A stretch of 64,000 nt of DNA. It comes from Kineosporia babensis (GTDB lineage Bacteria > Actinomycetota > Actinomycetes > Actinomycetales > Kineosporiaceae). The position numbers were made by a program, and so were the translations under genes. The stretch is from assembly GCF_021129305.1 (NCBI RefSeq), contig NZ_JAJOMB010000032.1:1-64000 (forward strand), written 5' to 3'. Under the pieces are notes generated by a model that did no database searches, was not told the origin of the DNA, and worked only from the letters and a program-made list of their open reading frames with translations. This document shows, piece after piece, positions 1 through 64,000 of this stretch. How positions within the stretch are numbered: the stretch's first letter is position 1; each line of letters begins with the position of its first letter.

Positions 1-3000
1 CCTCGAGGCCAAAGCCCATTCGCCGGGTGATGGATTGGTCGAGTTCCTGCTCGGCGACAATCGCCTCCATTCTCTGCCGTACTGCGGCTGAAAGCTCCGG
101 TCGTAAACCATCTACAAGCGCAGTCGCGAAAGCTCTTTCCAGGTCGGGGAAGGCTTCGAGCAGGGTGAGTTGCTGCTCGGGCCGCAGCGTTGTCACGAAC
201 CGGGACATCGCCACTCGCCAGCGGCCGGGGACGTCACTTCGGGTTTTGTTCGAGATAGAGGGCTCTTTGAGCCTGCGGCCTACCTGGATGATCAGCTGTA
301 CCTGGGCATCGACGGATCCGGGCTTCTGACCACGGATGCCGCGTGTGAGGAATCCGATGAGTGAGGCGACAACGTCGCTTCTGACTGGAGAGCAGAAGGC
401 CCAGCCGAGCATCTCGTCCAGACCGTCGGTACCGCAGGGGTGGGTGGCAAGTATCTGGACGAGGCTGCCACGGGCCTGCTGGGGCTCCGGAAGGTTGGGG
501 AGGTCGCCGGTCCCCAACTTAGGAAGCAAGGATCGCAGCCACTCCACTGCACGCTCGGCCATGTAGAAATCGTTCTCGACACCTCGCTCGGCGGCCAGAA
601 CTAGTGACGCCCGCATCACTGGATCGTGGGCGTTCTGATGCAGCACGAGTAGATCTGCCCATGGCGGCAGTTCGACGAGAGCGTTGGCATGCGGTAGGGC
701 GAGCAACCGCCCGGCGGCCCGGCGGACCTTTTCTCGGTCGCTTGCCAGCGCTTTCATCACGACTGGGGTTAGCTCACGACTGCGGAAACCCATCGGCGCC
801 CGCATGTCTGGCATGCCTTGCACGAGCCTTTCCAGCCGCAGCAGATCGCCGTTCGCACCGAGCAACTGGAAGAGGATGGCGGTCGCACGGGAGCGGGGGG
901 TGTTGCGGGCCTGCAGCACTAGGCTCTCTGTTGCGCTGTCCGACAGCGCACCCTCAACGAACAGGTCGTGTGTCAAGGCATCCTTAGCGCCATTGAGATC
1001 TGCGCCGTAGCAGCGCATCAGCAGGCGTAGGAGCCGGTCGAGGTCCAGCCATGGGGCCGAGGCTTTCTCGCCCGGACGTTGCACAGCCGGGGCGACCGCG
1101 GCCACGATCTCGGCCACCACCCACGAGGGCAGCTCAGGACGTTCGAGGGTGCGCCGGATAGTGTCGGCCCAGCGCTGCTGAAGCGTTTCCGGACTCCGGT
1201 GAGATGCTGGGAGACCTTCGGTGAGCAGTTGCACGGCGAGCTGGCGCATGTCGTTGCGCTCCGACGTTAGAGCTGGGACCAGCCAGCCCCGGTTAAGTTC
1301 ACTGAGCAGCGATGCCGTGTGCTGATCGGCCAGGAAACGAACGAGCGCCTTGATCGCCGACGGATGCTTGCTGCTTCCTAGCGCTAGCAGTGTGCCCCCG
1401 AAAACGGCCTGGTTCCAAGGAGCGGCTCGTTCTGTCGTCTTTCGCCCATCCAGGTGAGTTTCCCGAGGGTTGTGCAACGCGTGACTGATGAGGTGCACCG
1501 ATCCGGACATCTCGTTGATCAACTGCTGGGGGTCGCTGCCGTCGGCCAGTCGGCATTCGACCCGGCGGTTGTGGAGCGCAGCGTGAGCCAAGACCAGGCG
1601 CCCTTCGGGCGCGAAGTCGCCCACCAATTCGTCGGCCCAGTTACTGATCCGTGGCGCCAATGCGAGCGGTGCTGTGGCCAGACACTCGAGGATGAAGGCA
1701 AGATAGCTCTGTTGGCCGACAGCCTTGGCCCTGGAGCCGATCTCGCGTAACTGGGTGAGTACGACATCCGGGTCCGCCGACACGAACCGCGACAGAACCG
1801 CGGGTAGTTGGGTCCAAGAGGCCAGGGTGCCGCCGGTGACACCCTGCGTCTTGCCCGGTAGCCCAAGCTTGGGAAGAATTCCCACGACCTGGTGCGCCTG
1901 CTCGTCAACCATCCGAGAAAGAGTGTCGACCACTGCGAACCACGCGGTGTCGTCTCGAGCACAGCAAATGGCCAGGACAGCCAGATCGGCGGGCGCCATC
2001 GGGCGTCCGGGCCTGGGCAGCAGAGCGAGCATGTCGCGAATCACCGACGTGTGCACCCGCTCGTCTCGGATCACCTGATCGAGTGCAGGTCGTAGAGTCG
2101 GCCAACTGCCAGGAGTCTGGGCCGCCGTCGTCAGACACAGTCGCAGATGTGAGCCCAGTGCCTGCCCCGGCTTGGGGGAGTCAGCCTTCCCCGCTATGAG
2201 CCAGTCACCGAGAACATTCCGGGCCGCTGTTGTGGCGGCCACCCGATGCATAGGTTTACGCCATGCCCAGGTCCACATCTGTTCCAGTACCGACTTGATG
2301 AAGAAGTCCTGGGGCCGGGTCCGGGCGCGCTCCAGCACGAGGTCAAGTGCAGGCGAACCAGCCCGACTCAGCAATGCGCGAGCCGCCACATACTCGAAGA
2401 AGGTCTGGTGGAAGAACGAGAACTGCCCATGCGCATCTACACTGCCGACACCCCGGGCCGTCAACATCTGTACGTCGGTGCTCAGCCGACCCGGGACGTC
2501 TGACAAGACATCAGCTATCGCGACATCGGGCGTGCCTGCCCGCAGCATCTGCAGCGCGAGTTCGTCACACGTCGCCGAGCAGTCCGCTCCTGCTTCTTCG
2601 GGGACAGCTCCCGATCGCCATGCCCGGCGGTCAGTGAGTACTCTGTCGTCCCAGTACTGATCGAATAGGTCTGTTGCGTCGACTGTTTCTGGAACAGACT
2701 GAGGGCTGTACAACTCGAAGAGCATCCGCAGGGTTAGCGGATGCTGAGCGAGGGCTCCCAAGGGGTGGCGACGCACCACGGCCTGAACGAGTTGGCTGGC
2801 CAGTGTCGAGCTGTCTCCGGGGGTGCGGCAGTACTCCAGTGCGTGCGCCGCGACTGCGCGTTCGAATTCACCCTTTCCAACCTCACTGTCGTCTGTGGGA
2901 TCGGCGTGCTGCAAGGTGTCGGGGGTGACGTAGTCGGACAGAATCCGTTCCAAGCAAAGGGTGGGTACGCCTTCGCCGAGGTTGCGGGCACGGTTCAGGT

Positions 3001-3982
3001 CGTCGGCCAGCCGTTTGGCCTCCATTGGCCGTGCAGTCACCACCGTCGAGGCACCGGTGCCCAGTAGCACCTGTTTCAGAGCCAGGTAGCCGCGATCGTC
3101 GTTTACTACGATGTCAGCCGTATCGACCAGGAGCGTCGCCCGGTGCCCAGCGCGCAGGTCGGCCGAGATCGCGCCCTGCAGGTCGTCGACCCGCACCAGA
3201 GGTGACTCACCGGCCAGCCATCCCGCCTTGACGAAGTAGACCTCGTGATCCGGCTCAGCCAGCAAGGTAGTCGCCAGCCCCCAAAGCAGACTGGTCTTGC
3301 CCACCCCGCCGATCCCAGCCACGATTATCGGCGCATCGGGCATCCCATGGAGGAGAGACAGGAGATCCCTCTCCAGGTCGCGGTGAACGTAAAGGCGTGC
3401 TCCTCCTGTGGGAAGGAGAGCAAATTGCCTGTCCGACACGGCCCCGGCGTCGTCGAGGGCTTGTCTGCTCAGCAGGCGCAGGCGCGGCGCCGGAGAGTCA
3501 GTATTCAAGTCCACCGCCGGAAACTTCACCTCGGCCTGGCCCTCTGATCCCAACGTCGCCGTAGCTACCAGGCGAAGAGCCTCGTGACCGTCCAGACGTG
3601 ACAGATCGATCGAGATATAGGGCCTCAGAAGCGCCCCCAGCACACCGCCCTGGAAGATCACCGGGACTATACGCCCCGACCCCTGCCGTGGGCCACCGGT
3701 CAAAAGTGCGGTGATGGCGCTGCCGGCGAGGTAGTCCATCGGATCACGGCCGCCGACCACGAGCGCGACGCTTGCGCCACCGTTGACGGCGTCTGAAAGC
3801 TCGACCACCGCATTAGTGCCCGCCTGTGTCCATCCCTTGACCTCGTGGCCCGCCTGCCTCAGGGCCATCGTGAGCCAATTGGCCCGGTCACGGTCGAGAG
3901 CATCGTCGTGGTCATAACAGACCACATATCCGCCGGGGGCGTTGGAACGCAACGCTTCGGGACTCGACGCCACGCCACGCAT
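1..3982 (-). CDS. STAND NTPase: TIR-like N-terminus, NACHT ATPase, helical-repeat C-terminus (3' end outside window)
   Basis: One reading frame stays open for 1,327 codons from ATG at 3982 to the left edge, so the C-terminus is missing. An in-frame TAG nine bases upstream of the ATG fixes the start. Residues about 15-160 resemble a degenerate TIR fold (GYVVCYDHDD near the N-terminus; PYISIDLSRLD matches the TIR end motif). Walker A is GIGGVGKT at 223-230, Walker B is LLVDTAD with Asp287, and the NACHT winged-helix signature FSFFHQTFFEYVAARAL has its His at about 525. The remaining 800 residues are Leu/Ala-rich helices of HEAT-like character, a likely sensor. STAND proteins of this plan are known as antiphage or cell-death switches. 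That role is inferred here from architecture and from the helicase and TIR neighbours. The TIR-like part lacks an obvious catalytic Glu, so NADase activity is uncertain. Start-to-start distance to the divergent TIR gene is 45 bp. Confidence 0.88.
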   Translation of the reverse strand, partial: MRGVASSPEALRSNAPGGYVVCYDHDDALDRDRANWLTMALRQAGHEVKGWTQAGTNAVVELSDAVNGGASVALVVGGRDPMDYLAGSAITALLTGGPRQGSGRIVPVIFQGGVLGALLRPYISIDLSRLDGHEALRLVATATLGSEGQAEVKFPAVDLNTDSPAPRLRLLSRQALDDAGAVSDRQFALLPTGGARLYVHRDLERDLLSLLHGMPDAPIIVAGIGGVGKTSLLWGLATTLLAEPDHEVYFVKAGWLAGESPLVRVDDLQGAISADLRAGHRATLLVDTADIVVNDDRGYLALKQVLLGTGASTVVTARPMEAKRLADDLNRARNLGEGVPTLCLERILSDYVTPDTLQHADPTDDSEVGKGEFERAVAAHALEYCRTPGDSSTLASQLVQAVVRRHPLGALAQHPLTLRMLFELYSPQSVPETVDATDLFDQYWDDRVLTDRRAWRSGAVPEEAGADCSATCDELALQMLRAGTPDVAIADVLSDVPGRLSTDVQMLTARGVGSVDAHGQFSFFHQTFFEYVAARALLSRAGSPALDLVLERARTRPQDFFIKSVLEQMWTWAWRKPMHRVAATTAARNVLGDWLIAGKADSPKPGQALGSHLRLCLTTAAQTPGSWPTLRPALDQVIRDERVHTSVIRDMLALLPRPGRPMAPADLAVLAICCARDDTAWFAVVDTLSRMVDEQAHQVVGILPKLGLPGKTQGVTGGTLASWTQLPAVLSRFVSADPDVVLTQLREIGSRAKAVGQQSYLAFILECLATAPLALAPRISNWADELVGDFAPEGRLVLAHAALHNRRVECRLADGSDPQQLINEMSGSVHLISHALHNPRETHLDGRKTTERAAPWNQAVFGGTLLALGSSKHPSAIKALVRFLADQHTASLLSELNRGWLVPALTSERNDMRQLAVQLLTEGLPASHRSPETLQQRWADTIRRTLERPELPSWVVAEIVAAVAPAVQRPGEKASAPWLDLDRLLRLLMRCYGADLNGAKDALTHDLFVEGALSDSATESLVLQARNTPRSRATAILFQLLGANGDLLRLERLVQGMPDMRAPMGFRSRELTPVVMKALASDREKVRRAAGRLLALPHANALVELPPWADLLVLHQNAHDPVMRASLVLAAERGVENDFYMAERAVEWLRSLLPKLGTGDLPNLPEPQQARGSLVQILATHPCGTDGLDEMLGWAFCSPVRSDVVASLIGFLTRGIRGQKPGSVDAQVQLIIQVGRRLKEPSISNKTRSDVPGRWRVAMSRFVTTLRPEQQLTLLEAFPDLERAFATALVDGLRPELSAAVRQRMEAIVAEQELDQSITRRMGFGLE

Positions 3983-4027
3983 TATGGCCTACGACACGAA
4001 CGCTGGGGTGCGTTTTATGCTCATCGC

Positions 4028-4483
4028 ATGGCTTCCGCTGGACGTGTTGACTTTTTCATCAGTTATGCAAACGCCGACCGCGACCCCGACTGGGCCCAAT
4101 GGATCGCCGACACGCTCGAAAGTGCCTCGTATACTTCGCGCCTTCAGGCCTGGGACATCGGACCAAGTGGTAACTTCGTCGTCGACATGCATGATTTCAC
4201 GTTGACTTCGGATCGTTTGATCATGGTTTTCTCGCCGGACTATCTCGATCCGAAGCGTGAAATGGTACTGGCCGAATGGACCGCCAAGTTTCGTGACGAC
4301 CCGGCGGGGAGAAAGGGCCTGCTTCTCCCGGTGAGGGTTCGGGCGTGCAACCCCACCGGTTTGCTCGGCCCGCGTGTATACATCGATCTCGTCAACCTGG
4401 ACAAAGCAGCCGCCAAGCAGGTGCTCCTCGAGGGCGTCGACCCGAACCGCCGAAAACCAACGACTGTTCCTTTTCCTGGCTGA
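4028..4483 (+). CDS. Stand-alone TIR-domain protein
   Basis: This encodes 151 residues and is almost entirely TIR domain. DFFISYANADRD (residues 8-19) is the first strand and BB-loop entry, followed by LQAWDIGPSGNFVVDM, then LIMVFSPDYL (64-73), and it ends with GLLGPRVYIDLVNLD. Glu78 or Glu83 lies where the NADase Glu of bacterial TIR proteins sits. The ATG at 4028 is preferred over longer in-frame starts because the conserved fold begins eight residues later and the upstream part would overlap the divergent NACHT gene. The protein stops right after VPFPG, a motif that in related actinobacterial proteins links TIR to a following ATPase or TPR part. It may therefore be a truncated TIR-STAND protein or a detached effector. 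Function as an NAD-cleaving effector is inferred. Confidence 0.8.
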   Translation: MASAGRVDFFISYANADRDPDWAQWIADTLESASYTSRLQAWDIGPSGNFVVDMHDFTLTSDRLIMVFSPDYLDPKREMVLAEWTAKFRDDPAGRKGLLLPVRVRACNPTGLLGPRVYIDLVNLDKAAAKQVLLEGVDPNRRKPTTVPFPG

Positions 4484-4632
4484 GGCGGCAGCGTATCCTC
4501 GACCGTGGACACGCTGAAACCGGCGTGTGCGTCGGGTTCAGACCGAAGTTCTGTGCAAGAATTTTGTCGTAAAGCGCGGGACGAAGTAGCTCATCGTCGT
4601 GCTTGGCCGGGTAGTCCCGTTTCGGATCCAGA

Positions 4633-5236
4633 TCAGCCGGTCGCGGGAACGAAGACGACCTCCTGGCCGACGTACATAAGCGCGCCATGGTTGTCACAGC
4701 GATGAAAAGCCAGGAGTATCGCCAGTTACGTCTCTGTGGGTGGCGCCGTCGAGGACGACACTCGTCCCGTTTCGCACCTGTCCGTAGACGAGACCACCAA
4801 AGAAGATCGGATGACGAGGCGCGATCCGGTTGCCCTGCGACAGGGGCCAGATAGTTTCAAACGTTGCTGGGCTGAATGCGCGTAACCCCGAGGTGCTGCT
4901 GCCAACGTCGAAGACGACTTTCCCGTCGCGGGAAGGGGCGTTGAGCACGACCTCACTGAGTCGCTGAGTGATCGTCCCGGTCGCCGAATCCAGTCTCCCC
5001 TTGTACGGGGTCCGCGCCGCTGTACGGGTTGATGGTCACGATGAGGCCGTCGTCTGTCTGAAACGTACTCAAGCCGCGGACTGCGGTGTGTTGCCACTGG
5101 TCCGCTTGACCTTGCCGGTGGCGGGGTCAAGCCCGGTCAATTGGGGGTAGTTCGCGGCGCTGCTTTCGCTCGTCTCGGCACTGACGACAACCGCATCGGG
5201 GGTGAGCGCAGCAAAAAGTACCGGGCTCTGACCAAG
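4633..5236 (-). pseudogene. Remnant of a PQQ-like beta-propeller protein, several frameshifts
   Basis: On the minus strand, blade-like peptides appear in successive frames: LTPDAVVVSAETS and LTGLDPATGKVKR, then VRGLSTFQTDDGLIVTINP, then LDSATGTITQRLSEVVLNA and DVGSSTSGLRAFSPATFE, then GALMYVGQEVVFVPATG before a stop. Repeated short strands with D-x-x-T-G turns are typical of PQQ/WD-like repeats. At least three frame changes are needed to join them, and a TAG lies just upstream of the first. No intact start is visible. The gene is dead or badly rearranged. The full-length parent, perhaps a kinase-linked propeller or secreted protein, is unknown. Confidence 0.6.
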
Positions 5237-5263
5237 CTACTGTGCGAGGAGCGGTGTCGACGG

Positions 5264-5413
5264 CTGCCATCATGCCTCGCCTGGAATGGCGCCTCCCGCC
5301 AGATCCGACACAGCAAGAATCCCGACGGAATGACCCTCGCCGTCGATCCCAGCGCCTACGCAGACCTGCTCACCCCAGCAAAACGCGGTGAACTGGACCG
5401 GCTCTCGAACTGA
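5264..5413 (+). pseudogene. DUF397 domain remnant
   Basis: The C-terminal 45 residues of a longer open frame read CLAWNGASRQIRHSKNPDG followed by an LLTPAKRGELD ending. This matches the second half of DUF397, the small partner of XRE-DUF5753 regulators (compare the intact copy at 59436). The upstream W-R-K-S half is absent, and the frame before it is unrelated propeller debris. It is probably a leftover of an XRE/DUF397 pair. A strong hairpin follows the stop. Confidence 0.5.
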
Positions 5414-5427
5414 TCCTCACGCCGCAT

Positions 5428-5456
5428 TGTCCCGGGAGCGTTGCGCTCCCGGGACA
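5428..5456. terminator. Perfect 13-bp hairpin, copy 1 of a repeated stem-loop
   Basis: TGTCCCGGGAGCG (5428-5440), loop TTG, then CGCTCCCGGGACA (5444-5456). Flanking CCGCA and TGCGG extend the stem. It lies 14 bp after the DUF397 remnant. A close relative sits at 8269-8300. There is no T-run, so it is either an intrinsic terminator of the high-GC type or a REP-like palindrome. Confidence 0.65.
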
Positions 5457-5503
5457 GGACTCTGCGGGGTTTGGCTCCGCGCCCGAGGCTGGAGGCCGGA
5501 CAG

Positions 5504-5962
5504 CTACTCGGTTCCTCTCTGTTCCAGGCCAAGTAGGACAACGTCCAGGAAGTCGGTCCATTCCGGCATGGAAGGCATCTCGAAGCCGGCAAGGAGCCAA
5601 GCCCCCAGCGCTAGCGATGTGAATGCAGCGTCAGCGGGATTCATGGCCTCTAAAGGATTCCGCTCAGCAAAAATTGCCATCAAGAGATCATAGGCAGCCT
5701 GGCCTGAAACATCCGACCAGGTACTTGTTTTCGAGAAGTCTGCAGCCAGTTCCCCGATACGATCGTCGGAGGGGACCTCGCCCTCGTCGATGGCAAAGAC
5801 TGCGCCGGCCACGATGTTGAAAGCTAGTTCAAGCGCCGCCAAGTATTCGGAGTCGGTCTCGCCCAACCCCAGCACGCCGTTGCGAAATCTCTCGGGGTCT
5901 TGTGCCACAGCTCCCGCGAGCGCTTCTCGGACCTTGGGTTCAACCGCTGGGTCGACACGCAT
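5504..5962 (-). CDS. Uncharacterised 152-aa protein, last gene of a small-protein operon
   Basis: The ATG at 5962 is preceded by AAGGAGG about 12 bases upstream and lies just after the stop of the previous gene (5969), so the two are probably cotranslated. The product is acidic, largely alpha-helical and soluble: a helical N-terminus with a paired Leu/Ala-rich region (LAALELAFNIVAGAVFA), an acidic middle, and a C-terminus with SLALGAWLLAGFEM and DFLDVVLLGLEQR. No recognisable family motif was found. Its place after a small helical protein and a basic/hydrophobic protein could fit an immunity or accessory protein, but nothing in the sequence proves this. Confidence 0.6.
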   Translation of the reverse strand: MRVDPAVEPKVREALAGAVAQDPERFRNGVLGLGETDSEYLAALELAFNIVAGAVFAIDEGEVPSDDRIGELAADFSKTSTWSDVSGQAAYDLLMAIFAERNPLEAMNPADAAFTSLALGAWLLAGFEMPSMPEWTDFLDVVLLGLEQRGTE

Positions 5963-5968
5963 GGCTGG

Positions 5969-6334
5969 TCAGCCCTCCTTTTCCTTACGCTCTCTCTGGC
6001 GTTCCTCATGGTCCTCGCTCTTTGCCAGAATGCTCTGTCCCACGGCGAGGTATTGCGTGATAGCTGTCCCGGCCAGAACCACCTCCAGGGGCAGCTTTGC
6101 TACGAGCCCAACGAAGGTCCAGGCTCCACCGAGAATATTGGAGGCGAGATCAACATCCACTGAGCGTAGCTTTGCCGACCTGCTCTTAGGGGCTTGACCG
6201 GCTTGGCGGTCCTTGGCTTGTGAGAGGCGATCGGGCTTCGAAGTTCGCTTCCCAGTTGGCGGTTTGCTCCACTTGAAACCGAACGGCCCTCCTCGGGTGC
6301 CTGAGGCTGTTCCCTTCCCAGACCGTCCAAGCAT
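5969..6334 (-). CDS. Small basic protein with C-terminal hydrophobic segment
   Basis: 121 residues from ATG at 6334. The frame is continuous with that of the upstream gene and stays open directly after its TGA, so a longer product from a non-ATG start is possible. The N-terminal half is Gly/Lys/Arg/Ser-rich and likely disordered. The C-terminal half carries a hydrophobic stretch (NILGGAWTFVGLVAKLPLEV, then VVLAGTAITQYLAVG) that could be one or two membrane helices, followed by a charged KSEDHEERQRERKEKEG tail. The family is not recognised. It sits between the 84-aa helical protein and the 152-aa protein and is probably cotranscribed with both. Confidence 0.45.
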   Translation of the reverse strand: MLGRSGKGTASGTRGGPFGFKWSKPPTGKRTSKPDRLSQAKDRQAGQAPKSRSAKLRSVDVDLASNILGGAWTFVGLVAKLPLEVVLAGTAITQYLAVGQSILAKSEDHEERQRERKEKEG

Positions 6335-6388
6335 GGCGGCTCGGATGCTGGCCAGAGGTCCAGGCGCTTTCCCGGAGCCGCCCGTCCT

Positions 6389-6643
6389 TCAACCCTTGAT
6401 GGCCTCGGCGTTGGAAACTGCTGTGTCCAAGGCATCGGCGATCGAGGTAGTGGCCTCGGAGACCTTGTCGAGGTCAGCCTTGAGATTCTCCAGCATCTCC
6501 GCCTTGTCCTCCACACCCATGGCCGCCATCGCCTGGGCGCCTTCCTCGGCACCCTTGGCAGCAGCGACGAGTACCTGCTGGGCATCCTCGTAGGCCTTCT
6601 TGCTCGCCTGGATCTCGGTGATGATCTCGTCCAACGAAGCCAT
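6389..6643 (-). CDS. 84-aa helical protein, first gene of the operon
   Basis: The start at ATG 6643 is chosen because GAGGGGA lies 8 bases upstream and because the conserved start MASLDEI resembles that of a second protein in this window (41658). The product is almost entirely Ala/Glu/Lys-rich amphipathic helix with coiled-coil character (KKAYEDAQQVLVAAAKGAEE, then LKADLDKVSEATTSIADAL). Its size and helical hairpin pattern recall small actinobacterial secretion-associated or DUF6244-like proteins. I cannot assign a family with certainty. It contains no WxG motif, so it is not a standard WXG100 protein. Confidence 0.6.
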   Translation of the reverse strand: MASLDEIITEIQASKKAYEDAQQVLVAAAKGAEEGAQAMAAMGVEDKAEMLENLKADLDKVSEATTSIADALDTAVSNAEAIKG

Positions 6644-6896
6644 GCTCGTCCCCTCACGTTCTTGCTGTACGCGGCGACAGAGCGTATCCATCCGACGGTC
6701 GAATCTGTAGTTTATCCTCCGATTTGTGACTGTTCGTGCACCTCGCCCTACGGGAAGTCCGATTCTCTGGCGGGATAGACGATTCCTCTCTGGCAAGTTC
6801 AGAACGGCGCCTCGGCAGATTCGGGACCTTAGCGATGGGTGTACGCCGCTGAGCGAGACTCAACCCGAGCTTGGCCGGGCCGAGCGGACCAGTGGC

Positions 6897-7060
6897 AGAT
6901 CAGCGGTGCACCCGCAGGTCGGGCGAAGTCGGCTTACCCAACTGGTGATTCCTGTGCCCACACCGGCCCAGCGGGAGGTGATCGCTGCGCATCTGCAGCA
7001 GCTTGACCGGTTGCACAATACTTTGTCCTTCATTGTCCGTCGGGCCGAGGGGCCTGTCCG
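6897..7060 (+). pseudogene. Fragment of a type I restriction specificity subunit (HsdS)
   Basis: Within an open frame ending at 7106, the peptide SRLTQLVIPVPTPAQREV followed by IAAHLQQLDRLHNTL matches the end of an HsdS target-recognition domain and the start of the conserved helix (I-P-P-x-x-E-Q at this point in the family). Nothing upstream encodes the rest of the domain and the sequence after about 7060 loses similarity. No HsdM or HsdR is present. It is a decayed piece of a type I restriction system in the same island as the NACHT and helicase genes. Confidence 0.5.
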
Positions 7061-7088
7061 TCGGCCGCCGCGGCGATCATCGGCGGGG

Positions 7089-7298
7089 AGCAGGAGACCT
7101 GAGTGAACGGCTGGCTCGACGACGACCCCAGCGCCCCGACGACGATCGTCAGCTCTTCCTGGTGCGTCGCCAGCTCGCTCTGCTACGGATTGGATTGGCA
7201 CCGAGCAGCGGGAAGCGGCAATCGCCGAACTGCAGGGCCTGCTGGCTGACCTCGACCGAGCGCTGCCCGGCACAGCCTCCACGTCCCGACTCACGTGA
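7089..7298 (+). pseudogene. Short degenerate coding remnant
   Basis: Two frames give protein-like sequence that would join after a frameshift near 7187: DDDRQLFLVRRQLALLR in one, then DWIGTEQREAAIAELQG and LLADLDRALPGTAS in another, ending at TGA 7296-7298. The joined peptide would be a small helical protein of about 65 residues. The family is not recognised. Its stop overlaps the GTG start of the next gene, which suggests an old operon. Confidence 0.3.
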
Positions 7299-8032
7299 AT
7301 GGAACCCGCATGACTGATGACACCCTCGACGGGGCGGTGCCGGCCGATGATGCCGAATCCGACTCGAAAGCCCTTGCCTTGCTGGACAAGGCGATAGCTC
7401 TGCCTACGCCGCTGATCCGCAAGAACATCGCCCGGGCCCGGCAGCGCAATCCTGAGGCGAGCCCGGCTCAGGTCATCGCCAGCCTCGAGAAGATGTACGT
7501 CAGCGCCCTCACCGGTTCCGGCGCTGCAGTTGGAGGCACCGCGGCTGCTCCCGGCGTCGGTACCGGAGTAGCACTCGCCCTGACCGCCGGTGAGGTCCTC
7601 ACATCGTTCCAGGCGACCGCGCTCTACGCTCTCTCGATCGCCGAGATCCACGGAGTGCCGATCGACGAGCTCGAGCGCCGGCGGACCATCGTGATGGGGA
7701 TCATGCTCGGGGGCAGCGGATCCGGGACGATCGCCAAGATCTCCGAACGCACCGGACAGCACTGGGGCCGGCAGGTGGCAGCCAAGGTGCCCGCGGAGAC
7801 GCTGAAACAGATCAACAAGGTGCTGGGCAAGAACTTCGTCACGAGGTACGGCACCAAGCAGGGGATCATTGTGCTCGGCCGGGTCGCCCCGTTCGGTATC
7901 GGTGCGGTGATCGGCGGTGGCGCCAACGCCGCAATGGCGGCCCTGACCGTGAAGGCCAGCCGGCGGGCGTTCGGCCCTGCACCCGCCGAATGGCCCGACC
8001 AGGCACCGAGCATCCCCGAATTGGAGAGCTGA
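7295..8032 (+). CDS. EcsC-like helical protein, function unknown
   Basis: 245 residues from GTG at 7295; ATG at 7310 is an equally possible start. After an acidic N-terminus comes a helical part (IRKNIARARQRNPEASPAQV), then a Gly/Ala-rich hydrophobic segment (GSGAAVGGTAAAPGVGTGVA, then LALTAGEVLTSF) and a second hydrophobic Gly-rich segment near the C-terminus (GRVAPFGIGAVIGGGANAAM). This layout is common in actinobacterial proteins related to EcsC, which associate with membranes. The reaction is unknown. The stop overlaps the ATG of the following helicase fragment (TGATG), which implies cotranslation in the ancestral operon. Confidence 0.65.
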   Translation: MNGTRMTDDTLDGAVPADDAESDSKALALLDKAIALPTPLIRKNIARARQRNPEASPAQVIASLEKMYVSALTGSGAAVGGTAAAPGVGTGVALALTAGEVLTSFQATALYALSIAEIHGVPIDELERRRTIVMGIMLGGSGSGTIAKISERTGQHWGRQVAAKVPAETLKQINKVLGKNFVTRYGTKQGIIVLGRVAPFGIGAVIGGGANAAMAALTVKASRRAFGPAPAEWPDQAPSIPELES

Positions 8033-8257
8033 TGGCCCGCCTCGGCATCGACAAGGACTTCCTCAGCGATTTCGCCGCCTTGGAGAAGACGGTGCAGGGC
8101 AAGGGTCAAGGACGTCTTCACCAAGTTCGAGCACGCCACCCACACCGGCCTGCACCTCGAATCAGTGCAGAAGGCCAAGGATCCGCGGCTGAAGACGATC
8201 CGGATCGACCAGTACTGGCGGGGCGTGGTGCTGTCCCCGGAAACCGGCGACGACTGA
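8032..8257 (+). pseudogene. N-terminal fragment of a UvrD/Rep-type helicase
   Basis: It starts MARLGIDKDFLSDFAALEKT. One extra G in the run at 8101-8107 then shifts the frame, after which the family sequence resumes: DVFTKFEHATHTGLHLESVQ and DPRLKTIRIDQYWRGVVLSP, then a stop. Actinobacterial superfamily I helicases of about 700 residues begin with this RelE-like module. Here only the first 75 residues remain, the frame is broken, and no ATPase motifs follow. It is a truncated relic. Confidence 0.7.
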
Positions 8258-8268
8258 GACCACGCCGC

Positions 8269-8300
8269 CTCGTCCCGGGAGCGTTGCATCCCGGGACGAG
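8269..8300. terminator. 12-bp hairpin, copy 2 of the repeated stem-loop
   Basis: CTCGTCCCGGGA (8269-8280), loop GCGTTGCA, then TCCCGGGACGAG (8289-8300). It shares TCCCGGGAGCGTTGC and the flanking CACGCCGC and TGCGG with the hairpin at 5428-5456, and like it lies 12-15 bp after a stop codon. Confidence 0.65.
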
Positions 8301-8303
8301 ACT

Positions 8304-8462
8304 TTGCGGCTGCCGACGACGCCGAACTATTCCCCCGACGACCCCGAGATCCAGGATCTGATCGCAGGCCTGGGGAACGACGAGGATGACCGTGAAGTCA
8401 CGGCTCGTGACATCAACATCATGACCGCGCTGCGGATGGCTGACGCCTTCACCTCCTTGTAG
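8304..8462 (+). other. Short reading frame, possible C-terminal remnant
   Basis: An open frame from TTG 8304 to TAG 8462 encodes 52 residues, acidic and helical (DDPEIQDLIAGLGNDEDD, then REVTARDINIMTALRMADAF). It may be the tail of the truncated helicase locus or an independent small protein. No family is recognised and no clear ribosome site is seen. Confidence 0.25.
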
Positions 8463-8532
8463 AGGGGGCGTCCTCGGTCACACGTTGTCGCTTGCCCAGA
8501 CGGCGACGCCCCCGCCGCCTTACGCTCTGCTC

Positions 8533-11500
8533 ATGCCAGACCACGCACTAACCGAGTCGCCCGGCAGCACGGTAAAGATCGACCTCGCCGCGCAGCCTGT
8601 GCTCAGTTATGCGATGGCCAACAGCGATATTCCCGTGGTCGCTCAGGTGGGCCTGGCCAGCACGGCCAGTCGCCCGGGAGCGGTGCTGCGGATCCTGATC
8701 CAGGACGAGCGGGGTCAGGTGACCAGGCCGTTCGAGCAGGTCGTGGATCTGGTGGCGAACCGCAGGGTCAGGATCGACGACCCGAAGGTGCGGCTCGACC
8801 CGGCGGTCATGCTGCAGATCGACGAGCAGCGACCGGGTCTGCTGACCGCCGAGGTGGAGTGGCATGGTCAGGTGCTGGCCAGCCACGCTGAGCCGATCCG
8901 ATTGCTGGCGGCCCGGCAGTGGCTCAGGCACGAGGCCATCCAGTTTCTCAGTCTGGAGATTCTGGCCGCGTTCGTGATGCCGAACGATCCGGCGGTGAGC
9001 AGACTGCTCAACGAGGTCACCGAGTGGCTGCAAGAGCGAACTGGTGACGCGTCGCTGTACGGCTACCAAGCTGACGCTCGACGGGTGGACCTCACGGTCC
9101 AGGCCGTTTTCGAAGCGATGCAGGCTCGCCGGATCAGCTACGGCGAACCGCCCGCAAGTTGGTCCGAGTCTGGCATGGGTCAGAAAGTTCGTACGCCGCA
9201 CGAGGTGCTGGAGGGAAGGATCGGGACCTGCCTCGACACGACCGTGGTGATGGCCGCAGTTCTGGAGCAGGCTGGCATCCATCCGCTGCTGTGGGTCGTC
9301 GAGGGGCACGCCTTCCTCGGGTACTGGCGGCATGAGCGGATTCTCGACGAGATCACCCAGACCGGCGCCGGGGACCTGGTGAACCGGATCGACCTGGACG
9401 AGATCCGGTTGGTCGAGACCACCGCCCTGACCAAGCCCTTCGACCCGGGGCTGTACGAGCGGAGCACCCGCAGCCCGGTCCAGAGCCATCTGTCCGGGGA
9501 TCTGAGTAACGTGCTGGGAGTAACCGACGTTCTGAGTGCGCGCCTGCGCAAGATCGTTCCCCTCCCGGCCTCGACGCGTGGTGAGGACGGCCAGGCCCAG
9601 GTTGTTGTCTACGAGCCCAGGCAGCACTCCACCGCCCCGGCACCGCGGGCCGAGCCCCGGCGGGCGCGTGCGCACACCCGTTCGGTGAAACCGGTGCCGC
9701 CGCGTGTGCAGGTCTGGAAGAACTCGCTCCTGGACCTGAGCACCCGAAACCGCCTGATCGACCTCAAGGCTGAGCATGGCGTCGGTCTGAATGTGCCGAC
9801 CGGTCATCTGGGGCTTGTCGAAGATGCCCTTCACGAGGGCGGGGCCCTGCACCTGCTGCCCGGCGACCGGATCGACCAGGTGCACCTGGCGCGCGGTGGA
9901 CGGCTGCCGGAGGACCATGTCGCCCGGATCTTCGCGAGCAACCACCAGCTCTACACCACGCTTACCCACGGTCAATACATCACGCGACTGCGCTCTTTGG
10001 CGCAGAAGGCCCGCGTCATCGTCGAGGAGACGGGAGCCAACAACCTCTACCTGGTGCTCGGTACCCTGGTCTGGAAGCACGATGGCAAGGACTTGCGTTC
10101 GCCGTTGATCCTGGTGCCGGTTCGGCTGATCCGCCGAGCTGGCGACTACCACCTCGAGATCGACGAAACTGGAACCAGCACGCCGAATTTCTGTCTGCTG
10201 GAGAAGCTCTACCAGGTACACGGGCTCAGGGTTCCTGGCCTCGCTGAGCCGGTTCTCGATGGCGCGGGGATCGATCTGGATGCGGCGGTCCGGGCGATGC
10301 GGGTGGCGCTGTCGGAACACGGTCTACCCTTTCGGGTCGATGCCGCGAGGGCCGATCTGGCGATCCTGCACTTCGCGAAATTCCGGATGTGGAAGGACCT
10401 GGACGAGAACTGGGAGCAGCTCTCGGTGAATCCGCTGGTCCATCATCTGATCCACAGCCCGGCACAGCCCTTCCGGGACAGCGTGGAACCCCCGAAGAAC
10501 TCAATCGACCTGGACGAGCTGGATGCCGGTTGCCCGCTACCGGGCGATGCCTCGCAGCTCGGCGCCGTGGCCGATGCTGTGGACGGCCGCACCTTCGTGC
10601 TGGAAGGCCCTCCGGGAACTGGTAAGTCCCAGACGATCACGAACATGCTGACCCGGGCGGTCGTCGAAGGACGTCGCGTGCTCTTCGTCGCCGAGAAGCG
10701 TGCTGCCCTGGACGTGGTCCGGCGGCGGCTGGACGAGGTCGGGATGGGCCCGTTCTGCCTGGACCTGCACGACAAGGGCAGCAAGCCGGTTCAGGTCCGG
10801 GCCCAGATCAACGAGTCCCTGAACCATCACGTGGTCGTTGACGACCAGGACCTGCGGGCCGCTCAGCAGGATCTGCGCTCCTCACGCCGGGTTCTGTCCC
10901 GGTATGCCCGCGGGCTGCACGAGACGAATTCCCTTGGCTATTCCTTCTATTCGTCGCACACCGAGCTTGTTGCCCTGGGCGAGGGGCCGGTGCTGCCGGT
11001 GCCCCGCGATTTCCTGCACGCGCCGGAGGCGCCGGCGAAGGTGGAGGCGGTCCGCGATCTGCTGCGCGTGCTGCCTGACAAGGCTGATGTCACGATTCCG
11101 GAACGGCAGCATCCGTGGGGCTTCGTGCTGCTGGACGATCCAGCCGATCTCGATGTCGAGCGGGTCCGTCAGGCTGCCCTGGCCGTGGACGAGAGCCTTG
11201 GCCATCTCACTGATAGTGGCTATCTCACCGATGTTCTCGCTGCGGTGTGTTCCGTGGCGGAGCTGTCCGACCTGAGTGCCGTCATCAGGGCGTCAGGTGT
11301 GGGTCTTCGAATCATGGACGAGTCGCGCGGCCAACGATGGACGGATGCCTGCGCGTGGTGGATGGCTGAACTCGACTCGTTCCTTGCCGCCGGCCATCCG
11401 GCGCTGACGCTCGTTACTCCGGCAGCGCTCGACCTGAACTTGGCCGAGATCCACGCACATGCCGTGGAGGCGGGAGAATCCAGTGTCATCGGTCGGTCTC

Positions 11501-13071
11501 GACGACTGCGCGAAGTCGGGTCCCGGCTCGACCCCGTGCTGCGACCCGGTTGCGAGATCGCCGTTAAGGACGTCCTCGACCTGACCAGCGCTCTGCTGCG
11601 GCTTCAGACCGAGGTTCAGGGCTTGGCGCAGCAAGCTCGCAGCATTCCCGGAATCCAGGTACCGGGGGACTGGAACCCGTTCACCGAAGGTTCCCAGGAC
11701 CTCGTCCATCGTCAGATCGACTGGCTGCGGGACTTGGGCCGGGCCGTCGACCCGAACGTAGGTTCCGCCAGCCACCGGGTTTTCGTGGACCGCTTACGGA
11801 ACATCCTGCAGGCGGGCGAGTCGGTCGACGCGGCAGTGGTGGAAGCGATCGACCAGACTGCATACACGCTTCAGGCGCTCTCCTGGGAATGCGGCTCAAC
11901 TGAACAGATTCTCGAGTGGTGGAGCGGTGACGAAGGACTTCTGGCCGGATGGCGGGATACCAGAGCCGGGCGGGCGCTGTTCGATCCGGCCCTGCACAGC
12001 CTGCGTCGGTGGGTAGCCTTCCGGCAGGCACTGGTGCCACTGCGGAGCCTTCGGCTCGGGGAGACCTACGACGAACTGCTCACCGGGGTGGTCCTCGCTG
12101 ACGACGCGGCAGCGGCTTTCGAACGAGGGCTTGCTAGTAGCTCGCGAACTGAGCGCAGTGAGTCCAATCGACTGGACATCTTCGACCCGAAGGCGCACAA
12201 CCGTGCCGTGGAACGGTTCTCCGTGGCGTCCTCCACAGTCCGTCGGCACCTGAGAACTTCTCTGCCCGCACAAGTGCTGGCCCGCCGGTCGTTCGATGCC
12301 GATACGGCCACTGGGGACGCGGGGGAACTGCGCAAGGAGGTCCGGCGTCAGCGTGGTGGCGTGGGGGTTCGTGCGCTGCTGTCGAAGTACGGCGAGCTGA
12401 TCACCGAGATCATGCCCTGTGTCCTGGTCAGCCCGGACTCGCTGGCCCGGTTCTTCGAGAGCAGCGGCCAGATGTTCGATCTGGTGGTCTTCGACGAGGC
12501 CTCGCAGATCCGGGTGGCCGATGCGATCGGGGCGATGGGCCGCAGCAAGTCCGTCGTGGTGGTGGGCGACAGCAAACAGATGCCGCCCACCACATTTGCC
12601 CAGAGATCCTTCGGAGACGAGGATGACGACGAGGTGGTGGCCGCCGAGGCGGCCGCACCGGTCGACGAGGAAAGCATCCTCACCGAGTGCGTCGAGGCGA
12701 GAGTGCCGCAGAAGTGGCTCTCCTGGCACTACCGGAGCACCGACGAGTCACTGATCGCCTTCAGCAACCTTAAGTACTACGAGGGGCGACTGTCCTCGTT
12801 CCCCACACCGAACACGGCCGGACCGGACTCCGGGATCAGTCTGATCCCCGTGGACGGCGAGTACCTGCGTTCGGCGGCGGGCAAGCTGAAGCGCACGAAC
12901 CCTCAGGAAGCCATGGCCGTGGTCGCCGAGATCCGGCGACGGTTCGAGGACTCCGAGACACCACCGTCCATTGGTGTGGTGACCTTCAACGCCCAGCAAC
13001 GCACACACATCGAGGACCTGATCCGCGACAGCGGACACGAGCCGATGATCGAGGCACTCGATACCCGGTGA
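8533..13071 (+). pseudogene. DUF4011-type superfamily I helicase-nuclease, N-terminal part ending at an in-frame TGA
   Basis: ATG 8533 is preferred over upstream in-frame starts because the conserved N-terminal domain begins after it. There are 1,512 codons before TGA 13069-13071, and the same frame continues with family sequence to 14430. Order: an N-terminal immunoglobulin-like and transglutaminase-like part (GTCLDTTVVMAAVLEQAG with Cys233; EGHAF with His259), the DUF4011 region from about 394 (WKNSLLDLSTRNRLIDLK), Walker A GPPGTGKS at 692-699, a long helical insert, and Walker B LVVFDEAS with Asp1321-Glu1322. It then has QMPPTTF and the WHYRS box of UPF1-like helicases. Large DUF4011-helicase-nuclease proteins have been proposed as antiphage factors (Hhe-type). 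The family link is by recognition, not search. Loss of the last helicase motifs at the TGA would abolish activity. Confidence 0.8.
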
Positions 13072-14430
13072 CCGGAAGGACTGTTCGTCAAGAACCTGGA
13101 GAACGTCCAGGGCGACGAGCGGGATGTCATCCTGTTCTCCACCGGATTCAGCACGAACGAGAAGGGGGTGCTGCCCCGTAACTTCGGCCCACTGGTGTGG
13201 TTCGGTGGCGAACGTCGCTGGAACGTGGCCATCACCCGGGCCCGTCGGCAGGTTCTCGTCTTCAGTTCGTTCGCTCCCAGCAAGCTGAAGGTCGAGGCCA
13301 CGTCCGCGAAGGGAATCCAGGATCTGCGGGCCTATCTCGACATCGCGGCCGGAGACAGCGAGGTGCTCGCCAGCACCGTGGCCTTGGCAGCCGCACCTGA
13401 CAAGCACCGTGAACAGCTGGCCCGAGCGCTGCGGGAGCGGGGCCTGGTGGTGCAGGAGGTCTTCGGCCTTTCGGACTTCCGGGTCGAGCTGGCCCTGGCG
13501 GCGCCGGAGCGTCCCGGGCACTTCGTCGTTGCCGTACTTCTGGACGGTGAGGAGTGGCGCCGGCGGGCAACGGTCAGCGACCGGGACGGGCTGCCGGTCC
13601 AGGTACTGTCGAAGATGCTGGGCTGGCCGGCCGTGGAGCGGGTTTGGCTGCCCGAGTGGCTGGTCGAACCGGAGAACGTTCTCGACCGGCTCGAGGCGGT
13701 CACTCGCGAGGCGGCCCGTGCCCTTCCGGCACCTGTCCACGCAACCCCAGCGCCCTCGTCCTTCATTGGTACCCCCACGAAAACGAACGCCGACTTGCTG
13801 ATCGCCGGGCCGGCGGTGACACCGGCCAAGGCTCCGACGGCCACGCTTCTGCGCCGGATCATCCCGTCCGACCGTGTAATTCCGGGGCAGGAGATCTATT
13901 CGCCCTGGGAGCCCAGGGTGGTCGGAGAACGGAAGGTACTCGACCGGCTCCCGACCGCGCTGCCGGTGGTGCTCGAGTTGATCGAGGAGATCGTCGAGAC
14001 TGAGGGGCCGATCCATCAGGAACGTCTGGCCAAGCTCATCGCTGCGGCCTTCGGCATCAGCCGGCTCATGGGCGGGCGGGCGGAGAAGATCTATGCCGCT
14101 CTGCCGTCCTCGTATTTTCAGGAACCGGGCGAGCCGTTCCTGTGGCCCTCGAAGCTGTCACCGGCGACGTGGACCGGATTCCAGCGCCAGAAGAGCGTCA
14201 AGCCAAGGCCGCTGGAGCAGATCAGTCATCGGGAGATCGGTAACGCGATGGTCGGGATTGCCCGGTTCACGGCTGGGCTTCCCCGGGATCAGCTGCTGCG
14301 GGAGACGCTCGGGGTGTTCGGAGCCCGGCAGATGACCGAGCGGACGGAGAAGCGCTTGCTGGAGTCGCTGGAGGCGTGCCTGCGGCGCGAGCTTCTGATC
14401 GAGCAGCATGGGCTGGTCCTCGTCGATTGA
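13072..14430 (+). pseudogene. C-terminal part of the DUF4011 helicase: last helicase motifs, nuclease-like domain, DUF3320
   Basis: This is in the same frame as the preceding part, separated only by the TGA codon. It opens with FVKNLENVQGDERDVILFS and GGERRWNVAITRARRQVLVF, helicase motifs V and VI. A REase_MTES_1575/Vsr-like module follows (QLARALRERGLVVQEVFGLS, then FRVELALAAPERPG), then a DUF3320 end (LMGGRAEKIYAALPSSYFQ). The usual Asp of the nuclease SxFRIDLAV box appears as Glu (FRVELAL). A separate start could lie at GTG 13168, but it would lose motif V, so an independent protein is unlikely. The stop codon TGA at 14428-14430 is half host, half insertion sequence (GA is the first dinucleotide of the IS). 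Confidence 0.75.
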
Positions 14431-14480
14431 GGTTCCCCCGAAACGGTGGACAGGGGGTTAAGCAGCGTTGGCTGTGCCTG

Positions 14481-15443
14481 TCAGGCTGGCTCAAAGCGGA
14501 TGGGGCTGAGCCCTCCTGCTCCTGAGTGACGACGTTCATGATTGAACCATCTGATCCATTTGTCAACTCCAGCAACGAGTTCCGCCTTCGTGGCGAAGGT
14601 CCGACGGTAGTAGTACTCGTGCTTGAACGTGGACCAGAACGACCCCGCGGCAGCGTTATCCCAGCAGATCCCGGTCTCACCCATCGACCGGAGCAGGTCG
14701 TGCCGGCCGCAGGCGGCCGCGGTCACGGCGCCGGTGAACTCCCCGCCTCGGTCCGAATGCAGGATGGTCTTGGCCACGTTCTGGCCTTCGCGGGTGCGGG
14801 TGGCAACGGCGGCGTCGATGGCGCGGGCGACCATGGGCGCGTCGAAGTGGTCGTCGATGGCGTAGCCCTGGACGCGGCGGGAGTGCCCGTCCCGGATCGC
14901 GCACAGGAACATGTTGCCCTCGCCGCAGGGCAGGTAGGTGATGTCGGTGAACCACGCGGCGTTCAGGTGGCCCTGGTCGAACTGCCGGCCGACCAGGTCG
15001 GGCGGGAACGACGCGTCCGGGTCCTGCACGGTGGTGCGGACTTTGAACGTTCGAGGGCTGATGCCCTCGATCCCGATCTCGGCCATGATCGCCGCGACGG
15101 TCTTGGCGTTCACAACCTCACCGCGATCGCGCAACTTGTCGGTGATCCGTGGGGATCCGTAGGTCCCGTCGGACTCGGCATGAATGTCGAGGATCTTCAC
15201 CGTGAGATCGGCTCGTCGCTGTTGCCTTTGGGTCGGCTCGGATGCGTCACGGCGCTTGCGCCACTCGTAGAAGCCCGATGTGGACACCTTCAGCAATCGG
15301 GCCATGCGCAGCACGGAGAAGCTCTCTGACCGCTGCTGGTCATGCTCGTGTTGAGCTGGCGTGGCGTCGTGCAGGTTTGTCTGCGGGCTGGTGATCTGGG
15401 CAGTTTGTTCGGGTTCTTGCTCGGGGCAGGCGTACTTCGCCAT
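14481..15443 (-). CDS. IS3-family transposase OrfB, catalytic Glu replaced
   Basis: 320 residues. The N-terminal part carries the HTH_21-type linker (SGFYEWRKRRDASEP, TYGSPRITDKLRDRG), the C-terminal part the rve/DDE core. Catalytic Asp residues are visible in WFTDITYLP and ILHSDRGGEF. At the third position the usual N-A-x-A-E-S reads DNAAAGSFWSTFKHEY, with codon GGG at 14645-14643, so the essential Glu is Gly. The related copy at 26.3 kb keeps AAAESFW. The start ATG shares one base with the orfA stop (TGATG), so translation is coupled. With Gly at this position the element is probably unable to move by itself. Confidence 0.85.
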   Translation of the reverse strand: MAKYACPEQEPEQTAQITSPQTNLHDATPAQHEHDQQRSESFSVLRMARLLKVSTSGFYEWRKRRDASEPTQRQQRRADLTVKILDIHAESDGTYGSPRITDKLRDRGEVVNAKTVAAIMAEIGIEGISPRTFKVRTTVQDPDASFPPDLVGRQFDQGHLNAAWFTDITYLPCGEGNMFLCAIRDGHSRRVQGYAIDDHFDAPMVARAIDAAVATRTREGQNVAKTILHSDRGGEFTGAVTAAACGRHDLLRSMGETGICWDNAAAGSFWSTFKHEYYYRRTFATKAELVAGVDKWIRWFNHERRHSGAGGLSPIRFEPA

Positions 15444-15763
15444 CAGTTCGAACCGCGTGGATTCGTCTTCGACACAAAGTACGCCGAAGCTTTTGCCAGG
15501 AACTGATTGTCCTTCTCCAGCTCAGAGACCCGGCTACGTAGCCGCAGCAACTCGGCCCTCTCGGCGGCGTCCAGGGGCGCTTCCCCGACCGCCTCGGCGG
15601 CGGTGACCCGGCGGCGTTCGTCCTTGACCCAGACGCTCAGCATGCCTGGGTCGATCCCGAGTTCCCGAGCGACCTCGGCGATCGTCCGTCCGGAGTCGAT
15701 CACGCGGTGGGCAGCCTCGATCTTGTACTCGGTCGTGTACGACCGGCGCTTACGAGGAGGCAT
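15443..15763 (-). CDS. IS3-family transposase OrfA (HTH_Tnp_1)
   Basis: 106 residues beginning MPPRKRRSYTTEYKIEAAHR. A helix-turn-helix (SGRTIAEVARELGIDPGMLS) binds the IS ends, and a leucine-zipper-like segment (AELLRLRSRVSELEKDNQFL) provides multimerisation with OrfB, as in IS3 family members. Its length is normal. It ends in the overlap with orfB. Confidence 0.85.
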   Translation of the reverse strand: MPPRKRRSYTTEYKIEAAHRVIDSGRTIAEVARELGIDPGMLSVWVKDERRRVTAAEAVGEAPLDAAERAELLRLRSRVSELEKDNQFLAKASAYFVSKTNPRGSN

Positions 15764-15890
15764 ACGGACATCCTTCCAGCAGGATCGGCGATCCTGCTAA
15801 ATCGGTGTCCACTCTCTCGGGGGAACCTCAGCTATCCACCGTCCGAGATGCGCGCGTGGTCACTGGGAGCATGTGCATCTGGTGGCTCGT

Positions 15891-15933
15891 GCAACCTCAC
15901 GACGAACGGCTCGTGGGTTCGTCGTGAGGTTGC
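15891..15933. terminator. Perfect 17-bp inverted repeat between IS and MFS gene
   Basis: GCAACCTCACGACGAAC (15891-15907), 9-nt loop, and its exact complement at 15917-15933. It lies between the IS/helicase side and the 3' end of the minus-strand MFS gene, the right place for a bidirectional terminator. The rest of 15830-15986 holds no gene. Confidence 0.7.
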
Positions 15934-15986
15934 GGCTCGCTGATAGGCGGCTCTGGCTAACAGCGAGATTGGTTCGTGGGTGAAGC

Positions 15987-17453
15987 CTAGTGAGCGGCGA
16001 CGGTTTCGGATGGTGCTGTGTTGGGGCGCCGTACGAAGAGGGTGAAGGCCAGGACGACGAGCGCGGCGATGCCTCCTACAGCGAAGGCGGCCTGGGTGCC
16101 CTCGACTGTGTTCTGGACCGTGCTGGCAGTGGCGTCAGCGGTGTGTGCGGAGGATCCGATGGTCAGCATGGTGATGAACAGGGCGGTGCCGGCCGCGCCG
16201 CCGAGTTGCTGGATGGTGCTGGCGGCGGCGCTGGCGTGGGAGTACAGCTGGGGGCGCACGGAACTGAGGGCGGTGGTGAACAGCGGGGAGATCAGCAGGC
16301 TCAGGGCGAGGCTCATGAGCACGTACATGGCGATGGCCGTGGCGGGTGCGCTGTCGGCGTTCAGGGTGGACATCGACCACAGGGCGGCTGAGAGCAGGAC
16401 GCCGCCGGGGATGACGAGCGGGCGTGGGCCGTGGCGGTCGTACAGGCGCCCGATGAACGGTGCGGCCAGGACCTGGATCGCGCCGCCGGGGATCATCAGC
16501 AGGCCGGTGGTGAACGGGGTGAGCCCGGTGACCTGCTGCAGGTACAGGGGCAGCATGATCAGGACGCCGAACATGATGGAGAAGGCGGCCAGGGTGGCCA
16601 GGACCGAGATGGTGAACGGCGCGTAGGTGAAGATCCGCAGGTCCAGCAGGGCTCGGTCGGTGCGGGCCAGCAGGATCTGCCGCCAGGCGAAGGCGGCCAG
16701 GGCGAGCAGACCGATGACGAGCGGGATGCTGACCGGCACGGGGGCGTGACCGCTGGCGGACTCCCCGATCAGGGCCAGCCCGAAGATCAGCCCTCCGAAG
16801 GCCAGGGCGGACAGCACCACCGACAGCAGGTCCAGGTGCACGCGCCGGGGGGTGTTCAGGTCACGGACCCAGATCGTGCCCAGGGCGACGCAGATGAGCG
16901 CGATCGGCAGCATGACGATGAAGATCCACCTCCAGCCGAGCGCGGACAGCAGCAGCCCGGCCGAGACCGGCCCGACCACCGGCGCGACGGCCAGGACGAT
17001 CGCGAGCCGGGCCATGACCCGGCCGCGCTGATGAGCGGGGACCACGTGCATGACGGTGTTGAGCAGCAGCGGCATCAGCACCGCGGCCCCAAGGGCCTGC
17101 ACGACCCGGCCGACCAGCAGGAGCGCGAAGCCCGGTGCCAGCGCGGCCAGGAGCGTGCCGAGGGTGAACAGGCCAGTCGCGGCGAGGAAGACCGAGCGGG
17201 CGTGGAAGCGCTGCAGGAGGAACCCGGAGGCCGGGATGACGACGGCCATGGTGAGCATGTAGCCGGTGGTCAGCCACTGCCCATTGGCGGCGGAGACGTT
17301 CAGGTCGGCCATCAGCTGGGGCAGGGCCAGCCCCATGACGGTCTCGTTCAGGATGCCGACGAAGGCGGCCACCATCAGCACGCTCAGGGCCGGGCCGGTA
17401 CGAGGCGCCGGCTCGGCCGCGACCTCGGTACGGGCAGGGGCAGGGGTAGTCAT
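15987..17453 (-). CDS. DHA2-family MFS multidrug exporter
   Basis: 489 residues if started at ATG 17453 (MTTPAPARTEV); an in-frame start at 17501 adds 16 residues with no membrane character. About 14 membrane segments are visible. The first helix carries FVGILNETVMGLALPQLMAD, the family motif for drug:proton antiporters. Next come QWLTTGYMLTMAVVIPASGF and a VGPVSAGLLLSALGWRW motif C. It probably exports an organic compound at the expense of the proton gradient. The divergent TetR gene and the palindrome at 17706-17728 indicate repression by that TetR. Confidence 0.88.
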   Translation of the reverse strand: MTTPAPARTEVAAEPAPRTGPALSVLMVAAFVGILNETVMGLALPQLMADLNVSAANGQWLTTGYMLTMAVVIPASGFLLQRFHARSVFLAATGLFTLGTLLAALAPGFALLLVGRVVQALGAAVLMPLLLNTVMHVVPAHQRGRVMARLAIVLAVAPVVGPVSAGLLLSALGWRWIFIVMLPIALICVALGTIWVRDLNTPRRVHLDLLSVVLSALAFGGLIFGLALIGESASGHAPVPVSIPLVIGLLALAAFAWRQILLARTDRALLDLRIFTYAPFTISVLATLAAFSIMFGVLIMLPLYLQQVTGLTPFTTGLLMIPGGAIQVLAAPFIGRLYDRHGPRPLVIPGGVLLSAALWSMSTLNADSAPATAIAMYVLMSLALSLLISPLFTTALSSVRPQLYSHASAAASTIQQLGGAAGTALFITMLTIGSSAHTADATASTVQNTVEGTQAAFAVGGIAALVVLAFTLFVRRPNTAPSETVAAH

Positions 17454-17705
17454 GACGTTTCGAGTGCTTTCTCTGGGCTCGTGCGGGTGAGTGCGCCTCA
17501 TGGGGCCTCGAGACGCTCGACGCCGGACATCCGACGCCGACGCCGACGCATGCGCTATCGCGTCGTTCGACCGTGCCTCCGTGCCGTGGACCGCTCGCTC
17601 GGGATGCTCTCGGCCTGAACCGAAGGAACAGGGCTGAAAGCCCCTGAGCCACAGGCCGTGAGGCTCTTGCGGACCACGTAGTCAGGATTCCGGTCTCCCA
17701 TCACA

Positions 17706-17728
17706 TTAAACGAATCGGATTCGTTTAA
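17706..17728. promoter_or_regulatory. TetR-type operator, copy 1
   Basis: Perfect palindrome: TTAAACGAAT, centre CGG, ATTCGTTTAA. It lies in the 422-bp gap between the MFS gene and the divergent TetR gene. The same arms occur at 19715-19737 upstream of the nitroreductase. It is AT-rich against a high-GC background, typical of a repressor site over a promoter. Confidence 0.8.
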
Positions 17729-17875
17729 CGAGTGCGGGGCGTCTTGCTCGGCCGGTCCACGCACGGGGTGTGACGCACGTCGCCCGCCGCCGGGTCTTTC
17801 GCTGGTGGTTTGCCGGTGATTGTTGCGGCCCTGGTCGGTGGTCCGGTGCGGTGGTGTGCCAGCATGGGCAGGGCC

Positions 17876-18499
17876 ATGCCACGACCCAAGACACCATTGC
17901 TGTCTCCAGAGCTGATCGCCGATGCCGCCCTGGATCTGATCGACGAGACCGGCGACCTGCAGATGGTGATCCTGGCTCGCCGCCTGAAGGTCGCGCCGGG
18001 ATCGCTCTACAACCATGTCAAGGGCCGCGCCGATGTGGTGGAACTGGTGCGGCTGCGGATCGCCGATCAGGTCTCGCCCCCGCTGCAGGCGCGGGACTGG
18101 AAGGTGGCTGTCGCGGGCTTCCTGAAGAGCTTCGCCGACTTGTACGCCCGCCACCCCAAGGCACTGTCACTGATGTACGACCACACCATCAGCAGTGAGC
18201 GGATGCTGAGCTTCTACGAGCCCGTGTTCGCGGCGCTGATGCGAGCGGGGTTTCCCGCATCCGAACTGCGGACCATCATGACCCTGATCGACTATCAGGC
18301 TGTGGCCCTGGCCCGCGGCCTGCCCGAGCCGGTGGTCACGGACGAGATCCGCGACTCGCTGCCGGCCTACGCCGCCTCCATCGAGTACGCCACCAACAGC
18401 CGGGACGAAGCGGTCGCACTGGCGACCGACGTCCTGATCTCCGGACTGGAGCAGCGACTCCTCAGAAACCCGAACGGGACCACGAGCCAGGGCACTTAG
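17876..18499 (+). CDS. TetR-family repressor (TetR_C class with tetracyclin-repressor-like C-terminus)
   Basis: 207 residues from ATG 17876 (MPRPKTPLLSPELI). The HTH lies at about residues 25-45 (MVILARRLKVAPGSLYNHVK), and the C-terminal ligand domain is all-helical (FLKSFADLYARHPKALSLMY). It diverges from the MFS exporter and is convergent with the nitroreductase. Two identical-arm palindromes, one upstream of each of those genes, make it the likely regulator of both and of itself. The inducer is unknown. An electrophilic or nitroaromatic compound would fit the targets. Confidence 0.85.
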   Translation: MPRPKTPLLSPELIADAALDLIDETGDLQMVILARRLKVAPGSLYNHVKGRADVVELVRLRIADQVSPPLQARDWKVAVAGFLKSFADLYARHPKALSLMYDHTISSERMLSFYEPVFAALMRAGFPASELRTIMTLIDYQAVALARGLPEPVVTDEIRDSLPAYAASIEYATNSRDEAVALATDVLISGLEQRLLRNPNGTTSQGT

Positions 18500-18646
18500 T
18501 CGGCGGCCGGCTGCTGGGCGGGCAACCGGGTGGTGGCGGCCGGGTGGCGGGTGTGCGCACGCAGCATGGTGGCACCACCGGCGGTTGCTCGGTGGCGCCA
18601 CCATGGCGATGTTTGAACGGGCCCGCTGGGGGCGGTGTTCTTCAGG

Positions 18647-19492
18647 TCAGCGCAGCTGGAAACCCCTGCTGTGCAGAGTTTCACGCAGGTTCTGGCGGCC
18701 ATCCATGTAGTCCATGCTGCTGGTGGAGAACGCGACCATCTCACGCCAGGTCCTCACCGTGGACCCGGAACTCTCCAGGAAGTCGCGCAACACCGGCTCG
18801 TAGGCCTCGACATTGTCCATCGACTGCTGCGCGCTGTACCGGTCGTGATGCAGCACGAGCGCCTGGGGTGGACGGGGCCGGATCTGCGTCGGCTGCGCGG
18901 GATCGGGACTGCCAACGACCATGCCGAAGGCGACGAAACTGTGCGGGGGCAACTCCAGGAGCTGAGCCATCTCGTCGGCCTTGTTACGGGCCGCACCGAT
19001 GTAGACGACGCCGAGCCCGAGGGCCTCGGCGGCGACCACCGCGTTCTGTGCGGCGACGGCTGCGTCGATCGAGGCCATGAGGAAGGAATCGAGGTAGTCC
19101 ACGACCTCGGTACCGGTTCCCGCCTCAGTGGCAATGCTGTGGCTGCGCGACAGATCGGCCACCCACAGCAGGAAGGCGGGAGCTTGCTCGATGAAGGTGC
19201 TGCCGATACCGAATGTTTCGGACACGGTCAGCGCTGCCGCCTTGGCCTTCACCTGCGGGTCGGTCACTGCCACGACGCTCCACTGGTTGAGCCCCGAAGA
19301 CGTCGAGGCTGACTGCGCAGCCGCGACCATCGTCTCCAAGGAGCCTGCGGGAAGCGGATCAGGCAGGAAGGCCCGCACCGAGCGATGCTCCAGCAAACCC
19401 TGAATCCGCTCGTTCCATATCAGGCCGGCCGGGACATTGGCCTGTCCGTACCGCTGCTCCAGCAGATTCTGACGTTCTTCACTCTGGGACAC
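18647..19492 (-). CDS. NfsA-like FMN nitroreductase
   Basis: 281 residues from GTG 19492, chosen for the AGAGGG six bases upstream; longer in-frame starts exist up to 19624. N-terminal LLEHRSVRAFLPDPLPAGSL is the FMN phosphate-binding R-S-x-R motif of nitroreductases, SASTSSGLNQWSVVAV is the S-x-N-x-Q flavin loop, and ALGLGVVYIGAARNKADEM plus FGMVVGSPD complete the fold. It reduces nitro compounds, quinones or flavins with NADPH. The second palindromic operator lies 220 bp upstream, which links it to the TetR/MFS unit. Confidence 0.87.
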   Translation of the reverse strand: MSQSEERQNLLEQRYGQANVPAGLIWNERIQGLLEHRSVRAFLPDPLPAGSLETMVAAAQSASTSSGLNQWSVVAVTDPQVKAKAAALTVSETFGIGSTFIEQAPAFLLWVADLSRSHSIATEAGTGTEVVDYLDSFLMASIDAAVAAQNAVVAAEALGLGVVYIGAARNKADEMAQLLELPPHSFVAFGMVVGSPDPAQPTQIRPRPPQALVLHHDRYSAQQSMDNVEAYEPVLRDFLESSGSTVRTWREMVAFSTSSMDYMDGRQNLRETLHSRGFQLR

Positions 19493-19714
19493 GAAGACCC
19501 TCTCACGACTCTCGTACTGCCCGATACCGGCCTGACAGCGCAGACGCACGCCATCGGAGCCGAAACCCGGCAGCCCGACATCGGATCCAGGCTCGACGCA
19601 CGATCGCGGCAACGCTGCCGCCAAGGCGCCCGGAAGACGACGATGTATCCGGCAGTCATGCGCGATCAGGCAGGCCGACGGAGCGCCTCCGTGACGCTCG
19701 CCGACACACCCACA

Positions 19715-19737
19715 TTAAACGAATCGAATTCGTTTAA
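19715..19737. promoter_or_regulatory. TetR-type operator, copy 2
   Basis: TTAAACGAAT, centre CGA, ATTCGTTTAA: the same 10-bp arms as at 17706-17728, with CACA before both. It lies upstream of the minus-strand nitroreductase. Confidence 0.8.
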
Positions 19738-20281
19738 CAACATCCACTGGCGCCCTCGGGGTCGGTGGCGCCGCGGTACGCGCCTGCGCCGCAGGGTGGT
19801 TTGATGATGTCGTTGCACAAGTTCACCGCCGGTGACGGCTATTGCTCCCTGGCCCGGCAGGTGGCCACACGCGAGGCCGGCGAACGCGGATTCTCCTCGT
19901 CAGGGGCGTGCTACGGTGCCCGAGGCGAGGCTGGCGAAACTGGTTACAGTCAGGCGCAAATGAGTGACGTGGGGAGAAGCGACTTGCTAGGAGCACGCTC
20001 CTGATCGTGATCGTTCCGAACCTAGGTTTCAGCCTGACGCGCCGCAAACAATCACATAAAGTGCGCCAGAGCCACTTTTGGGAGACCGTTGACACTCCCA
20101 CAGGACGGCGTTCTGGCCGATGTGCGTGCCGTTCTCACGCACGATCAACCAGAAGGACGTCTCACCGAGGACTTCCGTACTGAGCCACCGGGTATCTCAG
20201 AAGAGATCTTCCTGGTAAGTGCGCAGGATGCCCATGCGCTGCAGCATCCCGGCGACGATGGCAGCGTGCACGAGATCGACC
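19738..20281. other. Region without a convincing gene
   Basis: Short frames only. None has a family motif and none keeps coding-like third-position GC over more than 50 codons. It probably holds the promoter side of the nitroreductase and the lost 5' part of the NmrA relic that follows. Confidence 0.4.
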
Positions 20282-20560
20282 AGCGAGCACCTGACCGGCG
20301 AGCAGATGGCCGCCACGCTGAGCACCGCCTACGGTGAGAAGGTGGAGTACCGGCCCTTTCCCGGTCTCGTTACGCGGATTCTTCCTTTACCGGAGCCGCC
20401 GAGATGGCGAACATTTACGCCTACTTCGCCGCTGCCCGCGACCGGTACGGCAAGAGCCTGGTCACCGGGCTCGCGGACGAACTTCCGGGAGGAGCCCAGA
20501 CCTTCACCAACTGGCTGACCGAAAACGTCCAGCGCATCCCCTTCACTGACCCTTCGAACC
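20282..20560 (+). pseudogene. C-terminal remnant of an NmrA-like NAD(P)-binding protein
   Basis: SEHLTGEQMAATLSTAYGEK followed by VEYRPFPVS, then after two frame changes RYADSSFTGAAEMANIYAYF and QTFTNWLTENVQRIPF. The order matches the substrate-binding end of NmrA-type atypical short-chain dehydrogenases. The Rossmann half is missing and at least two indels break the frame. An intact member of the same family is at 33504-34406. Confidence 0.55.
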
Positions 20561-20734
20561 CTCCGTCGAGCCGTCTCAGTCGTGCCCGGCCGGGAGATCG
20601 CAAAGGCACGATGGCCACCGATCCGGCGCCCGGGGCCATGGCGGAGCCGGGCGCCGACCTTGTGATCAGTTCACATGATTCGCCAGGAAATATCTTTCGC
20701 CCATCGCCAGGCCGCGGACGTGCATGTCCGCGGC

Positions 20735-22213
20735 TCAGGCCACGGTGACCTGCTCGCGGTCTGCGCTCTCGGCAGATTGTGATTCGCCCATGCGATGCAC
20801 GATCAGGCCGGCGGCAGTGGCCAGCAGGGCGGCAACGGCGCAGATGATGAACAGGACCCGGTACCCGGTGAGGGAGGGCAGTTCGATGCCAGGACCAAGG
20901 GTGGTCGTGATCGCTGCGAGGAGGCTTCCTCCCAGCGCGCTGGCCAGGGTGCTGCCGAGTGAGCGGGCGAGGGTGTTGATGCCGTTGGCTGCAGCCAGAT
21001 CCTGTTGCGGGGTGTGGTGGTTGATCAGTGCCGGCAGGGCGGCGTAGCCGATGCCGCTGCCCAGGCCGATGATGGTGCTACCGACGATGATCATCCACAA
21101 GTCGCTGACCAGAAGGATCCGGATCAGCAGGCCCAGGGCGATGATCGTGGCGCCGACGGAAAGAACCCGGCCTGCTCCCCAGGTGCTGACCATCCGAGCT
21201 GTGAACGGGGAGAGGACCAGCATCATCGCGCCACCCGGCATCAGGCACAGGCCCGCCACCAGCACGGAGGAACCGAAGCCATAACCGCTGGATTCGGGTG
21301 CCTGCACATAGTTGGCGGTGCCGACGAACGTCGAGAAGAGCGCGAAGCCGATCAGGAGCGACGCCACGTTGGTGATCGCGATCGGAGGATTCACCATCGC
21401 CCGCATGTCGACGAGAGGGTTGGCGCTGCGACGTTCGGCCATCGTGAGCAGAGCCAACAGCACGACTGAAAGGATCAGCAGACCAATGGTGCGCATTGAG
21501 GTCCACCCCCAGTCGGTTCCCTGGGACAGCGGCAGAATCATCGTGACCAGGCCGGCGGCAAGCAGGATCGCCCCCACGATGTCGACGTGGCCCTGGCGAC
21601 TGGGCCGCGGTTCGGGCACCAGCAGACGCACAAGCACGATGCTGATCAGGGCGCCGACCCCGCCGATCCAGAACAGGGCGCGGTAGTCGAAGTTGTCGGC
21701 GATGATCCCCGCGAGCGGCAGACCCAGGGCGCTGCCGACGCCGAGCATGGCCGAGATGAGAGCCACCGCAGAGCCTTTACGACCAGTAGGCAGCGTGGCA
21801 GCGAGCAGGCTGATGCCCAGGGGAATCGCAGCGCTCGCTAGTCCTGACAGCGTTCGGCCGACGATCATCACCCCAACGTTCGTGGTCACGGCCGCCATCA
21901 GCGAGCCGGCGGCGAGCGCCGCAAGGCTGACGATCAGCAGCAGGCGGCGACCGAACATGTCGGCCAGACGGCTGAGGATAGGCACGGCGACGGCGCCCGC
22001 GAGAAGGGTGGATGTGAGCATCCACTGGGTCGCAGTCGCCGAAGCCTTCAGATCGGTCGCGATCTCCGGCAGGACGGGGATGACCAGAGTCTGACTGAGC
22101 GAGGCCATGAGGGCCCCGAGTCCGGTGGCGATGATCTCAATGTTGGAACGGAAAGCACTGGTGTGTTCGGCATCGAGCTTGGTGTGCTCGACGTGTTCAG
22201 AGGCCTTGGCCAT
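20735..22213 (-). CDS. DHA2-family MFS exporter
   Basis: 492 residues from ATG 22213 with GGAGTAG-like sequence just upstream. The cytosolic start (MAKASEHVEHTKLDAEHTSA) is followed by about 14 membrane helices. ASLSQTLVIPVLPEIATDLK and QWMLTSTLLAGAVAVPILSR are the paired first-helix motifs, and GRRLLLIVSLAALAAGSL and LGLPLAGIIADNF are motifs A and C. The substrate is not predictable. A TetR gene does not lie directly next to it. The nearest regulator is the TetR at 24410, beyond the tannase gene. Confidence 0.87.
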   Translation of the reverse strand: MAKASEHVEHTKLDAEHTSAFRSNIEIIATGLGALMASLSQTLVIPVLPEIATDLKASATATQWMLTSTLLAGAVAVPILSRLADMFGRRLLLIVSLAALAAGSLMAAVTTNVGVMIVGRTLSGLASAAIPLGISLLAATLPTGRKGSAVALISAMLGVGSALGLPLAGIIADNFDYRALFWIGGVGALISIVLVRLLVPEPRPSRQGHVDIVGAILLAAGLVTMILPLSQGTDWGWTSMRTIGLLILSVVLLALLTMAERRSANPLVDMRAMVNPPIAITNVASLLIGFALFSTFVGTANYVQAPESSGYGFGSSVLVAGLCLMPGGAMMLVLSPFTARMVSTWGAGRVLSVGATIIALGLLIRILLVSDLWMIIVGSTIIGLGSGIGYAALPALINHHTPQQDLAAANGINTLARSLGSTLASALGGSLLAAITTTLGPGIELPSLTGYRVLFIICAVAALLATAAGLIVHRMGESQSAESADREQVTVA

Positions 22214-22440
22214 GTTCTACTCCGGAAGCAAGAGCGTCTGCCCTGAACGGCTGAGCCGGTGGGCAACGGTGTTCATGCGAGTGTGTTTCTGAAAGATCTG
22301 GGCGGGACGAAATTGACGGTCGGCAGCGGACCATGCGCTGGCGGAAGGATGCGTGGCTTGGGACTGACCCAGCTCATCGGGGCGGCAGACGAAGGAGTGG
22401 GCAGGGATTTTCGGAGACGCTCACCGAAAGCTGTTGTGGA

Positions 22441-22491
22441 GGCTCGGAGCCGGCGAGAACAGAAGTATCCTGTCCACGCCGGTTCCGAGCC
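22441..22491. terminator. 15-bp stem with one mismatch after the tannase gene
   Basis: GGCTCGGAGCCGGCG (22441-22455) and CGCCGGTTCCGAGCC (22477-22491). It lies 24 bp beyond the stop of the minus-strand tannase gene, so it fits a transcription terminator. The rest of 22214-22514 is promoter region of the MFS gene. Confidence 0.6.
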
Positions 22492-22514
22492 TGTCGGGGT
22501 CGGTCTGTGGGTGG

Positions 22515-24170
22515 TTAGCTCATCCGCACGGGTTCATAGCTCGTGGCTTGTTTCGGATCGCCCTCGCCGCGGTAGCGGGGGATTTCCGGGTAGGCGTACA
22601 CCGGTCGTGTCGCGGTGACCTCGCCCAGGGCCACGTCGAAACGCTCCGCGACCATCACCTGCGGCTCCTCGCCGTCTTCGACCCACTTCATCAGTGCTGT
22701 GGTTCCTGCCGCGAGACTCACCCCGGCCCCGGCCCCGATGCAGTAGCCGTGGATATCGCCGTCGCTGAGGAACATTCGGACGAAGGAGGAAGCTTCCTGC
22801 TGACCGCCGGCGCGCTGGACCACCCCGAGATAGAAGTTCAGCACCTCCTGGTAGCGGAGGACCTCATCCTCGATAGCTTGAGTGATGAGAAGCTTGCCGC
22901 CGGAAGCGCGGAAGGACGTGAGGTCATCGTCCGAGTCGATCGCCGCGAGGCGCTGAGCCCCTGTATCGCAGAGGTCCCAGAAGCCATCGAGGGTCAGATC
23001 TTCCCAACTGGCCTCGGGGTCTTCGGCTACCCACCGAACATGATTGACAGCGATCGACGGGGTGACCTTGAGCTCACCCTCAACCTCGGTGAAGAGGACG
23101 CTCCCGACGCCAGGCTTCTCTGGGGAGGTCCAGAACTTGGAGCCAGGTCGCGGCGCAGCGGCCAGCTGCCTGCCGTCCTGGGCCCGGGGCCCGTCCCAGA
23201 TCGCCTGCATGGTCACGGCATCGATCTTGGTCACTTCACCTGCCGTGGTCGGGGTCCCGATCACGGTCTCGGGATCGAACTCGATCGTCTCGGCTGCACT
23301 GAGGAATCCGTCCCGAACCCCGTCGGCACCGTCCAGAGCCTCGAGCACAGCTGCCCGGAAAGCGTCCAGTTTCGCCGGCGGCAGGATGTTGTCGTGCAAT
23401 TTCATCGCCAGCGCAGGCCACAGAATGGCGATGTTGAGCGTATTCCAGTTCATAGCGGGGTCCGAGATCCAGATCCCGTCGAAGTCTCCCGAATGGCGCT
23501 GCGCGGATGCCAGCCCCTGCCGCCCACCGCCGGAACCTCCGACATAGTAGGAGTATTCGGGACCCGTGCCGTACAGGGCCACGATGACGGCCTTGGACAC
23601 CTCTGCCATGTCGTGGGTGCTGCGATGAACCCAGTTCTCGATCAGATCCCAGTCCAGTGTGCCGGAGTCCTTGCGCAGAGCCCAGTCATTGACCCGGTCA
23701 TCCACGTTTCCCGCGTTCGTTGCAGCAGTCACAAATCCGTTGCGCAGAGCGACGGGCATCGTCATCGCCCGGCATGTCGGCACTTCGAACCACAGCGGCC
23801 CGGTGAGGCTTCCAGCACCCCCGGTGGCGAGGAACCGGCCGTTCCAGGCGAGAGGAGCCCACACGTAGAACGTCACGGTGTGCCCGCCAGGGGCGCGCTG
23901 CTCGATCCGAATGTCGCAGAACGCCGGCAGGTTGCCGATCCGCGGCGCCGCCTCGGCTGTATGGACGGGCTGCAGGGGCGAGGCTGGAACAGTGAACTCC
24001 CCGCTGTGATTCACCGAGGCCGACGTGACTGTGAGGCCCTCGAACCCTGCCAGCGCCTCCTGGAGCACCTCAACCGAACAACGCCGGGCCACCTCCTCGT
24101 CAGCCGAGAGGCTATCGGTGACCACCCACTGCGTCAGGCCAGATTTGCCCAAATGAGGCTTGCGTGCCAT
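22515..24170 (-). CDS. Tannase/feruloyl-esterase-family hydrolase
   Basis: 551 residues from ATG 24170 (MARKPHLGKSGLTQW); a further ATG at 24215 is possible. No clear signal peptide, so it is probably cytosolic. The nucleophile elbow is YYVGGSGGGRQGL (G-x-S-x-G-G). The fold also shows FLATGGAGSLTG near the N-terminus, and the C-terminal DGDIHGYCIGAGAG carries the catalytic His. It would cleave aromatic or phenolic esters, with substrate unknown. The TetR at 24410 diverges from it across a perfect palindrome. A truncated paralogue lies at 25452. Confidence 0.82.
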   Translation of the reverse strand: MARKPHLGKSGLTQWVVTDSLSADEEVARRCSVEVLQEALAGFEGLTVTSASVNHSGEFTVPASPLQPVHTAEAAPRIGNLPAFCDIRIEQRAPGGHTVTFYVWAPLAWNGRFLATGGAGSLTGPLWFEVPTCRAMTMPVALRNGFVTAATNAGNVDDRVNDWALRKDSGTLDWDLIENWVHRSTHDMAEVSKAVIVALYGTGPEYSYYVGGSGGGRQGLASAQRHSGDFDGIWISDPAMNWNTLNIAILWPALAMKLHDNILPPAKLDAFRAAVLEALDGADGVRDGFLSAAETIEFDPETVIGTPTTAGEVTKIDAVTMQAIWDGPRAQDGRQLAAAPRPGSKFWTSPEKPGVGSVLFTEVEGELKVTPSIAVNHVRWVAEDPEASWEDLTLDGFWDLCDTGAQRLAAIDSDDDLTSFRASGGKLLITQAIEDEVLRYQEVLNFYLGVVQRAGGQQEASSFVRMFLSDGDIHGYCIGAGAGVSLAAGTTALMKWVEDGEEPQVMVAERFDVALGEVTATRPVYAYPEIPRYRGEGDPKQATSYEPVRMS

Positions 24171-24346
24171 TCGTTCACATTCCCTTCGTCGACCACGAGA
24201 TCCACGATGACCCACCGTTCGATGCGCCCGGGCCCCTCCGGGGAGGGCGTCGCGGTCGTGGGGGCGACGCCCAAACCTGGGGTCGGAGCTGCCCCGGTGC
24301 GGTCTCGGTCGCTCGCTACCTGCCGGAACGTTGGCCCCGGCAAGAG

Positions 24347-24369
24347 AAACTTAGACCAAGTCTAAGTTT
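24347..24369. promoter_or_regulatory. TetR-type operator between tannase and TetR genes
   Basis: Perfect palindrome AAACTTAGAC, centre CAA, GTCTAAGTTT in the 239-bp gap between the divergent tannase and TetR genes, 40 bp before the TetR start. It differs in sequence from the operator pair at 17.7 and 19.7 kb, so it belongs to a separate regulator. Confidence 0.8.
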
Positions 24370-24409
24370 GGATGCAATACAGTGTTGCCATGTCTGAACG
24401 GATGCCGTC

Positions 24410-24997
24410 ATGAGCCTGCGCGAGCGCAAGAAGCTCGAGGCCTGGAGATCCATCCGGGCTGCCGCCGCCACGCTGTTCGAAGCTCACGGCTACGAAGCGG
24501 TCAGCGTGGAGGAGATCGCAGCAGCCGCCAATGTGTCCCGAGCCACGTTCTTCAACTACTTCCACAGCAAGGAAGCCGTCGTCACCGCCCAAGATCCTCA
24601 GGACCTGGATGAATGGCTCGACCTACTGAAGGCGCGGCCCGAGACCGAACAACTGTGGGATTCGCTGAGCGAGATCCTGCTGGGAGTCGCGGAAACACTG
24701 CGCGACTGGCTGCCCACGCGGCGACGCATCCAACGGGCAGCCCCGTCCCTGGAGGCGACTCGCTTCGACATCGGCCATCAGTTCTTCGACCAACTGCTCG
24801 TCTGGGCCGCCGGTCGGGCCGCTGACGGAGGGCAAGCCACGGCCGTGCTGCAATGTCATCTCGCGCTGGCGACCAACGTCGCTGCCTACCGATTGTGGGG
24901 CGACACCGAAGACTTCGACGACTACGTCGACCGATTGCGCGAGCAACTGGCCTATGCCCGCCCCGCTGCGGCCATCACGAGCAGCACTGCGTCCTGA
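24410..24997 (+). CDS. TetR-family regulator of the tannase locus
   Basis: 195 residues. N-terminal HTH: ATLFEAHGYEAVSVEEIAAA and ANVSRATFFNYFHSKEAVV, a standard TetR DNA-binding domain with the F-F-x-Y-F/H-S-K signature. The C-terminus is helical (QLWDSLSEILLGVAETLRDW). It faces the tannase gene and probably binds the palindrome at 24347-24369 to repress both directions. The ligand is unknown, likely the ester or its product. Confidence 0.85.
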   Translation: MSLRERKKLEAWRSIRAAAATLFEAHGYEAVSVEEIAAAANVSRATFFNYFHSKEAVVTAQDPQDLDEWLDLLKARPETEQLWDSLSEILLGVAETLRDWLPTRRRIQRAAPSLEATRFDIGHQFFDQLLVWAAGRAADGGQATAVLQCHLALATNVAAYRLWGDTEDFDDYVDRLREQLAYARPAAAITSSTAS

Positions 24998-25076
24998 CCG
25001 CACTGCAGACCGGCGTGGTTCGAACGCCTTCGATCGAGCATTCCCAGAGGCCGCCGACCACTCGGCTTGTCACTTC

Positions 25077-25410
25077 TCAGAGAATGCCGTTGCGGTACCC
25101 GAAGCCAACGAGGTGAGCGCGGTTGCTCAGTCTGGATCGTAAGGTCAGCGCCATGATGGTGTTTCTGATCGTGCGCTCCGAAAAGTTCAGCCGCAGGGCG
25201 ATCTCATTTGTTCTCAGGCCTTGAGCCAGAAGCCGGATGACGTCTCGGTCCCGGCCGTCGGCCTGGCCTGGCGGAGAGGTCGTCGATCGCGTTTGCCGGA
25301 TCGCCGAGGACGGCGTCCGCCTGGAGATCCTGCCGCACCCAGGCGGTGAGGACCCAACCGCGGCTGTGGATCGCCTGCCCGGTCTCGTGCTCCGAGCCCG
25401 GTTCGCTGCC
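25077..25410 (-). pseudogene. C-terminal fragment of a LuxR-type regulator
   Basis: The last 60 residues are a GerE helix-turn-helix: RDVIRLLAQGLRTNEIALRL and NFSERTIRNTIMALTLRSRL, ending RNGIL. Upstream, another frame gives SRGWVLTAWVRQDLQADAVL and GDPANAIDDLSA, which in similar regulators directly precedes the HTH, so one indel near 25265 broke the gene. The receiver or ATP-binding part is missing. Confidence 0.6.
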
Positions 25411-25451
25411 TCCGCCACGACCACGACCGTGACGGAGGCAGCGCGGAGCCG

Positions 25452-25817
25452 TCAGTTCCGCTCTGCCCGAACGTAACTGGCAGCCTCGGCTGGGTCACCC
25501 GAACCCGAGTAGACCGTGACCGAGGGGTAGGAGAACAGCGGGCGAGTGGCCACGACCTGGCCCGCTTGAGCGTCGAAGCGCTCGGCAATCAACTCCTGCG
25601 GCGCCTCGTCGTGCTCCACCCACCGAATCAGGGCCATCGTGCCGTCGGCAAGTGTCAGGCCGGGCCCGGGCCCGGTGCAGGAGCCGTGGATGTCACCGGC
25701 CGAGTGGAATAACCGGAAGAACTCGGAGGCTGCTTCCAGACCCCCTGACTTCTCGACGACCTCCTCGAAGTAGCTGGTCGCCATCGGGAAGAGCACCACC
25801 TCGTCGGCGGGTGGCCT
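25452..25817 (-). pseudogene. C-terminal 120 residues of a second tannase-family gene
   Basis: Aligns with the end of the tannase at 22515: SAGDIHGSCTGPGPGLTLAD versus SDGDIHGYCIGAGAGVSLAA, then ERFDAQAGQVVATRPLFSYP versus ERFDVALGEVTATRPVYAYP. The N-terminal three quarters, including the Ser elbow, are missing. Similarity stops at about 25817, where IS3 transposase sequence begins, so the loss is linked to that insertion. Confidence 0.75.
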
Positions 25818-25827
25818 GGCTGCCTGA

Positions 25828-26529
25828 ACGTGGTGAGGTCGTGAATCCTAAGACCGTCGCGGCGATCATGGCCGAGATCGGGATTGAGGGCATCAGCCCT
25901 GGCACGTTCAAAGTCCGCACGACAGTCCAGGATCCAGACGCAGCCTTCCCGGCCGACCTGGTGATCTGGCAGTTCGACCCAGGACGATTGAACGCCGCGT
26001 GGTTCACCCGACATCACCGACCTGACCTGCGGTGAAGGCGACATGTTCCTCTGCGCGATACGGGACGGGCACTCGCGCCGCGTCCTGGGCTACGCCATCG
26101 ACGACCATTTCGACGCACCTATGGTCGCCCGGGCCATCGACGCCGCCGTGACCACCCGCACCGCCCGAAGGCCACACCGTGGCCAAGACCATCCTGCACT
26201 CGGACCGAGGCGGGAAGTTCACCGGCTCTGTGACGGCGGCCGCCCTTGGGCGGCACGACCTGCGCCGGTCGATGGGTGAGACCGGGATCTTCTGGGATAA
26301 CGCTGCCGCGGAGTCGTTCTGGTCCACGTTCAAGCACGAGTACTACTACCGCCGGACCTTCGCCACGAAAGCGGAACTCGTTACTGGAGTTGACACATGG
26401 ATCCACTGGTTTCAATCATGGACGTCGTCACTCTGGAGCAGGAGGGCTCAGCCCCATCCGCTACGAACAGACCCTGACAGGCACAGCCAAGGCTGCTTAG
26501 ACCCCTGTCCACCGTTTCGGGGGAACCTC
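25828..26529 (+). mobile_element. Degraded IS3-family fragment (orfB 3' part and right end)
   Basis: From RGEVVNPKTVAAIMAEIGIE onward the plus strand encodes OrfB related to that of 14481-15443 but broken by at least three frameshifts (near 26020, 26165 and 26400). The DDE residues HSDRGGKF and AAAESFW are still readable. It ends with the same terminal sequence, complement of GAGGTTCCCCCGAAACGG, at 26529. orfA and the other end are missing. Confidence 0.8.
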
Positions 26530-26627
26530 CATCGGCCAGGGTGTAGCCGATGCAGGTCTTCGTGCAGCAGTCGATCACGGTCGCCAGGAACACCCATCCC
26601 TGCCCCGTGGGAATGTAGGTGATGTCC
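26530..26627 (-). pseudogene. Middle piece of a second IS3-type transposase, flank of the group II intron
   Basis: The minus strand reads DITYIPTGQGWVFLATVIDC followed by CTKTCIGYTLAD, the first catalytic block of an IS3/rve integrase. It is cut on one side by the IS fragment ending at 26529 and on the other by the group II intron at 26628. Its upstream half continues at 28574-28830. Confidence 0.75.
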
Positions 26628-28573
26628 GTGTGCCACGAGCACAGAGAGTGAGGTCAGTGATGAGGTAGGTGGCCTCGTTCGATGTGGTGCTGCGCAGGTG
26701 ATGAAGGTTTTGTGGCCCTTCGGGGCCGTTCTGCGAGGGACGGCTTCAAACCGCCTCGAGCTGCGTTGGCTGAAGACCGTCGTGGTGAGCGTCGAGGAAA
26801 AGGCGCACGAGATGCGTCAGGTGGGGACCGAGAAGATGAGCGCAAGCGAATCACTGCTGACGTGCCGAAAACCTATCAAGTGGCATCAGAACCGCGGATG
26901 TTGATATGCCCGCGGGATGAGTCTGGCGGATATCTCGCTTACTGGCCAGGCGGTGCCCGGCATGGAGGTGACATGAGCTCGGTCTGCGGCGTCTGCGTGG
27001 AACGTGGGAAGGCGTGTCCGGAAAATCGGAGCCTGGGTTGAGTTCTGGAGAGGGAGAGTTCCAAGCGAAACGAAAACGTGAGGAACGGAGTACCGTCGCC
27101 GGGCGCGCATTCGGACCGGCCCATAGTAGTGATGAACGGCCTGTAATGGGTCGGGAGCGAAGGGGTCGGGTCGTTCGTGACTGTGTTCGTCCGATCAACC
27201 GGGAAGCCCGGAAGGGCTGGCCGGGAGGAGTCGCGTGGACGAGTTGAAATCGTCAGGCAAGTCGTTCGATATTTCCAAGTGGGAAGTGTGGGAGGCATGG
27301 AAGAAGGTCAAGGCCAACAGGGGAGCGCCAGGCGTTGACGGCTGCACTGTGGACGATTTCGAGAAGGACCTGAAGAACAATCTGTATCGGGTCTGGAACC
27401 GGATGTCCTCGGGCAGCTACTTTCCGCCACCTGTGCGTGCGGTGGAGATACCGAAGGCGCATGGGAACGGGGTTCGGGTCCTTGGGGTTCCGACCGTGGC
27501 TGACCGGGTCGCTCAGACGGTGGTGGCAAGCAGGCTGGAGGCGGAGGTCGAGGCGATCTTTCATCCGGACTCCTATGGCTATCGTCCTGGGCGATCCGCG
27601 CTGGATGCGGTTGGGGTGTGTCGCACGCGTAGTTGGCGCTGGGACTGGGTTGTCGATCTCGACATCGAGAAGTTCTTCGACAGCGTCCCGTGGGATCTGC
27701 TCCTGAAAGCGGTGGAAGCGCATACCGACCAGCCGTGGGTTCTGCTCTATGTGCGGCGATGGCTTGCCGCGCCGATGCAGTCCTCGGACGGGGCGGTGCG
27801 CCAGCGGGATCGTGGAACCCCTCAGGGGTCAGCGGTTTCGCCGGTGTTGGCGAATCTGTTCCTGCACTATGCGTTTGACGCCTGGATGGCTCGTGAGCAT
27901 CCGGGCGTTGCGTTCGAGCGCTACGTGGACGACGCGGTGGTGCACTGCGTCAGCGAACGCCAGGCCCGCAAGATGGTCCAGGCGATTTCGGAACGGATGG
28001 TCGAGGTCGGGCTGCGTCTGCACCCGGCCAAGACGAGGATCGTGTACTGCAAGGACTCCAACCGGCCGGGAACCTACCCGCAGAAGGAGTTCACGTTCTT
28101 GGGGTTCACGTTCCGTCCGCGCAAGTCGCGCAACAGAGCCGGCGTCAGCTTCGTCCGGTTCCTGCCCGCGATCAGCAAGGACGCCCTGAAAAGAATCAGT
28201 CGGCAGGTCCGTTCATGGCGGATCCACCGGCGCACCGGTCAATCCTTCGCCCAGATCGCGCAGGCCATCAACCCGGTCGTGCGGGGCTGGATGAACTACT
28301 ACGGTGCGTTCTATCGCACCGAGCTCCATGGTCTCCTGCGGCGCATCAATACCTACCTGGTGCGCTGGATCCGACGGAAGTACAAGCGGCTGGCCGGTCT
28401 TCGCAAAGCCCTGGCATGTCTGAACGGGATCTCCCAGAGATATCCCCGGATGTTCGTGCACTGGCAGTGGACCGCGAAAGCCTGGTGACCAGAACGACAA
28501 GAGCCCGGTGACGGGAGACTGTCACGCCGGGACCTGAGGGAGCCGGGGGCTGAGATGCCCCCGGCTACCCGCC
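26628..28573 (+). mobile_element. Group II intron, full length, antisense to an IS3-type transposase gene
   Basis: The 5' end GTGTG (26628) fits the GTGYG consensus. At the 3' end, domain V is CCCGGTGAC (28504-28512), loop, GTCACGCCGGG with a two-base GC bulge. Domain VI is GGGAGCCGGGGGC, loop TGAGAT, GCCCCCGGCT-A-CCC with bulged branch-point A at 28567. Joining 26627 to 28574 restores the transposase frame across the junction (LVG-DITYIP), which supports these limits to within a few bases. The 600 bases before the ORF carry the structured domains I-IV, for example GGCCCTTCGGGGCC and the run GGAGCGAAGGGG. The transposase is on the opposite strand, so splicing cannot repair its mRNA. Confidence 0.8.
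27235..28488 (+). CDS. ltrA: Group II intron reverse transcriptase/maturase
   Basis: 417 residues from GTG 27235 with GGGAGGAG seven bases upstream. RT motifs in order: NRGAPGVDGCTVDDF, VLGVPTVADRVAQ, FHPDSYGYRPGRSALDA, VVDLDIEKFFDSVPWD, RGTPQGSAVSPVLANLFL and the catalytic YVDD at 230-233. The maturase part (GIIM) shows VVRGWMNYYGAFYRTELHG and ends FVHWQWTAKAW. There is no HNH endonuclease domain, so target cutting would rely on other means, as in En-minus intron classes. All catalytic residues are present, so the intron may be active. Confidence 0.92.
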   Translation: MDELKSSGKSFDISKWEVWEAWKKVKANRGAPGVDGCTVDDFEKDLKNNLYRVWNRMSSGSYFPPPVRAVEIPKAHGNGVRVLGVPTVADRVAQTVVASRLEAEVEAIFHPDSYGYRPGRSALDAVGVCRTRSWRWDWVVDLDIEKFFDSVPWDLLLKAVEAHTDQPWVLLYVRRWLAAPMQSSDGAVRQRDRGTPQGSAVSPVLANLFLHYAFDAWMAREHPGVAFERYVDDAVVHCVSERQARKMVQAISERMVEVGLRLHPAKTRIVYCKDSNRPGTYPQKEFTFLGFTFRPRKSRNRAGVSFVRFLPAISKDALKRISRQVRSWRIHRRTGQSFAQIAQAINPVVRGWMNYYGAFYRTELHGLLRRINTYLVRWIRRKYKRLAGLRKALACLNGISQRYPRMFVHWQWTAKAW

Positions 28574-28830
28574 CCGACGAGTTTCATTCCCGGCGCGGGC
28601 GCGGTGAAATCGCGTCGGACCAGGTCCGGGACTGCGCAGGCGTCGCCGGTGATCGTGGTGACCGGCCGGAACGGGCGGGACTGGCCTCCAGGCCCAGCTC
28701 GCGCATCAGGTCTCTGACCAGCTCAGGACCGGCAGGCACGCTCATCCGGGCCAGCTCGGCCTGACCCGCCGGTAGCCGTAGGTGGCGTCAGAATCCTCGA
28801 AGATCTGGGTGATGATCACCTTCGAGCCCG
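28574..28830 (-). pseudogene. Upstream piece of the IS3-type transposase split by the intron
   Basis: Minus-strand peptides SKVIITQIFEDSDATYGYRR, ELARMSVPAGPELVRDLMRE and RDFTAPAPGMKLVG run up to the intron boundary and are continued by DITYIPTG on its other side. Two or more frameshifts lie inside (for example near 28770 and 28680). It is a dead transposase; orfA is not found. Confidence 0.7.
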
Positions 28831-28943
28831 CCGAACGGCGTCGAGGGGGCGCGGGTGTCACGGTGAGCACGAGCGGAAGAGGACGGGCAGTGCTCGGGGC
28901 AGTGGCTCCGGGCCCGAGACCACGCCTCGAGCCCGGGAAAGGT

Positions 28944-30425
28944 TCAGGACAAGAGGATCTCCGGCTTACCCGTCTGGACGGTCACCACGATCAGGTCGGT
29001 GAACTCCGAGATGAGTTCCGGCCCGGTACGACCCCAGCCGCTGTCGCGTACCCCGCCCAGTGGCAGGTGGATCTCTTCGCCGACGGACGGTGCGTTCACG
29101 CGCACGTACCCGGCCCTCAGCTGAGAACCGATGCGCGCCGCCCGGTCCGGATCCCCGGAGAGCACGCTCGCCACCAGCCCGTACTCCGTGCTGTTGGCGA
29201 CGGCCAGTGCCTCTTCCTCCGAGTCCACCGGCTGCACCACGACAACGGGGCCGAAGGTCTCCTCGTGGTCGACGGTCGCGCTCGCCGGAACGTCGACCAG
29301 AACGGTCGGGGCGTACACCTGCCCTTCGTGGGTCCCACCGGTGAGCACCTTCGCCCCCATGGCAACGGCCTCCCGGACCCGCCCGTCCACCGTCGCCAGT
29401 GCCTGCGGCGTGATCAGCGGGCCGACAAATGTCTTCGGGTCGAGCGGGTCGCCCTGCGTCAGCCTGGCCGCCTCGTCCACCAGTCGCGCGGTGAAGTCCT
29501 TGTACACGTCGCGGTGGACGATGAGCTTTCGCGTGTTCATGCAGATCTGTCCCTGGTGGAAGAACGCGCTGAAAGTAGCTACCCGCGCGGCGTATTCCAC
29601 ATCCACGTCGTCCATCACGATCATCGGGTTGTACCCGCCGAGCTCCAGCACCGAGCGCTTGAGTGCGGCACCTGCGCGCTCGGCGAGGTGGCGTCCGGTC
29701 GCCACGCTGCCGACGAAGTTGATGCATCGAACGTTCGGGTTGTCGAAGAACTCGTCCGCGACCGGTCCCGCCTCGCCGGGGGCGTGCGTGACCACGTTGA
29801 CGACTCCTGGAGGGAAGCCGGCCTCGTCCACGACCTCCGCGATCAACAGCCCCGCCGAGAGCGGCGCCAGTTCGGAGGGCTTGATCACCACGGTGTTGCC
29901 GGTGATGAGGGGGGCCAGCGCCGCTCGCCAGCTCAGCGTCGCGGCGCCGTTCCACGGCATGATGTTCGCGACCACGCCGAGAGGCCGACGTTCGACATGG
30001 TTGCGAACGCCCGGCAGATCGGAGGGCAGCAGCTCGCCGTTGGGAAGGTATCCCCAGGCGGCGACCTGGGTCATCAGATCGCGAAGCAGCCCGATCTGGA
30101 AGTTGGCGTTCGGCGCGCTGGCCCCCGTTTCCCGGGCCAGGGCGGCCACCAGCTCCTTCTTGCGTCGTTCCACAACTGCTGCAGCGGCGCGCAGATATCC
30201 CGCCCGTTCGCCGGGCGTTGTGCGCGCCCACTCGGGAAAGGCCCTCTGCGCGGCCGCGATAGCCTCGGCCGTTTCGGACCGGCCGCAACGCGGGGCGAGA
30301 GCGTGGACTTCGCCGTTGTAGGGGTTGTGGTCCTCGAACGTGCCGGCGCTCGCGGTGCGCCACTTTCCGTCTGCGTACCAGCCGTACTCCGGCGCCGATC
30401 CTGAGCCGGCCTCTTGTCCAGGCAT
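28944..30425 (-). CDS. NAD(P)-dependent aldehyde dehydrogenase (aromatic-aldehyde type)
   Basis: 493 residues from ATG 30425, with GAGAGGA nine bases upstream. NAD-binding FVGSVATGRHLAERAG, Glu in LELGGYNP, and the catalytic Cys295 in GQICMNTRKL are all present. The sequence around the active site resembles benzaldehyde and vanillin dehydrogenases, so it may oxidise an aromatic aldehyde to the acid. The divergent LysR gene 105 bp away suggests substrate-induced expression, as in aromatic catabolic loci. Confidence 0.88.
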   Translation of the reverse strand: MPGQEAGSGSAPEYGWYADGKWRTASAGTFEDHNPYNGEVHALAPRCGRSETAEAIAAAQRAFPEWARTTPGERAGYLRAAAAVVERRKKELVAALARETGASAPNANFQIGLLRDLMTQVAAWGYLPNGELLPSDLPGVRNHVERRPLGVVANIMPWNGAATLSWRAALAPLITGNTVVIKPSELAPLSAGLLIAEVVDEAGFPPGVVNVVTHAPGEAGPVADEFFDNPNVRCINFVGSVATGRHLAERAGAALKRSVLELGGYNPMIVMDDVDVEYAARVATFSAFFHQGQICMNTRKLIVHRDVYKDFTARLVDEAARLTQGDPLDPKTFVGPLITPQALATVDGRVREAVAMGAKVLTGGTHEGQVYAPTVLVDVPASATVDHEETFGPVVVVQPVDSEEEALAVANSTEYGLVASVLSGDPDRAARIGSQLRAGYVRVNAPSVGEEIHLPLGGVRDSGWGRTGPELISEFTDLIVVTVQTGKPEILLS

Positions 30426-30530
30426 CGTGTGAATTCCTCTCCCGTGGGCTCTTTTCGTCCGGTGCTGTCGATTTTTCGCTCGCGCTGCGCATGCGTCAAA
30501 TGCATGTTGTGCAGTTATAGAATGACTGTC
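30426..30530. promoter_or_regulatory. Divergent promoter region with possible LysR box
   Basis: The gap holds TGCATGTTGTGCA (30501-30513), a TGCA-N5-TGCA dyad of the T-N11-A kind bound by LysR proteins, 20 bp before the LysR start. No experimental support. Confidence 0.4.
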
Positions 30531-31433
30531 ATGCATATCGAGAACGTCGATCTCAATCTGCTCAAGGCGCTGGAGGCGCTGCTGGCGGAGCGGCATGTGT
30601 CCCGGGCCGCTCTGCGCCTGAACCTCAGCCAGTCTGCGATGAGCCGCGCGCTGGCCCGTCTGCGCAAGACCTTCGGCGACGAACTGCTGGTTCCCGCAGA
30701 AGGGGGGTACGAGCTGACGCCCCGGGCGCGCGTCGTGAACGACGAGCTGACGGTTCTGTTGCCCCGTCTGCGAATGATGTTCGCGGGCAACGGCTTCGAC
30801 CCGAGAACGGCGACGAACACCATCCGGCTGGCGGCCAGTGACTACGCGACCGAAATGGTGTTCGACGACGGACTGATCCCGGAGTTCTTCCGTCGGGCGC
30901 CTCGGATGTCCCTGCACGTCGAACAGGTCTGGCCCACTACCTTCGACGACCTGGAGTACGGACGCGTCGACCTGGTTCTCGGCCCTCGGGTCACCACCGC
31001 GTCGATCGCCAGCCGGACGCTTTTCGTGGATGAATACGTCTGTGTGCTGGCCCGCGACCATCCACTGTCTGGCAAGACCCTGACACTGGAGGATCTTGCG
31101 AGCTATCCGCACGCGCGGGTGGCAATTCTCCCCAGCGAGCGGATGTGGGTGGACCGGCGTCTTGCGGAGTTGGGACTGCAGCCACGGTCGGGGCTTGCGG
31201 TCCCTTTCTTCTCCACCCTCCTGGCCGCGTTGTCCCACAGCACGATGATCGCGCTGGTGCCTGCTCGCTATGCGAAACGGCACCTGGGTGAACGGCTTGG
31301 CACGGCGACACTTCCGGCGGAGTTCGCGCCGTTCGACTACGCGATGCACTGGCATCCCCGGCTCAACGACGACCCGGCCCATCGTTGGCTTCGCGGCCTT
31401 CTTCTGGAAGTGAGCCATGCTGCCTACCCCTGA
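30531..31433 (+). CDS. LysR-family transcriptional regulator (NahR/NodD-like)
   Basis: 300 residues from ATG 30531 (MHIENVDLNLLKALEALLAE); ATG 30522 is also possible. The N-terminal winged HTH (AERHVSRAALRLNLSQSAMS) is of the NahR/NodD type. A periplasmic-binding-protein-like effector domain follows (LAASDYATEMVFDDGLIPEF, LSHSTMIALVPARYAKRH). It diverges from the aldehyde dehydrogenase, which it probably activates in response to an aromatic compound. Confidence 0.85.
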   Translation: MHIENVDLNLLKALEALLAERHVSRAALRLNLSQSAMSRALARLRKTFGDELLVPAEGGYELTPRARVVNDELTVLLPRLRMMFAGNGFDPRTATNTIRLAASDYATEMVFDDGLIPEFFRRAPRMSLHVEQVWPTTFDDLEYGRVDLVLGPRVTTASIASRTLFVDEYVCVLARDHPLSGKTLTLEDLASYPHARVAILPSERMWVDRRLAELGLQPRSGLAVPFFSTLLAALSHSTMIALVPARYAKRHLGERLGTATLPAEFAPFDYAMHWHPRLNDDPAHRWLRGLLLEVSHAAYP

Positions 31434-31585
31434 GAAGCATCTGCCTCGTAACTGATCTGGTGATCTGGGCGCCGATGGCGGACCAGCGCACAGATACGTC
31501 CGAAGTTGATCCAGCCGGAAATCCTCTGCACCTCTACGCCATCTGTGACATGCAAGTGCCACCTGTGGCGCTGTATCCTCCGGTG

Positions 31586-32185
31586 GTGGCCGAGAATCTG
31601 CGCGAGCGCACCCGCCGGGCGGTGCGGAAGGAGTTGTCCGCCGTCGCTTTGGATCTGTTCCTGGAGCAGGGGTACGAGGCGACCACCATCGAGCAGATCG
31701 CTACCGCGGCCGGTCTGTCGCGCCGCAGCTTCTTTCGCTACTTCGCGTCCAAGGAAGCCCTGATTCTCGGCAAGCTGGAGATCGGCAACGAGGACATGGT
31801 CCAGGCCCTCACCGAGCGCCCACCGCAGGAGCCGATCTGGACGAGCTTGCGCAGAGTCTTCGACGACGCGGTCGCGTACCAGTCGGATTCCCGTCAGCGG
31901 GAGCGGGGCCTGCGACTGCAGGAGATCATTGGTGCCAGTCCGATGCTCGCCGGTGCGCAGGCCACCCAGTTCGCAGCCTTGCAGAGCGAACTGGTCGCAG
32001 TCCTGCGGGAACGCTCACCGCAGACTCCCGAACTGGAGATTCGATCATTGGTCAGCGCGGCCTTCGCCTGCCTGCAGGTTGCGCTCGCGGTGCCCGCGCA
32101 GGACGGTGGCCCGGCCCTGGGTGAGATCTTGGATCGTTCGATGGCCGCGCTGCGGCCGTTGGGTGCCCAGGACACGTCGGACTGA
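31586..32185 (+). CDS. TetR-family regulator
   Basis: 199 residues from GTG 31586; the open frame extends further upstream without similarity. HTH: ALDLFLEQGYEATTIEQIAT and AAGLSRRSFFRYFASKEALI. The C-terminus is helical (VFDDAVAYQSDSRQRERGLR). It follows the LysR gene on the same strand by 152 bp. No divergent partner is seen, so its target may be distant or lost in the decayed region to the right. Confidence 0.8.
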   Translation: MAENLRERTRRAVRKELSAVALDLFLEQGYEATTIEQIATAAGLSRRSFFRYFASKEALILGKLEIGNEDMVQALTERPPQEPIWTSLRRVFDDAVAYQSDSRQRERGLRLQEIIGASPMLAGAQATQFAALQSELVAVLRERSPQTPELEIRSLVSAAFACLQVALAVPAQDGGPALGEILDRSMAALRPLGAQDTSD

Positions 32186-32286
32186 AACCGATCTGCTTCA
32201 CTGCCGGCAGCCGTGCAGGAACAACCGCACGTGGGCGCTCAGAAGACCCATAGGACGAGTCGGACCGGCGACCATGCCGTTGCGGA

Positions 32287-32796
32287 GTGGACGGAAGGAG
32301 ACGACTGCTCAATGTGGCGACTCTGATTCCGGGCCTGCTGCTCGCCTACTACACGGATGGATTCTTCGGCAGTCGGACCGTGGCGGCGAATACCCTGATC
32401 GACGGGCTCGTGTCACCAGGCGATCAGTCCGTGATGAAAATGGACGTCTCGGAGGCGCTCGTGGCGCAGATCCGGATCTCGCTGGCCTCGATCCTGCTGC
32501 TTCTGGTCCTGCAGGCCGTCGTCGCGGTCCTGGTCATGGTGCTGCTAGCGGTGTTGCGGGTGATGACTGCGGTGCGTCAGTTCGCGCTGGTCGCAGGCGG
32601 TCAGCGCGGCGGTGGGGAATGGGGTAGTAGTTGCACTACTCGCTGCTGTTCAGCCGTGTTCGTGGCTGCGGAGGCAGCGCCTGTGATGAGCGCGAGGTGG
32701 CAGAGGCTCAAGCATCGGTCCATGGCCTTCCGCGATCAGAAGGGTGTGCCCGGAAAGGGTTGCCCGGCTGGTGGCGGGGCGCTCGTGAAGCGATGA
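32287..32796 (+). CDS. Putative small membrane protein, possibly truncated
   Basis: The open frame from GTG 32287 (or GTG 32314) has two hydrophobic segments, LNVATLIPGLLLAYYTDGFF and ASILLLLVLQAVVAVLVMVL. The first 105 residues have coding-like composition. After about 32600 it turns into Cys/Gly/Arg-rich sequence without coding character, so the true C-terminus was probably lost in a rearrangement. GGAAGGAG at 32292-32299 could serve GTG 32314. No family is recognised. Confidence 0.35.
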   Translation: MDGRRRLLNVATLIPGLLLAYYTDGFFGSRTVAANTLIDGLVSPGDQSVMKMDVSEALVAQIRISLASILLLLVLQAVVAVLVMVLLAVLRVMTAVRQFALVAGGQRGGGEWGSSCTTRCCSAVFVAAEAAPVMSARWQRLKHRSMAFRDQKGVPGKGCPAGGGALVKR

Positions 32797-32799
32797 CGC

Positions 32800-33111
32800 C
32801 CTGGGCGCGGGGTGCGTAGTTGACCCACTTCGGTGAACGCTCAGCCGAAAGCGGCCTGGTCCCAGACGATCGGCCGCGCACGCCTGGGTACAAGATCCAG
32901 GTCAGGAAAGACCGCCGGACACCCCGCGATCCGGCGCGCTACTACCTCCAAAAGCAATTCAAACAATGGACGATTGGGAGGACACGGCGGGGCACCCAGC
33001 GCTGGCGTGCGGGGCCCGGGAGCCCTCGGTCCTCGGCGGCCGGGCGCCACAGACCAGAGCCCCGGCCCAGAGCCCCAGCCCAGTGACGCGTCCTTCGAGA
33101 GCCGAACGGCG
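32800..33111. other. No recognisable gene
   Basis: GC-rich spacer with short frames in all phases, none with a motif. It probably represents rearranged DNA between the membrane-protein fragment and the dehydrogenase relic. Confidence 0.35.
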
Positions 33112-33433
33112 CCTGGCCGACTTCGCCGACCTGGGCGCCGTCCGCGAACTGGCTGGCAAGCTCCTGGCCGACCACTCGCGGATCGACGTGCTGGCCAACA
33201 ACGCCGGCGGGGTGTTCGGCAACCAGCGCCAGGTCACCACCGACGGGCACGAGCTGACCTTCCAGGTGAATTACCTGGCCTCGTTCCTGCTCACCGAGCG
33301 CCTGATCACCTCGCGCGGCCGGGTGGTCAACACCTCGAGCCAGGGCAACCGGCTGGGCCGGATCGACCTGTCCGTGGAACGCCTCGATGGCGGTTTTGAG
33401 CTGACCGGCCTAGGGCCAATACCGTTCGCCTGA
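33112..33433 (+). pseudogene. Short-chain dehydrogenase relic
   Basis: LADFADLGAVRELAGKLLAD then HSRIDVLANNAGGVFGNQRQ and SFLLTERLITSRGRVVNTSS show the NNAG motif and the catalytic-Ser strand of an SDR. The Gly-rich N-terminus and the Y-x-x-x-K segment are both missing, and the frame ends in unrelated LTGLGPIPFA. It cannot be active. Confidence 0.65.
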
Positions 33434-33503
33434 GACCGTTTCAGTGTGTTCTCGGTGGGTGGCTCGTGCTGGCGAGGCCAAACCGGGATCACGCTGTTCC
33501 TGC

Positions 33504-34406
33504 TCAGCGCAGCCCGGTGATCGCCTGCGCCGGTCGCCGGGCTTGTTCCAGGTGCGCCGCCCCTGGCCCCGCCAGCCACTGCGGGAAGGTCAGCAGGAAT
33601 GGGAACCGGGCTCGCAGGGCGGCCAGGTCCGCGTGTCCGGCCAGACGCCCGTTGTCGGCCAGTTCGCCGGTCTGTCCCAGTAGCTCGGGTGCAAACCGAC
33701 GGTAACGGACCGGACTGCCGATCGCGACGGCAAGATGCCCGGCCAGTTCGTTGCCGGTCACCTCGTCCCCGGCGATCTCGAAGGTCTGGCCGACGTACCG
33801 TTCGGGGTCGGCGAAGACCGCGGCGACGATCCGGCCGATGTCGCGCACCGCGATGAACTGCAGGGCCCGCTCTGGCCGCATCAGGTAAGAGATCTGCCCC
33901 TTGTCCAGGCCCATTCCCGGCAACAGGACCGTGTCCATGAAGCCGGCCGGTCGGACGATCGTGGTGAGTAGGTTCAGCGTGCGCAGATGGTCCTCGATCC
34001 GGCTCTTGACATCCAGATGAGGAACGCCGGTGGGCGTCGCGCCTGCGGCGACCGTCGAGGTGTGGACGAGGTGGGCCACCCCGGCGTGCTGCGCGGCCTC
34101 GCCCACGTTCTTCGCGAAGCTGAACTCGTCCTCGATGGTCAGGCCGCTTCCGGCCTGCCCCGGGCTGGGCTGGACGCTGAAGAGGCCGTGCGCACCGGCG
34201 AAGGCCGCCCGTAACGACCGCGGATCGCCCAGGTCGCCCCGCACGGTCTCGACCCCGGCACGAACCAGTGCCTCGGCCTTGGCGCTCTCCGGGTCCCGGA
34301 CCACTGCACGGACCGCCCAGCTCTCGGCACGGAGCGCTGCCGCGACGGCGCCGCCCTGCTGACCGGTGGCCCCCAGCACGACGATGATTTTGCTGCTGTT
34401 GCTCAT
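33504..34406 (-). CDS. NmrA-like NAD(P)-binding protein (atypical SDR)
   Basis: 300 residues from ATG 34406. Dinucleotide-binding IIVVLGATGQQGGAVAAALR matches the GATGxQG motif of NmrA proteins, and the substrate half carries LTTIVRPAGFMDTVLLPGM and FAVRDIGRI-like IAVRDIGRIVAAVFADPE. Members sense NADP(H) redox state or reduce quinones. Lack of a Y-x-x-x-K pair points to a sensor or quinone reductase role. It diverges from a TetR gene with only 40 bp between starts, so one short promoter region serves both. Confidence 0.85.
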   Translation of the reverse strand: MSNSSKIIVVLGATGQQGGAVAAALRAESWAVRAVVRDPESAKAEALVRAGVETVRGDLGDPRSLRAAFAGAHGLFSVQPSPGQAGSGLTIEDEFSFAKNVGEAAQHAGVAHLVHTSTVAAGATPTGVPHLDVKSRIEDHLRTLNLLTTIVRPAGFMDTVLLPGMGLDKGQISYLMRPERALQFIAVRDIGRIVAAVFADPERYVGQTFEIAGDEVTGNELAGHLAVAIGSPVRYRRFAPELLGQTGELADNGRLAGHADLAALRARFPFLLTFPQWLAGPGAAHLEQARRPAQAITGLR

Positions 34407-34446
34407 GCCCGGGAACGTAATCAAGCGGGTTTGCCGTTGAGCCGAA

Positions 34447-35076
34447 GTGACAGCAACGCCGTATCAAGTGAGAGACGCCGTCCGCTCGGACGCCCGCGAC
34501 AACCGCGAGCGCGTCCTGGCCGTCGCGCGGGCGACCTTCGCGGCCGAGGGCGTGGACGTCCCGATTCGCGAGATCGCCCGCCGGGCCGAGGTTTCGGCTG
34601 CCACTGTCTACCGCCACTTCGCCACGAAGCAGGCCCTGCTCGCCGAGGCGTTCGCCGGGCGCGCCGCCACTTGTGCGGCGATCGTCGCACGGGGCGTGGC
34701 CGACGACGACGCCTGGGCCGGGTTCTGCCAGGTGATCGAGCAGATGATGGCTCTGCACGCGCTCGAGCGGGGTTTCGCCCGCAGCTACACCTCGGCACTC
34801 AACGCACCGGCCGAACTGGCGGCCGAGCGGGATCGCACCCGGCGTGCGTTGCTCGGTCTGCTGCGGCGGGCCAAGCAGCAGGGGTCGCTGCGCGAGGAGG
34901 TCGAAATCGAGGACATCAGCCTGGCTCTGATGGCCAACGACGGGATCCGCGCCGACACCCCGAAGGCCCGGGCGGCAGCCTCCCGCCGGTTCGCCGCTTT
35001 CATGCTGCAATCGTTCCACGCCGGCCAGGCCCGGATCCCACTGCCCCCGGCGGTCCGTTTGCCCGCCACCGGCTAG
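34447..35076 (+). CDS. TetR-family regulator divergent from NmrA gene
   Basis: 209 residues from GTG 34447. HTH: VARATFAAEGVDVPIREIAR and RAEVSAATVYRHFATKQALL. The C-terminal domain (AGFCQVIEQMMALHALERGF) is of the helical SCO-type found in regulators of reductases. The 40-bp gap to the NmrA start leaves room only for overlapping promoters, so repression of both by this protein is likely. Confidence 0.85.
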   Translation: MTATPYQVRDAVRSDARDNRERVLAVARATFAAEGVDVPIREIARRAEVSAATVYRHFATKQALLAEAFAGRAATCAAIVARGVADDDAWAGFCQVIEQMMALHALERGFARSYTSALNAPAELAAERDRTRRALLGLLRRAKQQGSLREEVEIEDISLALMANDGIRADTPKARAAASRRFAAFMLQSFHAGQARIPLPPAVRLPATG

Positions 35077-35963
35077 TAGCGCGTTGTCGGGTTCGGGACG
35101 ATTTGGTGGCATGGGGCAGATCCCACGCCAGGTCGCGATCGGGTACTGGGCCTGTCCGAGTAGCCGGTTCAAACAGAACGTGATCATGGCGTGTGTCATT
35201 CTCGTGGTGGAGGAGAACCAGGGGCCGCGGCGGCGATGTCGCCGGTGCTCCAGCGGCGCAGGGCTTTGAAGGTGGCCTTCAGGAGCGTAGGTGCTCCATC
35301 GCATCGGTGAAATCGTCCACGAAATAGGCGGTGTGGTGCGCGATCCCGCCTGGGCCTGCTTGCCAGGGCGTGCCCGTCGATCCGCTGGATCAGGTGCCGG
35401 GCCGATCTGACGACATCGGTTACCACGTAGGCGGTCCGGCAGAAGGAATCAGATGTTGCGCATCGGGTTCACGTCCACTTCGGCGTGTGCGTCAGGCCCT
35501 GAGCCGACTTTTCTGAACGATCAGACCATCCCCATGGATGGTTGGCACCCGCCGTCCGGCGGTCCGGTGGCCCCGCGCCCGGGTATTCCACAGTCTGTGG
35601 GCGGTCTCCAGCATTTTGGCCGAGAGCTGGTCGAACCGGGCGAGATGCGGGGGAGGATCGGTGATCTGATCGATGCTAGCGGCGAGAAGAACTGCCAATC
35701 CTAGTGTCTCGGCATCGAGGACCGGCGCGTCGGCGGTGGTCGGCCGATAGGCGACGACAGCTCTCTTCAGGGATGTGTGCATGCTCAGCGTCGGGAGCTC
35801 GGGGCCGATCCCGATCCGGGCGGCCCTCGGGGTGCAGGGCTATGGCCTCACCCGAGGTGTAGAAGGCGCGCAACGGCCCGACGACCGCGGAACTGCCCGT
35901 AGCAGAGTTGAACCGGTAGGCCAGGAGTGGCCTTTCCGACCTCAGCGGAACCGAGACCAAAGC
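35077..35963. other. Decayed region, no intact gene
   Basis: Fragments only. On the minus strand near 35290-35360, IAHHTAYFVDDFTDAMEHLR resembles the start of a glyoxalase/VOC domain and ends at a stop. A minus-strand frame at 35492-35782 has plausible composition (ADAPVLDAETLGLAVLLAAS, then HLARFDQLSAKMLETAHRLW) but no known motif and no good ribosome site. Both are likely gene debris. Confidence 0.35.
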
Positions 35964-35979
35964 TGACACTTGAGTGTCA
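35964..35979. promoter_or_regulatory. Palindrome upstream of the SDR gene
   Basis: TGACACTTGAGTGTCA, perfect 7-bp arms around TG, 64 bp before the SDR start. It is a likely operator, but no regulator lies directly beside it. Confidence 0.5.
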
Positions 35980-36043
35980 TGATCGGCCTTGGTGTGCCAT
36001 CATCGGATCGTTCGTGGCGACTCGTTCCTAGAGGAGAACTTGC

Positions 36044-36865
36044 ATGGCGAAGACCTGGCTCATCACCGGAGCCTCCCGTGGCTTCGGGCGGGAGTGGACC
36101 GTCGCGGCACTGGAACGGGGTGACAACGTCGCCGCGACCGTGCGTGACGCGTCCTCGATCGGTGACCTGGCCAGCAAGTACCCGGACCAGCTGCTGCCGG
36201 TCACACTCGACGTGCGCGACCGGGCCGCGGTCTTCGGCGCCGTCCAGGCGGCGCACGAGCACTTCGGCAGGCTCGACGTGGTGGTGAACAACGCCGGGTA
36301 CGGCCATTTCGGCTACGTCGAAGAAACCACTGAGAGCGAGGCCCGCGAGCAGTTCGAGGCCAACTTCTTCGGCCTGCTCTGGGTGACCCAGGCGGCGCTG
36401 CCGCTGCTGCGCGCCCAGGGCAGCGGTCACCTTCTGCAGGTGTCCAGCGTCTCCGGTCTGGGCGGTGCGCCGTCGCTCGGTCTCTACTCGGCCTCCAAAT
36501 TCGCGGTGGAAGGGCTCTGCGAGTCGCTGGCCGCAGAGGTGGCCCCGTTCGGCATCAAGGTCACGATCATCGAGCCGGGCGGGTACGCAACCGACTGGGC
36601 CGGGTCCTCCGCCGTCCGCTCCGAGCCGCTGGAGGCCTATCAGCCGCTGCGTGACCAGATGGCACAGGTGCAGGCTTCCGCCCAGATGCCGGCCTTCCCC
36701 GGCCCGGAAGCAACCACCCAGGCCGTGTTCGCGGTGGTCGATCACGAGGAGCCGCCGCTGCGACTGCTGCTGTCCTCGATGGCTCTCGGGATCGCGGTGA
36801 GCGGCCATGAGCAGCGCATCGCACAGTGGCAGACCTGGGCGGACGTCTCCCGCAGCGCCGACTGA
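36044..36865 (+). CDS. Short-chain dehydrogenase/reductase
   Basis: 273 residues from ATG 36044 with AGAGGAGA ten bases upstream. TGASRGFG cofactor loop at the N-terminus, NNAG in VVVNNAGYGHFGYVEE, catalytic Ser in LLQVSSVSGLGG and Tyr/Lys in LYSASKFAVEG. The absence of a basic residue right after the first strand (ATVRDASS) does not settle NADP versus NAD. It is related to the SDR at 47405. A terminator hairpin follows. Confidence 0.88.
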   Translation: MAKTWLITGASRGFGREWTVAALERGDNVAATVRDASSIGDLASKYPDQLLPVTLDVRDRAAVFGAVQAAHEHFGRLDVVVNNAGYGHFGYVEETTESEAREQFEANFFGLLWVTQAALPLLRAQGSGHLLQVSSVSGLGGAPSLGLYSASKFAVEGLCESLAAEVAPFGIKVTIIEPGGYATDWAGSSAVRSEPLEAYQPLRDQMAQVQASAQMPAFPGPEATTQAVFAVVDHEEPPLRLLLSSMALGIAVSGHEQRIAQWQTWADVSRSAD

Positions 36866-36877
36866 TCAGCGCTGGTT

Positions 36878-36915
36878 CACCGAAACCTCCGACCGTCGAT
36901 CCGGAGGTTTCGGTG
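36878..36915. terminator. Perfect 14-bp hairpin between convergent genes
   Basis: CACCGAAACCTCCG (36878-36891), 10-nt loop, exact complement at 36902-36915. It sits 13 bp after the SDR stop and serves the + strand. On the - strand it is 147 bp beyond the TetR stop. Confidence 0.7.
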
Positions 36916-37061
36916 TGCGCCAACCTCGGCCGGGCAATTGAAGTGGGTCGCCAACCCGCCCATGGTGCGCATGCCGCTTGCCTTGCCGACCGCCGCGCTC
37001 GCATCGTCCACTCGCCAGGGCCACCCGCGAGGTGCCGAAGATTGGTGGCCGTCGCGACGGG

Positions 37062-37637
37062 TCAGGCCTCCAGCGCCTGGTCGAGAAGGCCGTTCATCCG
37101 GGTGCGGAACTTCTCCGGGGTTTGCTTGTGCAGGCCGACGGCCTCGCGCACCCAGTCGCCGAACAGGTGCAGCCCGACCGCCTGGATGATCGTGGCGGCC
37201 AGCGCCTGACGGACCTGCTCAGGCCTGAGGCCCGGGGTGCCCTTGGCGATCCGCTCGATGGTGCCTGCGCCGAAGTTCGACGGCCTGCGCGGGTGGCCCG
37301 ACAGGATCGTCCAGGCCAGCAACCTGGTCCAGCCGTCGTCCGGCATCGTCCGCAGCGCCGCGATCGCCTCGGCCAGGTCGTGCGTGTCGGCCAGCACCGC
37401 CTCCGACTCGGCGAAGGCCTGCTCGAACACCCGGTCGAGCAGGTCGTCGCGGGTCCCGATGTACACGTGGATCAGGCCGTGGTTGACCCCGGCGGTCTTG
37501 GCGACCTCGCGCAGCGAGACGTTGTCCGGCCCACGCTCGGCGAACAGGTCGCGCGCAGCGCTGATCAGCAGGGGGACGACCTGCTCGGGGCCGCGCCCCG
37601 CGGGCACGTGGGGTGCGGGTGTGGGTGAACTGGGCAC
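37062..37637 (-). CDS. TetR-family regulator of the aldo/keto reductase
   Basis: 191 residues from ATG 37637. HTH: AARDLFAERGPDNVSLREVA and KTAGVNHGLIHVYIGTRDDL, in which the HTH core is the variant NHGLIHVY. The C-terminal helical domain (AATIIQAVGLHLFGDWVREA) is of the TetR_C class seen in mycolic-acid or steroid regulators. It diverges from the aldo/keto reductase across 83 bp. Confidence 0.83.
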   Translation of the reverse strand: MPSSPTPAPHVPAGRGPEQVVPLLISAARDLFAERGPDNVSLREVAKTAGVNHGLIHVYIGTRDDLLDRVFEQAFAESEAVLADTHDLAEAIAALRTMPDDGWTRLLAWTILSGHPRRPSNFGAGTIERIAKGTPGLRPEQVRQALAATIIQAVGLHLFGDWVREAVGLHKQTPEKFRTRMNGLLDQALEA

Positions 37638-37720
37638 GCGACCACCCTATCGACGTGCGCGACGGCGATGTGTGCCATGGTTACACGACTGACTAAATAG
37701 CCCGGGGAGGACGAGGAAGC

Positions 37721-38644
37721 GTGCAGAAGCGAAACCTGGGGACCGGCGGTCCCGCAGTGTCGGTGCTGGGACTGGGCTGCAACAACTTCGGAATGCGGAT
37801 CGACACAGAACAGACCGCGAAGGTCGTGCATGCCGCCCTGGATCTGGGGGTCACACACTTCGACACCGCTGAGATGTACGGCGAGGGCCGTTCGGAGGTC
37901 TTCCTCGGTCAGGCGCTGAAGGGCCGGCGTGACGAGGCCGTGCTGGCCACGAAGTTCCTGCCTCGCTCCGGTGAGACCTTCAGCTCCGGCGATCTGGCCG
38001 CCCGGATCACCGAGTCGGTCGAGCAGAGCCTGCGCAGCCTGCAGACCGACCGGATCGACGTCTACTACCAGCACTACTTCGACGTCGACGCGCCGCTGGA
38101 CGAGTTGCTCGACACTCTCGACGGCCTGGTCACTTCCGGCAAGGTCCTGCACGTGGCCCTCTCCAACCTGCACGTAGGCCAGCTGAAGTCCGTCATGTCC
38201 GCGCCCAGAGAGCTGCCACTGCGCGCGGTCCAAATCGAATGGAACGTGCTGAACCGGGCCGTTGAGGAGACGCTCGTCCCGGCCTCCGCCTCGGCCGGGC
38301 TGGGCGTGGTGCCGTACTTCCCCCTCGCGGCCGGTCTGCTCACCGGCAAGTACCGGGGAATGAAGGAGTACCCGGCCGACTCCCGGTTCGGCGCCATTCC
38401 GTACTTCGCCCAGGTCGCCAGCGAGGAGAACCTGACCCGCGTGGAGAACCTTGCCGCAGTGGCCGAGCGGCACGGGCGCACCCTGAGCGAACTGGCCTTC
38501 GGCTGGTTGCTCGCGCAGGGCCAGGTCGCCTCCGTCATCGCCGGCGCCACCAGCCCCGAGCAGGTCACCGCGAACGCCGCGGCGGTCGGCTGGGACATGA
38601 CACCGGCCGAACTGGCCGAGGTCGAAACCGCGCTCACCGTCTGA
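37721..38644 (+). CDS. Aldo/keto reductase
   Basis: 307 residues from GTG 37721 with GGGGAGGA 10 bases upstream. The catalytic tetrad is readable: Asp and Tyr in HFDTAEMYGEGRSEVFLGQA, Lys in VLATKFLPRS, His in DVYYQHYFDVD. The NADPH-binding end is VIAGATSPEQVTANAAAV. It reduces aldehydes or ketones, with substrate unknown. The gene is followed by a damaged SDR in the same direction, probably once an operon. Confidence 0.88.
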   Translation: MQKRNLGTGGPAVSVLGLGCNNFGMRIDTEQTAKVVHAALDLGVTHFDTAEMYGEGRSEVFLGQALKGRRDEAVLATKFLPRSGETFSSGDLAARITESVEQSLRSLQTDRIDVYYQHYFDVDAPLDELLDTLDGLVTSGKVLHVALSNLHVGQLKSVMSAPRELPLRAVQIEWNVLNRAVEETLVPASASAGLGVVPYFPLAAGLLTGKYRGMKEYPADSRFGAIPYFAQVASEENLTRVENLAAVAERHGRTLSELAFGWLLAQGQVASVIAGATSPEQVTANAAAVGWDMTPAELAEVETALTV

Positions 38645-38660
38645 GGAAACCAGGAACGCC

Positions 38661-38943
38661 ATGAGCAGACTCGAGGGCAAGGTCGCCTTCATCACCGGGG
38701 CTGCTCGCGGCCAGGGCCGTAGTCACGTCCTGAAACTGGCGTCCGAGGGTGCCGACATCATCGCGGTCGACCTGTGTGCCGATATCGAGACGGTCGGCTA
38801 CCCGCTGTCCACGCCCGAGAACCTGTCCGCTCTGAAAGCGGTTCTGTCCGAGGGCGAGGCGGAGCTGGGAACGGTCGACATCGTCCTGGCCAACGCCGGG
38901 ATCGCGCCGATCGACTTCGACGCCGACCCGGAGCAGACCACGT
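38661..38943 (+). pseudogene. Truncated short-chain dehydrogenase (mycofactocin-coupled type)
   Basis: It starts normally 16 bp after the aldo/keto reductase with MSRLEGKVAFITGAARGQGR and ADIIAVDLCADIETVGYPLS, as in mycofactocin-coupled SDRs. A stretch of about 20 residues is deleted before ELGTVDIVLANAGIAPIDFD, and similarity ends at about 38943. The catalytic Y-x-x-x-K half is replaced by unrelated sequence. The following frame (TEQEVRALVDRRMRTTSGRQ) belongs to something else that I cannot name. Confidence 0.75.
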
Positions 38944-39146
38944 CCTCAATCAGGAGAGCCCAGCGCCACGCGCGCACAAGCGCCCGGCTCGTGCTGCCGT
39001 CACCGAGCAGGAAGTCCGGGCTCTGGTGGACCGACGGATGAGGACGACGTCCGGACGGCAGGAGCACCTGATCGACCTGGGAGGCACGGTCGTGGATGTG
39101 CGGGCGCTGCCGGACCTGCAGGGGTGACTCACCAAGCCGCGTTTGC

Positions 39147-41420
39147 TCAGGCCATTCCCTGCGTCCGCAGCCATTCAAGGTCTGCCTGGTCGCGCTGCCG
39201 TCGCTGCTCGTCCAACGTGAACAGCTGATCCGTCTTGGCCAGGACCAGCGTGTACGGCCGCCCCGATCGCACTGTCACATGGGTGACCGGCAACTCAGCG
39301 CCGTCGATCCGGCCGTGGAGGTGCTGACGATCCCGTTTCGCCAGCGGCCACTCCCGGCGCTTGTCCGAGGCATCGGCGAGGAACGACTTCAGCTCTACGC
39401 ACAGGGGACACGCGCAACCGGAGGGCAGTTCGATCGACCAGTCGGTTTTCGCCCGGATCGGAGCATCGACGCGAGCCTGCAGATGCCCGGCGACCGCTCG
39501 GCCCAGCGCCAGGAAGGGCGGCTCCCAATCCGAACCCGCGTCGACCTCGACCGCGTTTCGCAGCGCCTGCAGCACGCAGTCGGCGACCAGGTCCTCGTAC
39601 TTGAGGCAGTGCTCGACAACGTGTTTCGGCACGCGCTTGTCACCCACCGCCAGCGCTGCCCGCAGCAGAGCGCTGAGCGGATCGCCCAGGCCGGTGAGAG
39701 CTTCCCGGCGAATCCGGAGCGACTGATGGGCGGCCGCTCGTTCGATCAGCCGAGCCAGCGATGTCCAGGACCGAACCACCAGATGACGCGCGATGAGACG
39801 ACATTCACGGCGCGCCTCGGTCGATCCGAGGAGTGCGGAGCATAGTTCCGGCAGTTCGGTGAGCCAGTTCTCCCGACGATCCTCGCCCAGGTAGAACGTG
39901 TAGTCGTCGGATCCGAACCAGTCTTCCACCAGGTCCTGGAACCAGGCGCTACCGAATTCCTTGACCAGGCGACCCAGAGCAGCCGCATGCTCGCCCCGGA
40001 CCCGCTCGATCCGGAAGGGTTCCAGAAGCAGTCGCGCCACCTCGGCATCGCCCAGGACTACGCTGAGTTCGATCGCATCGCCCAGCAACTGCCGCTGCTT
40101 GGCCGAGGTGCGAACCGCTCCGGCCCAGAACGGCTCCAGCTCCCGGGCCTGCTGCGCGGCCGCAACTGGATCCGAATGGCGGGCGATGCTGTGCAGCTCT
40201 TCCAGGGCCCACGCCGGATCCGCTTGCGCTCTGATCGCGAAACGCCGAGCAGCAGGCCACATCACCACCGCTGCCCGTCGGTACCAGCGATCGAGGGTGT
40301 TGCCGTAGTTGCCCATGTAGCCCTCGTACTCAGAGCTCTCCGGCTCCATCGACGAGTTCGGGGTGATCGCGCAGACCTCTGAATCGCTCAGGTAGAGGCC
40401 GGCCCCGGTGACCTCCCGGCCCTGGGCATCTCGCCACCAGCTGATCCCGATCTCAGCTTCGATCAGGTCGTTGACCTGGTACTCGTCCCCCTCGGTCTCG
40501 CCGTAGTACCCATCGTCCTCCCACGCGTCCCACGTTTCCTTGATCTCGCTCAACCCGAGAACGATGTCGCACTCGGCCTTCTCAGCCGCCTGCCGCAGCG
40601 CAGCCACCGCAGCGGCATCCGAGCCCTTGAGCTTCTGCCAGGTCAGTCCGTGCTCGGAGTACTCGTGGTCGAGCAGGAAGGCCAGGTGCTCCGGGCGACT
40701 GGAGGTGGTGGGGCGCAGCGGCTCGTCGAAGTGCGCCGTGATCGCTGCGGCCAGCCCGTCAATCACCTGCGCTTCCGCCTGTCGAAGCCCAGGATTCCCC
40801 TGCAGCATCAGGTTGTACGTCAACGTGACGCGGTAGCCGGACTGCACCGGCCGAACCTCGTGCCGGCAGTCGGCGTAGAACCCGACCAGCGAGATCCTGT
40901 CCCTGAGACCGCGATACACGGTCTCTTCGCCCAGATGGTGCAGCACCAGCTCACCGCCGGTGTGCTCGGTCGGCAGGGTCACCACCAGGGTGGCAACCAT
41001 CGCGTCGTCCTTTTCCGAATCCTGATGCGGCAGGAAGAACTGGCCCTCTTCGTACAGCAGCATCGAGTGCAGCTCGGCCCGGAACCAGCTCCCGCGCGGC
41101 AGACCGAGCTCCGCCCCGAGCGAGGCAAGTTTGTGCTCCAGCGCACCCTGCCAGTCCACCGACACCAACTCGACCGGCACCTGCCAGGTGTCCCGCACCG
41201 ACGGATCGGTCAGCGTCTCCTCCCGCCGCCCGAAGCGGGCCGGCTGGCCAAGACCACGCAGCTTCTTCGCCTGGGCCGTGGAAACCGGCAGCTTCAGCCG
41301 GCCCAGGCCAGCCACCTCCACCCGAAGTTCAGCCGGCTGCATCGCCGTCAACTGCACGCTGGCAGCCGCCTCGCTCTGCTTCGAGAGCAGAGATGCCAGT
41401 ACCTCACGGGGCGCTGCCAC
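39147..41420 (-). CDS. 2-oxoglutarate/Fe(II)-dependent oxygenase, large form
   Basis: 757 residues from GTG 41420. The oxygenase core lies in residues 110-205: His132-x-Asp134 in FFLPHQDSEKDD, distal His187 in ADCRHEVRPVQ and 2OG-binding Arg197 in SGYRVTLTYN, a complete prolyl-hydroxylase-type iron site. The remaining 550 residues are helical with acidic patches and no known motif, and the C-terminus contains CACPLCVELKSFL, a possible metal or zinc pair. Such long P4Hc proteins are common in actinomycetes, with unknown targets. A flanking-gene link is not obvious. Confidence 0.82.
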   Translation of the reverse strand: MAAPREVLASLLSKQSEAAASVQLTAMQPAELRVEVAGLGRLKLPVSTAQAKKLRGLGQPARFGRREETLTDPSVRDTWQVPVELVSVDWQGALEHKLASLGAELGLPRGSWFRAELHSMLLYEEGQFFLPHQDSEKDDAMVATLVVTLPTEHTGGELVLHHLGEETVYRGLRDRISLVGFYADCRHEVRPVQSGYRVTLTYNLMLQGNPGLRQAEAQVIDGLAAAITAHFDEPLRPTTSSRPEHLAFLLDHEYSEHGLTWQKLKGSDAAAVAALRQAAEKAECDIVLGLSEIKETWDAWEDDGYYGETEGDEYQVNDLIEAEIGISWWRDAQGREVTGAGLYLSDSEVCAITPNSSMEPESSEYEGYMGNYGNTLDRWYRRAAVVMWPAARRFAIRAQADPAWALEELHSIARHSDPVAAAQQARELEPFWAGAVRTSAKQRQLLGDAIELSVVLGDAEVARLLLEPFRIERVRGEHAAALGRLVKEFGSAWFQDLVEDWFGSDDYTFYLGEDRRENWLTELPELCSALLGSTEARRECRLIARHLVVRSWTSLARLIERAAAHQSLRIRREALTGLGDPLSALLRAALAVGDKRVPKHVVEHCLKYEDLVADCVLQALRNAVEVDAGSDWEPPFLALGRAVAGHLQARVDAPIRAKTDWSIELPSGCACPLCVELKSFLADASDKRREWPLAKRDRQHLHGRIDGAELPVTHVTVRSGRPYTLVLAKTDQLFTLDEQRRQRDQADLEWLRTQGMA

Positions 41421-41657
41421 TACGACGAACTCCTTCTCCAGCCGGAGGGCCTCACGGAACGATCCGGATCAGCCTGTCAGTCCGCAGCAGAAATCCCCAT
41501 GTCCATGGCGCGCTCGGAATTTCCGCTACTAGAACGAAAAGTCAACATCGGGCGCTGCCCCAAGAGTCCAAAGTTCACGACAGTCCGTAGCGGAAGGGGC
41601 ACTGGTTCAGTACTCTTCCCGACCTAACCGACATTTGAACCATGCGGGGAGCAACCG

Positions 41658-41921
41658 GTGTCCAAGATCGACGAGCTGGCCGAACTCATCAGCGGCATCG
41701 CCGACCAGATCGATACGGCAGCCCAAGCCGGCAGCGCCTCCGCCCTGGAGGCCGAGCAGGTCGGCTCCACCGCCGCGGCACTCGGCGCCGAGGGCATGGC
41801 CGAGGTCAAGAGTCAGCTGGACGCGCTGACCGCGGGACTAGTTGGGCCTTGGTCGACCGTTCCGCGCGAAGGCCGCATCGTCTTCTGTCATCCCAGTTCC
41901 GCTCTTGCCTCCGGCTCGTAG
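41658..41921 (+). CDS. Small helical protein, 3' end replaced
   Basis: GTG 41658 follows GGGGAGCAACC. The first 60 residues (MSKIDELAELISGIADQIDT, then AAALGAEGMAEVKSQLDALT) resemble the 84-aa protein at 6389: both begin with a short M-x-x-x-DE start, are Ala/Glu-rich and have an A-A-x-G-x-E/D turn before a last helix. After LTAG the sequence switches to non-helical LVGPWSTVPREGRIVF and overlaps the 3' end of the membrane gene, so the natural C-terminus was lost at about 41838. Confidence 0.5.
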   Translation: MSKIDELAELISGIADQIDTAAQAGSASALEAEQVGSTAAALGAEGMAEVKSQLDALTAGLVGPWSTVPREGRIVFCHPSSALASGS

Positions 41922-42685
41922 AAGTACCGGTGCAGCGCGGCGTAAGCGGTTGCCGCGTTACCCCCTAGCCAATACGCGCGGATGATCATGAAGGGCAGGC
42001 CGTCGGCACCGGGAACGAACCGGCCGGCGTAATTTCTCAAGCGGGTGTCCGGCGTCGGCAGGGCTTTCACGGTAATCCAGGGCGTGTGGTGGGCACGCGC
42101 TTGAATCTCGGTCACCGCGTGCCAAGGAACGAAGTGTTCGAGGACCAGGACTCGGTGGTAGATACCGCTCTGGGTGAGGACGACCCGCCCACGACCCGTC
42201 CGCGCCATAGCCACGAGGTACCAAGCCAGGGAAGCGCCGATCGCGACGCCCAGCACTGCGATCAAGCCGTTACCGGAAAGACCGGCGGCAATCGCGTAGC
42301 CCCACACCGCGAAGGCGCAGATTCCCGCTACCGCACAGAGCCAGTAGTAGGCCCACCCCGAGTAGACGAACATCACCCCCGGCTCGCCCTGATCGTTGAC
42401 GCCACGAGCTGGATTGCCGGCAGGGGATTTCGGCCAACGCATGGTGTGCAACGTCAAACCCATGATGTGGCCGAACAACAGCGCCGCCAGCACCCAGTTC
42501 AGCGTTGCGAGGTGAGGGCCATGTCCCAGGTCGTCCCAGACCAGCCATAGACTGAGCGCGGTCAGGAGGGCGAAGAGCATCACCGTGGCGATGCGCCCGA
42601 TCGACCGGTAGGGCTTCGGCCATCCCGCCGGGGGATCCTCCTCTTGCCCCGGAATGAAGCCTTGCCCGCTACCGGAGCCCATCAT
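41888..42685 (-). CDS. Four-helix membrane protein, function unknown
   Basis: 265 residues from ATG 42685, which shares a base with the upstream stop (TGATG). Membrane segments: IATVMLFALLTALSLWLVW, NWVLAALLFGHIMGLTL, YYWLCAVAGICAFAVWGYAI and GLIAVLGVAIGASLAWYLV, followed by a soluble C-terminal domain (VLTQSGIYHRVLVLEHFVPW, then FMIIRAYWLGGNAATAY) resembling a PH-like domain. Translational coupling to the fragment upstream shows they were one operon. The family name is unknown. Confidence 0.65.
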   Translation of the reverse strand: MMGSGSGQGFIPGQEEDPPAGWPKPYRSIGRIATVMLFALLTALSLWLVWDDLGHGPHLATLNWVLAALLFGHIMGLTLHTMRWPKSPAGNPARGVNDQGEPGVMFVYSGWAYYWLCAVAGICAFAVWGYAIAAGLSGNGLIAVLGVAIGASLAWYLVAMARTGRGRVVLTQSGIYHRVLVLEHFVPWHAVTEIQARAHHTPWITVKALPTPDTRLRNYAGRFVPGADGLPFMIIRAYWLGGNAATAYAALHRYFYEPEARAELG

Positions 42686-42786
42686 CAGAAGATTGCCTTC
42701 CAAGCTGTCTTTGCACCGTTGCTAATGGCGTCTGCCGTTGTGGATCCGGCGTCGCCCACCTTGTCACCGACCCACTGGCCGCCGCA
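42685..42786 (-). pseudogene. 3' remnant of a small gene coupled to the membrane protein
   Basis: The last 33 codons read GGQWVGDKVGDAGSTTADAI then SNGAKTAWKAIF and end in TGA overlapping the next start. The 5' part is missing and the frame is joined at about 42786 to the truncated XRE regulator gene. Confidence 0.5.
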
Positions 42787-43051
42787 GGTACCCCTGCTCG
42801 TCCTCGTCAAGCCCCAGCACCCGGCCGACCGAGGCAAGTACTTCGTCGGAAAACCCCGATCCGCTGCCCTTCTCAAGTCTCGTAAACCACTCGACGCTGA
42901 CCCCCGCCAACATCGCGACTTCTTCGCGGCGAAGTCCGGGAACACGTCGGCGAGCACCACCGGAGATGCCGGCCCGCTCCGGCGAGATTCGGGCACGGCG
43001 GCTGATGAGGAAGCTCCGGATCTCTGCCTGGGGGCTATCGGCTGGTTTCAC
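42764..43051 (-). pseudogene. MmyB-type XRE regulator, C-terminal two thirds lost
   Basis: ATG 43051 starts a typical N-terminus: ISGGARRRVPGLRREEVAML, AGVSVEWFTRLEKGSGSGFS and VLGLDEDEQGYL, the XRE HTH of MmyB-like proteins (normal length about 280, compare 46335). After GYL it runs into RRPVGR and stops, at the junction with the gene fragment at 42685-42786. The ligand-binding MmyB domain is absent. It diverges from the alcohol dehydrogenase, the usual partner of such regulators, which may now be unregulated. Confidence 0.75.
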
Positions 43052-43154
43052 CGGCTCAGACTACGGGCGCGCGAAGGTCTATGGGAGGCAGCATTTATAC
43101 CCCCTCAATCTACTGGCTCCCCACCGGCTCGGGGTGGACGGTTTCCTGTTCGGT

Positions 43155-44192
43155 ATGCGAGCAACTCTTCTTCACGGCGCAGGCGACGTCCGCGTCGAGC
43201 AGGTTCCCGATGCTGTCCTGAAACACCCGTCCGACGCGGTGGTGCGCATCCTGGCCTCTACCGTCTGTGGTTCTGATCTCTATCCCTACCAGAACGGTCC
43301 CGGAGCCAACGGGCCGGTCACCATCGGTCACGAAATCGTCGGTGTGGTCGAGGAGGTCGGTGTCGAGGTCCGCACCGTCCGGCCTGGCGACCTGGTGATC
43401 TGCCCCTGGGCCTTCTCCGACGGGACCTGTGAGTTCTGCCGGGAGGGCCTGTACACGTCGTGCGTCAACAGCAGCATGTTCGACCTGGAGCCCGATGTTG
43501 TCGGGCAGGCCGAGGCGACCCGGGTCCCGTTGGCCGACGGGACACTGGTCCGTATTCCCGGCGAGGTGGACGAGGCACTCCTGCCGTCGCTGCTCACCCT
43601 GGCTGATGTCTTCGGCACGGGGTTTCACGCCGCCGCGTGCGGCGCGGTGAAGGCCGGTAGCACGGTCACGGTGATCGGCGACGGAGCAGTGGGGCTTCTG
43701 GCGGTACTGTCGGCCCGGCTTCTGGGTGCCGGGCAGATCATCCTGATGGGTCGGCACAAGGCGCGCACCGACCTGGGCCGTCAGTTCGGGGCGACACACG
43801 TCGTAGCTGACCGGGGCCCTGAGGGCATCGAGGCGGTACGGGCTCTCACTGCGGGGCGAGGCTCCCAGATCGTGCTGGAGGCGGCCGGCGCCCGCTCTGC
43901 CTACGACCAGGCGCTGGGCGTGGTGCGTCACGGCGGGGTCATCAGCCGGGTCGGGATGCCGCAGTACGACGAGGCACCGATCGGCATGGCGTCCCTCTTC
44001 AGGCACGACATCCGACTGGTCGGTGGGGCGGCTCCCGTGCGGGCCTACATCGAGCGCCTTCTTCCTGATGTCCTCGCGGGAACCATCGATCCTGGGAAGG
44101 TTTTCGATGTCTTCACCGATCTGGACGGCGTTCCGGAGGCCTACCGGCTCATGGCAGGCCGGCAGGCTCTCAAGGTTCTTGTGAAGCCCTGA
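43155..44192 (+). CDS. Zinc-dependent alcohol dehydrogenase (MDR family)
   Basis: 345 residues from ATG 43155; the much longer open frame upstream has no similarity. Catalytic zinc ligands Cys38, His59 and Glu60 (TVCGSDLY, IGHEIVG). A structural-zinc loop with four Cys follows (CPWAFSDGTCEFCREGLYTS, C). The Rossmann part has VTVIGDGAVGLLAVLSARLL. It oxidises an alcohol or reduces an aldehyde with NAD(P). Confidence 0.9.
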   Translation: MRATLLHGAGDVRVEQVPDAVLKHPSDAVVRILASTVCGSDLYPYQNGPGANGPVTIGHEIVGVVEEVGVEVRTVRPGDLVICPWAFSDGTCEFCREGLYTSCVNSSMFDLEPDVVGQAEATRVPLADGTLVRIPGEVDEALLPSLLTLADVFGTGFHAAACGAVKAGSTVTVIGDGAVGLLAVLSARLLGAGQIILMGRHKARTDLGRQFGATHVVADRGPEGIEAVRALTAGRGSQIVLEAAGARSAYDQALGVVRHGGVISRVGMPQYDEAPIGMASLFRHDIRLVGGAAPVRAYIERLLPDVLAGTIDPGKVFDVFTDLDGVPEAYRLMAGRQALKVLVKP

Positions 44193-44231
44193 GGTATCAG
44201 CTCTTCACCGTCCTTGCTCGGGCGGTGTCGC

Positions 44232-44702
44232 TCACTCCCGTACCGGCATCTCGGGTGCGGCGCGCCGCCCGAGCTGCATGGAGCGGCGAATCTGGCGCGT
44301 CAGAGCTTCGATGTCGGCCAGCAGGCGAGACACATCAACCCCGGCGTCCTGGGACGCACCGGAGAATGCGTGCACGAGGAAGTGCGTGCAGGCGTTCTGC
44401 AGTTCGGCGCCGGCTGGGGTGAGTTCGACCAGCCGACGCCGTCCGTGGCTCGGGTCGTTTTCCACCTGGCACCAGTCGTTGCTGATCAGGGCCGGGAGCA
44501 TGCGGCTGACGACCGCGTCGGAGACACCGAGTTCGACAGCCAGGGCGTGCTGGGTCGAGGTTTGGCCGTGGCGCAGCGCGTGCAGGAGACGGTAGCGCGA
44601 CTGTGAGATCCCGAACCGGGCCAGGAGCATGGCGTCCGCCGCCTGGTCGAGTTCGCTTGCCAGCCGGTGGACGGCCAGAGCTGGGTCCTGGCTCACGTCC
44701 AC
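44232..44702 (-). CDS. MarR-family regulator
   Basis: 156 residues from GTG 44702 (GTG 44696 and ATG 44786 are alternatives, the last overlapping the hydrolase gene). The winged helix shows FGISQSRYRLLHALRHGQTS and HALAVELGVSDAVVSRMLPA, followed by the DPSHGRRRLVELTPAGAEL wing. It is the second gene of an operon after the alpha/beta hydrolase (44-bp gap) and probably acts on the inverted repeat at 45594-45629. Confidence 0.82.
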   Translation of the reverse strand: MDVSQDPALAVHRLASELDQAADAMLLARFGISQSRYRLLHALRHGQTSTQHALAVELGVSDAVVSRMLPALISNDWCQVENDPSHGRRRLVELTPAGAELQNACTHFLVHAFSGASQDAGVDVSRLLADIEALTRQIRRSMQLGRRAAPEMPVRE

Positions 44703-44745
44703 GTCTGACCTGCCTGCCTCATGCGCCGCTTCACAGGAACGGAGC

Positions 44746-45588
44746 CTAGCTGGCGGGCACCGGTCGCAGAACTCCGCTGCGTTCACGCAGCCAGGTCATC
44801 AGCACGTCGTTGGTGGCTGCGAGAGCTCGGCGGTCGGTGTAGAGCAGGTGGGGGGCGTCCTGGATCATGAATCTGCTCACCTGGTGTACCGGGACGTCCC
44901 GGATCAGGTTGTCCACTGTCTGAGGCGGGATCAGGTCGTCGCGTGATGCCTGAAGGACCAGAAGCGGTCTCACGTAGGTGGACAGGGCCCGCATCGCGGC
45001 AGTTGATCCGCTGGGCAGGGTCTGGCCTCGCCATTGCTGGGCCTCAGGAGTGAGCGTCACCGCGGTCATGGTGCGGTCATCCCCATCGGGGTAGTTCGCC
45101 GGCACGAGGAGGGCGGCGCCGGCCACCGGCCGGTGCTGCAGGAGCCGGGACACCAGGTAGCCGCCGAAACTCATTCCGACGACGAAGATATCGGTCTCCG
45201 GCGCCTTGTCGGCAAGCACGTCGTAGGCTGCCGCCGTTGCCTCGACGAAGGACAGACACGGCAGATCGTCTCGTGAACCGCTCGAGCGCCCGTGCCCGGG
45301 AAGGTCGAAAGCCATTGTGGCGAAACCATTGCGGGCCAGTTCCCGCCCGAGAGCAATCTCGTAGTTCTGGATGGACCCGGTCCAGCCCTGCACCAGCAGG
45401 ACCGAGGCGATGGGTGCATTCCCTTCCGGCTGCGCGAAACGCGCCCAGAGCGTCTCCCCGCCGCCGGCGAACCTCACTGTTCCTTCATCGACCAGCGGAT
45501 CCGGCCCCGGGGCATGTACGGCCGCGAGCATTTCTGGTGTCAGGACCGGCGCAGGTGCCGAGGCCGCAGGCGTGGAAGTGGTATCCAT
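44746..45588 (-). CDS. Alpha/beta hydrolase
   Basis: 280 residues from ATG 45588. Nucleophile elbow VVGMSFGGYLVSRLL (G-x-S-x-G), oxyanion region SVLLVQGWTGSIQNYE, acid in LQASRDDLIPP and His in QDAPHLLYTDRR give a full triad. It hydrolyses an ester, thioester or amide of unknown identity. It is the first gene of the MarR operon, directly behind the inverted repeat. Confidence 0.85.
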   Translation of the reverse strand: MDTTSTPAASAPAPVLTPEMLAAVHAPGPDPLVDEGTVRFAGGGETLWARFAQPEGNAPIASVLLVQGWTGSIQNYEIALGRELARNGFATMAFDLPGHGRSSGSRDDLPCLSFVEATAAAYDVLADKAPETDIFVVGMSFGGYLVSRLLQHRPVAGAALLVPANYPDGDDRTMTAVTLTPEAQQWRGQTLPSGSTAAMRALSTYVRPLLVLQASRDDLIPPQTVDNLIRDVPVHQVSRFMIQDAPHLLYTDRRALAATNDVLMTWLRERSGVLRPVPAS

Positions 45589-45593
45589 ACAGG

Positions 45594-45629
45594 CTATCTT
45601 GATGAGTCAATATTGCCATGTCAAGATAG
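45594..45629. promoter_or_regulatory. MarR-type inverted repeat over the hydrolase promoter
   Basis: CTATCTTGA (45594-45602) and TCAAGATAG (45621-45629), perfect 9-bp arms 18 bp apart. Read on the minus strand the right arm overlaps TTGACA, a consensus -35, and the other arm AAGATA lies 18 bp on, at the -10. A repressor bound here would block the operon promoter. Confidence 0.65.
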
Positions 45630-46334
45630 TGTCTTTTCTGGGTAGAATTGACCGACTTTCGCCCGCCTGCTCCAGCAACGGGCGAGGATCGAGGTTGAGG
45701 AGGCGCTCTACGGCGTTCGTTGCCGAACTCGCGCATGCTGCTGGGCAGAACGGTTTCTGAGGCGTTCCGGCCGTTGAATGCACTTCTGGCAAGAGCCAGG
45801 GCCTACGATGGTCCGTAGCGGGATGGAGAGGCTCAGCAAGACCGGCTGGGCACCTGTGCAGCCGGAAGATTGACAATGGCTCCCGGGTCTGAGCAACTGG
45901 TGACGATGCACCGCAGTTCGTTGAGTTCGTTCCGGGACATCACCGGCCGAAGTCCCACCGTAGTACTGGCGGCGACTGGCACGCTGATCGTGAGATTCGT
46001 CGAAACGGTCAGTTCGAGACAGTGAACATGCGGGCCACGAACCATCCGGATCGTCACCTTGTGGACAGTTGCGGGTCTGTGAAACGGGTGGATGACGATC
46101 TTGGACGACATCGAAAGGCATCGGCAGTCAAAGTTATTCGGGCCGTTTCCCTCCGGAACGGCCGTTCCGCAGCATGACAGCGGGATGGGCCGCGGCTACG
46201 CGCACCCAGCCACGGAGGCACCTGAACCGCATGGACGGAGACGATTGCGTCTACGGGGGAAACCATCCAGATCACCTGACCCACTCCCGTACCGGGCTGA
46301 TAGGACGGGCAACCAACCGGCGGCAGGGAAGTTC
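45630..46334. other. Low-content region, no convincing gene
   Basis: Codon pattern and GC are weaker than in neighbours. One minus-strand frame at 45833-46111 (92 codons; TVHKVTIRMVRGPHVHCLEL, then VPVAASTTVGLRPVMSRNEL) is the best candidate for a small protein but shows no motif. The rest is probably debris. Confidence 0.3.
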
Positions 46335-47252
46335 TCAGTCGAATCCTCGAGGGAGAGGAGCTGGAAATCCGGTCCCATAGTCCCGAAGTTGCTGGGGTAC
46401 TGGCTGCGGTGTCGCTGCGGAGATACCCGAAATCAGCAACTGCAGAGCGTGCGCCGAACGTGATCCGGGCTCAGTGCCATACACCATCAGCCGTTGCTCG
46501 GTGTCGTCTGCCGGAGTGAGGGCCTGATAGCTGACCTCCACGTCTCCGACGAGCGGATGGTGGTATCGCTTTGTCCCGGTGCTGCGCTCGTGCACGCGGT
46601 TACGAGCCCACAGCTGTCGAAAGGCCGGGCTGGAGATCGACAGGTCTCCGACAAGTTGCGCGAGCGCAGGGTCGTCCGCATGCCGTCCGGCGTCGCTGCG
46701 CAGCATGGCCGCAGTGTCGGCTGCGACCTGTTCCCAGTCGGAGTACAGCTCGCGGGCATGCGGGTCGAGGAAGACGAAGCGGGCCTGGTTCCGTTCGGTT
46801 ACGGGCAGGCTCGAGAAGTCGGTGACCAGCAGGGCAGCGAGCCGGTTCTGTCCAAGGACGTCGAGACGTCGGCCAAGCACGAACGCGGGACGATGTGCGG
46901 CCTGGAACGTGTCCAGCAGGCCGACCGTCGCACGGTGCAATCGCTGTGGCTTGGCCGGTCTCCCTCGGCGGGGACGGGGACGCGCGATGGCCTGAAGATG
47001 GGACCGTTCGACCTCGTCGAGTTGGAGCGCGCCCGCGATGGCGTCGAGCACCTCGGGTGAGGCGCTCTTGCTTCGTCCTTGTTCGAGTCGGGTGTAGTAG
47101 TCAACACTCACGCCGGCCAGCATGGCGAGTTCCTCGCGGCGAAGACCGGTCACCCGGCGGCGTCCGGCTTCGTCAAGACCGGCCTGTCGTGGTGTGAGTC
47201 GGGCGCGCGACGCCCGCAAGAACTCGGCGAGTCGAGGTTGCTGATCGGGCAT
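46335..47252 (-). CDS. MmyB-type XRE-family regulator
   Basis: 305 residues from ATG 47252 (an upstream ATG at 47294 adds 14 non-conserved residues). The HTH is GRRRVTGLRREELAMLAGVS then VDYYTRLEQGRSKSASPEVL. The MmyB ligand domain follows: FVLGRRLDVLGQNRLAALLV, then NQARFVFLDPHARELYSDWE and LVGDVEVSYQALTPADD. Members bind a fatty-acid-like ligand and regulate an adjacent dehydrogenase; here the divergent SDR at 47405 fits. Confidence 0.87.
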   Translation of the reverse strand: MPDQQPRLAEFLRASRARLTPRQAGLDEAGRRRVTGLRREELAMLAGVSVDYYTRLEQGRSKSASPEVLDAIAGALQLDEVERSHLQAIARPRPRRGRPAKPQRLHRATVGLLDTFQAAHRPAFVLGRRLDVLGQNRLAALLVTDFSSLPVTERNQARFVFLDPHARELYSDWEQVAADTAAMLRSDAGRHADDPALAQLVGDLSISSPAFRQLWARNRVHERSTGTKRYHHPLVGDVEVSYQALTPADDTEQRLMVYGTEPGSRSAHALQLLISGISAATPQPVPQQLRDYGTGFPAPLPRGFD

Positions 47253-47404
47253 GCCCCCATGCTGCCAGGACTTCCGGGCCGCAGAGCCGGTCAAGGGGTG
47301 CCCAATCTGTCCCAGGAATTCGTGGGCCTTCTCGCGGATGTCCAGGAGACCGAGGATGAGGGCGCCGCGATCTGCGGTACACCTATTGGGAGAGTGGGAT
47401 TTTC

Positions 47405-48235
47405 ATGTCTGCGTGGATGATCACCGGTGGAGCGCGTGGTCTGGGGTTGGAGATCACGCGAGCTGCGCTGGCGGGCGGGCAGCGGGTCGCTGTCGGAGCT
47501 CGGAGGCCGGAGCAGTTGCCCGACGACATTCGGGCCCACCCGGCTGCGCTCGCCGTGCGACTCGACGTGACCGACCCGGCGCAGGTGGAGGCCGCGGTTG
47601 CTCAGGTCGCCGAGCACTTCGGAACGATCGACGTGCTGGTCAACAATGCCGGACGCGGCCTGCTGGGCGCGCTCGAGGAGATCACGGATGCCGAAGCTCG
47701 TGCGGTATTCGACGTGAACGTCTTCGGCCTGGTGGCCATGACCCGTGCCGTCCTGCCGATCATGCGCCGGGCCGGCGGAGGAAAACTCGTTCACATCGGA
47801 TCACGTTCCGGGTTCGAGGGGGAGCCAGGGGTGAGCATGTACTCGGCAACGAAGTTCGCGGTTGCCGGGATCAGCGAGGCGCTTGCTGCGGAACTGGCTC
47901 CGTTCAACATCCAGAGCATGGTCGTCGAGCCGGGAGTGTTCCGAACCGACTTCCTGGACCCCTCGTCCGTGCAGGTGCCTGCGAAACGTCTTGCTGCGTA
48001 TGACGGCACGCCGGCCCATGTCACGCTGGACTGGGCCGAGAAGGCCAATCACACACAACTCGGAGATCCAGCCAAGGGAGGCAGTTTCATCTACCAGGTG
48101 GCCATGGGCGAGGTAATGCCCCTCCACCTGCCCGTAGGGCAGGACGCTCTGGACCGGCGGGAAGTGGTCAACGACCGTATCGCGCGTGAGATCGAGCCGT
48201 TGAAGGGAGCATCCGCAGCCACTGCGCATGCCTAG
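47405..48235 (+). CDS. Short-chain dehydrogenase/reductase
   Basis: 276 residues from ATG 47405. MITGGARGLGLEITRAALAG is the Gly-rich loop, VLVNNAGRGLLGALEEITDA the NNAG motif, KLVHIGSRSGFEG the Ser strand and MYSATKFAVAGISEALAAEL the Y-x-x-x-K. Fold and length equal the SDR at 36044. It diverges from the MmyB-type regulator, which probably controls it. Confidence 0.88.
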   Translation: MSAWMITGGARGLGLEITRAALAGGQRVAVGARRPEQLPDDIRAHPAALAVRLDVTDPAQVEAAVAQVAEHFGTIDVLVNNAGRGLLGALEEITDAEARAVFDVNVFGLVAMTRAVLPIMRRAGGGKLVHIGSRSGFEGEPGVSMYSATKFAVAGISEALAAELAPFNIQSMVVEPGVFRTDFLDPSSVQVPAKRLAAYDGTPAHVTLDWAEKANHTQLGDPAKGGSFIYQVAMGEVMPLHLPVGQDALDRREVVNDRIAREIEPLKGASAATAHA

Positions 48236-48390
48236 GAGTCCGGGCCCGGCCACCCACCGCAAGCGCTGGGTGGCCGGGATTGGCTGGGAACGTGACCTGG
48301 GCTGTGATCGCGTCCTTGGTCTTCACCAGGCCAGCTGTTCTCGAGCCCATCCGGGTCTGTTTGCCGACCGACTGGCTCGGATGGACGTCT

Positions 48391-48585
48391 TGGTTCGAGG
48401 CCTACGAGCTGATCACCGCCATCGCCCGCGCGGTGGGTTGGCCCGACCAGAACCACTTCGCCCGCCGATTTCGCGCACACTAAGGGCTTTCCGTATCCGA
48501 GTACCGAATCCGCTTTCGCTCACCGGCCTTTACCACCGGCGGGCTCGGCCCGGACGATCAGCAGGCCTGGCCGGACCCGGAGCCG
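48391..48585 (+). pseudogene. AraC-family C-terminal fragment with nonsense codon
   Basis: ELITAIARAVGWPDQNHFAR and RFRAH, then TAA at 48481-48483, then GLSVSEYRIRF in the same frame. AraC proteins have FRAHYGLS at this point, so TAC became TAA. The first HTH and the sensor domain are missing. The gene was already truncated. Confidence 0.65.
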
Positions 48586-48592
48586 GGTGATC

Positions 48593-50137
48593 TCAGCTGG
48601 GCCGGGAGAGCCACAGGTCGTAGGTCCCAGCGCCGGCGTAGTTCTCGACCATCAAGGTGAAGTAGCCGGAGCGGCCGGAGAGGACCACCCGTTCACTGGC
48701 GCTCGCGGAGGCTGACCCGGCGACGGCCTGCCAGGCGTTGCCGTCCCACCACCACAGGTACAGATCCTGGTCGGTCCCGGCGGTGCCTTCCAGCGAGGCG
48801 GTGATCGTGCCGGTGCCGGCCTGGTGCCAGAACGTGCCGTCCGGTTCCTGGAAGGCGGCCCTGCCATTGGGCATGGTGCCGGTCCACTTGCGGGCCAGGC
48901 GGTTGGGTGAGCCGGCCGGATCGGTGAGCACGTCTGGTACGGCAGCGTTGAGCAGGACCGAGCTGACGGTGGCCGTAGTGGCGGTGGGCGCGACCTGGAG
49001 GTAGAGGGCGGCCAGCCCTGCCACATGCGGCGAGGCCAGCGACGTACCGCTGCTGGTCGCTGTCGCCGTGCTGGAACCGATGCTGGCGGACGGGATCTTC
49101 TCGCCGGGTGCGAACAGATCCACGCAGGGGCCCCAGTTGCTGAAGGAGGCGCGCCGGTCCAGGACATCGCTTGCCCCGACCGTCAGGGCCGCCGGCACCG
49201 AAGCAGGCGAGAGAGTACAGGCATCGCCATTGAAGTTTCCTGCTGCGACGGTGTACGTCACGCCGGAGGCGATGGACGCGGACACTGCATCGTTGAGGGC
49301 CTTGGTGTAGCCGCCGCCCAGGCTCATGTTCGCCACCGAAGGGCCGCTGCGTGCTCCGGTCACGAAGTCGACGCCCGCAATGACAGCCGACGAGGTCCCC
49401 GTGCCGTCGCAGTTCAGGACCCGCACCGGCACCAGACGCACTTGCTTGGCCACACCGTAGGTCGCGCCTCCGATGACACCGGCGACCTGAGTGCCGTGCC
49501 CATAGCAGTCGTTCGTGCCCCGCCCGTCCCCGATGGCGTCATAGCCCTGAATCACACGTCCGCCGAACTGGTTGTGCGAAGCCTGAATACCCGTGTCGAG
49601 GACAAAGGCAGTCACCCCGGAGCCGGTGGCGACATACCGGTACTGACCGTCCCGGTTCCGGGTGCGCTGGTCGATCCGGTCCAGTCCCCAGGGAGCAGAC
49701 GCCTGCACCGCCCTGGGGGTGGTGCTTGCGGCACCGTTGCGGTCGATGACCGGACCGGTGCGCCGGGTCCCGGACGGTTTGACCCGTGGAGGTTCGGGGG
49801 TGGGCTTGCCCAGGGCTCGGACCACGCCGTCGGGAACCACGTAGGCGACCGTGCGGTCGGCCCGTACGGTCTTCAGCTGGGCAGGGCTCAGCGTGGCGGC
49901 GAAACCGCTGAGTGCATGGGAGTACACGCTGGTTGCGCTGACCTTGTGCCGCTGTGCGACCTCGGTGCCCTTGGCCTGGTTCTTCAGGACCACGATGTAC
50001 TGACCGGCGAGAACCTCGCCGCCCGCTCGTTCCAGCGGCGCCTCGTACGCCGAGCCCTCGGCCGCGGCGGTGCTGACCAAGGTCAAACCCGCCGTGACAA
50101 CGGCGGTGACCGCCCGTTTCAGGTACGTCGTGGACAT
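48593..50137 (-). CDS. Secreted subtilisin-family serine protease (S8)
   Basis: 514 residues from ATG 50137, chosen for GGGGTGA eight bases upstream. Signal peptide: LKRAVTAVVTAGLTLVSTAA. An I9-type propeptide follows (QYIVVLKNQAKGTEVAQRHK), then the peptidase with Asp181 (AFVLDTGIQ), His214 (CYGHGTQVAGV) and Ser366 (SSGTSLASPHVAG). The oxyanion Asn is in VAAGNFNGD. A C-terminal PPC-like beta-sandwich (LYLWWWDGNAWQAVAG) completes it. Exported protease, probably autoprocessed. Confidence 0.92.
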   Translation of the reverse strand: MSTTYLKRAVTAVVTAGLTLVSTAAAEGSAYEAPLERAGGEVLAGQYIVVLKNQAKGTEVAQRHKVSATSVYSHALSGFAATLSPAQLKTVRADRTVAYVVPDGVVRALGKPTPEPPRVKPSGTRRTGPVIDRNGAASTTPRAVQASAPWGLDRIDQRTRNRDGQYRYVATGSGVTAFVLDTGIQASHNQFGGRVIQGYDAIGDGRGTNDCYGHGTQVAGVIGGATYGVAKQVRLVPVRVLNCDGTGTSSAVIAGVDFVTGARSGPSVANMSLGGGYTKALNDAVSASIASGVTYTVAAGNFNGDACTLSPASVPAALTVGASDVLDRRASFSNWGPCVDLFAPGEKIPSASIGSSTATATSSGTSLASPHVAGLAALYLQVAPTATTATVSSVLLNAAVPDVLTDPAGSPNRLARKWTGTMPNGRAAFQEPDGTFWHQAGTGTITASLEGTAGTDQDLYLWWWDGNAWQAVAGSASASASERVVLSGRSGYFTLMVENYAGAGTYDLWLSRPS

Positions 50138-50356
50138 TCTGCTCACCCCGTGAAGACGCTGTGCCGGAACGTCTTCGGACGGTAGCGGGCCTGGCGCAAC
50201 GACAGCGCAGAACCGGTGCGGACTCCATCGTTCGTCGGAGACCGGTGGATCGCTCCGGAACCGTTCACGCTCGCTAGGGTTGACATCGTGATGGCCAGGA
50301 ACGTTTCTGGCCGAGGAACGATCGTCGGCGAGGCTGGCCCAGGAGTGAAGCAGCTT

Positions 50357-51088
50357 TTACTTTAACGAGCTCTGAAGCTCGGGCGAATCCACCAGTCGCA
50401 CCTCGACCGGTACGTCCTTGGTCGGGCTGGCCTTGGCGCCGGCCCTGAGCGCGGCTCTTCTGAGCTGGGTGGCGTTCACCGTGGCGCCGGGTTCCAGTCG
50501 GTACTCGATCTTGATGCTGCCGTCGCTCTCGGGCCCGCCGGTAGCGGTTGCCACGCCGGGATAGTTGACCACGGCCCCGTAGATCTCCTGTGCCACCCGT
50601 TCCAAGGATGTGGCGTTGAGTGGGGCGCCCCACTGGACCTCGACGGGGCCGGTTGCCTCGGTCTCGATCCTGAGCAGGATCGCCGGGCTGGGCTTGTCGG
50701 TGAAGCGGATCCAGGGTTTGTCGGCATCGGGGGAGTGCCAGGCCGACTGGACGTAGCCGGAGTGCGGGTCCGCTTCGATGTCGTTCGAGAGTTCACTGAA
50801 CGTGGTGCTGCCGTGGAACTGCTGCAGCGTCTCGTCGAAGGTCTGGCCGTGCTGCTCCGCATAGGTGTCCAGATCCTGACGCATCACCTCGTCCGGGGAG
50901 GCGACCACCGCGCGTCCCTCAATCAGGATCGACTCGTACCCGTGCGGGTTCGCGCTGGCCGACGGCACTGGCGAGCTCTGTGCGGCGGTCGGGATCTCGT
51001 CGGGGGACTGCGTGAGCACGACCGCAGCACCGTACGCGACCGCGCACACCGCGGCTGCGGACAACAGCAGGCTGGATCTGACGTGCAC
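50357..51088 (-). CDS. Exported protein of unknown function
   Basis: 243 residues from GTG 51088. N-terminal signal sequence or anchor SSLLLSAAAVCAVAYGAAVV, then an alpha/beta soluble part (AVVASPDEVMRQDLDTYAEQ, FTDKPSPAILLRIETEATGP, LERVAQEIYGAVVNYPGVAT). Two alpha-beta-beta units recall protease-inhibitor or pro-region folds of secreted serine proteases, but I cannot assign a family. It lies behind the subtilase on the same strand with a 220-bp gap, so a link is possible. Confidence 0.6.
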   Translation of the reverse strand: MHVRSSLLLSAAAVCAVAYGAAVVLTQSPDEIPTAAQSSPVPSASANPHGYESILIEGRAVVASPDEVMRQDLDTYAEQHGQTFDETLQQFHGSTTFSELSNDIEADPHSGYVQSAWHSPDADKPWIRFTDKPSPAILLRIETEATGPVEVQWGAPLNATSLERVAQEIYGAVVNYPGVATATGGPESDGSIKIEYRLEPGATVNATQLRRAALRAGAKASPTKDVPVEVRLVDSPELQSSLK

Positions 51089-51480
51089 TCACTCACGGTA
51101 TCGATCGAGTGCTGTGGGTGACAAGACCGGTGGTTCGGGTCGGGGCGAACTCCCGGATCGGCTCGGCCATGGGTTCGGGCTGGTCCTCGGCGATCAGGGT
51201 GCCGGAGTCGGTGATGATCTCCAGGCGTGTGTTCAGGTAGAGAGCGGCCAGCCGGGTCCGTGCTCGGCTGGCATCACCGCGTCGTGATCGGCCCGGATCG
51301 CCAGCATCAGCCGGATGAAACTTCACCAGCCTTCGGACAAGTCCAGCAGCTCGGCGCGGGAGGAACGTCCAGATCGCATTACTTCAGACTGTTCGGAGGT
51401 TGCCAGGCGGCCGTGATGACGAGCACTCCCAGGAGTTAACCCCTTGCGCGCGACGCGCCCCCTGTCATGAGGACCTGTCC

Positions 51481-51590
51481 TCAGCCGAGCGCACTCACGA
51501 CCTTTTCCGCGAGCGACCCGGCGGAGGCAGGATTCCGCCCGGTGCACAGGTTGCGGTCGATCACGACGTGCGGCTGATAGCTGGTGCCCT
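51481..51590 (-). pseudogene. C-terminal fragment of a DJ-1/PfpI-family protein
   Basis: GTSYQPHVVIDRNLCTGRNP then ASAGSLAEKVVSALG and stop. The V-V-x-D-x-N-L-x-T-G-x-N-P-x-S end is characteristic of DJ-1/PfpI proteins. The catalytic Cys half is missing; similarity ends at about 51590 where TetR sequence begins on the other strand. Confidence 0.55.
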
Positions 51591-51945
51591 CGCGATCACC
51601 ATGGAGAGCATCGCGGCATGCTCGGGAGTGGCGAAGAGCGCCATCTACCGCTGTACCAAGGTGCCGCTTTCGTCCCTCGCGTGCGTGCCTTGCGCGGGCT
51701 GATGGTGGAGGCTCAGCTGGAGCCAGGGGTCCAGGATCCGTTCCGTGCCTGGGTCCAGTCACGTCGTGACGTCGTGCTGCACCTGCTCATCCGCGCACGC
51801 GAACGCGGGGAGATACGCCCGGACGCCGACCTGGATCTCGCCGTTGATCAGATGTTCGGCGTGTTCTGGTATCGCCTTCTCGTTGGGCATCTCTCCTGGA
51901 TTCGCAAGCAGCTACAGCCCACATCCGCCAGATGCTCGATGGCCT
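51574..51945 (+). pseudogene. TetR-family gene relic
   Basis: ALAITMESIAACSGVAKSAI and YRCTK give a TetR HTH in one frame. After a frame change near 51665, LRGLMVEAQLEPGVQDPFRA and RRDVVLHLLIRARERGEIRP, then AVDQMFGVFWYRLLVGHLS give the C-terminal domain. The first residues and the reading frame are lost. Confidence 0.6.
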
Positions 51946-52542
51946 GAAGGCGTGATGCCGGGTTCGACTGCGCAGGAGGTTGCGAGGGCCGGGCTGGGCT
52001 TGGCGCCTTCGCCGTCGGCGACCTTTGCCCGGGCGTCGTGGGAGGCCAATCCGCTTCGTGGTGTGCTTGTGAACCTGGCTGGGCCAGTCGCGCCGTCTCC
52101 GTGGCCCTTTCGTAGGCTTCGACCGAGGACTTCCCGACGACGATGCTTCCTGAGCTCAGGAAGCCGGTGCTCGGTTAGTTAACTGAACTCTTCTGGAGAA
52201 CCGAGCCGGTACGTTCGTCCTGGGACGGGGAGGTCCTGTGGTGGTCGGGGGTATCGGGCGGCTGGCGGAGTTCGACACCGGTTTACGGGTGGCGGGTTCT
52301 GTTTTCAGAGTCGGAACACGTTTCTGCGTCGTCGTTCTTACGGGAGTTGGTGGCTTCGGACGGCAGCGTCTCGACGTTGTGTCGGCACGCCTTCGAGTCG
52401 CTCGCTCGAACTGTTCAGGCAGCGAACCGGCGGGCCAGGTCCTTGCCGTGACCCCGGCGATCTTCGAGTCTCTCGGTCTGGTGGGTACGGCCGGCCAAGA
52501 TTACTTTGAAAGATCAACCCACCACCGTGAGGAACGTACACT
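51946..52542. other. No recognisable gene
   Basis: Short frames only, no motif, lower third-position GC. A small palindrome AGTTAACT near 52177 is too short to interpret. Confidence 0.35.
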
Positions 52543-52923
52543 TCATGGCTTGTGGGTTGTGGAAGGCTTTGCGACCAGTCCCATTTCGGACTGCAGGTAT
52601 TCATCTAGCTTGTTCCGGGTCAGACTTATTTGCTCAAGTTTGCTGGTCAGTTCCTCGCGGAGCGTGAGGACCTGACGGCCGATGCCTTCGCAGTCGCCGG
52701 TCGGTCCAGCGTCGCCGGTGCAGGGGAGGATGAGCTTGATGATGTCGCTGGAGAGGCCGGAGTCCAGCATGGAACGGATGAGTTCGACTGTCTGGACGGC
52801 GGTTTCGTCATAGTCGCGGTAGCCGTTGGACAGACGTGAGGCGGTGATCAGGCCCACCTCTTCGTAGTAGCGCAGTGCGCGGGGACTTGCCCCGGTCGCT
52901 TCGGCGAGCTGACTGATTTTCAC
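52543..52923 (-). CDS. MerR-family regulator
   Basis: 126 residues. MKISQLAEATGASPRALRYY and EEVGLITASRLSNGYRDYDE form the MerR winged helix, followed by the coiled-coil dimer helix (LREELTSKLEQISLTRNKLD). A lone Cys pair (LPCTGDAGPTGDCEG) could hold a metal or thiol sensor but is not diagnostic. It diverges from the serine hydrolase at 53174, with two dyads in between. Confidence 0.87.
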   Translation of the reverse strand: MKISQLAEATGASPRALRYYEEVGLITASRLSNGYRDYDETAVQTVELIRSMLDSGLSSDIIKLILPCTGDAGPTGDCEGIGRQVLTLREELTSKLEQISLTRNKLDEYLQSEMGLVAKPSTTHKP

Positions 52924-52943
52924 CGTTGCGAGTCTCCTTGCCG

Positions 52944-52974
52944 TTGAACCCTGACATGGACGTCAGAGTTTACA
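52944..52974 (+). promoter_or_regulatory. MerR-type dyad, copy 1
   Basis: TTGAAC, a CTGAC/GTCAG dyad, and TTTAC arranged as in MerR-controlled promoters with a long spacer. It lies 20 bp from the MerR start, so it may serve autoregulation. Confidence 0.45.
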
Positions 52975-53134
52975 CCTGGCTACTGGGCAGAAAAGTTGGA
53001 GTAGTCGCCTATCGCCCGACCGGGCCACTGCCGCCTAGTTCGGATCGGGGCACCTTCGCTGTACGCCCCGCAGTCCAGGCAGCCCGGCACCAAATTATGC
53101 CGTATGTACCGATATCCAGCTCTCATGTTCGGGG

Positions 53135-53164
53135 TTGACCTTCACGCTAACGTCAATCTTTACC
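53135..53164 (+). promoter_or_regulatory. MerR-type promoter upstream of the hydrolase, copy 2
   Basis: -35 TTGACC, dyad TTGAC/GTCAA in between, and TTTACC at an 18-base spacing, the elongated layout MerR proteins untwist. The CGTCA and TTTAC parts are shared with the copy at 52944. It ends 9 bp before the hydrolase ATG, so the transcript would be nearly leaderless. Confidence 0.5.
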
Positions 53165-53173
53165 GTCCTGTTC

Positions 53174-53773
53174 ATGACATCAGCAACGACTGAACGACGC
53201 GCTCTGATCTTCCACGGTTTCGGTGCTACGCCCGATGACCACTGGTTCACCTGGCTGGCCAAGCAGCTGGAGTCATCCGGGTTCTCCGCGCAGGTCCCGG
53301 CTCTTCCGGATCCGCTGGACCCCAACCCGCAGCGGTGGGTCGCCGAGGTGGGGCAGGCACTCTCCCGGCCCGCCGGTGACCCGGTCGACCAGAACACGGT
53401 GGTGGTGGCGCACAGCCTCGGCGTGCTCACGGTCCTGCGGTATCTCGCGACGCTCGAGGGGCCGTGGCGGCTCGGGGAACTGGTTCTGGTCTCCGGTTTC
53501 GTGGACCTGCTTCCCGCCCTGCCGAACCTGGACGCCTACATCGGCAACGGCCTCCAGCCGGCCGAGCTGAGCGAACTGAGCAAGCACGTGGACCGGATCA
53601 CGATCCTGCGCTCCGACGTCGACGCTCTGGTCCCGGTTGAGCTGACCGACCGCCTGGCCACCCTGCTCGGGGTTTCCGCCGTGGTCGTTCCCGGGGCAGG
53701 TCACTTCCTGGGCATGGACGGGATCACTGAGCTTCCGCAGGCACTCGAGGCCATCACCGCCGGTCGTTCCTGA
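53174..53773 (+). CDS. RBBP9/YdeN-type alpha/beta serine hydrolase
   Basis: 199 residues from ATG 53174 (MTSATTERRALIFHGFGATP). Oxyanion and nucleophile regions IFHGFGATPDDHWFTWLAKQ and TVVVAHSLGVLTVLRYLA (H-S-L-G), acid in LRSDVDALVPVE, His in VPGAGHFLGMDG. This is the small RBBP9-like class, cytosolic, substrate unknown. Control by the divergent MerR is likely. Confidence 0.86.
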   Translation: MTSATTERRALIFHGFGATPDDHWFTWLAKQLESSGFSAQVPALPDPLDPNPQRWVAEVGQALSRPAGDPVDQNTVVVAHSLGVLTVLRYLATLEGPWRLGELVLVSGFVDLLPALPNLDAYIGNGLQPAELSELSKHVDRITILRSDVDALVPVELTDRLATLLGVSAVVVPGAGHFLGMDGITELPQALEAITAGRS

Positions 53774-53902
53774 CCAGCTGTTCCCAGGTTCGAGGGACGA
53801 GGTGCGGCCTGAGGGAGCACCTCGTCCAGCACGAGAGCGACTGAGCCAGTCGTGCGCACCATCCGATCTCTAGAACATGATTCACCGACATGAGGTTCCC
53901 CT

Positions 53903-54799
53903 GTGCTGCCCACCGTGAACAACGTCCCTCATCTGCCCGAAGGTTTCGCCGATACCTTCACCAGCCGCACCGTTGAGGTGAATGGACTGAAACTGCACGC
54001 CGTCGTCGGCGGTCAGGGCCCGGCCCTGCTCCTGCTGCCGGGGTGGCCCCAGTTCTGGTACGCCTGGCGACTGGCCATGCCCGCCCTGGCGCAGAACTTC
54101 AGCGTGGTCGCCATCGACCTGCGTGGCATGGGTGCCAGCGACAAGCCCGATGCTGGCTACGACCCGGTCTCTCTGGCGTCTGACGCGGCCGGGGCGATGC
54201 AGGCGCTCGGTCACGAGAAGTACTACGTGGCCGGGTACGACCTGGGCATGATCGTGGGCTACGCCCTGACCGCGGCCCATCCCGAACTGGTGATGAAACT
54301 GGCCGTGATGGAGTCGATCCTGCCGGGCCTGTCACCGATGCCGCCCCTGCTCATGGACCCGCAGACCAACGAGCTGGTGTGGCACTTCGTCTTCAACCGG
54401 CTGGAGTCGATCAATGAGCAACTGGTGAGCGGCCGCGAGGGCCTCTACTTCAGCCACCAGTTCGCCACGAAAGCGGCTACCCCGGAAAAGATCCCGGCGC
54501 AGGCGGTAGACGTCTACGTCGAGGCGCTGCGCGACCCGGCCACCCTGCGAGCCAGCTTCGAGTACTACCGAGCCAACGACATGTTCGACCAGATCGCGGC
54601 CCTGAAGGCAGCCGGCCCGCTGACCATGCCGGTCCTGGCGGTCGGCGGCGAGGTCGGTATCCGCGAGGGCGTTGAGCAGGCCCTGCGCATGGTGGCCGAG
54701 GACGTTCAGGGTGACCTGGCCCCGGACGCCGCTCATTTCATCCCTGAAGAAGCCCCGGAGTGGACGTCCCGGCGTCTGCTGGAGTTCTTCCTCGCCTGA
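53903..54799 (+). CDS. Epoxide-hydrolase-like alpha/beta hydrolase
   Basis: 298 residues from GTG 53903. Oxyanion motif LLLLPGWPQFWYAW, nucleophile elbow YVAGYDLGMIVGYA with Asp instead of Ser, and His in DAAHFIPEEAPEW. An Asp nucleophile places it with epoxide hydrolases and haloalkane or haloacid dehalogenases. The cap domain spans about residues 135-215. It is the first of three + strand genes (hydrolase, exporter, esterase). Confidence 0.87.
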   Translation: MLPTVNNVPHLPEGFADTFTSRTVEVNGLKLHAVVGGQGPALLLLPGWPQFWYAWRLAMPALAQNFSVVAIDLRGMGASDKPDAGYDPVSLASDAAGAMQALGHEKYYVAGYDLGMIVGYALTAAHPELVMKLAVMESILPGLSPMPPLLMDPQTNELVWHFVFNRLESINEQLVSGREGLYFSHQFATKAATPEKIPAQAVDVYVEALRDPATLRASFEYYRANDMFDQIAALKAAGPLTMPVLAVGGEVGIREGVEQALRMVAEDVQGDLAPDAAHFIPEEAPEWTSRRLLEFFLA

Positions 54800-54987
54800 G
54801 CGCACCCGGTGGTGCCGGCCGCTGCGGTGACCGGCACCACCCGTCCCACGATCCGCGCTGCTCCCGCAGTGGTCCCTTCTCAGCGAGCGAACTCCTGGAC
54901 CGGTCCCCGTATCTGCTGTTGAGGCACCGGCAGAGCCCATGGGGCTCGACATCCATGTCCACCGCGCCTCCGAAGAGAGATCGATCC

Positions 54988-56484
54988 GTGACCACCTCAC
55001 AAGATTCCCCCGGCGCCCCATCCATACCTGCCCATCCGCATCACGCTCAGCGCTGGCTGATCCTCGGGGTGCTGGGCGCGGCGCAGTTGATGGTCGTGCT
55101 CGACGCCACGATCGTGAACATCGCTCTGCCCTCGGCCCAGGAGGACCTGGGTTTCTCCCACGACGCCCGGCAGTGGGTCATCACCGCCTACGCGCTGGCC
55201 TTCGGTGCCCTGCTCCCGCTGGGTGGGCGGGTCGGTGACCTGATGGGGCGCAAACGTGCGCTGCTGATCGGCCTGATCGGCTTCGCCGCCGCCTCCGCGA
55301 TCGGTGGGGCAGCCACCGACATCGGGATGCTGGTCACCGCCCGTGCAGCCCAGGGGGTGTTCGGCGCGCTCCTGGCCCCGGCCACGCTGTCCCTGCTGAT
55401 GACGACCTTCACCGACGCGCGCGAACGGGCCAAGGCCTTCGGCATCTACGGTGCCATCGCCGGGGCGGGCCTGGCCGCCGGACTGCTGCTCGGCGGCGTT
55501 CTCACCCAGTGGCTGGACTGGCGTTGGTGCCTGTACGTCAACATCGTCATCGCGGTGGTGACGGTGGCCGGGGCCTGGACCACGCTGCACCATCAGGCAC
55601 CCGAGGGGCCTCGGCCACGCCTGGACATCCCCGGCACCCTCACCGTCTCAGCCGGTCTGTTCTGTCTGGTCAACGGATTCGCGAACGCTGAGACACACGC
55701 CTGGGGCGAGCCGGCGGTCTGGGCCTGCCTGGTGGCCGCTGTCGTCCTGCTCACCGTGTTCACCCTGATCGAGACTCGGGTGGCCCACCCGCTCATCCCG
55801 TTACGTGTCCTGTTCGACCGCACACGCGGCGCAGCCCTGCTCTCGGTCATGCTCCTGGGGCTGGGGCAGTTCGGTGTCCTGTTGTTCCTGACCTACTACT
55901 TCCAGCAGAACCTAGGGCTCAGCCCGATCAGCAGCGGTGCCGCCTTCGTGCCGATGATCGCCGGTCTGGCGGTGACAGCAACCGCAGCCAACAGCATCCT
56001 GGTGCCCCGGTACGGGGCCCGTCCCCTGGTCCCGACCGGATTCGTCGTCGCCGGTGCCGGGTTGTTCTGGCTCACCGGCATCGACACGACCTCCAGCTAC
56101 ACCAGCGACGTGCTGGGACCGCTCATCGTGACCGGAATCGGCACGGGCATGGCCATCGCCCCGGCCATGACAGCCGGTATCTCCGGCGTCCGCGCCGAAG
56201 ACGCCGGAGCTGCCTCGGCCCTGATGAACACCGGCCAGCAAGTCGGTTACTCGGTCGGAACCGCTGTGCTCAGTTCCATTGCTGCCAGCGCCCTGACCGA
56301 CCAGCTTGCAGGCCAGAACAGCATCAGCAGCGCCGTCGCCGCCGGGGCCGCCGTGCACAGTTACACCACCACGTTCATGTGGTGCGCCGTCATCTTCCTG
56401 ATCGGTGCCGTGATCTCCGGGGCGCTGCTGCGCTCAGGACCACTCGCCCAGGACCCAGATGCAGGGCCCGTCGTCCACGTGTGA
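54988..56484 (+). CDS. DHA2-family MFS exporter
   Basis: 498 residues from GTG 54988, chosen for AGAGAG eight bases upstream; ATG 54955 adds 11 residues. About 14 membrane helices are seen, with LMVVLDATIVNIALPSAQED as first-helix motif, GRVGDLMGRKRALLIGLIGF as motif A, and LGGVLTQWLDWRWCLYVNI as motif C. These match QacA/EmrB-type proton-coupled exporters. Flanking hydrolase and esterase genes suggest that the exported compound and the enzymes' substrates are related, but that is inference. Confidence 0.88.
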   Translation: MTTSQDSPGAPSIPAHPHHAQRWLILGVLGAAQLMVVLDATIVNIALPSAQEDLGFSHDARQWVITAYALAFGALLPLGGRVGDLMGRKRALLIGLIGFAAASAIGGAATDIGMLVTARAAQGVFGALLAPATLSLLMTTFTDARERAKAFGIYGAIAGAGLAAGLLLGGVLTQWLDWRWCLYVNIVIAVVTVAGAWTTLHHQAPEGPRPRLDIPGTLTVSAGLFCLVNGFANAETHAWGEPAVWACLVAAVVLLTVFTLIETRVAHPLIPLRVLFDRTRGAALLSVMLLGLGQFGVLLFLTYYFQQNLGLSPISSGAAFVPMIAGLAVTATAANSILVPRYGARPLVPTGFVVAGAGLFWLTGIDTTSSYTSDVLGPLIVTGIGTGMAIAPAMTAGISGVRAEDAGAASALMNTGQQVGYSVGTAVLSSIAASALTDQLAGQNSISSAVAAGAAVHSYTTTFMWCAVIFLIGAVISGALLRSGPLAQDPDAGPVVHV

Positions 56485-56616
56485 TCCACGCAGGGCCTTC
56501 GCCCGCGACGAGTCGCCCAGACCATCCCCGTGCCTTGACGCATCCATGAAGGGCGCACAAGGCCCAGAACGCCATTCATCATGTGTTCCAGTAGATTCCA
56601 GCAAGGGTGAGACGAA

Positions 56617-57567
56617 GTGACGAGAGTAGAGCTCGACCCGGCGATCACGAAAGCTTTTCGGGAGCACCCGGAACTGACCTTCGAGATCACCGCCGAAAAC
56701 CTCCCAGTGATCAGGACGATGGCCCCGTCCGGGTCACTCGATGACCTGGTCGCAGACAGCAGGTTCACGGCCCAGGAACGTGTCGTTCCCAGCACCACGG
56801 ATGCACCGGACGTCACCCTGCTGATCCTGTCGCCGACCGGCTTCACCGGACCTCGCCCCGTGATCTACTACATTCACGGAGGAGGCATGGTCCTGGGAGA
56901 TCGGTACACCGGTATCGAACTCGTGGCACCGTTCGCAGCCAACCACGGCGCGATCATCGTATCCGTCGAATACCGGCTGTCACCCGAACATCCGCACCCT
57001 GCACCCATAGACGACTGCTACGCCGGCCTGGTCTGGACCGCTGAGCACGCCGACGAGTTCCATGCAGACCCGCACCAGATCTCGGTCCTCGGCATCAGCG
57101 CCGGAGGTGGACTGGCCGCCGGGATCACCCTGATGGCCCGCGACCGGTCAGGTCCGGCCATCACTCACCAGATCCTGTGGTCACCGATGCTGGACGACCG
57201 CGAACTGACTCCCTCCAGCGTGGACTTCACCGGTGAAGGCAGCTGGCACCGGGAGAACAACCGCTTCGCCTGGGCAGCCCTGCTCGGCGATGCAGTCCGC
57301 AGCGACACCGTATCCCCCTACGCAGCGCCCGCCAGGGCCGTCGATCTGTCCGGACTGCCGCCCGCCTTCATCGACGTCGGGAATGCCGAGCCCTTCCGCG
57401 ACCCGGCCATCGACTACGCGGCTCGCCTGTCCCAGGCCGGCATCCAGGTCGAGTTCCACATGTGGCCCGGAGGTGTCCACACGTTCGAACTGATGGTGCC
57501 GGACGCGCCTATCTCCGTCGGAAACCGCCACGCACGCCACGCCTACGTCGAGCGCATGCTCGCCTGA
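56617..57567 (+). CDS. Hormone-sensitive-lipase-type esterase
   Basis: 316 residues from GTG 56617. HGGG oxyanion motif in YYIHGGGMVLGD, nucleophile in VLGISAGGGLAAGI (G-x-S-A-G-G), acid in IDVGNAEPFRDPA and His in WPGGVHTFELM, so it is family IV of bacterial lipolytic enzymes. No signal peptide, so it should act on short acyl esters inside the cell. Confidence 0.9.
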   Translation: MTRVELDPAITKAFREHPELTFEITAENLPVIRTMAPSGSLDDLVADSRFTAQERVVPSTTDAPDVTLLILSPTGFTGPRPVIYYIHGGGMVLGDRYTGIELVAPFAANHGAIIVSVEYRLSPEHPHPAPIDDCYAGLVWTAEHADEFHADPHQISVLGISAGGGLAAGITLMARDRSGPAITHQILWSPMLDDRELTPSSVDFTGEGSWHRENNRFAWAALLGDAVRSDTVSPYAAPARAVDLSGLPPAFIDVGNAEPFRDPAIDYAARLSQAGIQVEFHMWPGGVHTFELMVPDAPISVGNRHARHAYVERMLA

Positions 57568-57918
57568 CCGAACGAAAAGGGGTCCGCGTCACCACAGATC
57601 CACAGGATTTGGCACCCGGGTCCGGAAGACCCGTCAACACGGTCGTGGATCTCCCTCATGCACGGTTAGAAAACAGCTCGACGCCCTCTTGCCCGCAATC
57701 ACGCTCCATCAGCCTCCCGATATTCGAAACACCGGTGGCGACAGCGAATCCGGAGCCGAAGAGCGGCATCTTCAGCTCACCTCCGATGGCTGCTAACCGA
57801 GGCGCCCGGGCGAAGATGCCGAGGATGGACGCGTTTGCTCGGCTGCCAGTGTCACGACCCACGACAGGGTGGTGCTCGCGGTCAAAGAGCGGCTCGAGGC
57901 CGTTGAAGGAACGGGATA
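57568..57918. other. Gene-poor region
   Basis: No motif-bearing frame. A minus-strand frame (57656-57862) has plausible residues (KMPLFGSGFAVATGVSNIGR) but no start context and no family, and probably is a remnant. Confidence 0.3.
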
Positions 57919-57957
57919 GTGGGGGCGATTGCCGTGATGGCCGGGAATCGCCCCCAC
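57919..57957. terminator. Perfect 12-bp hairpin
   Basis: GTGGGGGCGATT (57919-57930), 15-nt loop, AATCGCCCCCAC (57946-57957). It lies 26 bp beyond the stop of the small minus-strand gene at 57983, the right place for its terminator. Confidence 0.65.
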
Positions 57958-57982
57958 GTCGTTCTCTGGTGCCAGGCTGCTG

Positions 57983-58132
57983 CTACCCGCCCATGAGCTG
58001 CAGGAGCATGTGGCCGGCGGCCATCACCGCAGCGATGCTGCACACCAGGAGGGTGAACAGCACTTCCCGCCAGAAGTTCACGGCGACAGCGGCAACGATG
58101 AACGCCACGAGCAGTAACGCCGTCACGTCCAT
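57983..58132 (-). CDS. 49-aa membrane protein
   Basis: ATG 58132 is preceded by AGAGGTGG six bases upstream. Residues MDVTALLLVAFIVAAVAVNF then WREVLFTLLVCSIAAVMAAG form two hydrophobic helices separated by the short polar turn NFWRE; it ends MLLQLMGG and TAG. Clean ribosome site, two helices of membrane length and a following terminator make it a real gene despite its size. Its role is unknown. Confidence 0.6.
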   Translation of the reverse strand: MDVTALLLVAFIVAAVAVNFWREVLFTLLVCSIAAVMAAGHMLLQLMGG

Positions 58133-58590
58133 AGCCGACCACCTCTGTCGGGGCGTTGCTGCAGCCGGTGTGCGACGGAACCGCTCGTGGTCCGGGGATA
58201 ACGGGTTGTAGTCTTGTGCATGTCAGCGACCTTCCCTAGAGATCGGCTGACGTCCCGCTGGGTCGGTGTTGGCGCACCGGCCCAGCTCGCGTTCGGCGCA
58301 GCCGATCAGCGATGTTCTGATCCGAGGCCGGCCTGAATCGTGTCCTGTGGGTCGGTAGCCCGATGCGGCCTCAACTCGGGCCCCAGGAGCGCAAGGTCAA
58401 CCACCCCCTCTGCTGAAAATCGTCGCACCGGCATTTCTCCTCTGCAACTCCCGCAAAGCTGCTTTGTCGACGAGTGCGTCCCCCATTCCTGTCAGAGCCT
58501 CTGACCTGCCGGAAAGCTAAGCGACACGCGACCGGTAAGTAATTCTGCAATTCCCTGTCCGAACCTTGCGCAAAGCGCTACCGTCCAGGT
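58133..58590. other. 458-bp intergenic region before the XRE gene
   Basis: No open frame of note. It must contain promoters of the small membrane protein (leftward) and of the XRE/DUF397 pair (rightward). I see no perfect palindrome. Confidence 0.4.
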
Positions 58591-59439
58591 GTGGCAGTGA
58601 GTCCAACGGTTCGCCGTCGACGACTGACCGCGGAGCTCAAAAGGCTCCGTGAGGCAAGCGGCCTGACCATTGACGAGGTCGCCCAGGACATCGGTGTCTC
58701 GAAGTCCGCCCTCTCACGGATCGAGAACGGCCTGGTCGGGGTCAAGCTCCCAGTTTTGCGTGCACTTTTTCGTGTCTACGAAGTCACTGGGCAGCAGGCG
58801 GAATTCCTGGAAAGGCTGTCCAGCCAGGCGGCCCAGAAGGGTTGGTGGCAGTACTTCGCCGCCGAGACCGTTGAACTCGATGCCACCAAGACCTTGATCG
58901 GTCTGGAGGAGGAAGCCAGCACAGTCAACGATTTCTCGCTGACGTTCCTCTCCGGGCTCTTGCAGACCCGCGACTACGCGCGCGCCGTCATCCGGGGGGC
59001 CACCCTGGACGCGTCGGACGAGGGCGTGGAGAACGGTGTGCAGATGCGACTGCGCCGGCAGCAGCGCCTTGGTGATCTTCGGCTGTGGTCAGTCATTGCC
59101 GAGGAAGCCCTGATGCGCCCGATCGGTGGCCCGCAGGTGATGCGGGCACAGATCGAGCACCTCATCGCCAAGGCGCAGAGTCGGCGGATCACCGTTCAGG
59201 TCCTGGCCAAGGAACACCGTGAGCATCCTGGGATCACCGGTCCGTTCGTGATCCTGGGACTCGAACCACCACTCAACCTCAAGGCCGTCTACCTTGAAGG
59301 CAACCTGTGGGACGCGTGCCTGGAAGGACCCGACGAAGTTGCGCTCTACGAGCGCACTTTTGATGTTCTCCGGGCGATGGCGCTCAGCCCGCAGGAGTCC
59401 CTGGAGCGGCTGCAGACCAATCTGGAGAACTTCACGTGA
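58591..59439 (+). CDS. XRE-family regulator with DUF5753
   Basis: 282 residues from GTG 58591. HTH: REASGLTIDEVAQDIGVSKS and ALSRIENGLVGVKLPVLRAL. DUF5753 follows with DFSLTFLSGLLQTRDYARAV, RRQQRL and FVILGLEPPLNLKAVYLEGN. In actinomycetes such proteins (for example BldB/WhiJ-associated) pair with a small DUF397 protein in signalling or development. The next gene overlaps by four bases (GTGA). Confidence 0.92.
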   Translation: MAVSPTVRRRRLTAELKRLREASGLTIDEVAQDIGVSKSALSRIENGLVGVKLPVLRALFRVYEVTGQQAEFLERLSSQAAQKGWWQYFAAETVELDATKTLIGLEEEASTVNDFSLTFLSGLLQTRDYARAVIRGATLDASDEGVENGVQMRLRRQQRLGDLRLWSVIAEEALMRPIGGPQVMRAQIEHLIAKAQSRRITVQVLAKEHREHPGITGPFVILGLEPPLNLKAVYLEGNLWDACLEGPDEVALYERTFDVLRAMALSPQESLERLQTNLENFT

Positions 59440-59672
59440 GCATCGAGAACGCTGGTACCGGCACGGACAGTGGGACCTGGGCAGACTTCCGCAAGAGCAC
59501 CTTCAGCGGCGGGGGAGGGTGCGTCGAGGTCTCGTTGTCGGACCAGGGCGGCGCGCGGGTGCGCGACACCAAGAGCAAGGGACAGGGGCCGGTGCTGGAG
59601 TTCAACGCCGAGGAATGGTCGGCATTCCTGGCGGGGGCACGGGCCGGGGAGTTCGGCACGCCGCACTCCTGA
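59436..59672 (+). CDS. DUF397-domain protein, partner of the XRE regulator
   Basis: 78 residues from GTG 59436, overlapping the XRE stop. FRKSTFSGGGGCVEVSLSDQ then ARVRDTKSKGQGPVLEFNAE and EWSAFLAGARAGEFG cover the whole DUF397 domain. It probably antagonises or modifies the XRE partner, as proposed for WhiJ-type systems. An incomplete copy lies at 5264-5413. Confidence 0.92.
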   Translation: MSIENAGTGTDSGTWADFRKSTFSGGGGCVEVSLSDQGGARVRDTKSKGQGPVLEFNAEEWSAFLAGARAGEFGTPHS

Positions 59673-60497
59673 CATCGAGGGGCGTCGGGCCAGGGGCTAC
59701 GGCCCCTGGCCCGCTCTGCGACTCCACGCTGGGCGGTCCATAACCGGGCCCGCAGCAGTTGTTCAAAGGTGCGGCTTCCGATCCCGGCTCATCGGCGGGT
59801 TGATGGCGCGGTAGAACCAGGCCAGGCCTGGCCCCGCTCCCAGGACAGGGTCGTCGGTCCCGACCGCCGTTCAGAAAGCTTCCAGTGGCCCATCGTCGAG
59901 CAGGTGTCAGCCGGCGATCAGGTCGAGCACCGTCGAGGACTCCGCCCAGACGATCGCCGTCGACCAGGATGTTGCCCGGGCCAGGAGAAGGTCACAGAGC
60001 GTAGAGCAGTGGGCAGGTCGTCGCGGTCGATCACGTGGCCGCCGCCCATCCGGCGAGCCCACTTCCCGGGACTCCTCACGAGCGGCGCTGGCGATCACCT
60101 GGACCTTCGGCGAGTCGGTGCACCCCGAGCGTCACCAGTGGATGGCCATGAGGGCTTCCCACCCGACCGAAGCCAGACGGCTAGCGGCCAGTCGGCGATC
60201 CAGCTCCTTCCTTCGGAGCGCCGTCAAGATCGGTGACTCGATCGCATCAGGAAACGATGTTCGAGCTGTCATCGCTCAGCCAGCCGAGCGGCGGTGATCA
60301 GTTGGCCGCGTGGTTGCAAGGTCCCTTTCGGTCTCTGGCATGAGGGGAATCTGCGAGTCGGACCCGGTCTGTGGCAGGTCCAAGGCGTCTTCCCATGCTC
60401 TCGCATCGGTGCAGGTCAGAGGCACAATAGAACGTCGAATAGAACGTCGATGTTGTCTCATGTATCCCGTTGCCGAGTCGAGGGCACGGGAGGCCTT
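59673..60497. other. Region with an APH-type kinase fragment, otherwise no gene
   Basis: At 59930-60000 on the minus strand PGNILVDGDRLGGVLDG matches the substrate/ATP loop of aminoglycoside-phosphotransferase-fold kinases (D-L-x-P-G-N-x-L-V), in a frame broken just before by an indel. No other part of such a kinase is seen. The rest lacks motifs; just before 60498 it carries the ribosome site of the next gene. Confidence 0.4.
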
Positions 60498-62753
60498 GTG
60501 ACGGGACCACCTATCCGGCGCTACACCAGGCGCTGGTCGTCGAGCACCTTTCCCACGCGCTGCCGGTTGTTGATCGTCGCGGCGCTCGCTGGGGCCCTGC
60601 TGGCGGTCCTACTGGTGGGGCCGCCCTTGCTCCTCATCATCCTGGCCGGACCTCCGTGGACCACGGTCCAGAACATGTTCGAGCCGGCCTCTCTAGAAGA
60701 CCCGTTGCGCAGTCTCGAGTCGCTCGTGGTCATCGGCTCATGGCTGGGCTGGAGTGTCCTGGCCCTTGAGATCCTGCGGGCTGGTGTCGATGTGCGGCGT
60801 GAACTGGCCGCCCCCGGCATGGCCTCGGGCACGGGGCGCGGCGGTTCCCCGAAGAGCTGGCGCTTACGCGGCGTGATCGTCGGCCTGGTCCTTGCACCGC
60901 TGAGCGCACCGGCCTCGGCCATGGCTTCTGCGCATGCCGTACCGGTCGCCGCGAGCCCTACCGGCCCGACCCCCGACCTCAGCCCGGCATCTGCGCCGCG
61001 ACCTCGAGCCATCGATCAAGAGCAGCACCAAACCGTCCGTGTTCAGCCGTGGGGGAGCAGCACGACGCTGTGGGGGCTGGCGGAGGAGCACCTGGGGGAC
61101 GGGGCCCGGTGGAGAGAGATCTGGGACCTCAACGAGGGGCGAGAACAGCGGGACGGAACCGTGATGCGCTCGCCCAGCATCCTCGTCCCTGGTTGGACAG
61201 TCCTGATCCCCGCAGCCGACGTGCCGGCCGCGTCACCATCCCCGGCGACGGCCCGGCAGTCGCTGCGCTACTCCATCGCCGAAGGAGACCGCCTGGGTGA
61301 CGTGGCGGTCCGCTTTCTCGGCGAGTTCACGGACTACCAGCGCATCCAGCAGGTCAATCGCGACCAGATCCCCGATCCCGATCACATCGAGGCCGGTGAA
61401 ACCATCGTCCTGCCCGCCGAGGCCCTCGACCGAGGCCAACGGCAGCACGCAGGCGGCAGCGCCGAATCCCCGAAGCCCACCGAGGCCGACGACCCGGCCG
61501 AGAACCAGCCGCCACCGCGCCGCCGTAATGATCAGGCACCCCAGCAGCGTTCGGGCAACGATCGGCCGCACGACGTATCCCTTCCGGCAGAGCACCAGAA
61601 CGATGAACGGACGTGGCTGCTCCCCGCGGCCGCAGCGGCAACCGCTGCCCTGGTGGCGGCGATTCTGGGCCGGCATCGGCGACGGCGATCACGATCAGAA
61701 GACCAGTCGACAGGCAGCGAGCCCATGCCGTTGGTGGAGGAACCACTTCAGATCGAACCAGAGGACGATTGGCTCGCCGGCGAAGTCACGGAAGGAGACT
61801 TCGATCCGAGCGATGGTTTCGAGGACACGGGTCACTCGGATGCTGCCATCGATGAAGCCCGCGCCTTCGTCCACCAGTCGGCGCTCAAACTGCGCCAGCG
61901 CCAGCAGGAGACAACAGCTCCAGCAACGCCCGACAGCGACCAACAAGACGACCAGGGGCCGGCACAGGCGACGTCGCCGGCCTACCGACTGAGGCCGTTA
62001 CGTCTGCGAACCTCAGCAGAGATCGCTGGTGCAGATCGCGAACCAGGGCCCGCCCCTTCCGGTGAAGAACCCCCGAGGCCGACTGTCCGAGAACTGGAAA
62101 CCCCGCAGAGAACGGAAGTTCAGGTGCGGTTGTTCGGCGACCCGGCCGTCCTCACTATGAATGGTGACCGGGTTCATGGTCTGCGCAAGCACGCCCTGCA
62201 GCTCCTGCTGTACCTGGCCCTGCATCCGGGCGGGACCGAGCTCAGCGTGCTGCGCGAGGTGATGTGGGCCGACCTCAGCCTGAGCAAGGCAAGCGGCCGT
62301 CTGTCCACCGAAGTCGCCAGTCTGCGGCGCACGGTCCGAACCGCCCTGGGCGACGCCGAGAATCTCCGGATCAACGCGGTCACGAACATCAACGGCAGCT
62401 ACGAGCTCGCGGACTTCGTGGTGACCGACGTTCAGGAGTTCGAGGCAGCCTTGAAGGAAGCGCTGAACAGCCCGGAAAAGTCAGCAGATCGTGAACGCTT
62501 GCTGCGCAGGGCCATTGAGCTGCACTCCGGCCAGCTGGCTGATCGGGCGAACCTGGATTTCATCTGGCTGCACTCTCATCAGCGGCGTCTGAACCGGGCC
62601 GGAGCCCGGGCTCGCATGCTGCTGGCCGAGCTGGTCCGTGACCGGAACGCGGACGAGGCCCGTGCCCTGGTGCGAGAGGCGGCACGGCTTGACCTGGCTG
62701 ACCGCGTCCTGCAGGAGCAAGTGGTCCGGACGAACACGACGCTGGGCCTGTGA
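60498..62753 (+). CDS. Membrane LysM-BTAD regulator
   Basis: 751 residues from GTG 60498 with GGGAGG seven bases upstream. Order: membrane helices at about 30-58 (LLIVAALAGALLAVLLVGPP) and 70-100, a third near 130, then LysM-like repeats at about 179 (TTLWGLAEEHLGDGARWREI) and 255 (DRLGDVAVRFLGEFTDYQRI). A Pro/Glu-rich linker, a further helix at 371 (WLLPAAAAATAALVAAILG) and from about 541 a BTAD region (VQVRLFGDPAVLTMNGDRVH, LREVMWADLSLSKASGRLST) follow. This combination is found on actinomycete integrative elements and plasmids. It may link envelope state to expression of the element. Confidence 0.82.
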   Translation: MTGPPIRRYTRRWSSSTFPTRCRLLIVAALAGALLAVLLVGPPLLLIILAGPPWTTVQNMFEPASLEDPLRSLESLVVIGSWLGWSVLALEILRAGVDVRRELAAPGMASGTGRGGSPKSWRLRGVIVGLVLAPLSAPASAMASAHAVPVAASPTGPTPDLSPASAPRPRAIDQEQHQTVRVQPWGSSTTLWGLAEEHLGDGARWREIWDLNEGREQRDGTVMRSPSILVPGWTVLIPAADVPAASPSPATARQSLRYSIAEGDRLGDVAVRFLGEFTDYQRIQQVNRDQIPDPDHIEAGETIVLPAEALDRGQRQHAGGSAESPKPTEADDPAENQPPPRRRNDQAPQQRSGNDRPHDVSLPAEHQNDERTWLLPAAAAATAALVAAILGRHRRRRSRSEDQSTGSEPMPLVEEPLQIEPEDDWLAGEVTEGDFDPSDGFEDTGHSDAAIDEARAFVHQSALKLRQRQQETTAPATPDSDQQDDQGPAQATSPAYRLRPLRLRTSAEIAGADREPGPAPSGEEPPRPTVRELETPQRTEVQVRLFGDPAVLTMNGDRVHGLRKHALQLLLYLALHPGGTELSVLREVMWADLSLSKASGRLSTEVASLRRTVRTALGDAENLRINAVTNINGSYELADFVVTDVQEFEAALKEALNSPEKSADRERLLRRAIELHSGQLADRANLDFIWLHSHQRRLNRAGARARMLLAELVRDRNADEARALVREAARLDLADRVLQEQVVRTNTTLGL

Positions 62754-62801
62754 AGGGCTTGTCCCGAGGCAGATCGACGTACCGGAGGAGAGGGATGGAA
62801 C

Positions 62802-63569
62802 GTGCTGAAGAACGGGTCCTGGCCGGGGATCATCCAGTGGTTCAAAGCTGATGTGGACCGGGCATTCGCGGCCATCGTGTGCACGGTTCTGGGAGCCATC
62901 GCGCTGGCCGGGTCCGCCACTCACGTGTTGCACGTGGGCGCCTACCCAGAAGTCGGCGTCAGCGGATGGATGGTGTGGACGGTCGCCGGGAGCTTGGAAG
63001 TGCTGGCCGCCTACTCGGCATGGGAGATGCGGCGACGCCACGGATGGAACCGCTGCGTGCCCATCGTGGTCCTGTTGCTCGCCGTGGCCTTCATCGTGCT
63101 GGCCAACCTCGCGGCAGCGGACGAGAAGTCGTGGGCCGCCCAGTTGCCGTGGGCGGAGGCATTCGCCGTCGCCCCACCCGTCTCCTTCCTGTCGGTCGCT
63201 GCCATTGCCGAAACCCGGGAGTGGCGCCGCGCCGGCAGACGGGCACGCCTGAGCGCTCGAACGCTGAAGGGGAGCACCACCAGCGAAGGCGAACAACGCT
63301 CCCGCCAGCATCCCGGGCCCGGAAAACCGTCGCTCCCGGAAGTTGGCTCTGGCGAGACGTTGTCGGTGCAGGAGAACGAGGATCGGACCAGTTCGGTGAT
63401 GCGCTGGATCGCGGAAGGACACGATCGCCGGCGCATCCTGACCGAAGGCACGGCTGTGCTCGGCATCAGCGAATCGACCATGCGCCGCGAGATCAAAGGC
63501 GTCACGGTGCCGAACAGCCGGAGCCAGCCAACACCGGAAGACGCGGAGGTCGCGTCCGATGGAATCTGA
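62802..63569 (+). CDS. DUF2637 protein (spread-type membrane protein)
   Basis: 255 residues from GTG 62802, behind GGAGAGGGATGG. Four membrane helices: AAIVCTVLGAIALAGSATHV, WMVWTVAGSLEVLAAYSAW, CVPIVVLLLAVAFIVLANLA and AFAVAPPVSFLSVAAIAE, as in DUF2637/SpdA-like proteins of conjugative elements. The charged C-terminal third ends in a helix-turn-helix-like segment (RRRILTEGTAVLGISESTMR). It follows the LysM-BTAD gene by 48 bp in the same direction and is probably in the same operon. Confidence 0.8.
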   Translation: MLKNGSWPGIIQWFKADVDRAFAAIVCTVLGAIALAGSATHVLHVGAYPEVGVSGWMVWTVAGSLEVLAAYSAWEMRRRHGWNRCVPIVVLLLAVAFIVLANLAAADEKSWAAQLPWAEAFAVAPPVSFLSVAAIAETREWRRAGRRARLSARTLKGSTTSEGEQRSRQHPGPGKPSLPEVGSGETLSVQENEDRTSSVMRWIAEGHDRRRILTEGTAVLGISESTMRREIKGVTVPNSRSQPTPEDAEVASDGI

Positions 63570-63621
63570 ATACGACTTCTCTAAAACACCTTTGAAGGCC
63601 CGACCCAAGGAGAGATGCACC

Positions 63622-64000
63622 ATGGTGTGGTTCCTCGTCGACGACGGTTTCCGCGAACATCGCAAGCGGATGATGATCCCGAGTCGCCTGGAACTCAGAG
63701 CGACCGGACTGTGGACCACCGCCGGTGTCTGGTGCGCAAATCAGCTCACGGACGGCCGGATTCCCACCAAAATCGTGGCAGCCAGAGGAGGGAACACGAA
63801 ACTCATCAGCGCCCTGGTCGAGGTCGGTCTCTGGCACGACTCCGATTCAGAGTGCGAACATCCGGCGCAACGCTGCCCCGGGATCCCCGCACCAGGAGAA
63901 ATTGTCTTCCATGATTGGTTCGAATGGCAGCGCCGCAGCCGGGCCCAGGTACTCCAAAGGCGCGAACAGAGGGCCGCCGCCGGCCGAGCCGGCGGCGAAG
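63622..64000 (+). CDS. Integrative-element protein, 5' part only
   Basis: The frame from ATG 63622, with AAGGAGAG seven bases upstream, is open to the right edge (126 codons). MVWFLVDDGFREHRKRMMIP then SRLELRATGLWTTAGVWCAN, GGNTKLISALVEVGLWHD and IVFHDWFEWQRRSRAQVLQR resemble the N-terminal DnaD/winged-helix-like part of replication-associated proteins of actinomycete phages and integrative elements. An overlapping ATG at 63615 is in another frame and has no conserved product. The C-terminus is outside the window. Confidence 0.75.
   Translation, partial: MVWFLVDDGFREHRKRMMIPSRLELRATGLWTTAGVWCANQLTDGRIPTKIVAARGGNTKLISALVEVGLWHDSDSECEHPAQRCPGIPAPGEIVFHDWFEWQRRSRAQVLQRREQRAAAGRAGGE

Follow-up and report, generated by a model that had tools for sequence, protein, structure and literature searches.

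Giant proteins that combine a transglutaminase-like domain, an SF-I helicase, a Vsr-family REase and a wHTH overlapping DUF3320, and that additionally carry a HEPN domain, are described in PMC3710099. There it is proposed from comparative genomics that such proteins target invading DNA without a modification partner. PMC10250203 reports that, in all P. aeruginosa isolates examined there, a defence hotspot is flanked by a gene with DUF4011, a further domain of the protein treated here. PADLOC lists a candidate defence family, PDC-S37, on which our literature search found no paper.

The window analysed here, a stretch of 64,000 nucleotides of Kineosporia babensis (contig NZ_JAJOMB010000032.1), contains a gene whose predicted product is a member of this known giant family, with a putative transglutaminase-like region followed by DUF4011, SF1 helicase, MTES_1575/Vsr nuclease and DUF3320 regions (PADLOC PDC-S37). 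In its intact form the family probably acts in phage defence. The Kineosporia gene shares with the MTES_1575-type giant helicase-nuclease the SF1 helicase, the MTES_1575 REase and the DUF3320 (wHTH) region in the same order, and apparently also the N-terminal C and H motifs of the transglutaminase-like type. It differs by one in-frame TGA, whereas the described type is encoded in one unbroken frame. The type protein further has an N-terminal HEPN domain; for the Kineosporia protein this comparison extends to a Pfam search at E 1e-3, in which neither a HEPN nor a transglutaminase-like domain was listed.

Domain organization of the interrupted helicase gene

The gene extends from ATG 8533 to the TGA at 14428-14430 and is composed of the following parts:

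8533-13071, + strand: 5' part of the gene (1,512 codons, then the TGA), with transglutaminase-like motifs, DUF4011, AAA_11, and AAA_12 up to two thirds of its length
13069-13071, + strand: in-frame TGA, codon 1513 counted from ATG 8533, a sense codon in 27/27 aligned full-length relatives
13072-14430, + strand: 3' part in the same frame, with the end of AAA_12 (VQGDERD, WNVAITRAR), the MTES_1575 REase and DUF3320

Both parts lie in the same frame without a frameshift. Upstream, the frame is open for 1,548 codons from stop to stop, 1,512 of them between ATG 8533 and the TGA, and downstream it is open for 452 codons up to TGA 14428-14430. The interrupting TGA, which is followed by a C, is located in the second helicase domain between the GVVTFNAQQ and VQGDERD segments. 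The nuclease, the DUF3320 region and the WNVAITRAR motif, which we take to be helicase motif VI, are all encoded beyond it.

Pfam matches upstream of the TGA were obtained for DUF4011, AAA_11 (carrying Walker A GPPGTGKS and DEAS) and the first part of AAA_12, and downstream for the rest of AAA_12, the MTES_1575 REase and DUF3320, the latter two over their cut-offs. The AAA_12 profile itself is cut by the TGA, with positions 3-135 upstream (26.7 bits, just below the 27-bit cut-off) and 141-192 downstream (30.7 bits). Likewise, the PDC-S37 model matched both halves in register, with positions 7-1113 on the first (E 1.8e-174) and 1132-1540 on the second (E 1.8e-78); the aligned relatives encode this protein in one frame and the Kineosporia gene in two. 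The transglutaminase-like GTCLD and GHAF segments align in the rows inspected (10 of 28), all ten of which keep G.C.D and GH. When solved structures were searched with the part preceding the TGA, the only matches were weak ones to SMUBP-2 (E 0.003).

A copy from the same genus is open for 1,978 codons and colinear over residues 1-1964 at about 70%, with in-frame gaps only (18 and 5 gap columns). Together with the split of AAA_12 and PDC-S37 at the TGA, this colinearity demonstrates that the two open reading frames are a single gene interrupted once, rather than neighbours by chance. Frame, Pfam, PADLOC and same-genus alignment thus bear out the first-pass annotation, which had described a gene of about 1,965 codons that is free of frameshifts and keeps its frame across a single TGA. 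It had also regarded the sequence directly past the TGA as conserved in the family, which holds for the peptide after the stop; the interrupted residue itself lies in a variable loop.

Full-length relatives carry a sense codon at the stop position

Among 33 BLAST-matching open reading frames in the fetched loci, 27 were aligned, being retained if longer than 1,800 aa and above 600 bits, a filter biased toward intact copies. Left out were L056_0, L064_2, L040_7, L060_10, L063_8 and L049_14. At the position of the TGA all 27 relatives have a sense codon. The column is variable and adjoins a gap-rich loop; Asp is the commonest residue (14/27) and Cys does not occur (0/27). Without the length and score filter, 14 of 19 loci matched to query residue 1510 or beyond, and all 14 of these belong to the open ones. 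Of the 13 rows with E < 1e-40 other than the gene's own, 12 lie within one frame that is 1,849 or more codons long; the remaining row is from genome G024. This homologue, L083 (G024:C171) 902-2409, is on a fragmentary contig and matches in two frames with overlapping query ranges, which may be due to a frameshift, a tandem partial copy or a misassembly. A TAA in the G009 homologue was considered as a second lesion and rejected, as it is near the end of the open frame and looks like the gene's own end.

At about 70% the gene was found in only one other member of the genus (the genus search covered 6 genomes including its own, the family search 13). No match to it was obtained in viral contigs, one distant match in phage records, and only distant relatives among the 20 of 358 plasmid records listed. 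The sense codons of the relatives locate the lesion to the Kineosporia genome; they are no evidence that this genome lacks the stop. The proposal that related strains with a sense codon would refute the interruption is therefore unworkable, since 27/27 sense codons show a lesion and not an absent stop.

An IS element has inserted at the 3' end of the gene

The region downstream of the helicase gene contains the following features:

14428-14430, + strand: terminal TGA of the helicase gene, identical with the first three bases of the left inverted repeat of the IS
14428-15830, - strand: IS3-family element of 1,403 bp, with 25-nt terminal inverted repeats at 14428-14452 and 15806-15830
14481-15443, - strand: orfB of the IS3-family element
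15443-15763, - strand: orfA of the IS3-family element
25452-25799, - strand: tannase C-terminal fragment (Pfam tannase positions 384-489), adjoining the partial IS
25826-26529, - strand: inverted partial IS copy (positions 2-701), 89% identical to the IS at 14428-15830

The inverted repeats of 25 nt have 88% complementarity, and the element presumably belongs to the IS3 family, as judged from its orfA/orfB layout and Pfam domains. It is inserted at the last codons of the helicase gene, so that its inverted repeat supplies the final TGA, which is newly described here. The protein of the window ends with ...LVLVD and the same-genus copy with ...LLLVVER, indicating that about two codons were lost to the insertion. 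The flanks of the IS (CGAT left, GCTA right) lack an exact target duplication, which could be explained by recombination between the two IS copies. This IS-driven rearrangement and the gene remnant nearby support the earlier description of the setting as a decayed island. A full tannase-like gene is located at 22515-24215, and a group II intron reverse transcriptase/maturase (RVT_1 and GIIM) at 27235-28488.

Both sides of the TGA are under equal constraint

In comparison with the same-genus copy, dN/dS was 0.267 upstream and 0.210 downstream of the TGA, at a dS of about 0.8-0.9. Private amino-acid changes, counted at columns in which at least 4 of 6 outgroups agree, amounted to 54 window-only versus 57 relative-only changes upstream and 12 versus 9 downstream. 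Hence, the lineage of the window has no detectable loss of constraint, and constraint is equal on both sides. Equal constraint without an excess of amino-acid changes indicates a stop that arose very recently, that is tolerated, or that is a sequence error. On the dS scale, any death of the gene would have to be very recent.

Recent nonsense inactivation as the most probable explanation

Taken together, the gene was probably inactivated recently by a single nonsense point mutation in a rearranged region, which affected a giant gene of the PDC-S37/MTES_1575 type. The mutation would have created the premature TGA at codon 1513, so that translation would end within the second helicase domain and yield a product without helicase motif VI, the nuclease and the C-terminal wHTH region. 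Neither half alone would be a complete helicase-nuclease, and the truncated system would almost certainly be inactive. The sense codons in 27/27 relatives and the Pfam and PADLOC matches that resume right past the TGA argue for inactivation, as do the IS that clips the 3' end of the gene, the inverted partial IS copy and the tannase remnant beside that copy. The otherwise pristine frame counts against it, because it fits a sequence error or tolerated readthrough equally well. Recent inactivation of a defence-type helicase is thereby the best supported of the three options that the first-pass annotation had named, its defence role being one that we infer. With ordinary nonsense pseudogenes near IS elements the gene has in common the single stop, the IS at its 3' end and a gene remnant nearby, but it differs in that its 1,965 codons show no second lesion other than the clipping at the 3' end, which suggests a very young pseudogene, if it is real. 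Since the interrupted residue lies in the variable loop, any amino acid inserted by occasional readthrough would probably be tolerated, and some full-length protein could be made. The locus would represent an ordinary kind of gene loss, in which a point mutation disables a large defence-type gene within a region that is mobile and rearranged. Gene-calling software would report this locus as two shorter proteins, each an incomplete helicase-nuclease.

Next in rank is a sequence or assembly error, in which case the gene would be intact in the living strain, with a sense codon at this position. The draft assembly consists of 89 contigs, the frame is otherwise pristine without acceleration of change, and all aligned relatives are intact, all of which would fit an error. 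However, a single wrong base in a consensus should be less common than a nonsense mutation arising naturally in a gene that is dispensable. In addition, ABC_tran matches of the same genome were scored for stops: 150 of 386 candidates were scored, and 150/150 were without a stop, so that neither a general reassignment of TGA nor a poor consensus is indicated, although these were the best-scoring matches and the test is mild. The assembly is thus not generally error-ridden. An error at this codon is less probable than inactivation, and we infer that the TGA is real in the living strain.

Functional readthrough, in which the TGA would be passed at a useful or regulated rate to give small amounts of the full protein, is unlikely. 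In its favour, constraint is no different in the frame past the TGA, the interrupted residue belongs to a variable loop, and the TGA is directly followed by C; UGA followed by C is a leaky context in E. coli. Over the 30 codons past the TGA, raw synonymous identity with the same-genus copy was 23/27, and about 0.9% of 30-codon windows are as high. With codon usage controlled, however, the z value was only 1.87 (3.3% of windows as good), and a pair of stop-free relatives gave 1.92. Folding of the 101 nt of RNA starting just before the TGA gave a z of -1.49, with 13/200 shuffles as good. As the stop is found in 0/27 full-length relatives, the codon score is matched by the stop-free pair and the fold is unremarkable, programmed readthrough is not favoured. 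Selenocysteine recoding was rejected: a search of the genome for tRNA-Sec (RF01852) gave six weaker matches and none over the Rfam cut-off (all 14 control genomes gave matches too, 5 of them over the cut-off), and the column is variable with Cys in none of the 27 relatives. The suggestion of regulated readthrough is consequently unsupported, the stop being private among the aligned relatives and accompanied by no stop-specific structure or codon signal. A related idea, that a leaky TGA newly acquired in the variable loop is tolerated and reduces, without abolishing, the amount of a costly and possibly self-harming defence nuclease, with UGA readthrough sustaining low full-length expression, is likewise unlikely. 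If the TGA were leaky on purpose, this would point to a defence nuclease dosed at the level of translation, but nothing here speaks in support of it.

Two working proteins that assemble from separately translated halves are very unlikely: the first in-frame ATG, GTG or TTG past the TGA is GTG 13168, from which a protein of 420 aa with the nuclease and DUF3320 could be made, but this start is 32 codons past the TGA and would drop the conserved VQGDERD segment, the break is inside the single domain AAA_12, and the split occurs in 0/27 full-length relatives, for which full length was itself the selection criterion.

Neighbouring genes and contig-wide scan

A scan of codon-position GC for same-frame splits by a single stop gave 9 candidates in the 80.9-kb contig including the helicase gene, several of them antisense to other predicted genes; the scan is uncalibrated and was left out of the evidence. 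Upstream of the helicase gene, an EcsC-like open reading frame at 7295-8032 matched PADLOC PDC-S29 (E 8e-15). In the loci of the full-length relatives no BLAST hit to it was obtained beside the helicase, and it was therefore rejected as a constant partner. At the contig start, a large open reading frame (2-3982, - strand) runs off the end and has a weak TIR_2 match near its N-terminus (25 bits, below the 28-bit cut-off); it is possibly another defence gene.

Follow-up and report, generated by a model that had tools for sequence, protein, structure and literature searches.

The window analysed here (the whole 64,000-nucleotide stretch of the Kineosporia babensis contig NZ_JAJOMB010000032.1) carries a group II intron lying in reverse within a transposase gene, which raises the question of where such an element begins and ends, how it reached a gene that it could not repair by splicing, and whether its orientation is an accident of this single copy. 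An initial annotation had proposed a complete intron at 26628-28573, regarded its antisense position as unusual and pointed out that its last two bases, CC, do not fit the usual AY. Our analyses indicate that this element is very probably a mobile group II intron of class D (RmInt1-like, IIB) that entered an IS3-family transposase gene by retrohoming.

Organization of the intron and its surroundings

The main features of the locus are as follows:

26628..28573 (+), complete group II intron of 1946 nt, class D (IIB-like), GTGTG...CC
26703..26822 (+), ribozyme domain I core, Rfam RF01999 group-II-D1D4-2 (93.6 bits, full model)
27235..28488 (+), intron-encoded protein of 417 aa with a GTG start, RT (YVDD) and maturase X domains, without an endonuclease domain
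28499..28573 (+), domains V and VI up to the 3' end, Rfam RF00029 Intron_gpII (44.4 bits, full model)
28574..28803 (-), upstream half (...GMKLVG) of the host IS3 transposase remnant, with a frameshift further upstream
26532..26627 (-), downstream half (DITYIP...) of the host IS3 transposase remnant, truncated at 26532
25826..26540 (+), neighbouring IS3-family fragment abutting the truncated host IS, in the same direction as the intron

The matches to domain I and to domains V and VI, together with an intact RT/maturase frame, bear out the proposal of a complete group II intron. Its 5' end at 26628 reads GTGTG, which fits GUGYG, and the D5-D6 fold is more stable than expected from shuffled sequences (z = -5.1). 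A lone bulged A in this fold, the putative branch point, lies at 28567, 7 bases before the intron 3' end. The features that define a group II intron, namely the 5' GUGYG, a domain V, and a domain VI whose bulged A is spaced by about 7 bases from the 3' end, were thus all found.

Profile searches matched the 417-aa protein with TIGR04416 (410 bits), RVT_1 and GIIM. Among Pfam families, RVT_1 and GIIM scored above their cut-offs and RdRP_1 below, and no endonuclease family was matched, as is characteristic of class D. The protein is 53% identical to that of RmInt1, and 74-80% identical to those of the relatives sharing its insertion site (see below). Its YVDD motif is not unusual, since YVDD occurred in 23 of the fetched loci, YADD in 36 and YCDD in 18, with a few loci carrying more than one of these. 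In an RT/maturase tree, inferred by a quick method with few references from other classes, the protein grouped with RmInt1, as expected of class D (IIB3). The element is thus a bacterial mobile intron of an already known type, the RmInt1-like group II introns of class D.

The intron is inserted antisense in the host transposase, at the codon boundary G|DITY, and the Asp beside the insertion (GDITY) is what we take to be the first residue of the IS3 transposase DDE triad. The antisense position reported earlier was confirmed, and the host could be assigned to the IS3 family. As had also been proposed, splicing would be of no help to the host gene, because an antisense intron cannot rescue the transposase. 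Excision would in any case restore no transposase, since the host IS3 is both truncated (26532) and frameshifted.

Several other elements were observed around the intron and in the rest of the genome. The neighbouring fragment at 25826-26540 belongs to another IS3-family element, of which a second copy, 88.5% identical, lies at 14418-15128 of the window. A C-terminal tannase/feruloyl esterase fragment at 25452-25799 (-) is 49% identical to the end of a full-length tannase-like gene at 22515-24215 (-). On a second contig of this genome (C31; L002, 1497-1592), a related class D intron is represented by a 96-base 3' remnant that is 87.5% identical, includes the tail of the ORF and ends in ...CCCGAC, hence in AC. 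A 36-aa stretch beside it had no Pfam match; by our own reading, its flanks look like an ISL3-type transposase interrupted in antisense. A group II intron of another class was found on contig C52 (L003, 1-1806; domain V, 53.3 bits), in sense and with an IS3 OrfB-like frame directly downstream; its 5' part runs off the contig end.

Intron borders and the 3' end

Removal of 26628-28573 rejoined the minus-strand frame as ...PDLVRRDFTAPAPGMKLVG|DITYIPTGQGWVFLATVIDCC... (...GMKLVG|DITYIP...), and the resulting transposase peptide matched Pfam rve with 33.6 bits (cut-off 32.6), a threshold that the downstream half alone (27.9) failed to reach. Empty sites were found elsewhere. Around the junction, an uninterrupted IS3 transposase on an Embleya plasmid, TGTAGGTGATGTCC|CCGACGAG, does not differ from the joined window flanks, and an empty IS3 copy of Pimelobacter could be aligned to these flanks over 227 bases (79.7%) crossing the junction. 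Both have the junction that had been proposed. Because of a C run, this comparison allows a 2-base slide, with 26626-28571, 26627-28572 and 26628-28573 all producing the same junction. The slide was settled as 26628-28573 by the GUGYG start, by the matching start in relatives and by EBS3-IBS3 covariation. In 33 of the 35 introns with both ends parsed, where 12.9 were expected, the base in the intron column at window 26965 can form a Watson-Crick pair with the exon base directly after the intron, and no comparable column was found in this set at any other offset from -3 to +4. The Rfam D5-D6 covariance model stops at 28573 as well. With three independent tests in agreement (D5-D6 model, empty site and EBS3-IBS3), the predicted ends of the intron are 26628 and 28573, exactly as initially annotated.

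AY is the general 3' consensus of group II introns (PMC4424553), and an end placed elsewhere, for instance at ...CTAC (28568), would conform to it. Such an end would leave five surplus bases in the transposase frame, break the match to the empty sites and abolish the EBS3-IBS3 covariation. An end at CTAC is hence extremely improbable, and this candidate was dropped on the empty-site and EBS3 evidence. The CC dinucleotide is therefore real and does depart from AY, but it is nothing special. RmInt1, the model class D intron, has a CC 3' end followed by CC in the exon (CC|CC) (PMC4238363), and two S. meliloti loci with the published RmInt1 IBS1 (GATGAGA; L102 and L104) read CTACTCACC|CC. Across 57 parsed introns, the window one included, the 3' dinucleotides were AC (37), CC (13), GC (6) and CT (1), most of these ends being set by motif and not by an empty site. 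As AY is a consensus and no strict definition, a CC end does not disqualify the element as a group II intron.

Four of the nearest, site-sharing relatives (L006, L007, L008 and L009) end in AC, so that the penultimate C of the window intron looks like a local change. Its domain V carries GGGACC versus mostly GGUUC or GGAUC in relatives, which places an A.C mismatch across from the catalytic triad. The same GGGACC letters occur in one further intron (L020), and neither this substitution nor the CC end was seen in the nearest relatives.

Target recognition

The elements proposed to pair the intron with its target are listed below:

26615..26620 (+), IBS2 (GTAGGT, -13 to -8), 5' flank
26622..26627 (+), IBS1 (ATGTCC, -6 to -1), 5' flank
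26871..26876 (+), EBS2 (ACCTAT), pairing 6/6 with IBS2
26902..26907 (+), EBS1 at the aligned loop position (TGATAT), pairing 5/6 with IBS1, mismatch at -1
26965 (+), EBS3 (G), pairing with IBS3
28574 (+), IBS3 (C), first base of the 3' flank

The EBS1 and EBS2 assignments are based on comparisons in which each intron was paired with its own or with shuffled partners. EBS1 and IBS1 from the same intron had 67 paired positions over 12 introns (53.5 +/- 2.4 with shuffled partners), and EBS2 and IBS2 had 71 over 14 introns (60.8 +/- 2.2). A compensatory change on both sides was observed in the Acrocarpospora relative, with IBS2 ATACGT and EBS2 ACGTAT. In the window intron and its site-sharing relatives, the aligned EBS1 position pairs from -6 to -2 only, the -1 mismatch occurring throughout the subclade. 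The placement of EBS1 is somewhat uncertain, since an alternative register slightly upstream in the window (GGATGT, 26896-26901) pairs 6/6 with IBS1. When folded alone, the EBS1/EBS2 region did no better than shuffled sequences. The window intron thus combines a 6/6 EBS2 pairing, an EBS1 pairing of 5/6 (6/6 in the alternative register) and a Watson-Crick EBS3, and the covariation at EBS1, EBS2 and EBS3 offers a usable target-recognition rule for an actinobacterial intron lineage.

An antisense, site-sharing subclade

The antisense orientation had been viewed as an oddity, a point that has to be revisited. Antisense introns were likewise found in divergent IS3 transposases of Micromonospora (L006), Acrocarpospora (L008) and Streptomyces (L009), each inserted at the homologous base, between the Gly and Asp codons of GDITY. 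Two other members, each with one flank, agree with this IS3 site: Streptomyces L081 (5' flank) and Kitasatospora L007 (3' flank). With the window intron, these five group together in a single clade of the RT tree (SH-aLRT 94), which is nested in a 63-row group containing RmInt1 (support 100) and set apart from GsI-IIC, the E. rectale intron, TeI4h and L003. All six have the IS3 site, the antisense orientation and YVDD in common. Antisense insertion appears from these flanks to be a habit of the subclade, and no oddity of the window copy. Elsewhere in class D, L050 is inserted antisense in an ISAzo13 transposase, and sense insertions in transposase-like frames were found for L012, L042, L047, L048, L074 and RmInt1.

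Other class D introns were observed at codons for catalytic motifs. Those of L042, L047 and L079 lie at VDEK codons of IS630-like transposases, the hosts of L042 and L047 having weak Pfam support and being read as such by eye. Others are found in a twintron-like arrangement at YADD codons of other reverse transcriptases (L044, L045 and L052, from their 5' flanks, and L086, around 107). L086 was the first S. meliloti match considered as RmInt1, but turned out to be this nested class D intron. These examples suggest that catalytic-motif codons are a recurrent target choice of class D introns.

A search for the occupied-junction pattern in 396 genomes from the order and 396 from the phylum matched only the window, indicating that the occupied IS3 site is rare in those samples. 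No description of this IS3-site lineage was found among the papers available to the search, and the antisense, site-sharing subclade can be considered modestly new.

Probable retrohoming, mobility and present state of the copy

In the retrohoming scenario, the excised intron RNA and its RT/maturase would recognise about 20 bases on the antisense strand of the transposase gene via EBS2-IBS2, EBS1-IBS1 and EBS3-IBS3, and reverse splicing would take place at the codon boundary beside the first Asp of the catalytic DDE triad. RmInt1 uses replication-fork priming (PMC5894124); by analogy, and with no endonuclease, the cDNA would be copied here from a primer at the replication fork. As the recognised sequence is on the antisense strand, insertions of the subclade would be antisense. 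The transposase copy would be disrupted with no rescue by splicing, and the intron would persist as a retroelement. The anatomy, borders, empty site, EBS/IBS covariation and site-sharing clade are the parts of this explanation read from sequence, while the replication-fork route (taken from RmInt1), the past mobility and the present activity of the copy are deduced. We tentatively propose, as a reading that falls a little short of being probable, that the first-Asp codon region of IS3 transposases, on its antisense strand, is the specialised target of an actinobacterial class D subclade, which moves among divergent IS3 elements by EBS-IBS co-change and disables transposases that splicing could not rescue.

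The six members form a single clade, which could also have arisen if a single ancient IS3 element had been inherited vertically together with its intron, with no repeated homing. The host transposases of these members clearly differ, the Acrocarpospora intron changed its IBS2 and EBS2 together, and empty related IS3 copies exist elsewhere; all three argue against common descent of the whole assembly, which we regard as unlikely. Repeated homing into this site may instead account for the pattern.

Whether the window copy is still active is a separate issue. Two to three copies per genome in some relatives (L012/L013; L024-L026) show the mobility of this kind of intron, but the genome of K. babensis has a single full copy and hence no direct sign of recent mobility. 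The truncated host IS, the 3' CC and the domain V A.C mismatch suggest that this copy may be weakened. Taken further, these observations might describe a dead relic, an old insertion now unable to splice or move, which would be compatible with the class D identity and differ only on present activity. The truncation at 26532, the frameshift, the single full copy, and the penultimate A to C change and mismatch absent from the nearest relatives are all consistent with it. Against this, the 417-aa frame is uninterrupted and retains all its motifs, D5-D6 and D1 score above the Rfam thresholds, and RmInt1 is mobile despite an identical CC end (PMC4238363, PMC5894124). A relic is possible, if somewhat doubtful, and would leave untouched the entry by retrohoming that we favour.

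Comparison with known systems

The E.c.I4 intron of E. coli, which homes into IS3-like transposases (PMC3522654), provides a precedent and shares with the window intron the use of IS3-family transposases as homing sites, a comparison drawn from the description in that paper. Also among the closest known systems is the class D / IIB3 intron RmInt1, found in ISRm2011-2 of Sinorhizobium meliloti. RmInt1 and the window intron share an endonuclease-minus RT/maturase of similar size (419 aa in RmInt1 vs 417), the RT clade, the CC|CC junction, a transposase host and insertion at catalytic-motif codons, and differ in their EBS/IBS sequences. RmInt1 is inserted in sense in its IS630-family transposase, and its splicing could therefore restore the host gene, whereas the window intron runs antisense to the IS3 transposase that hosts it. 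The latter provides a clean case of a mobile intron unable to repay its host gene by splicing, and fits the view of endonuclease-minus bacterial introns as retroelements.
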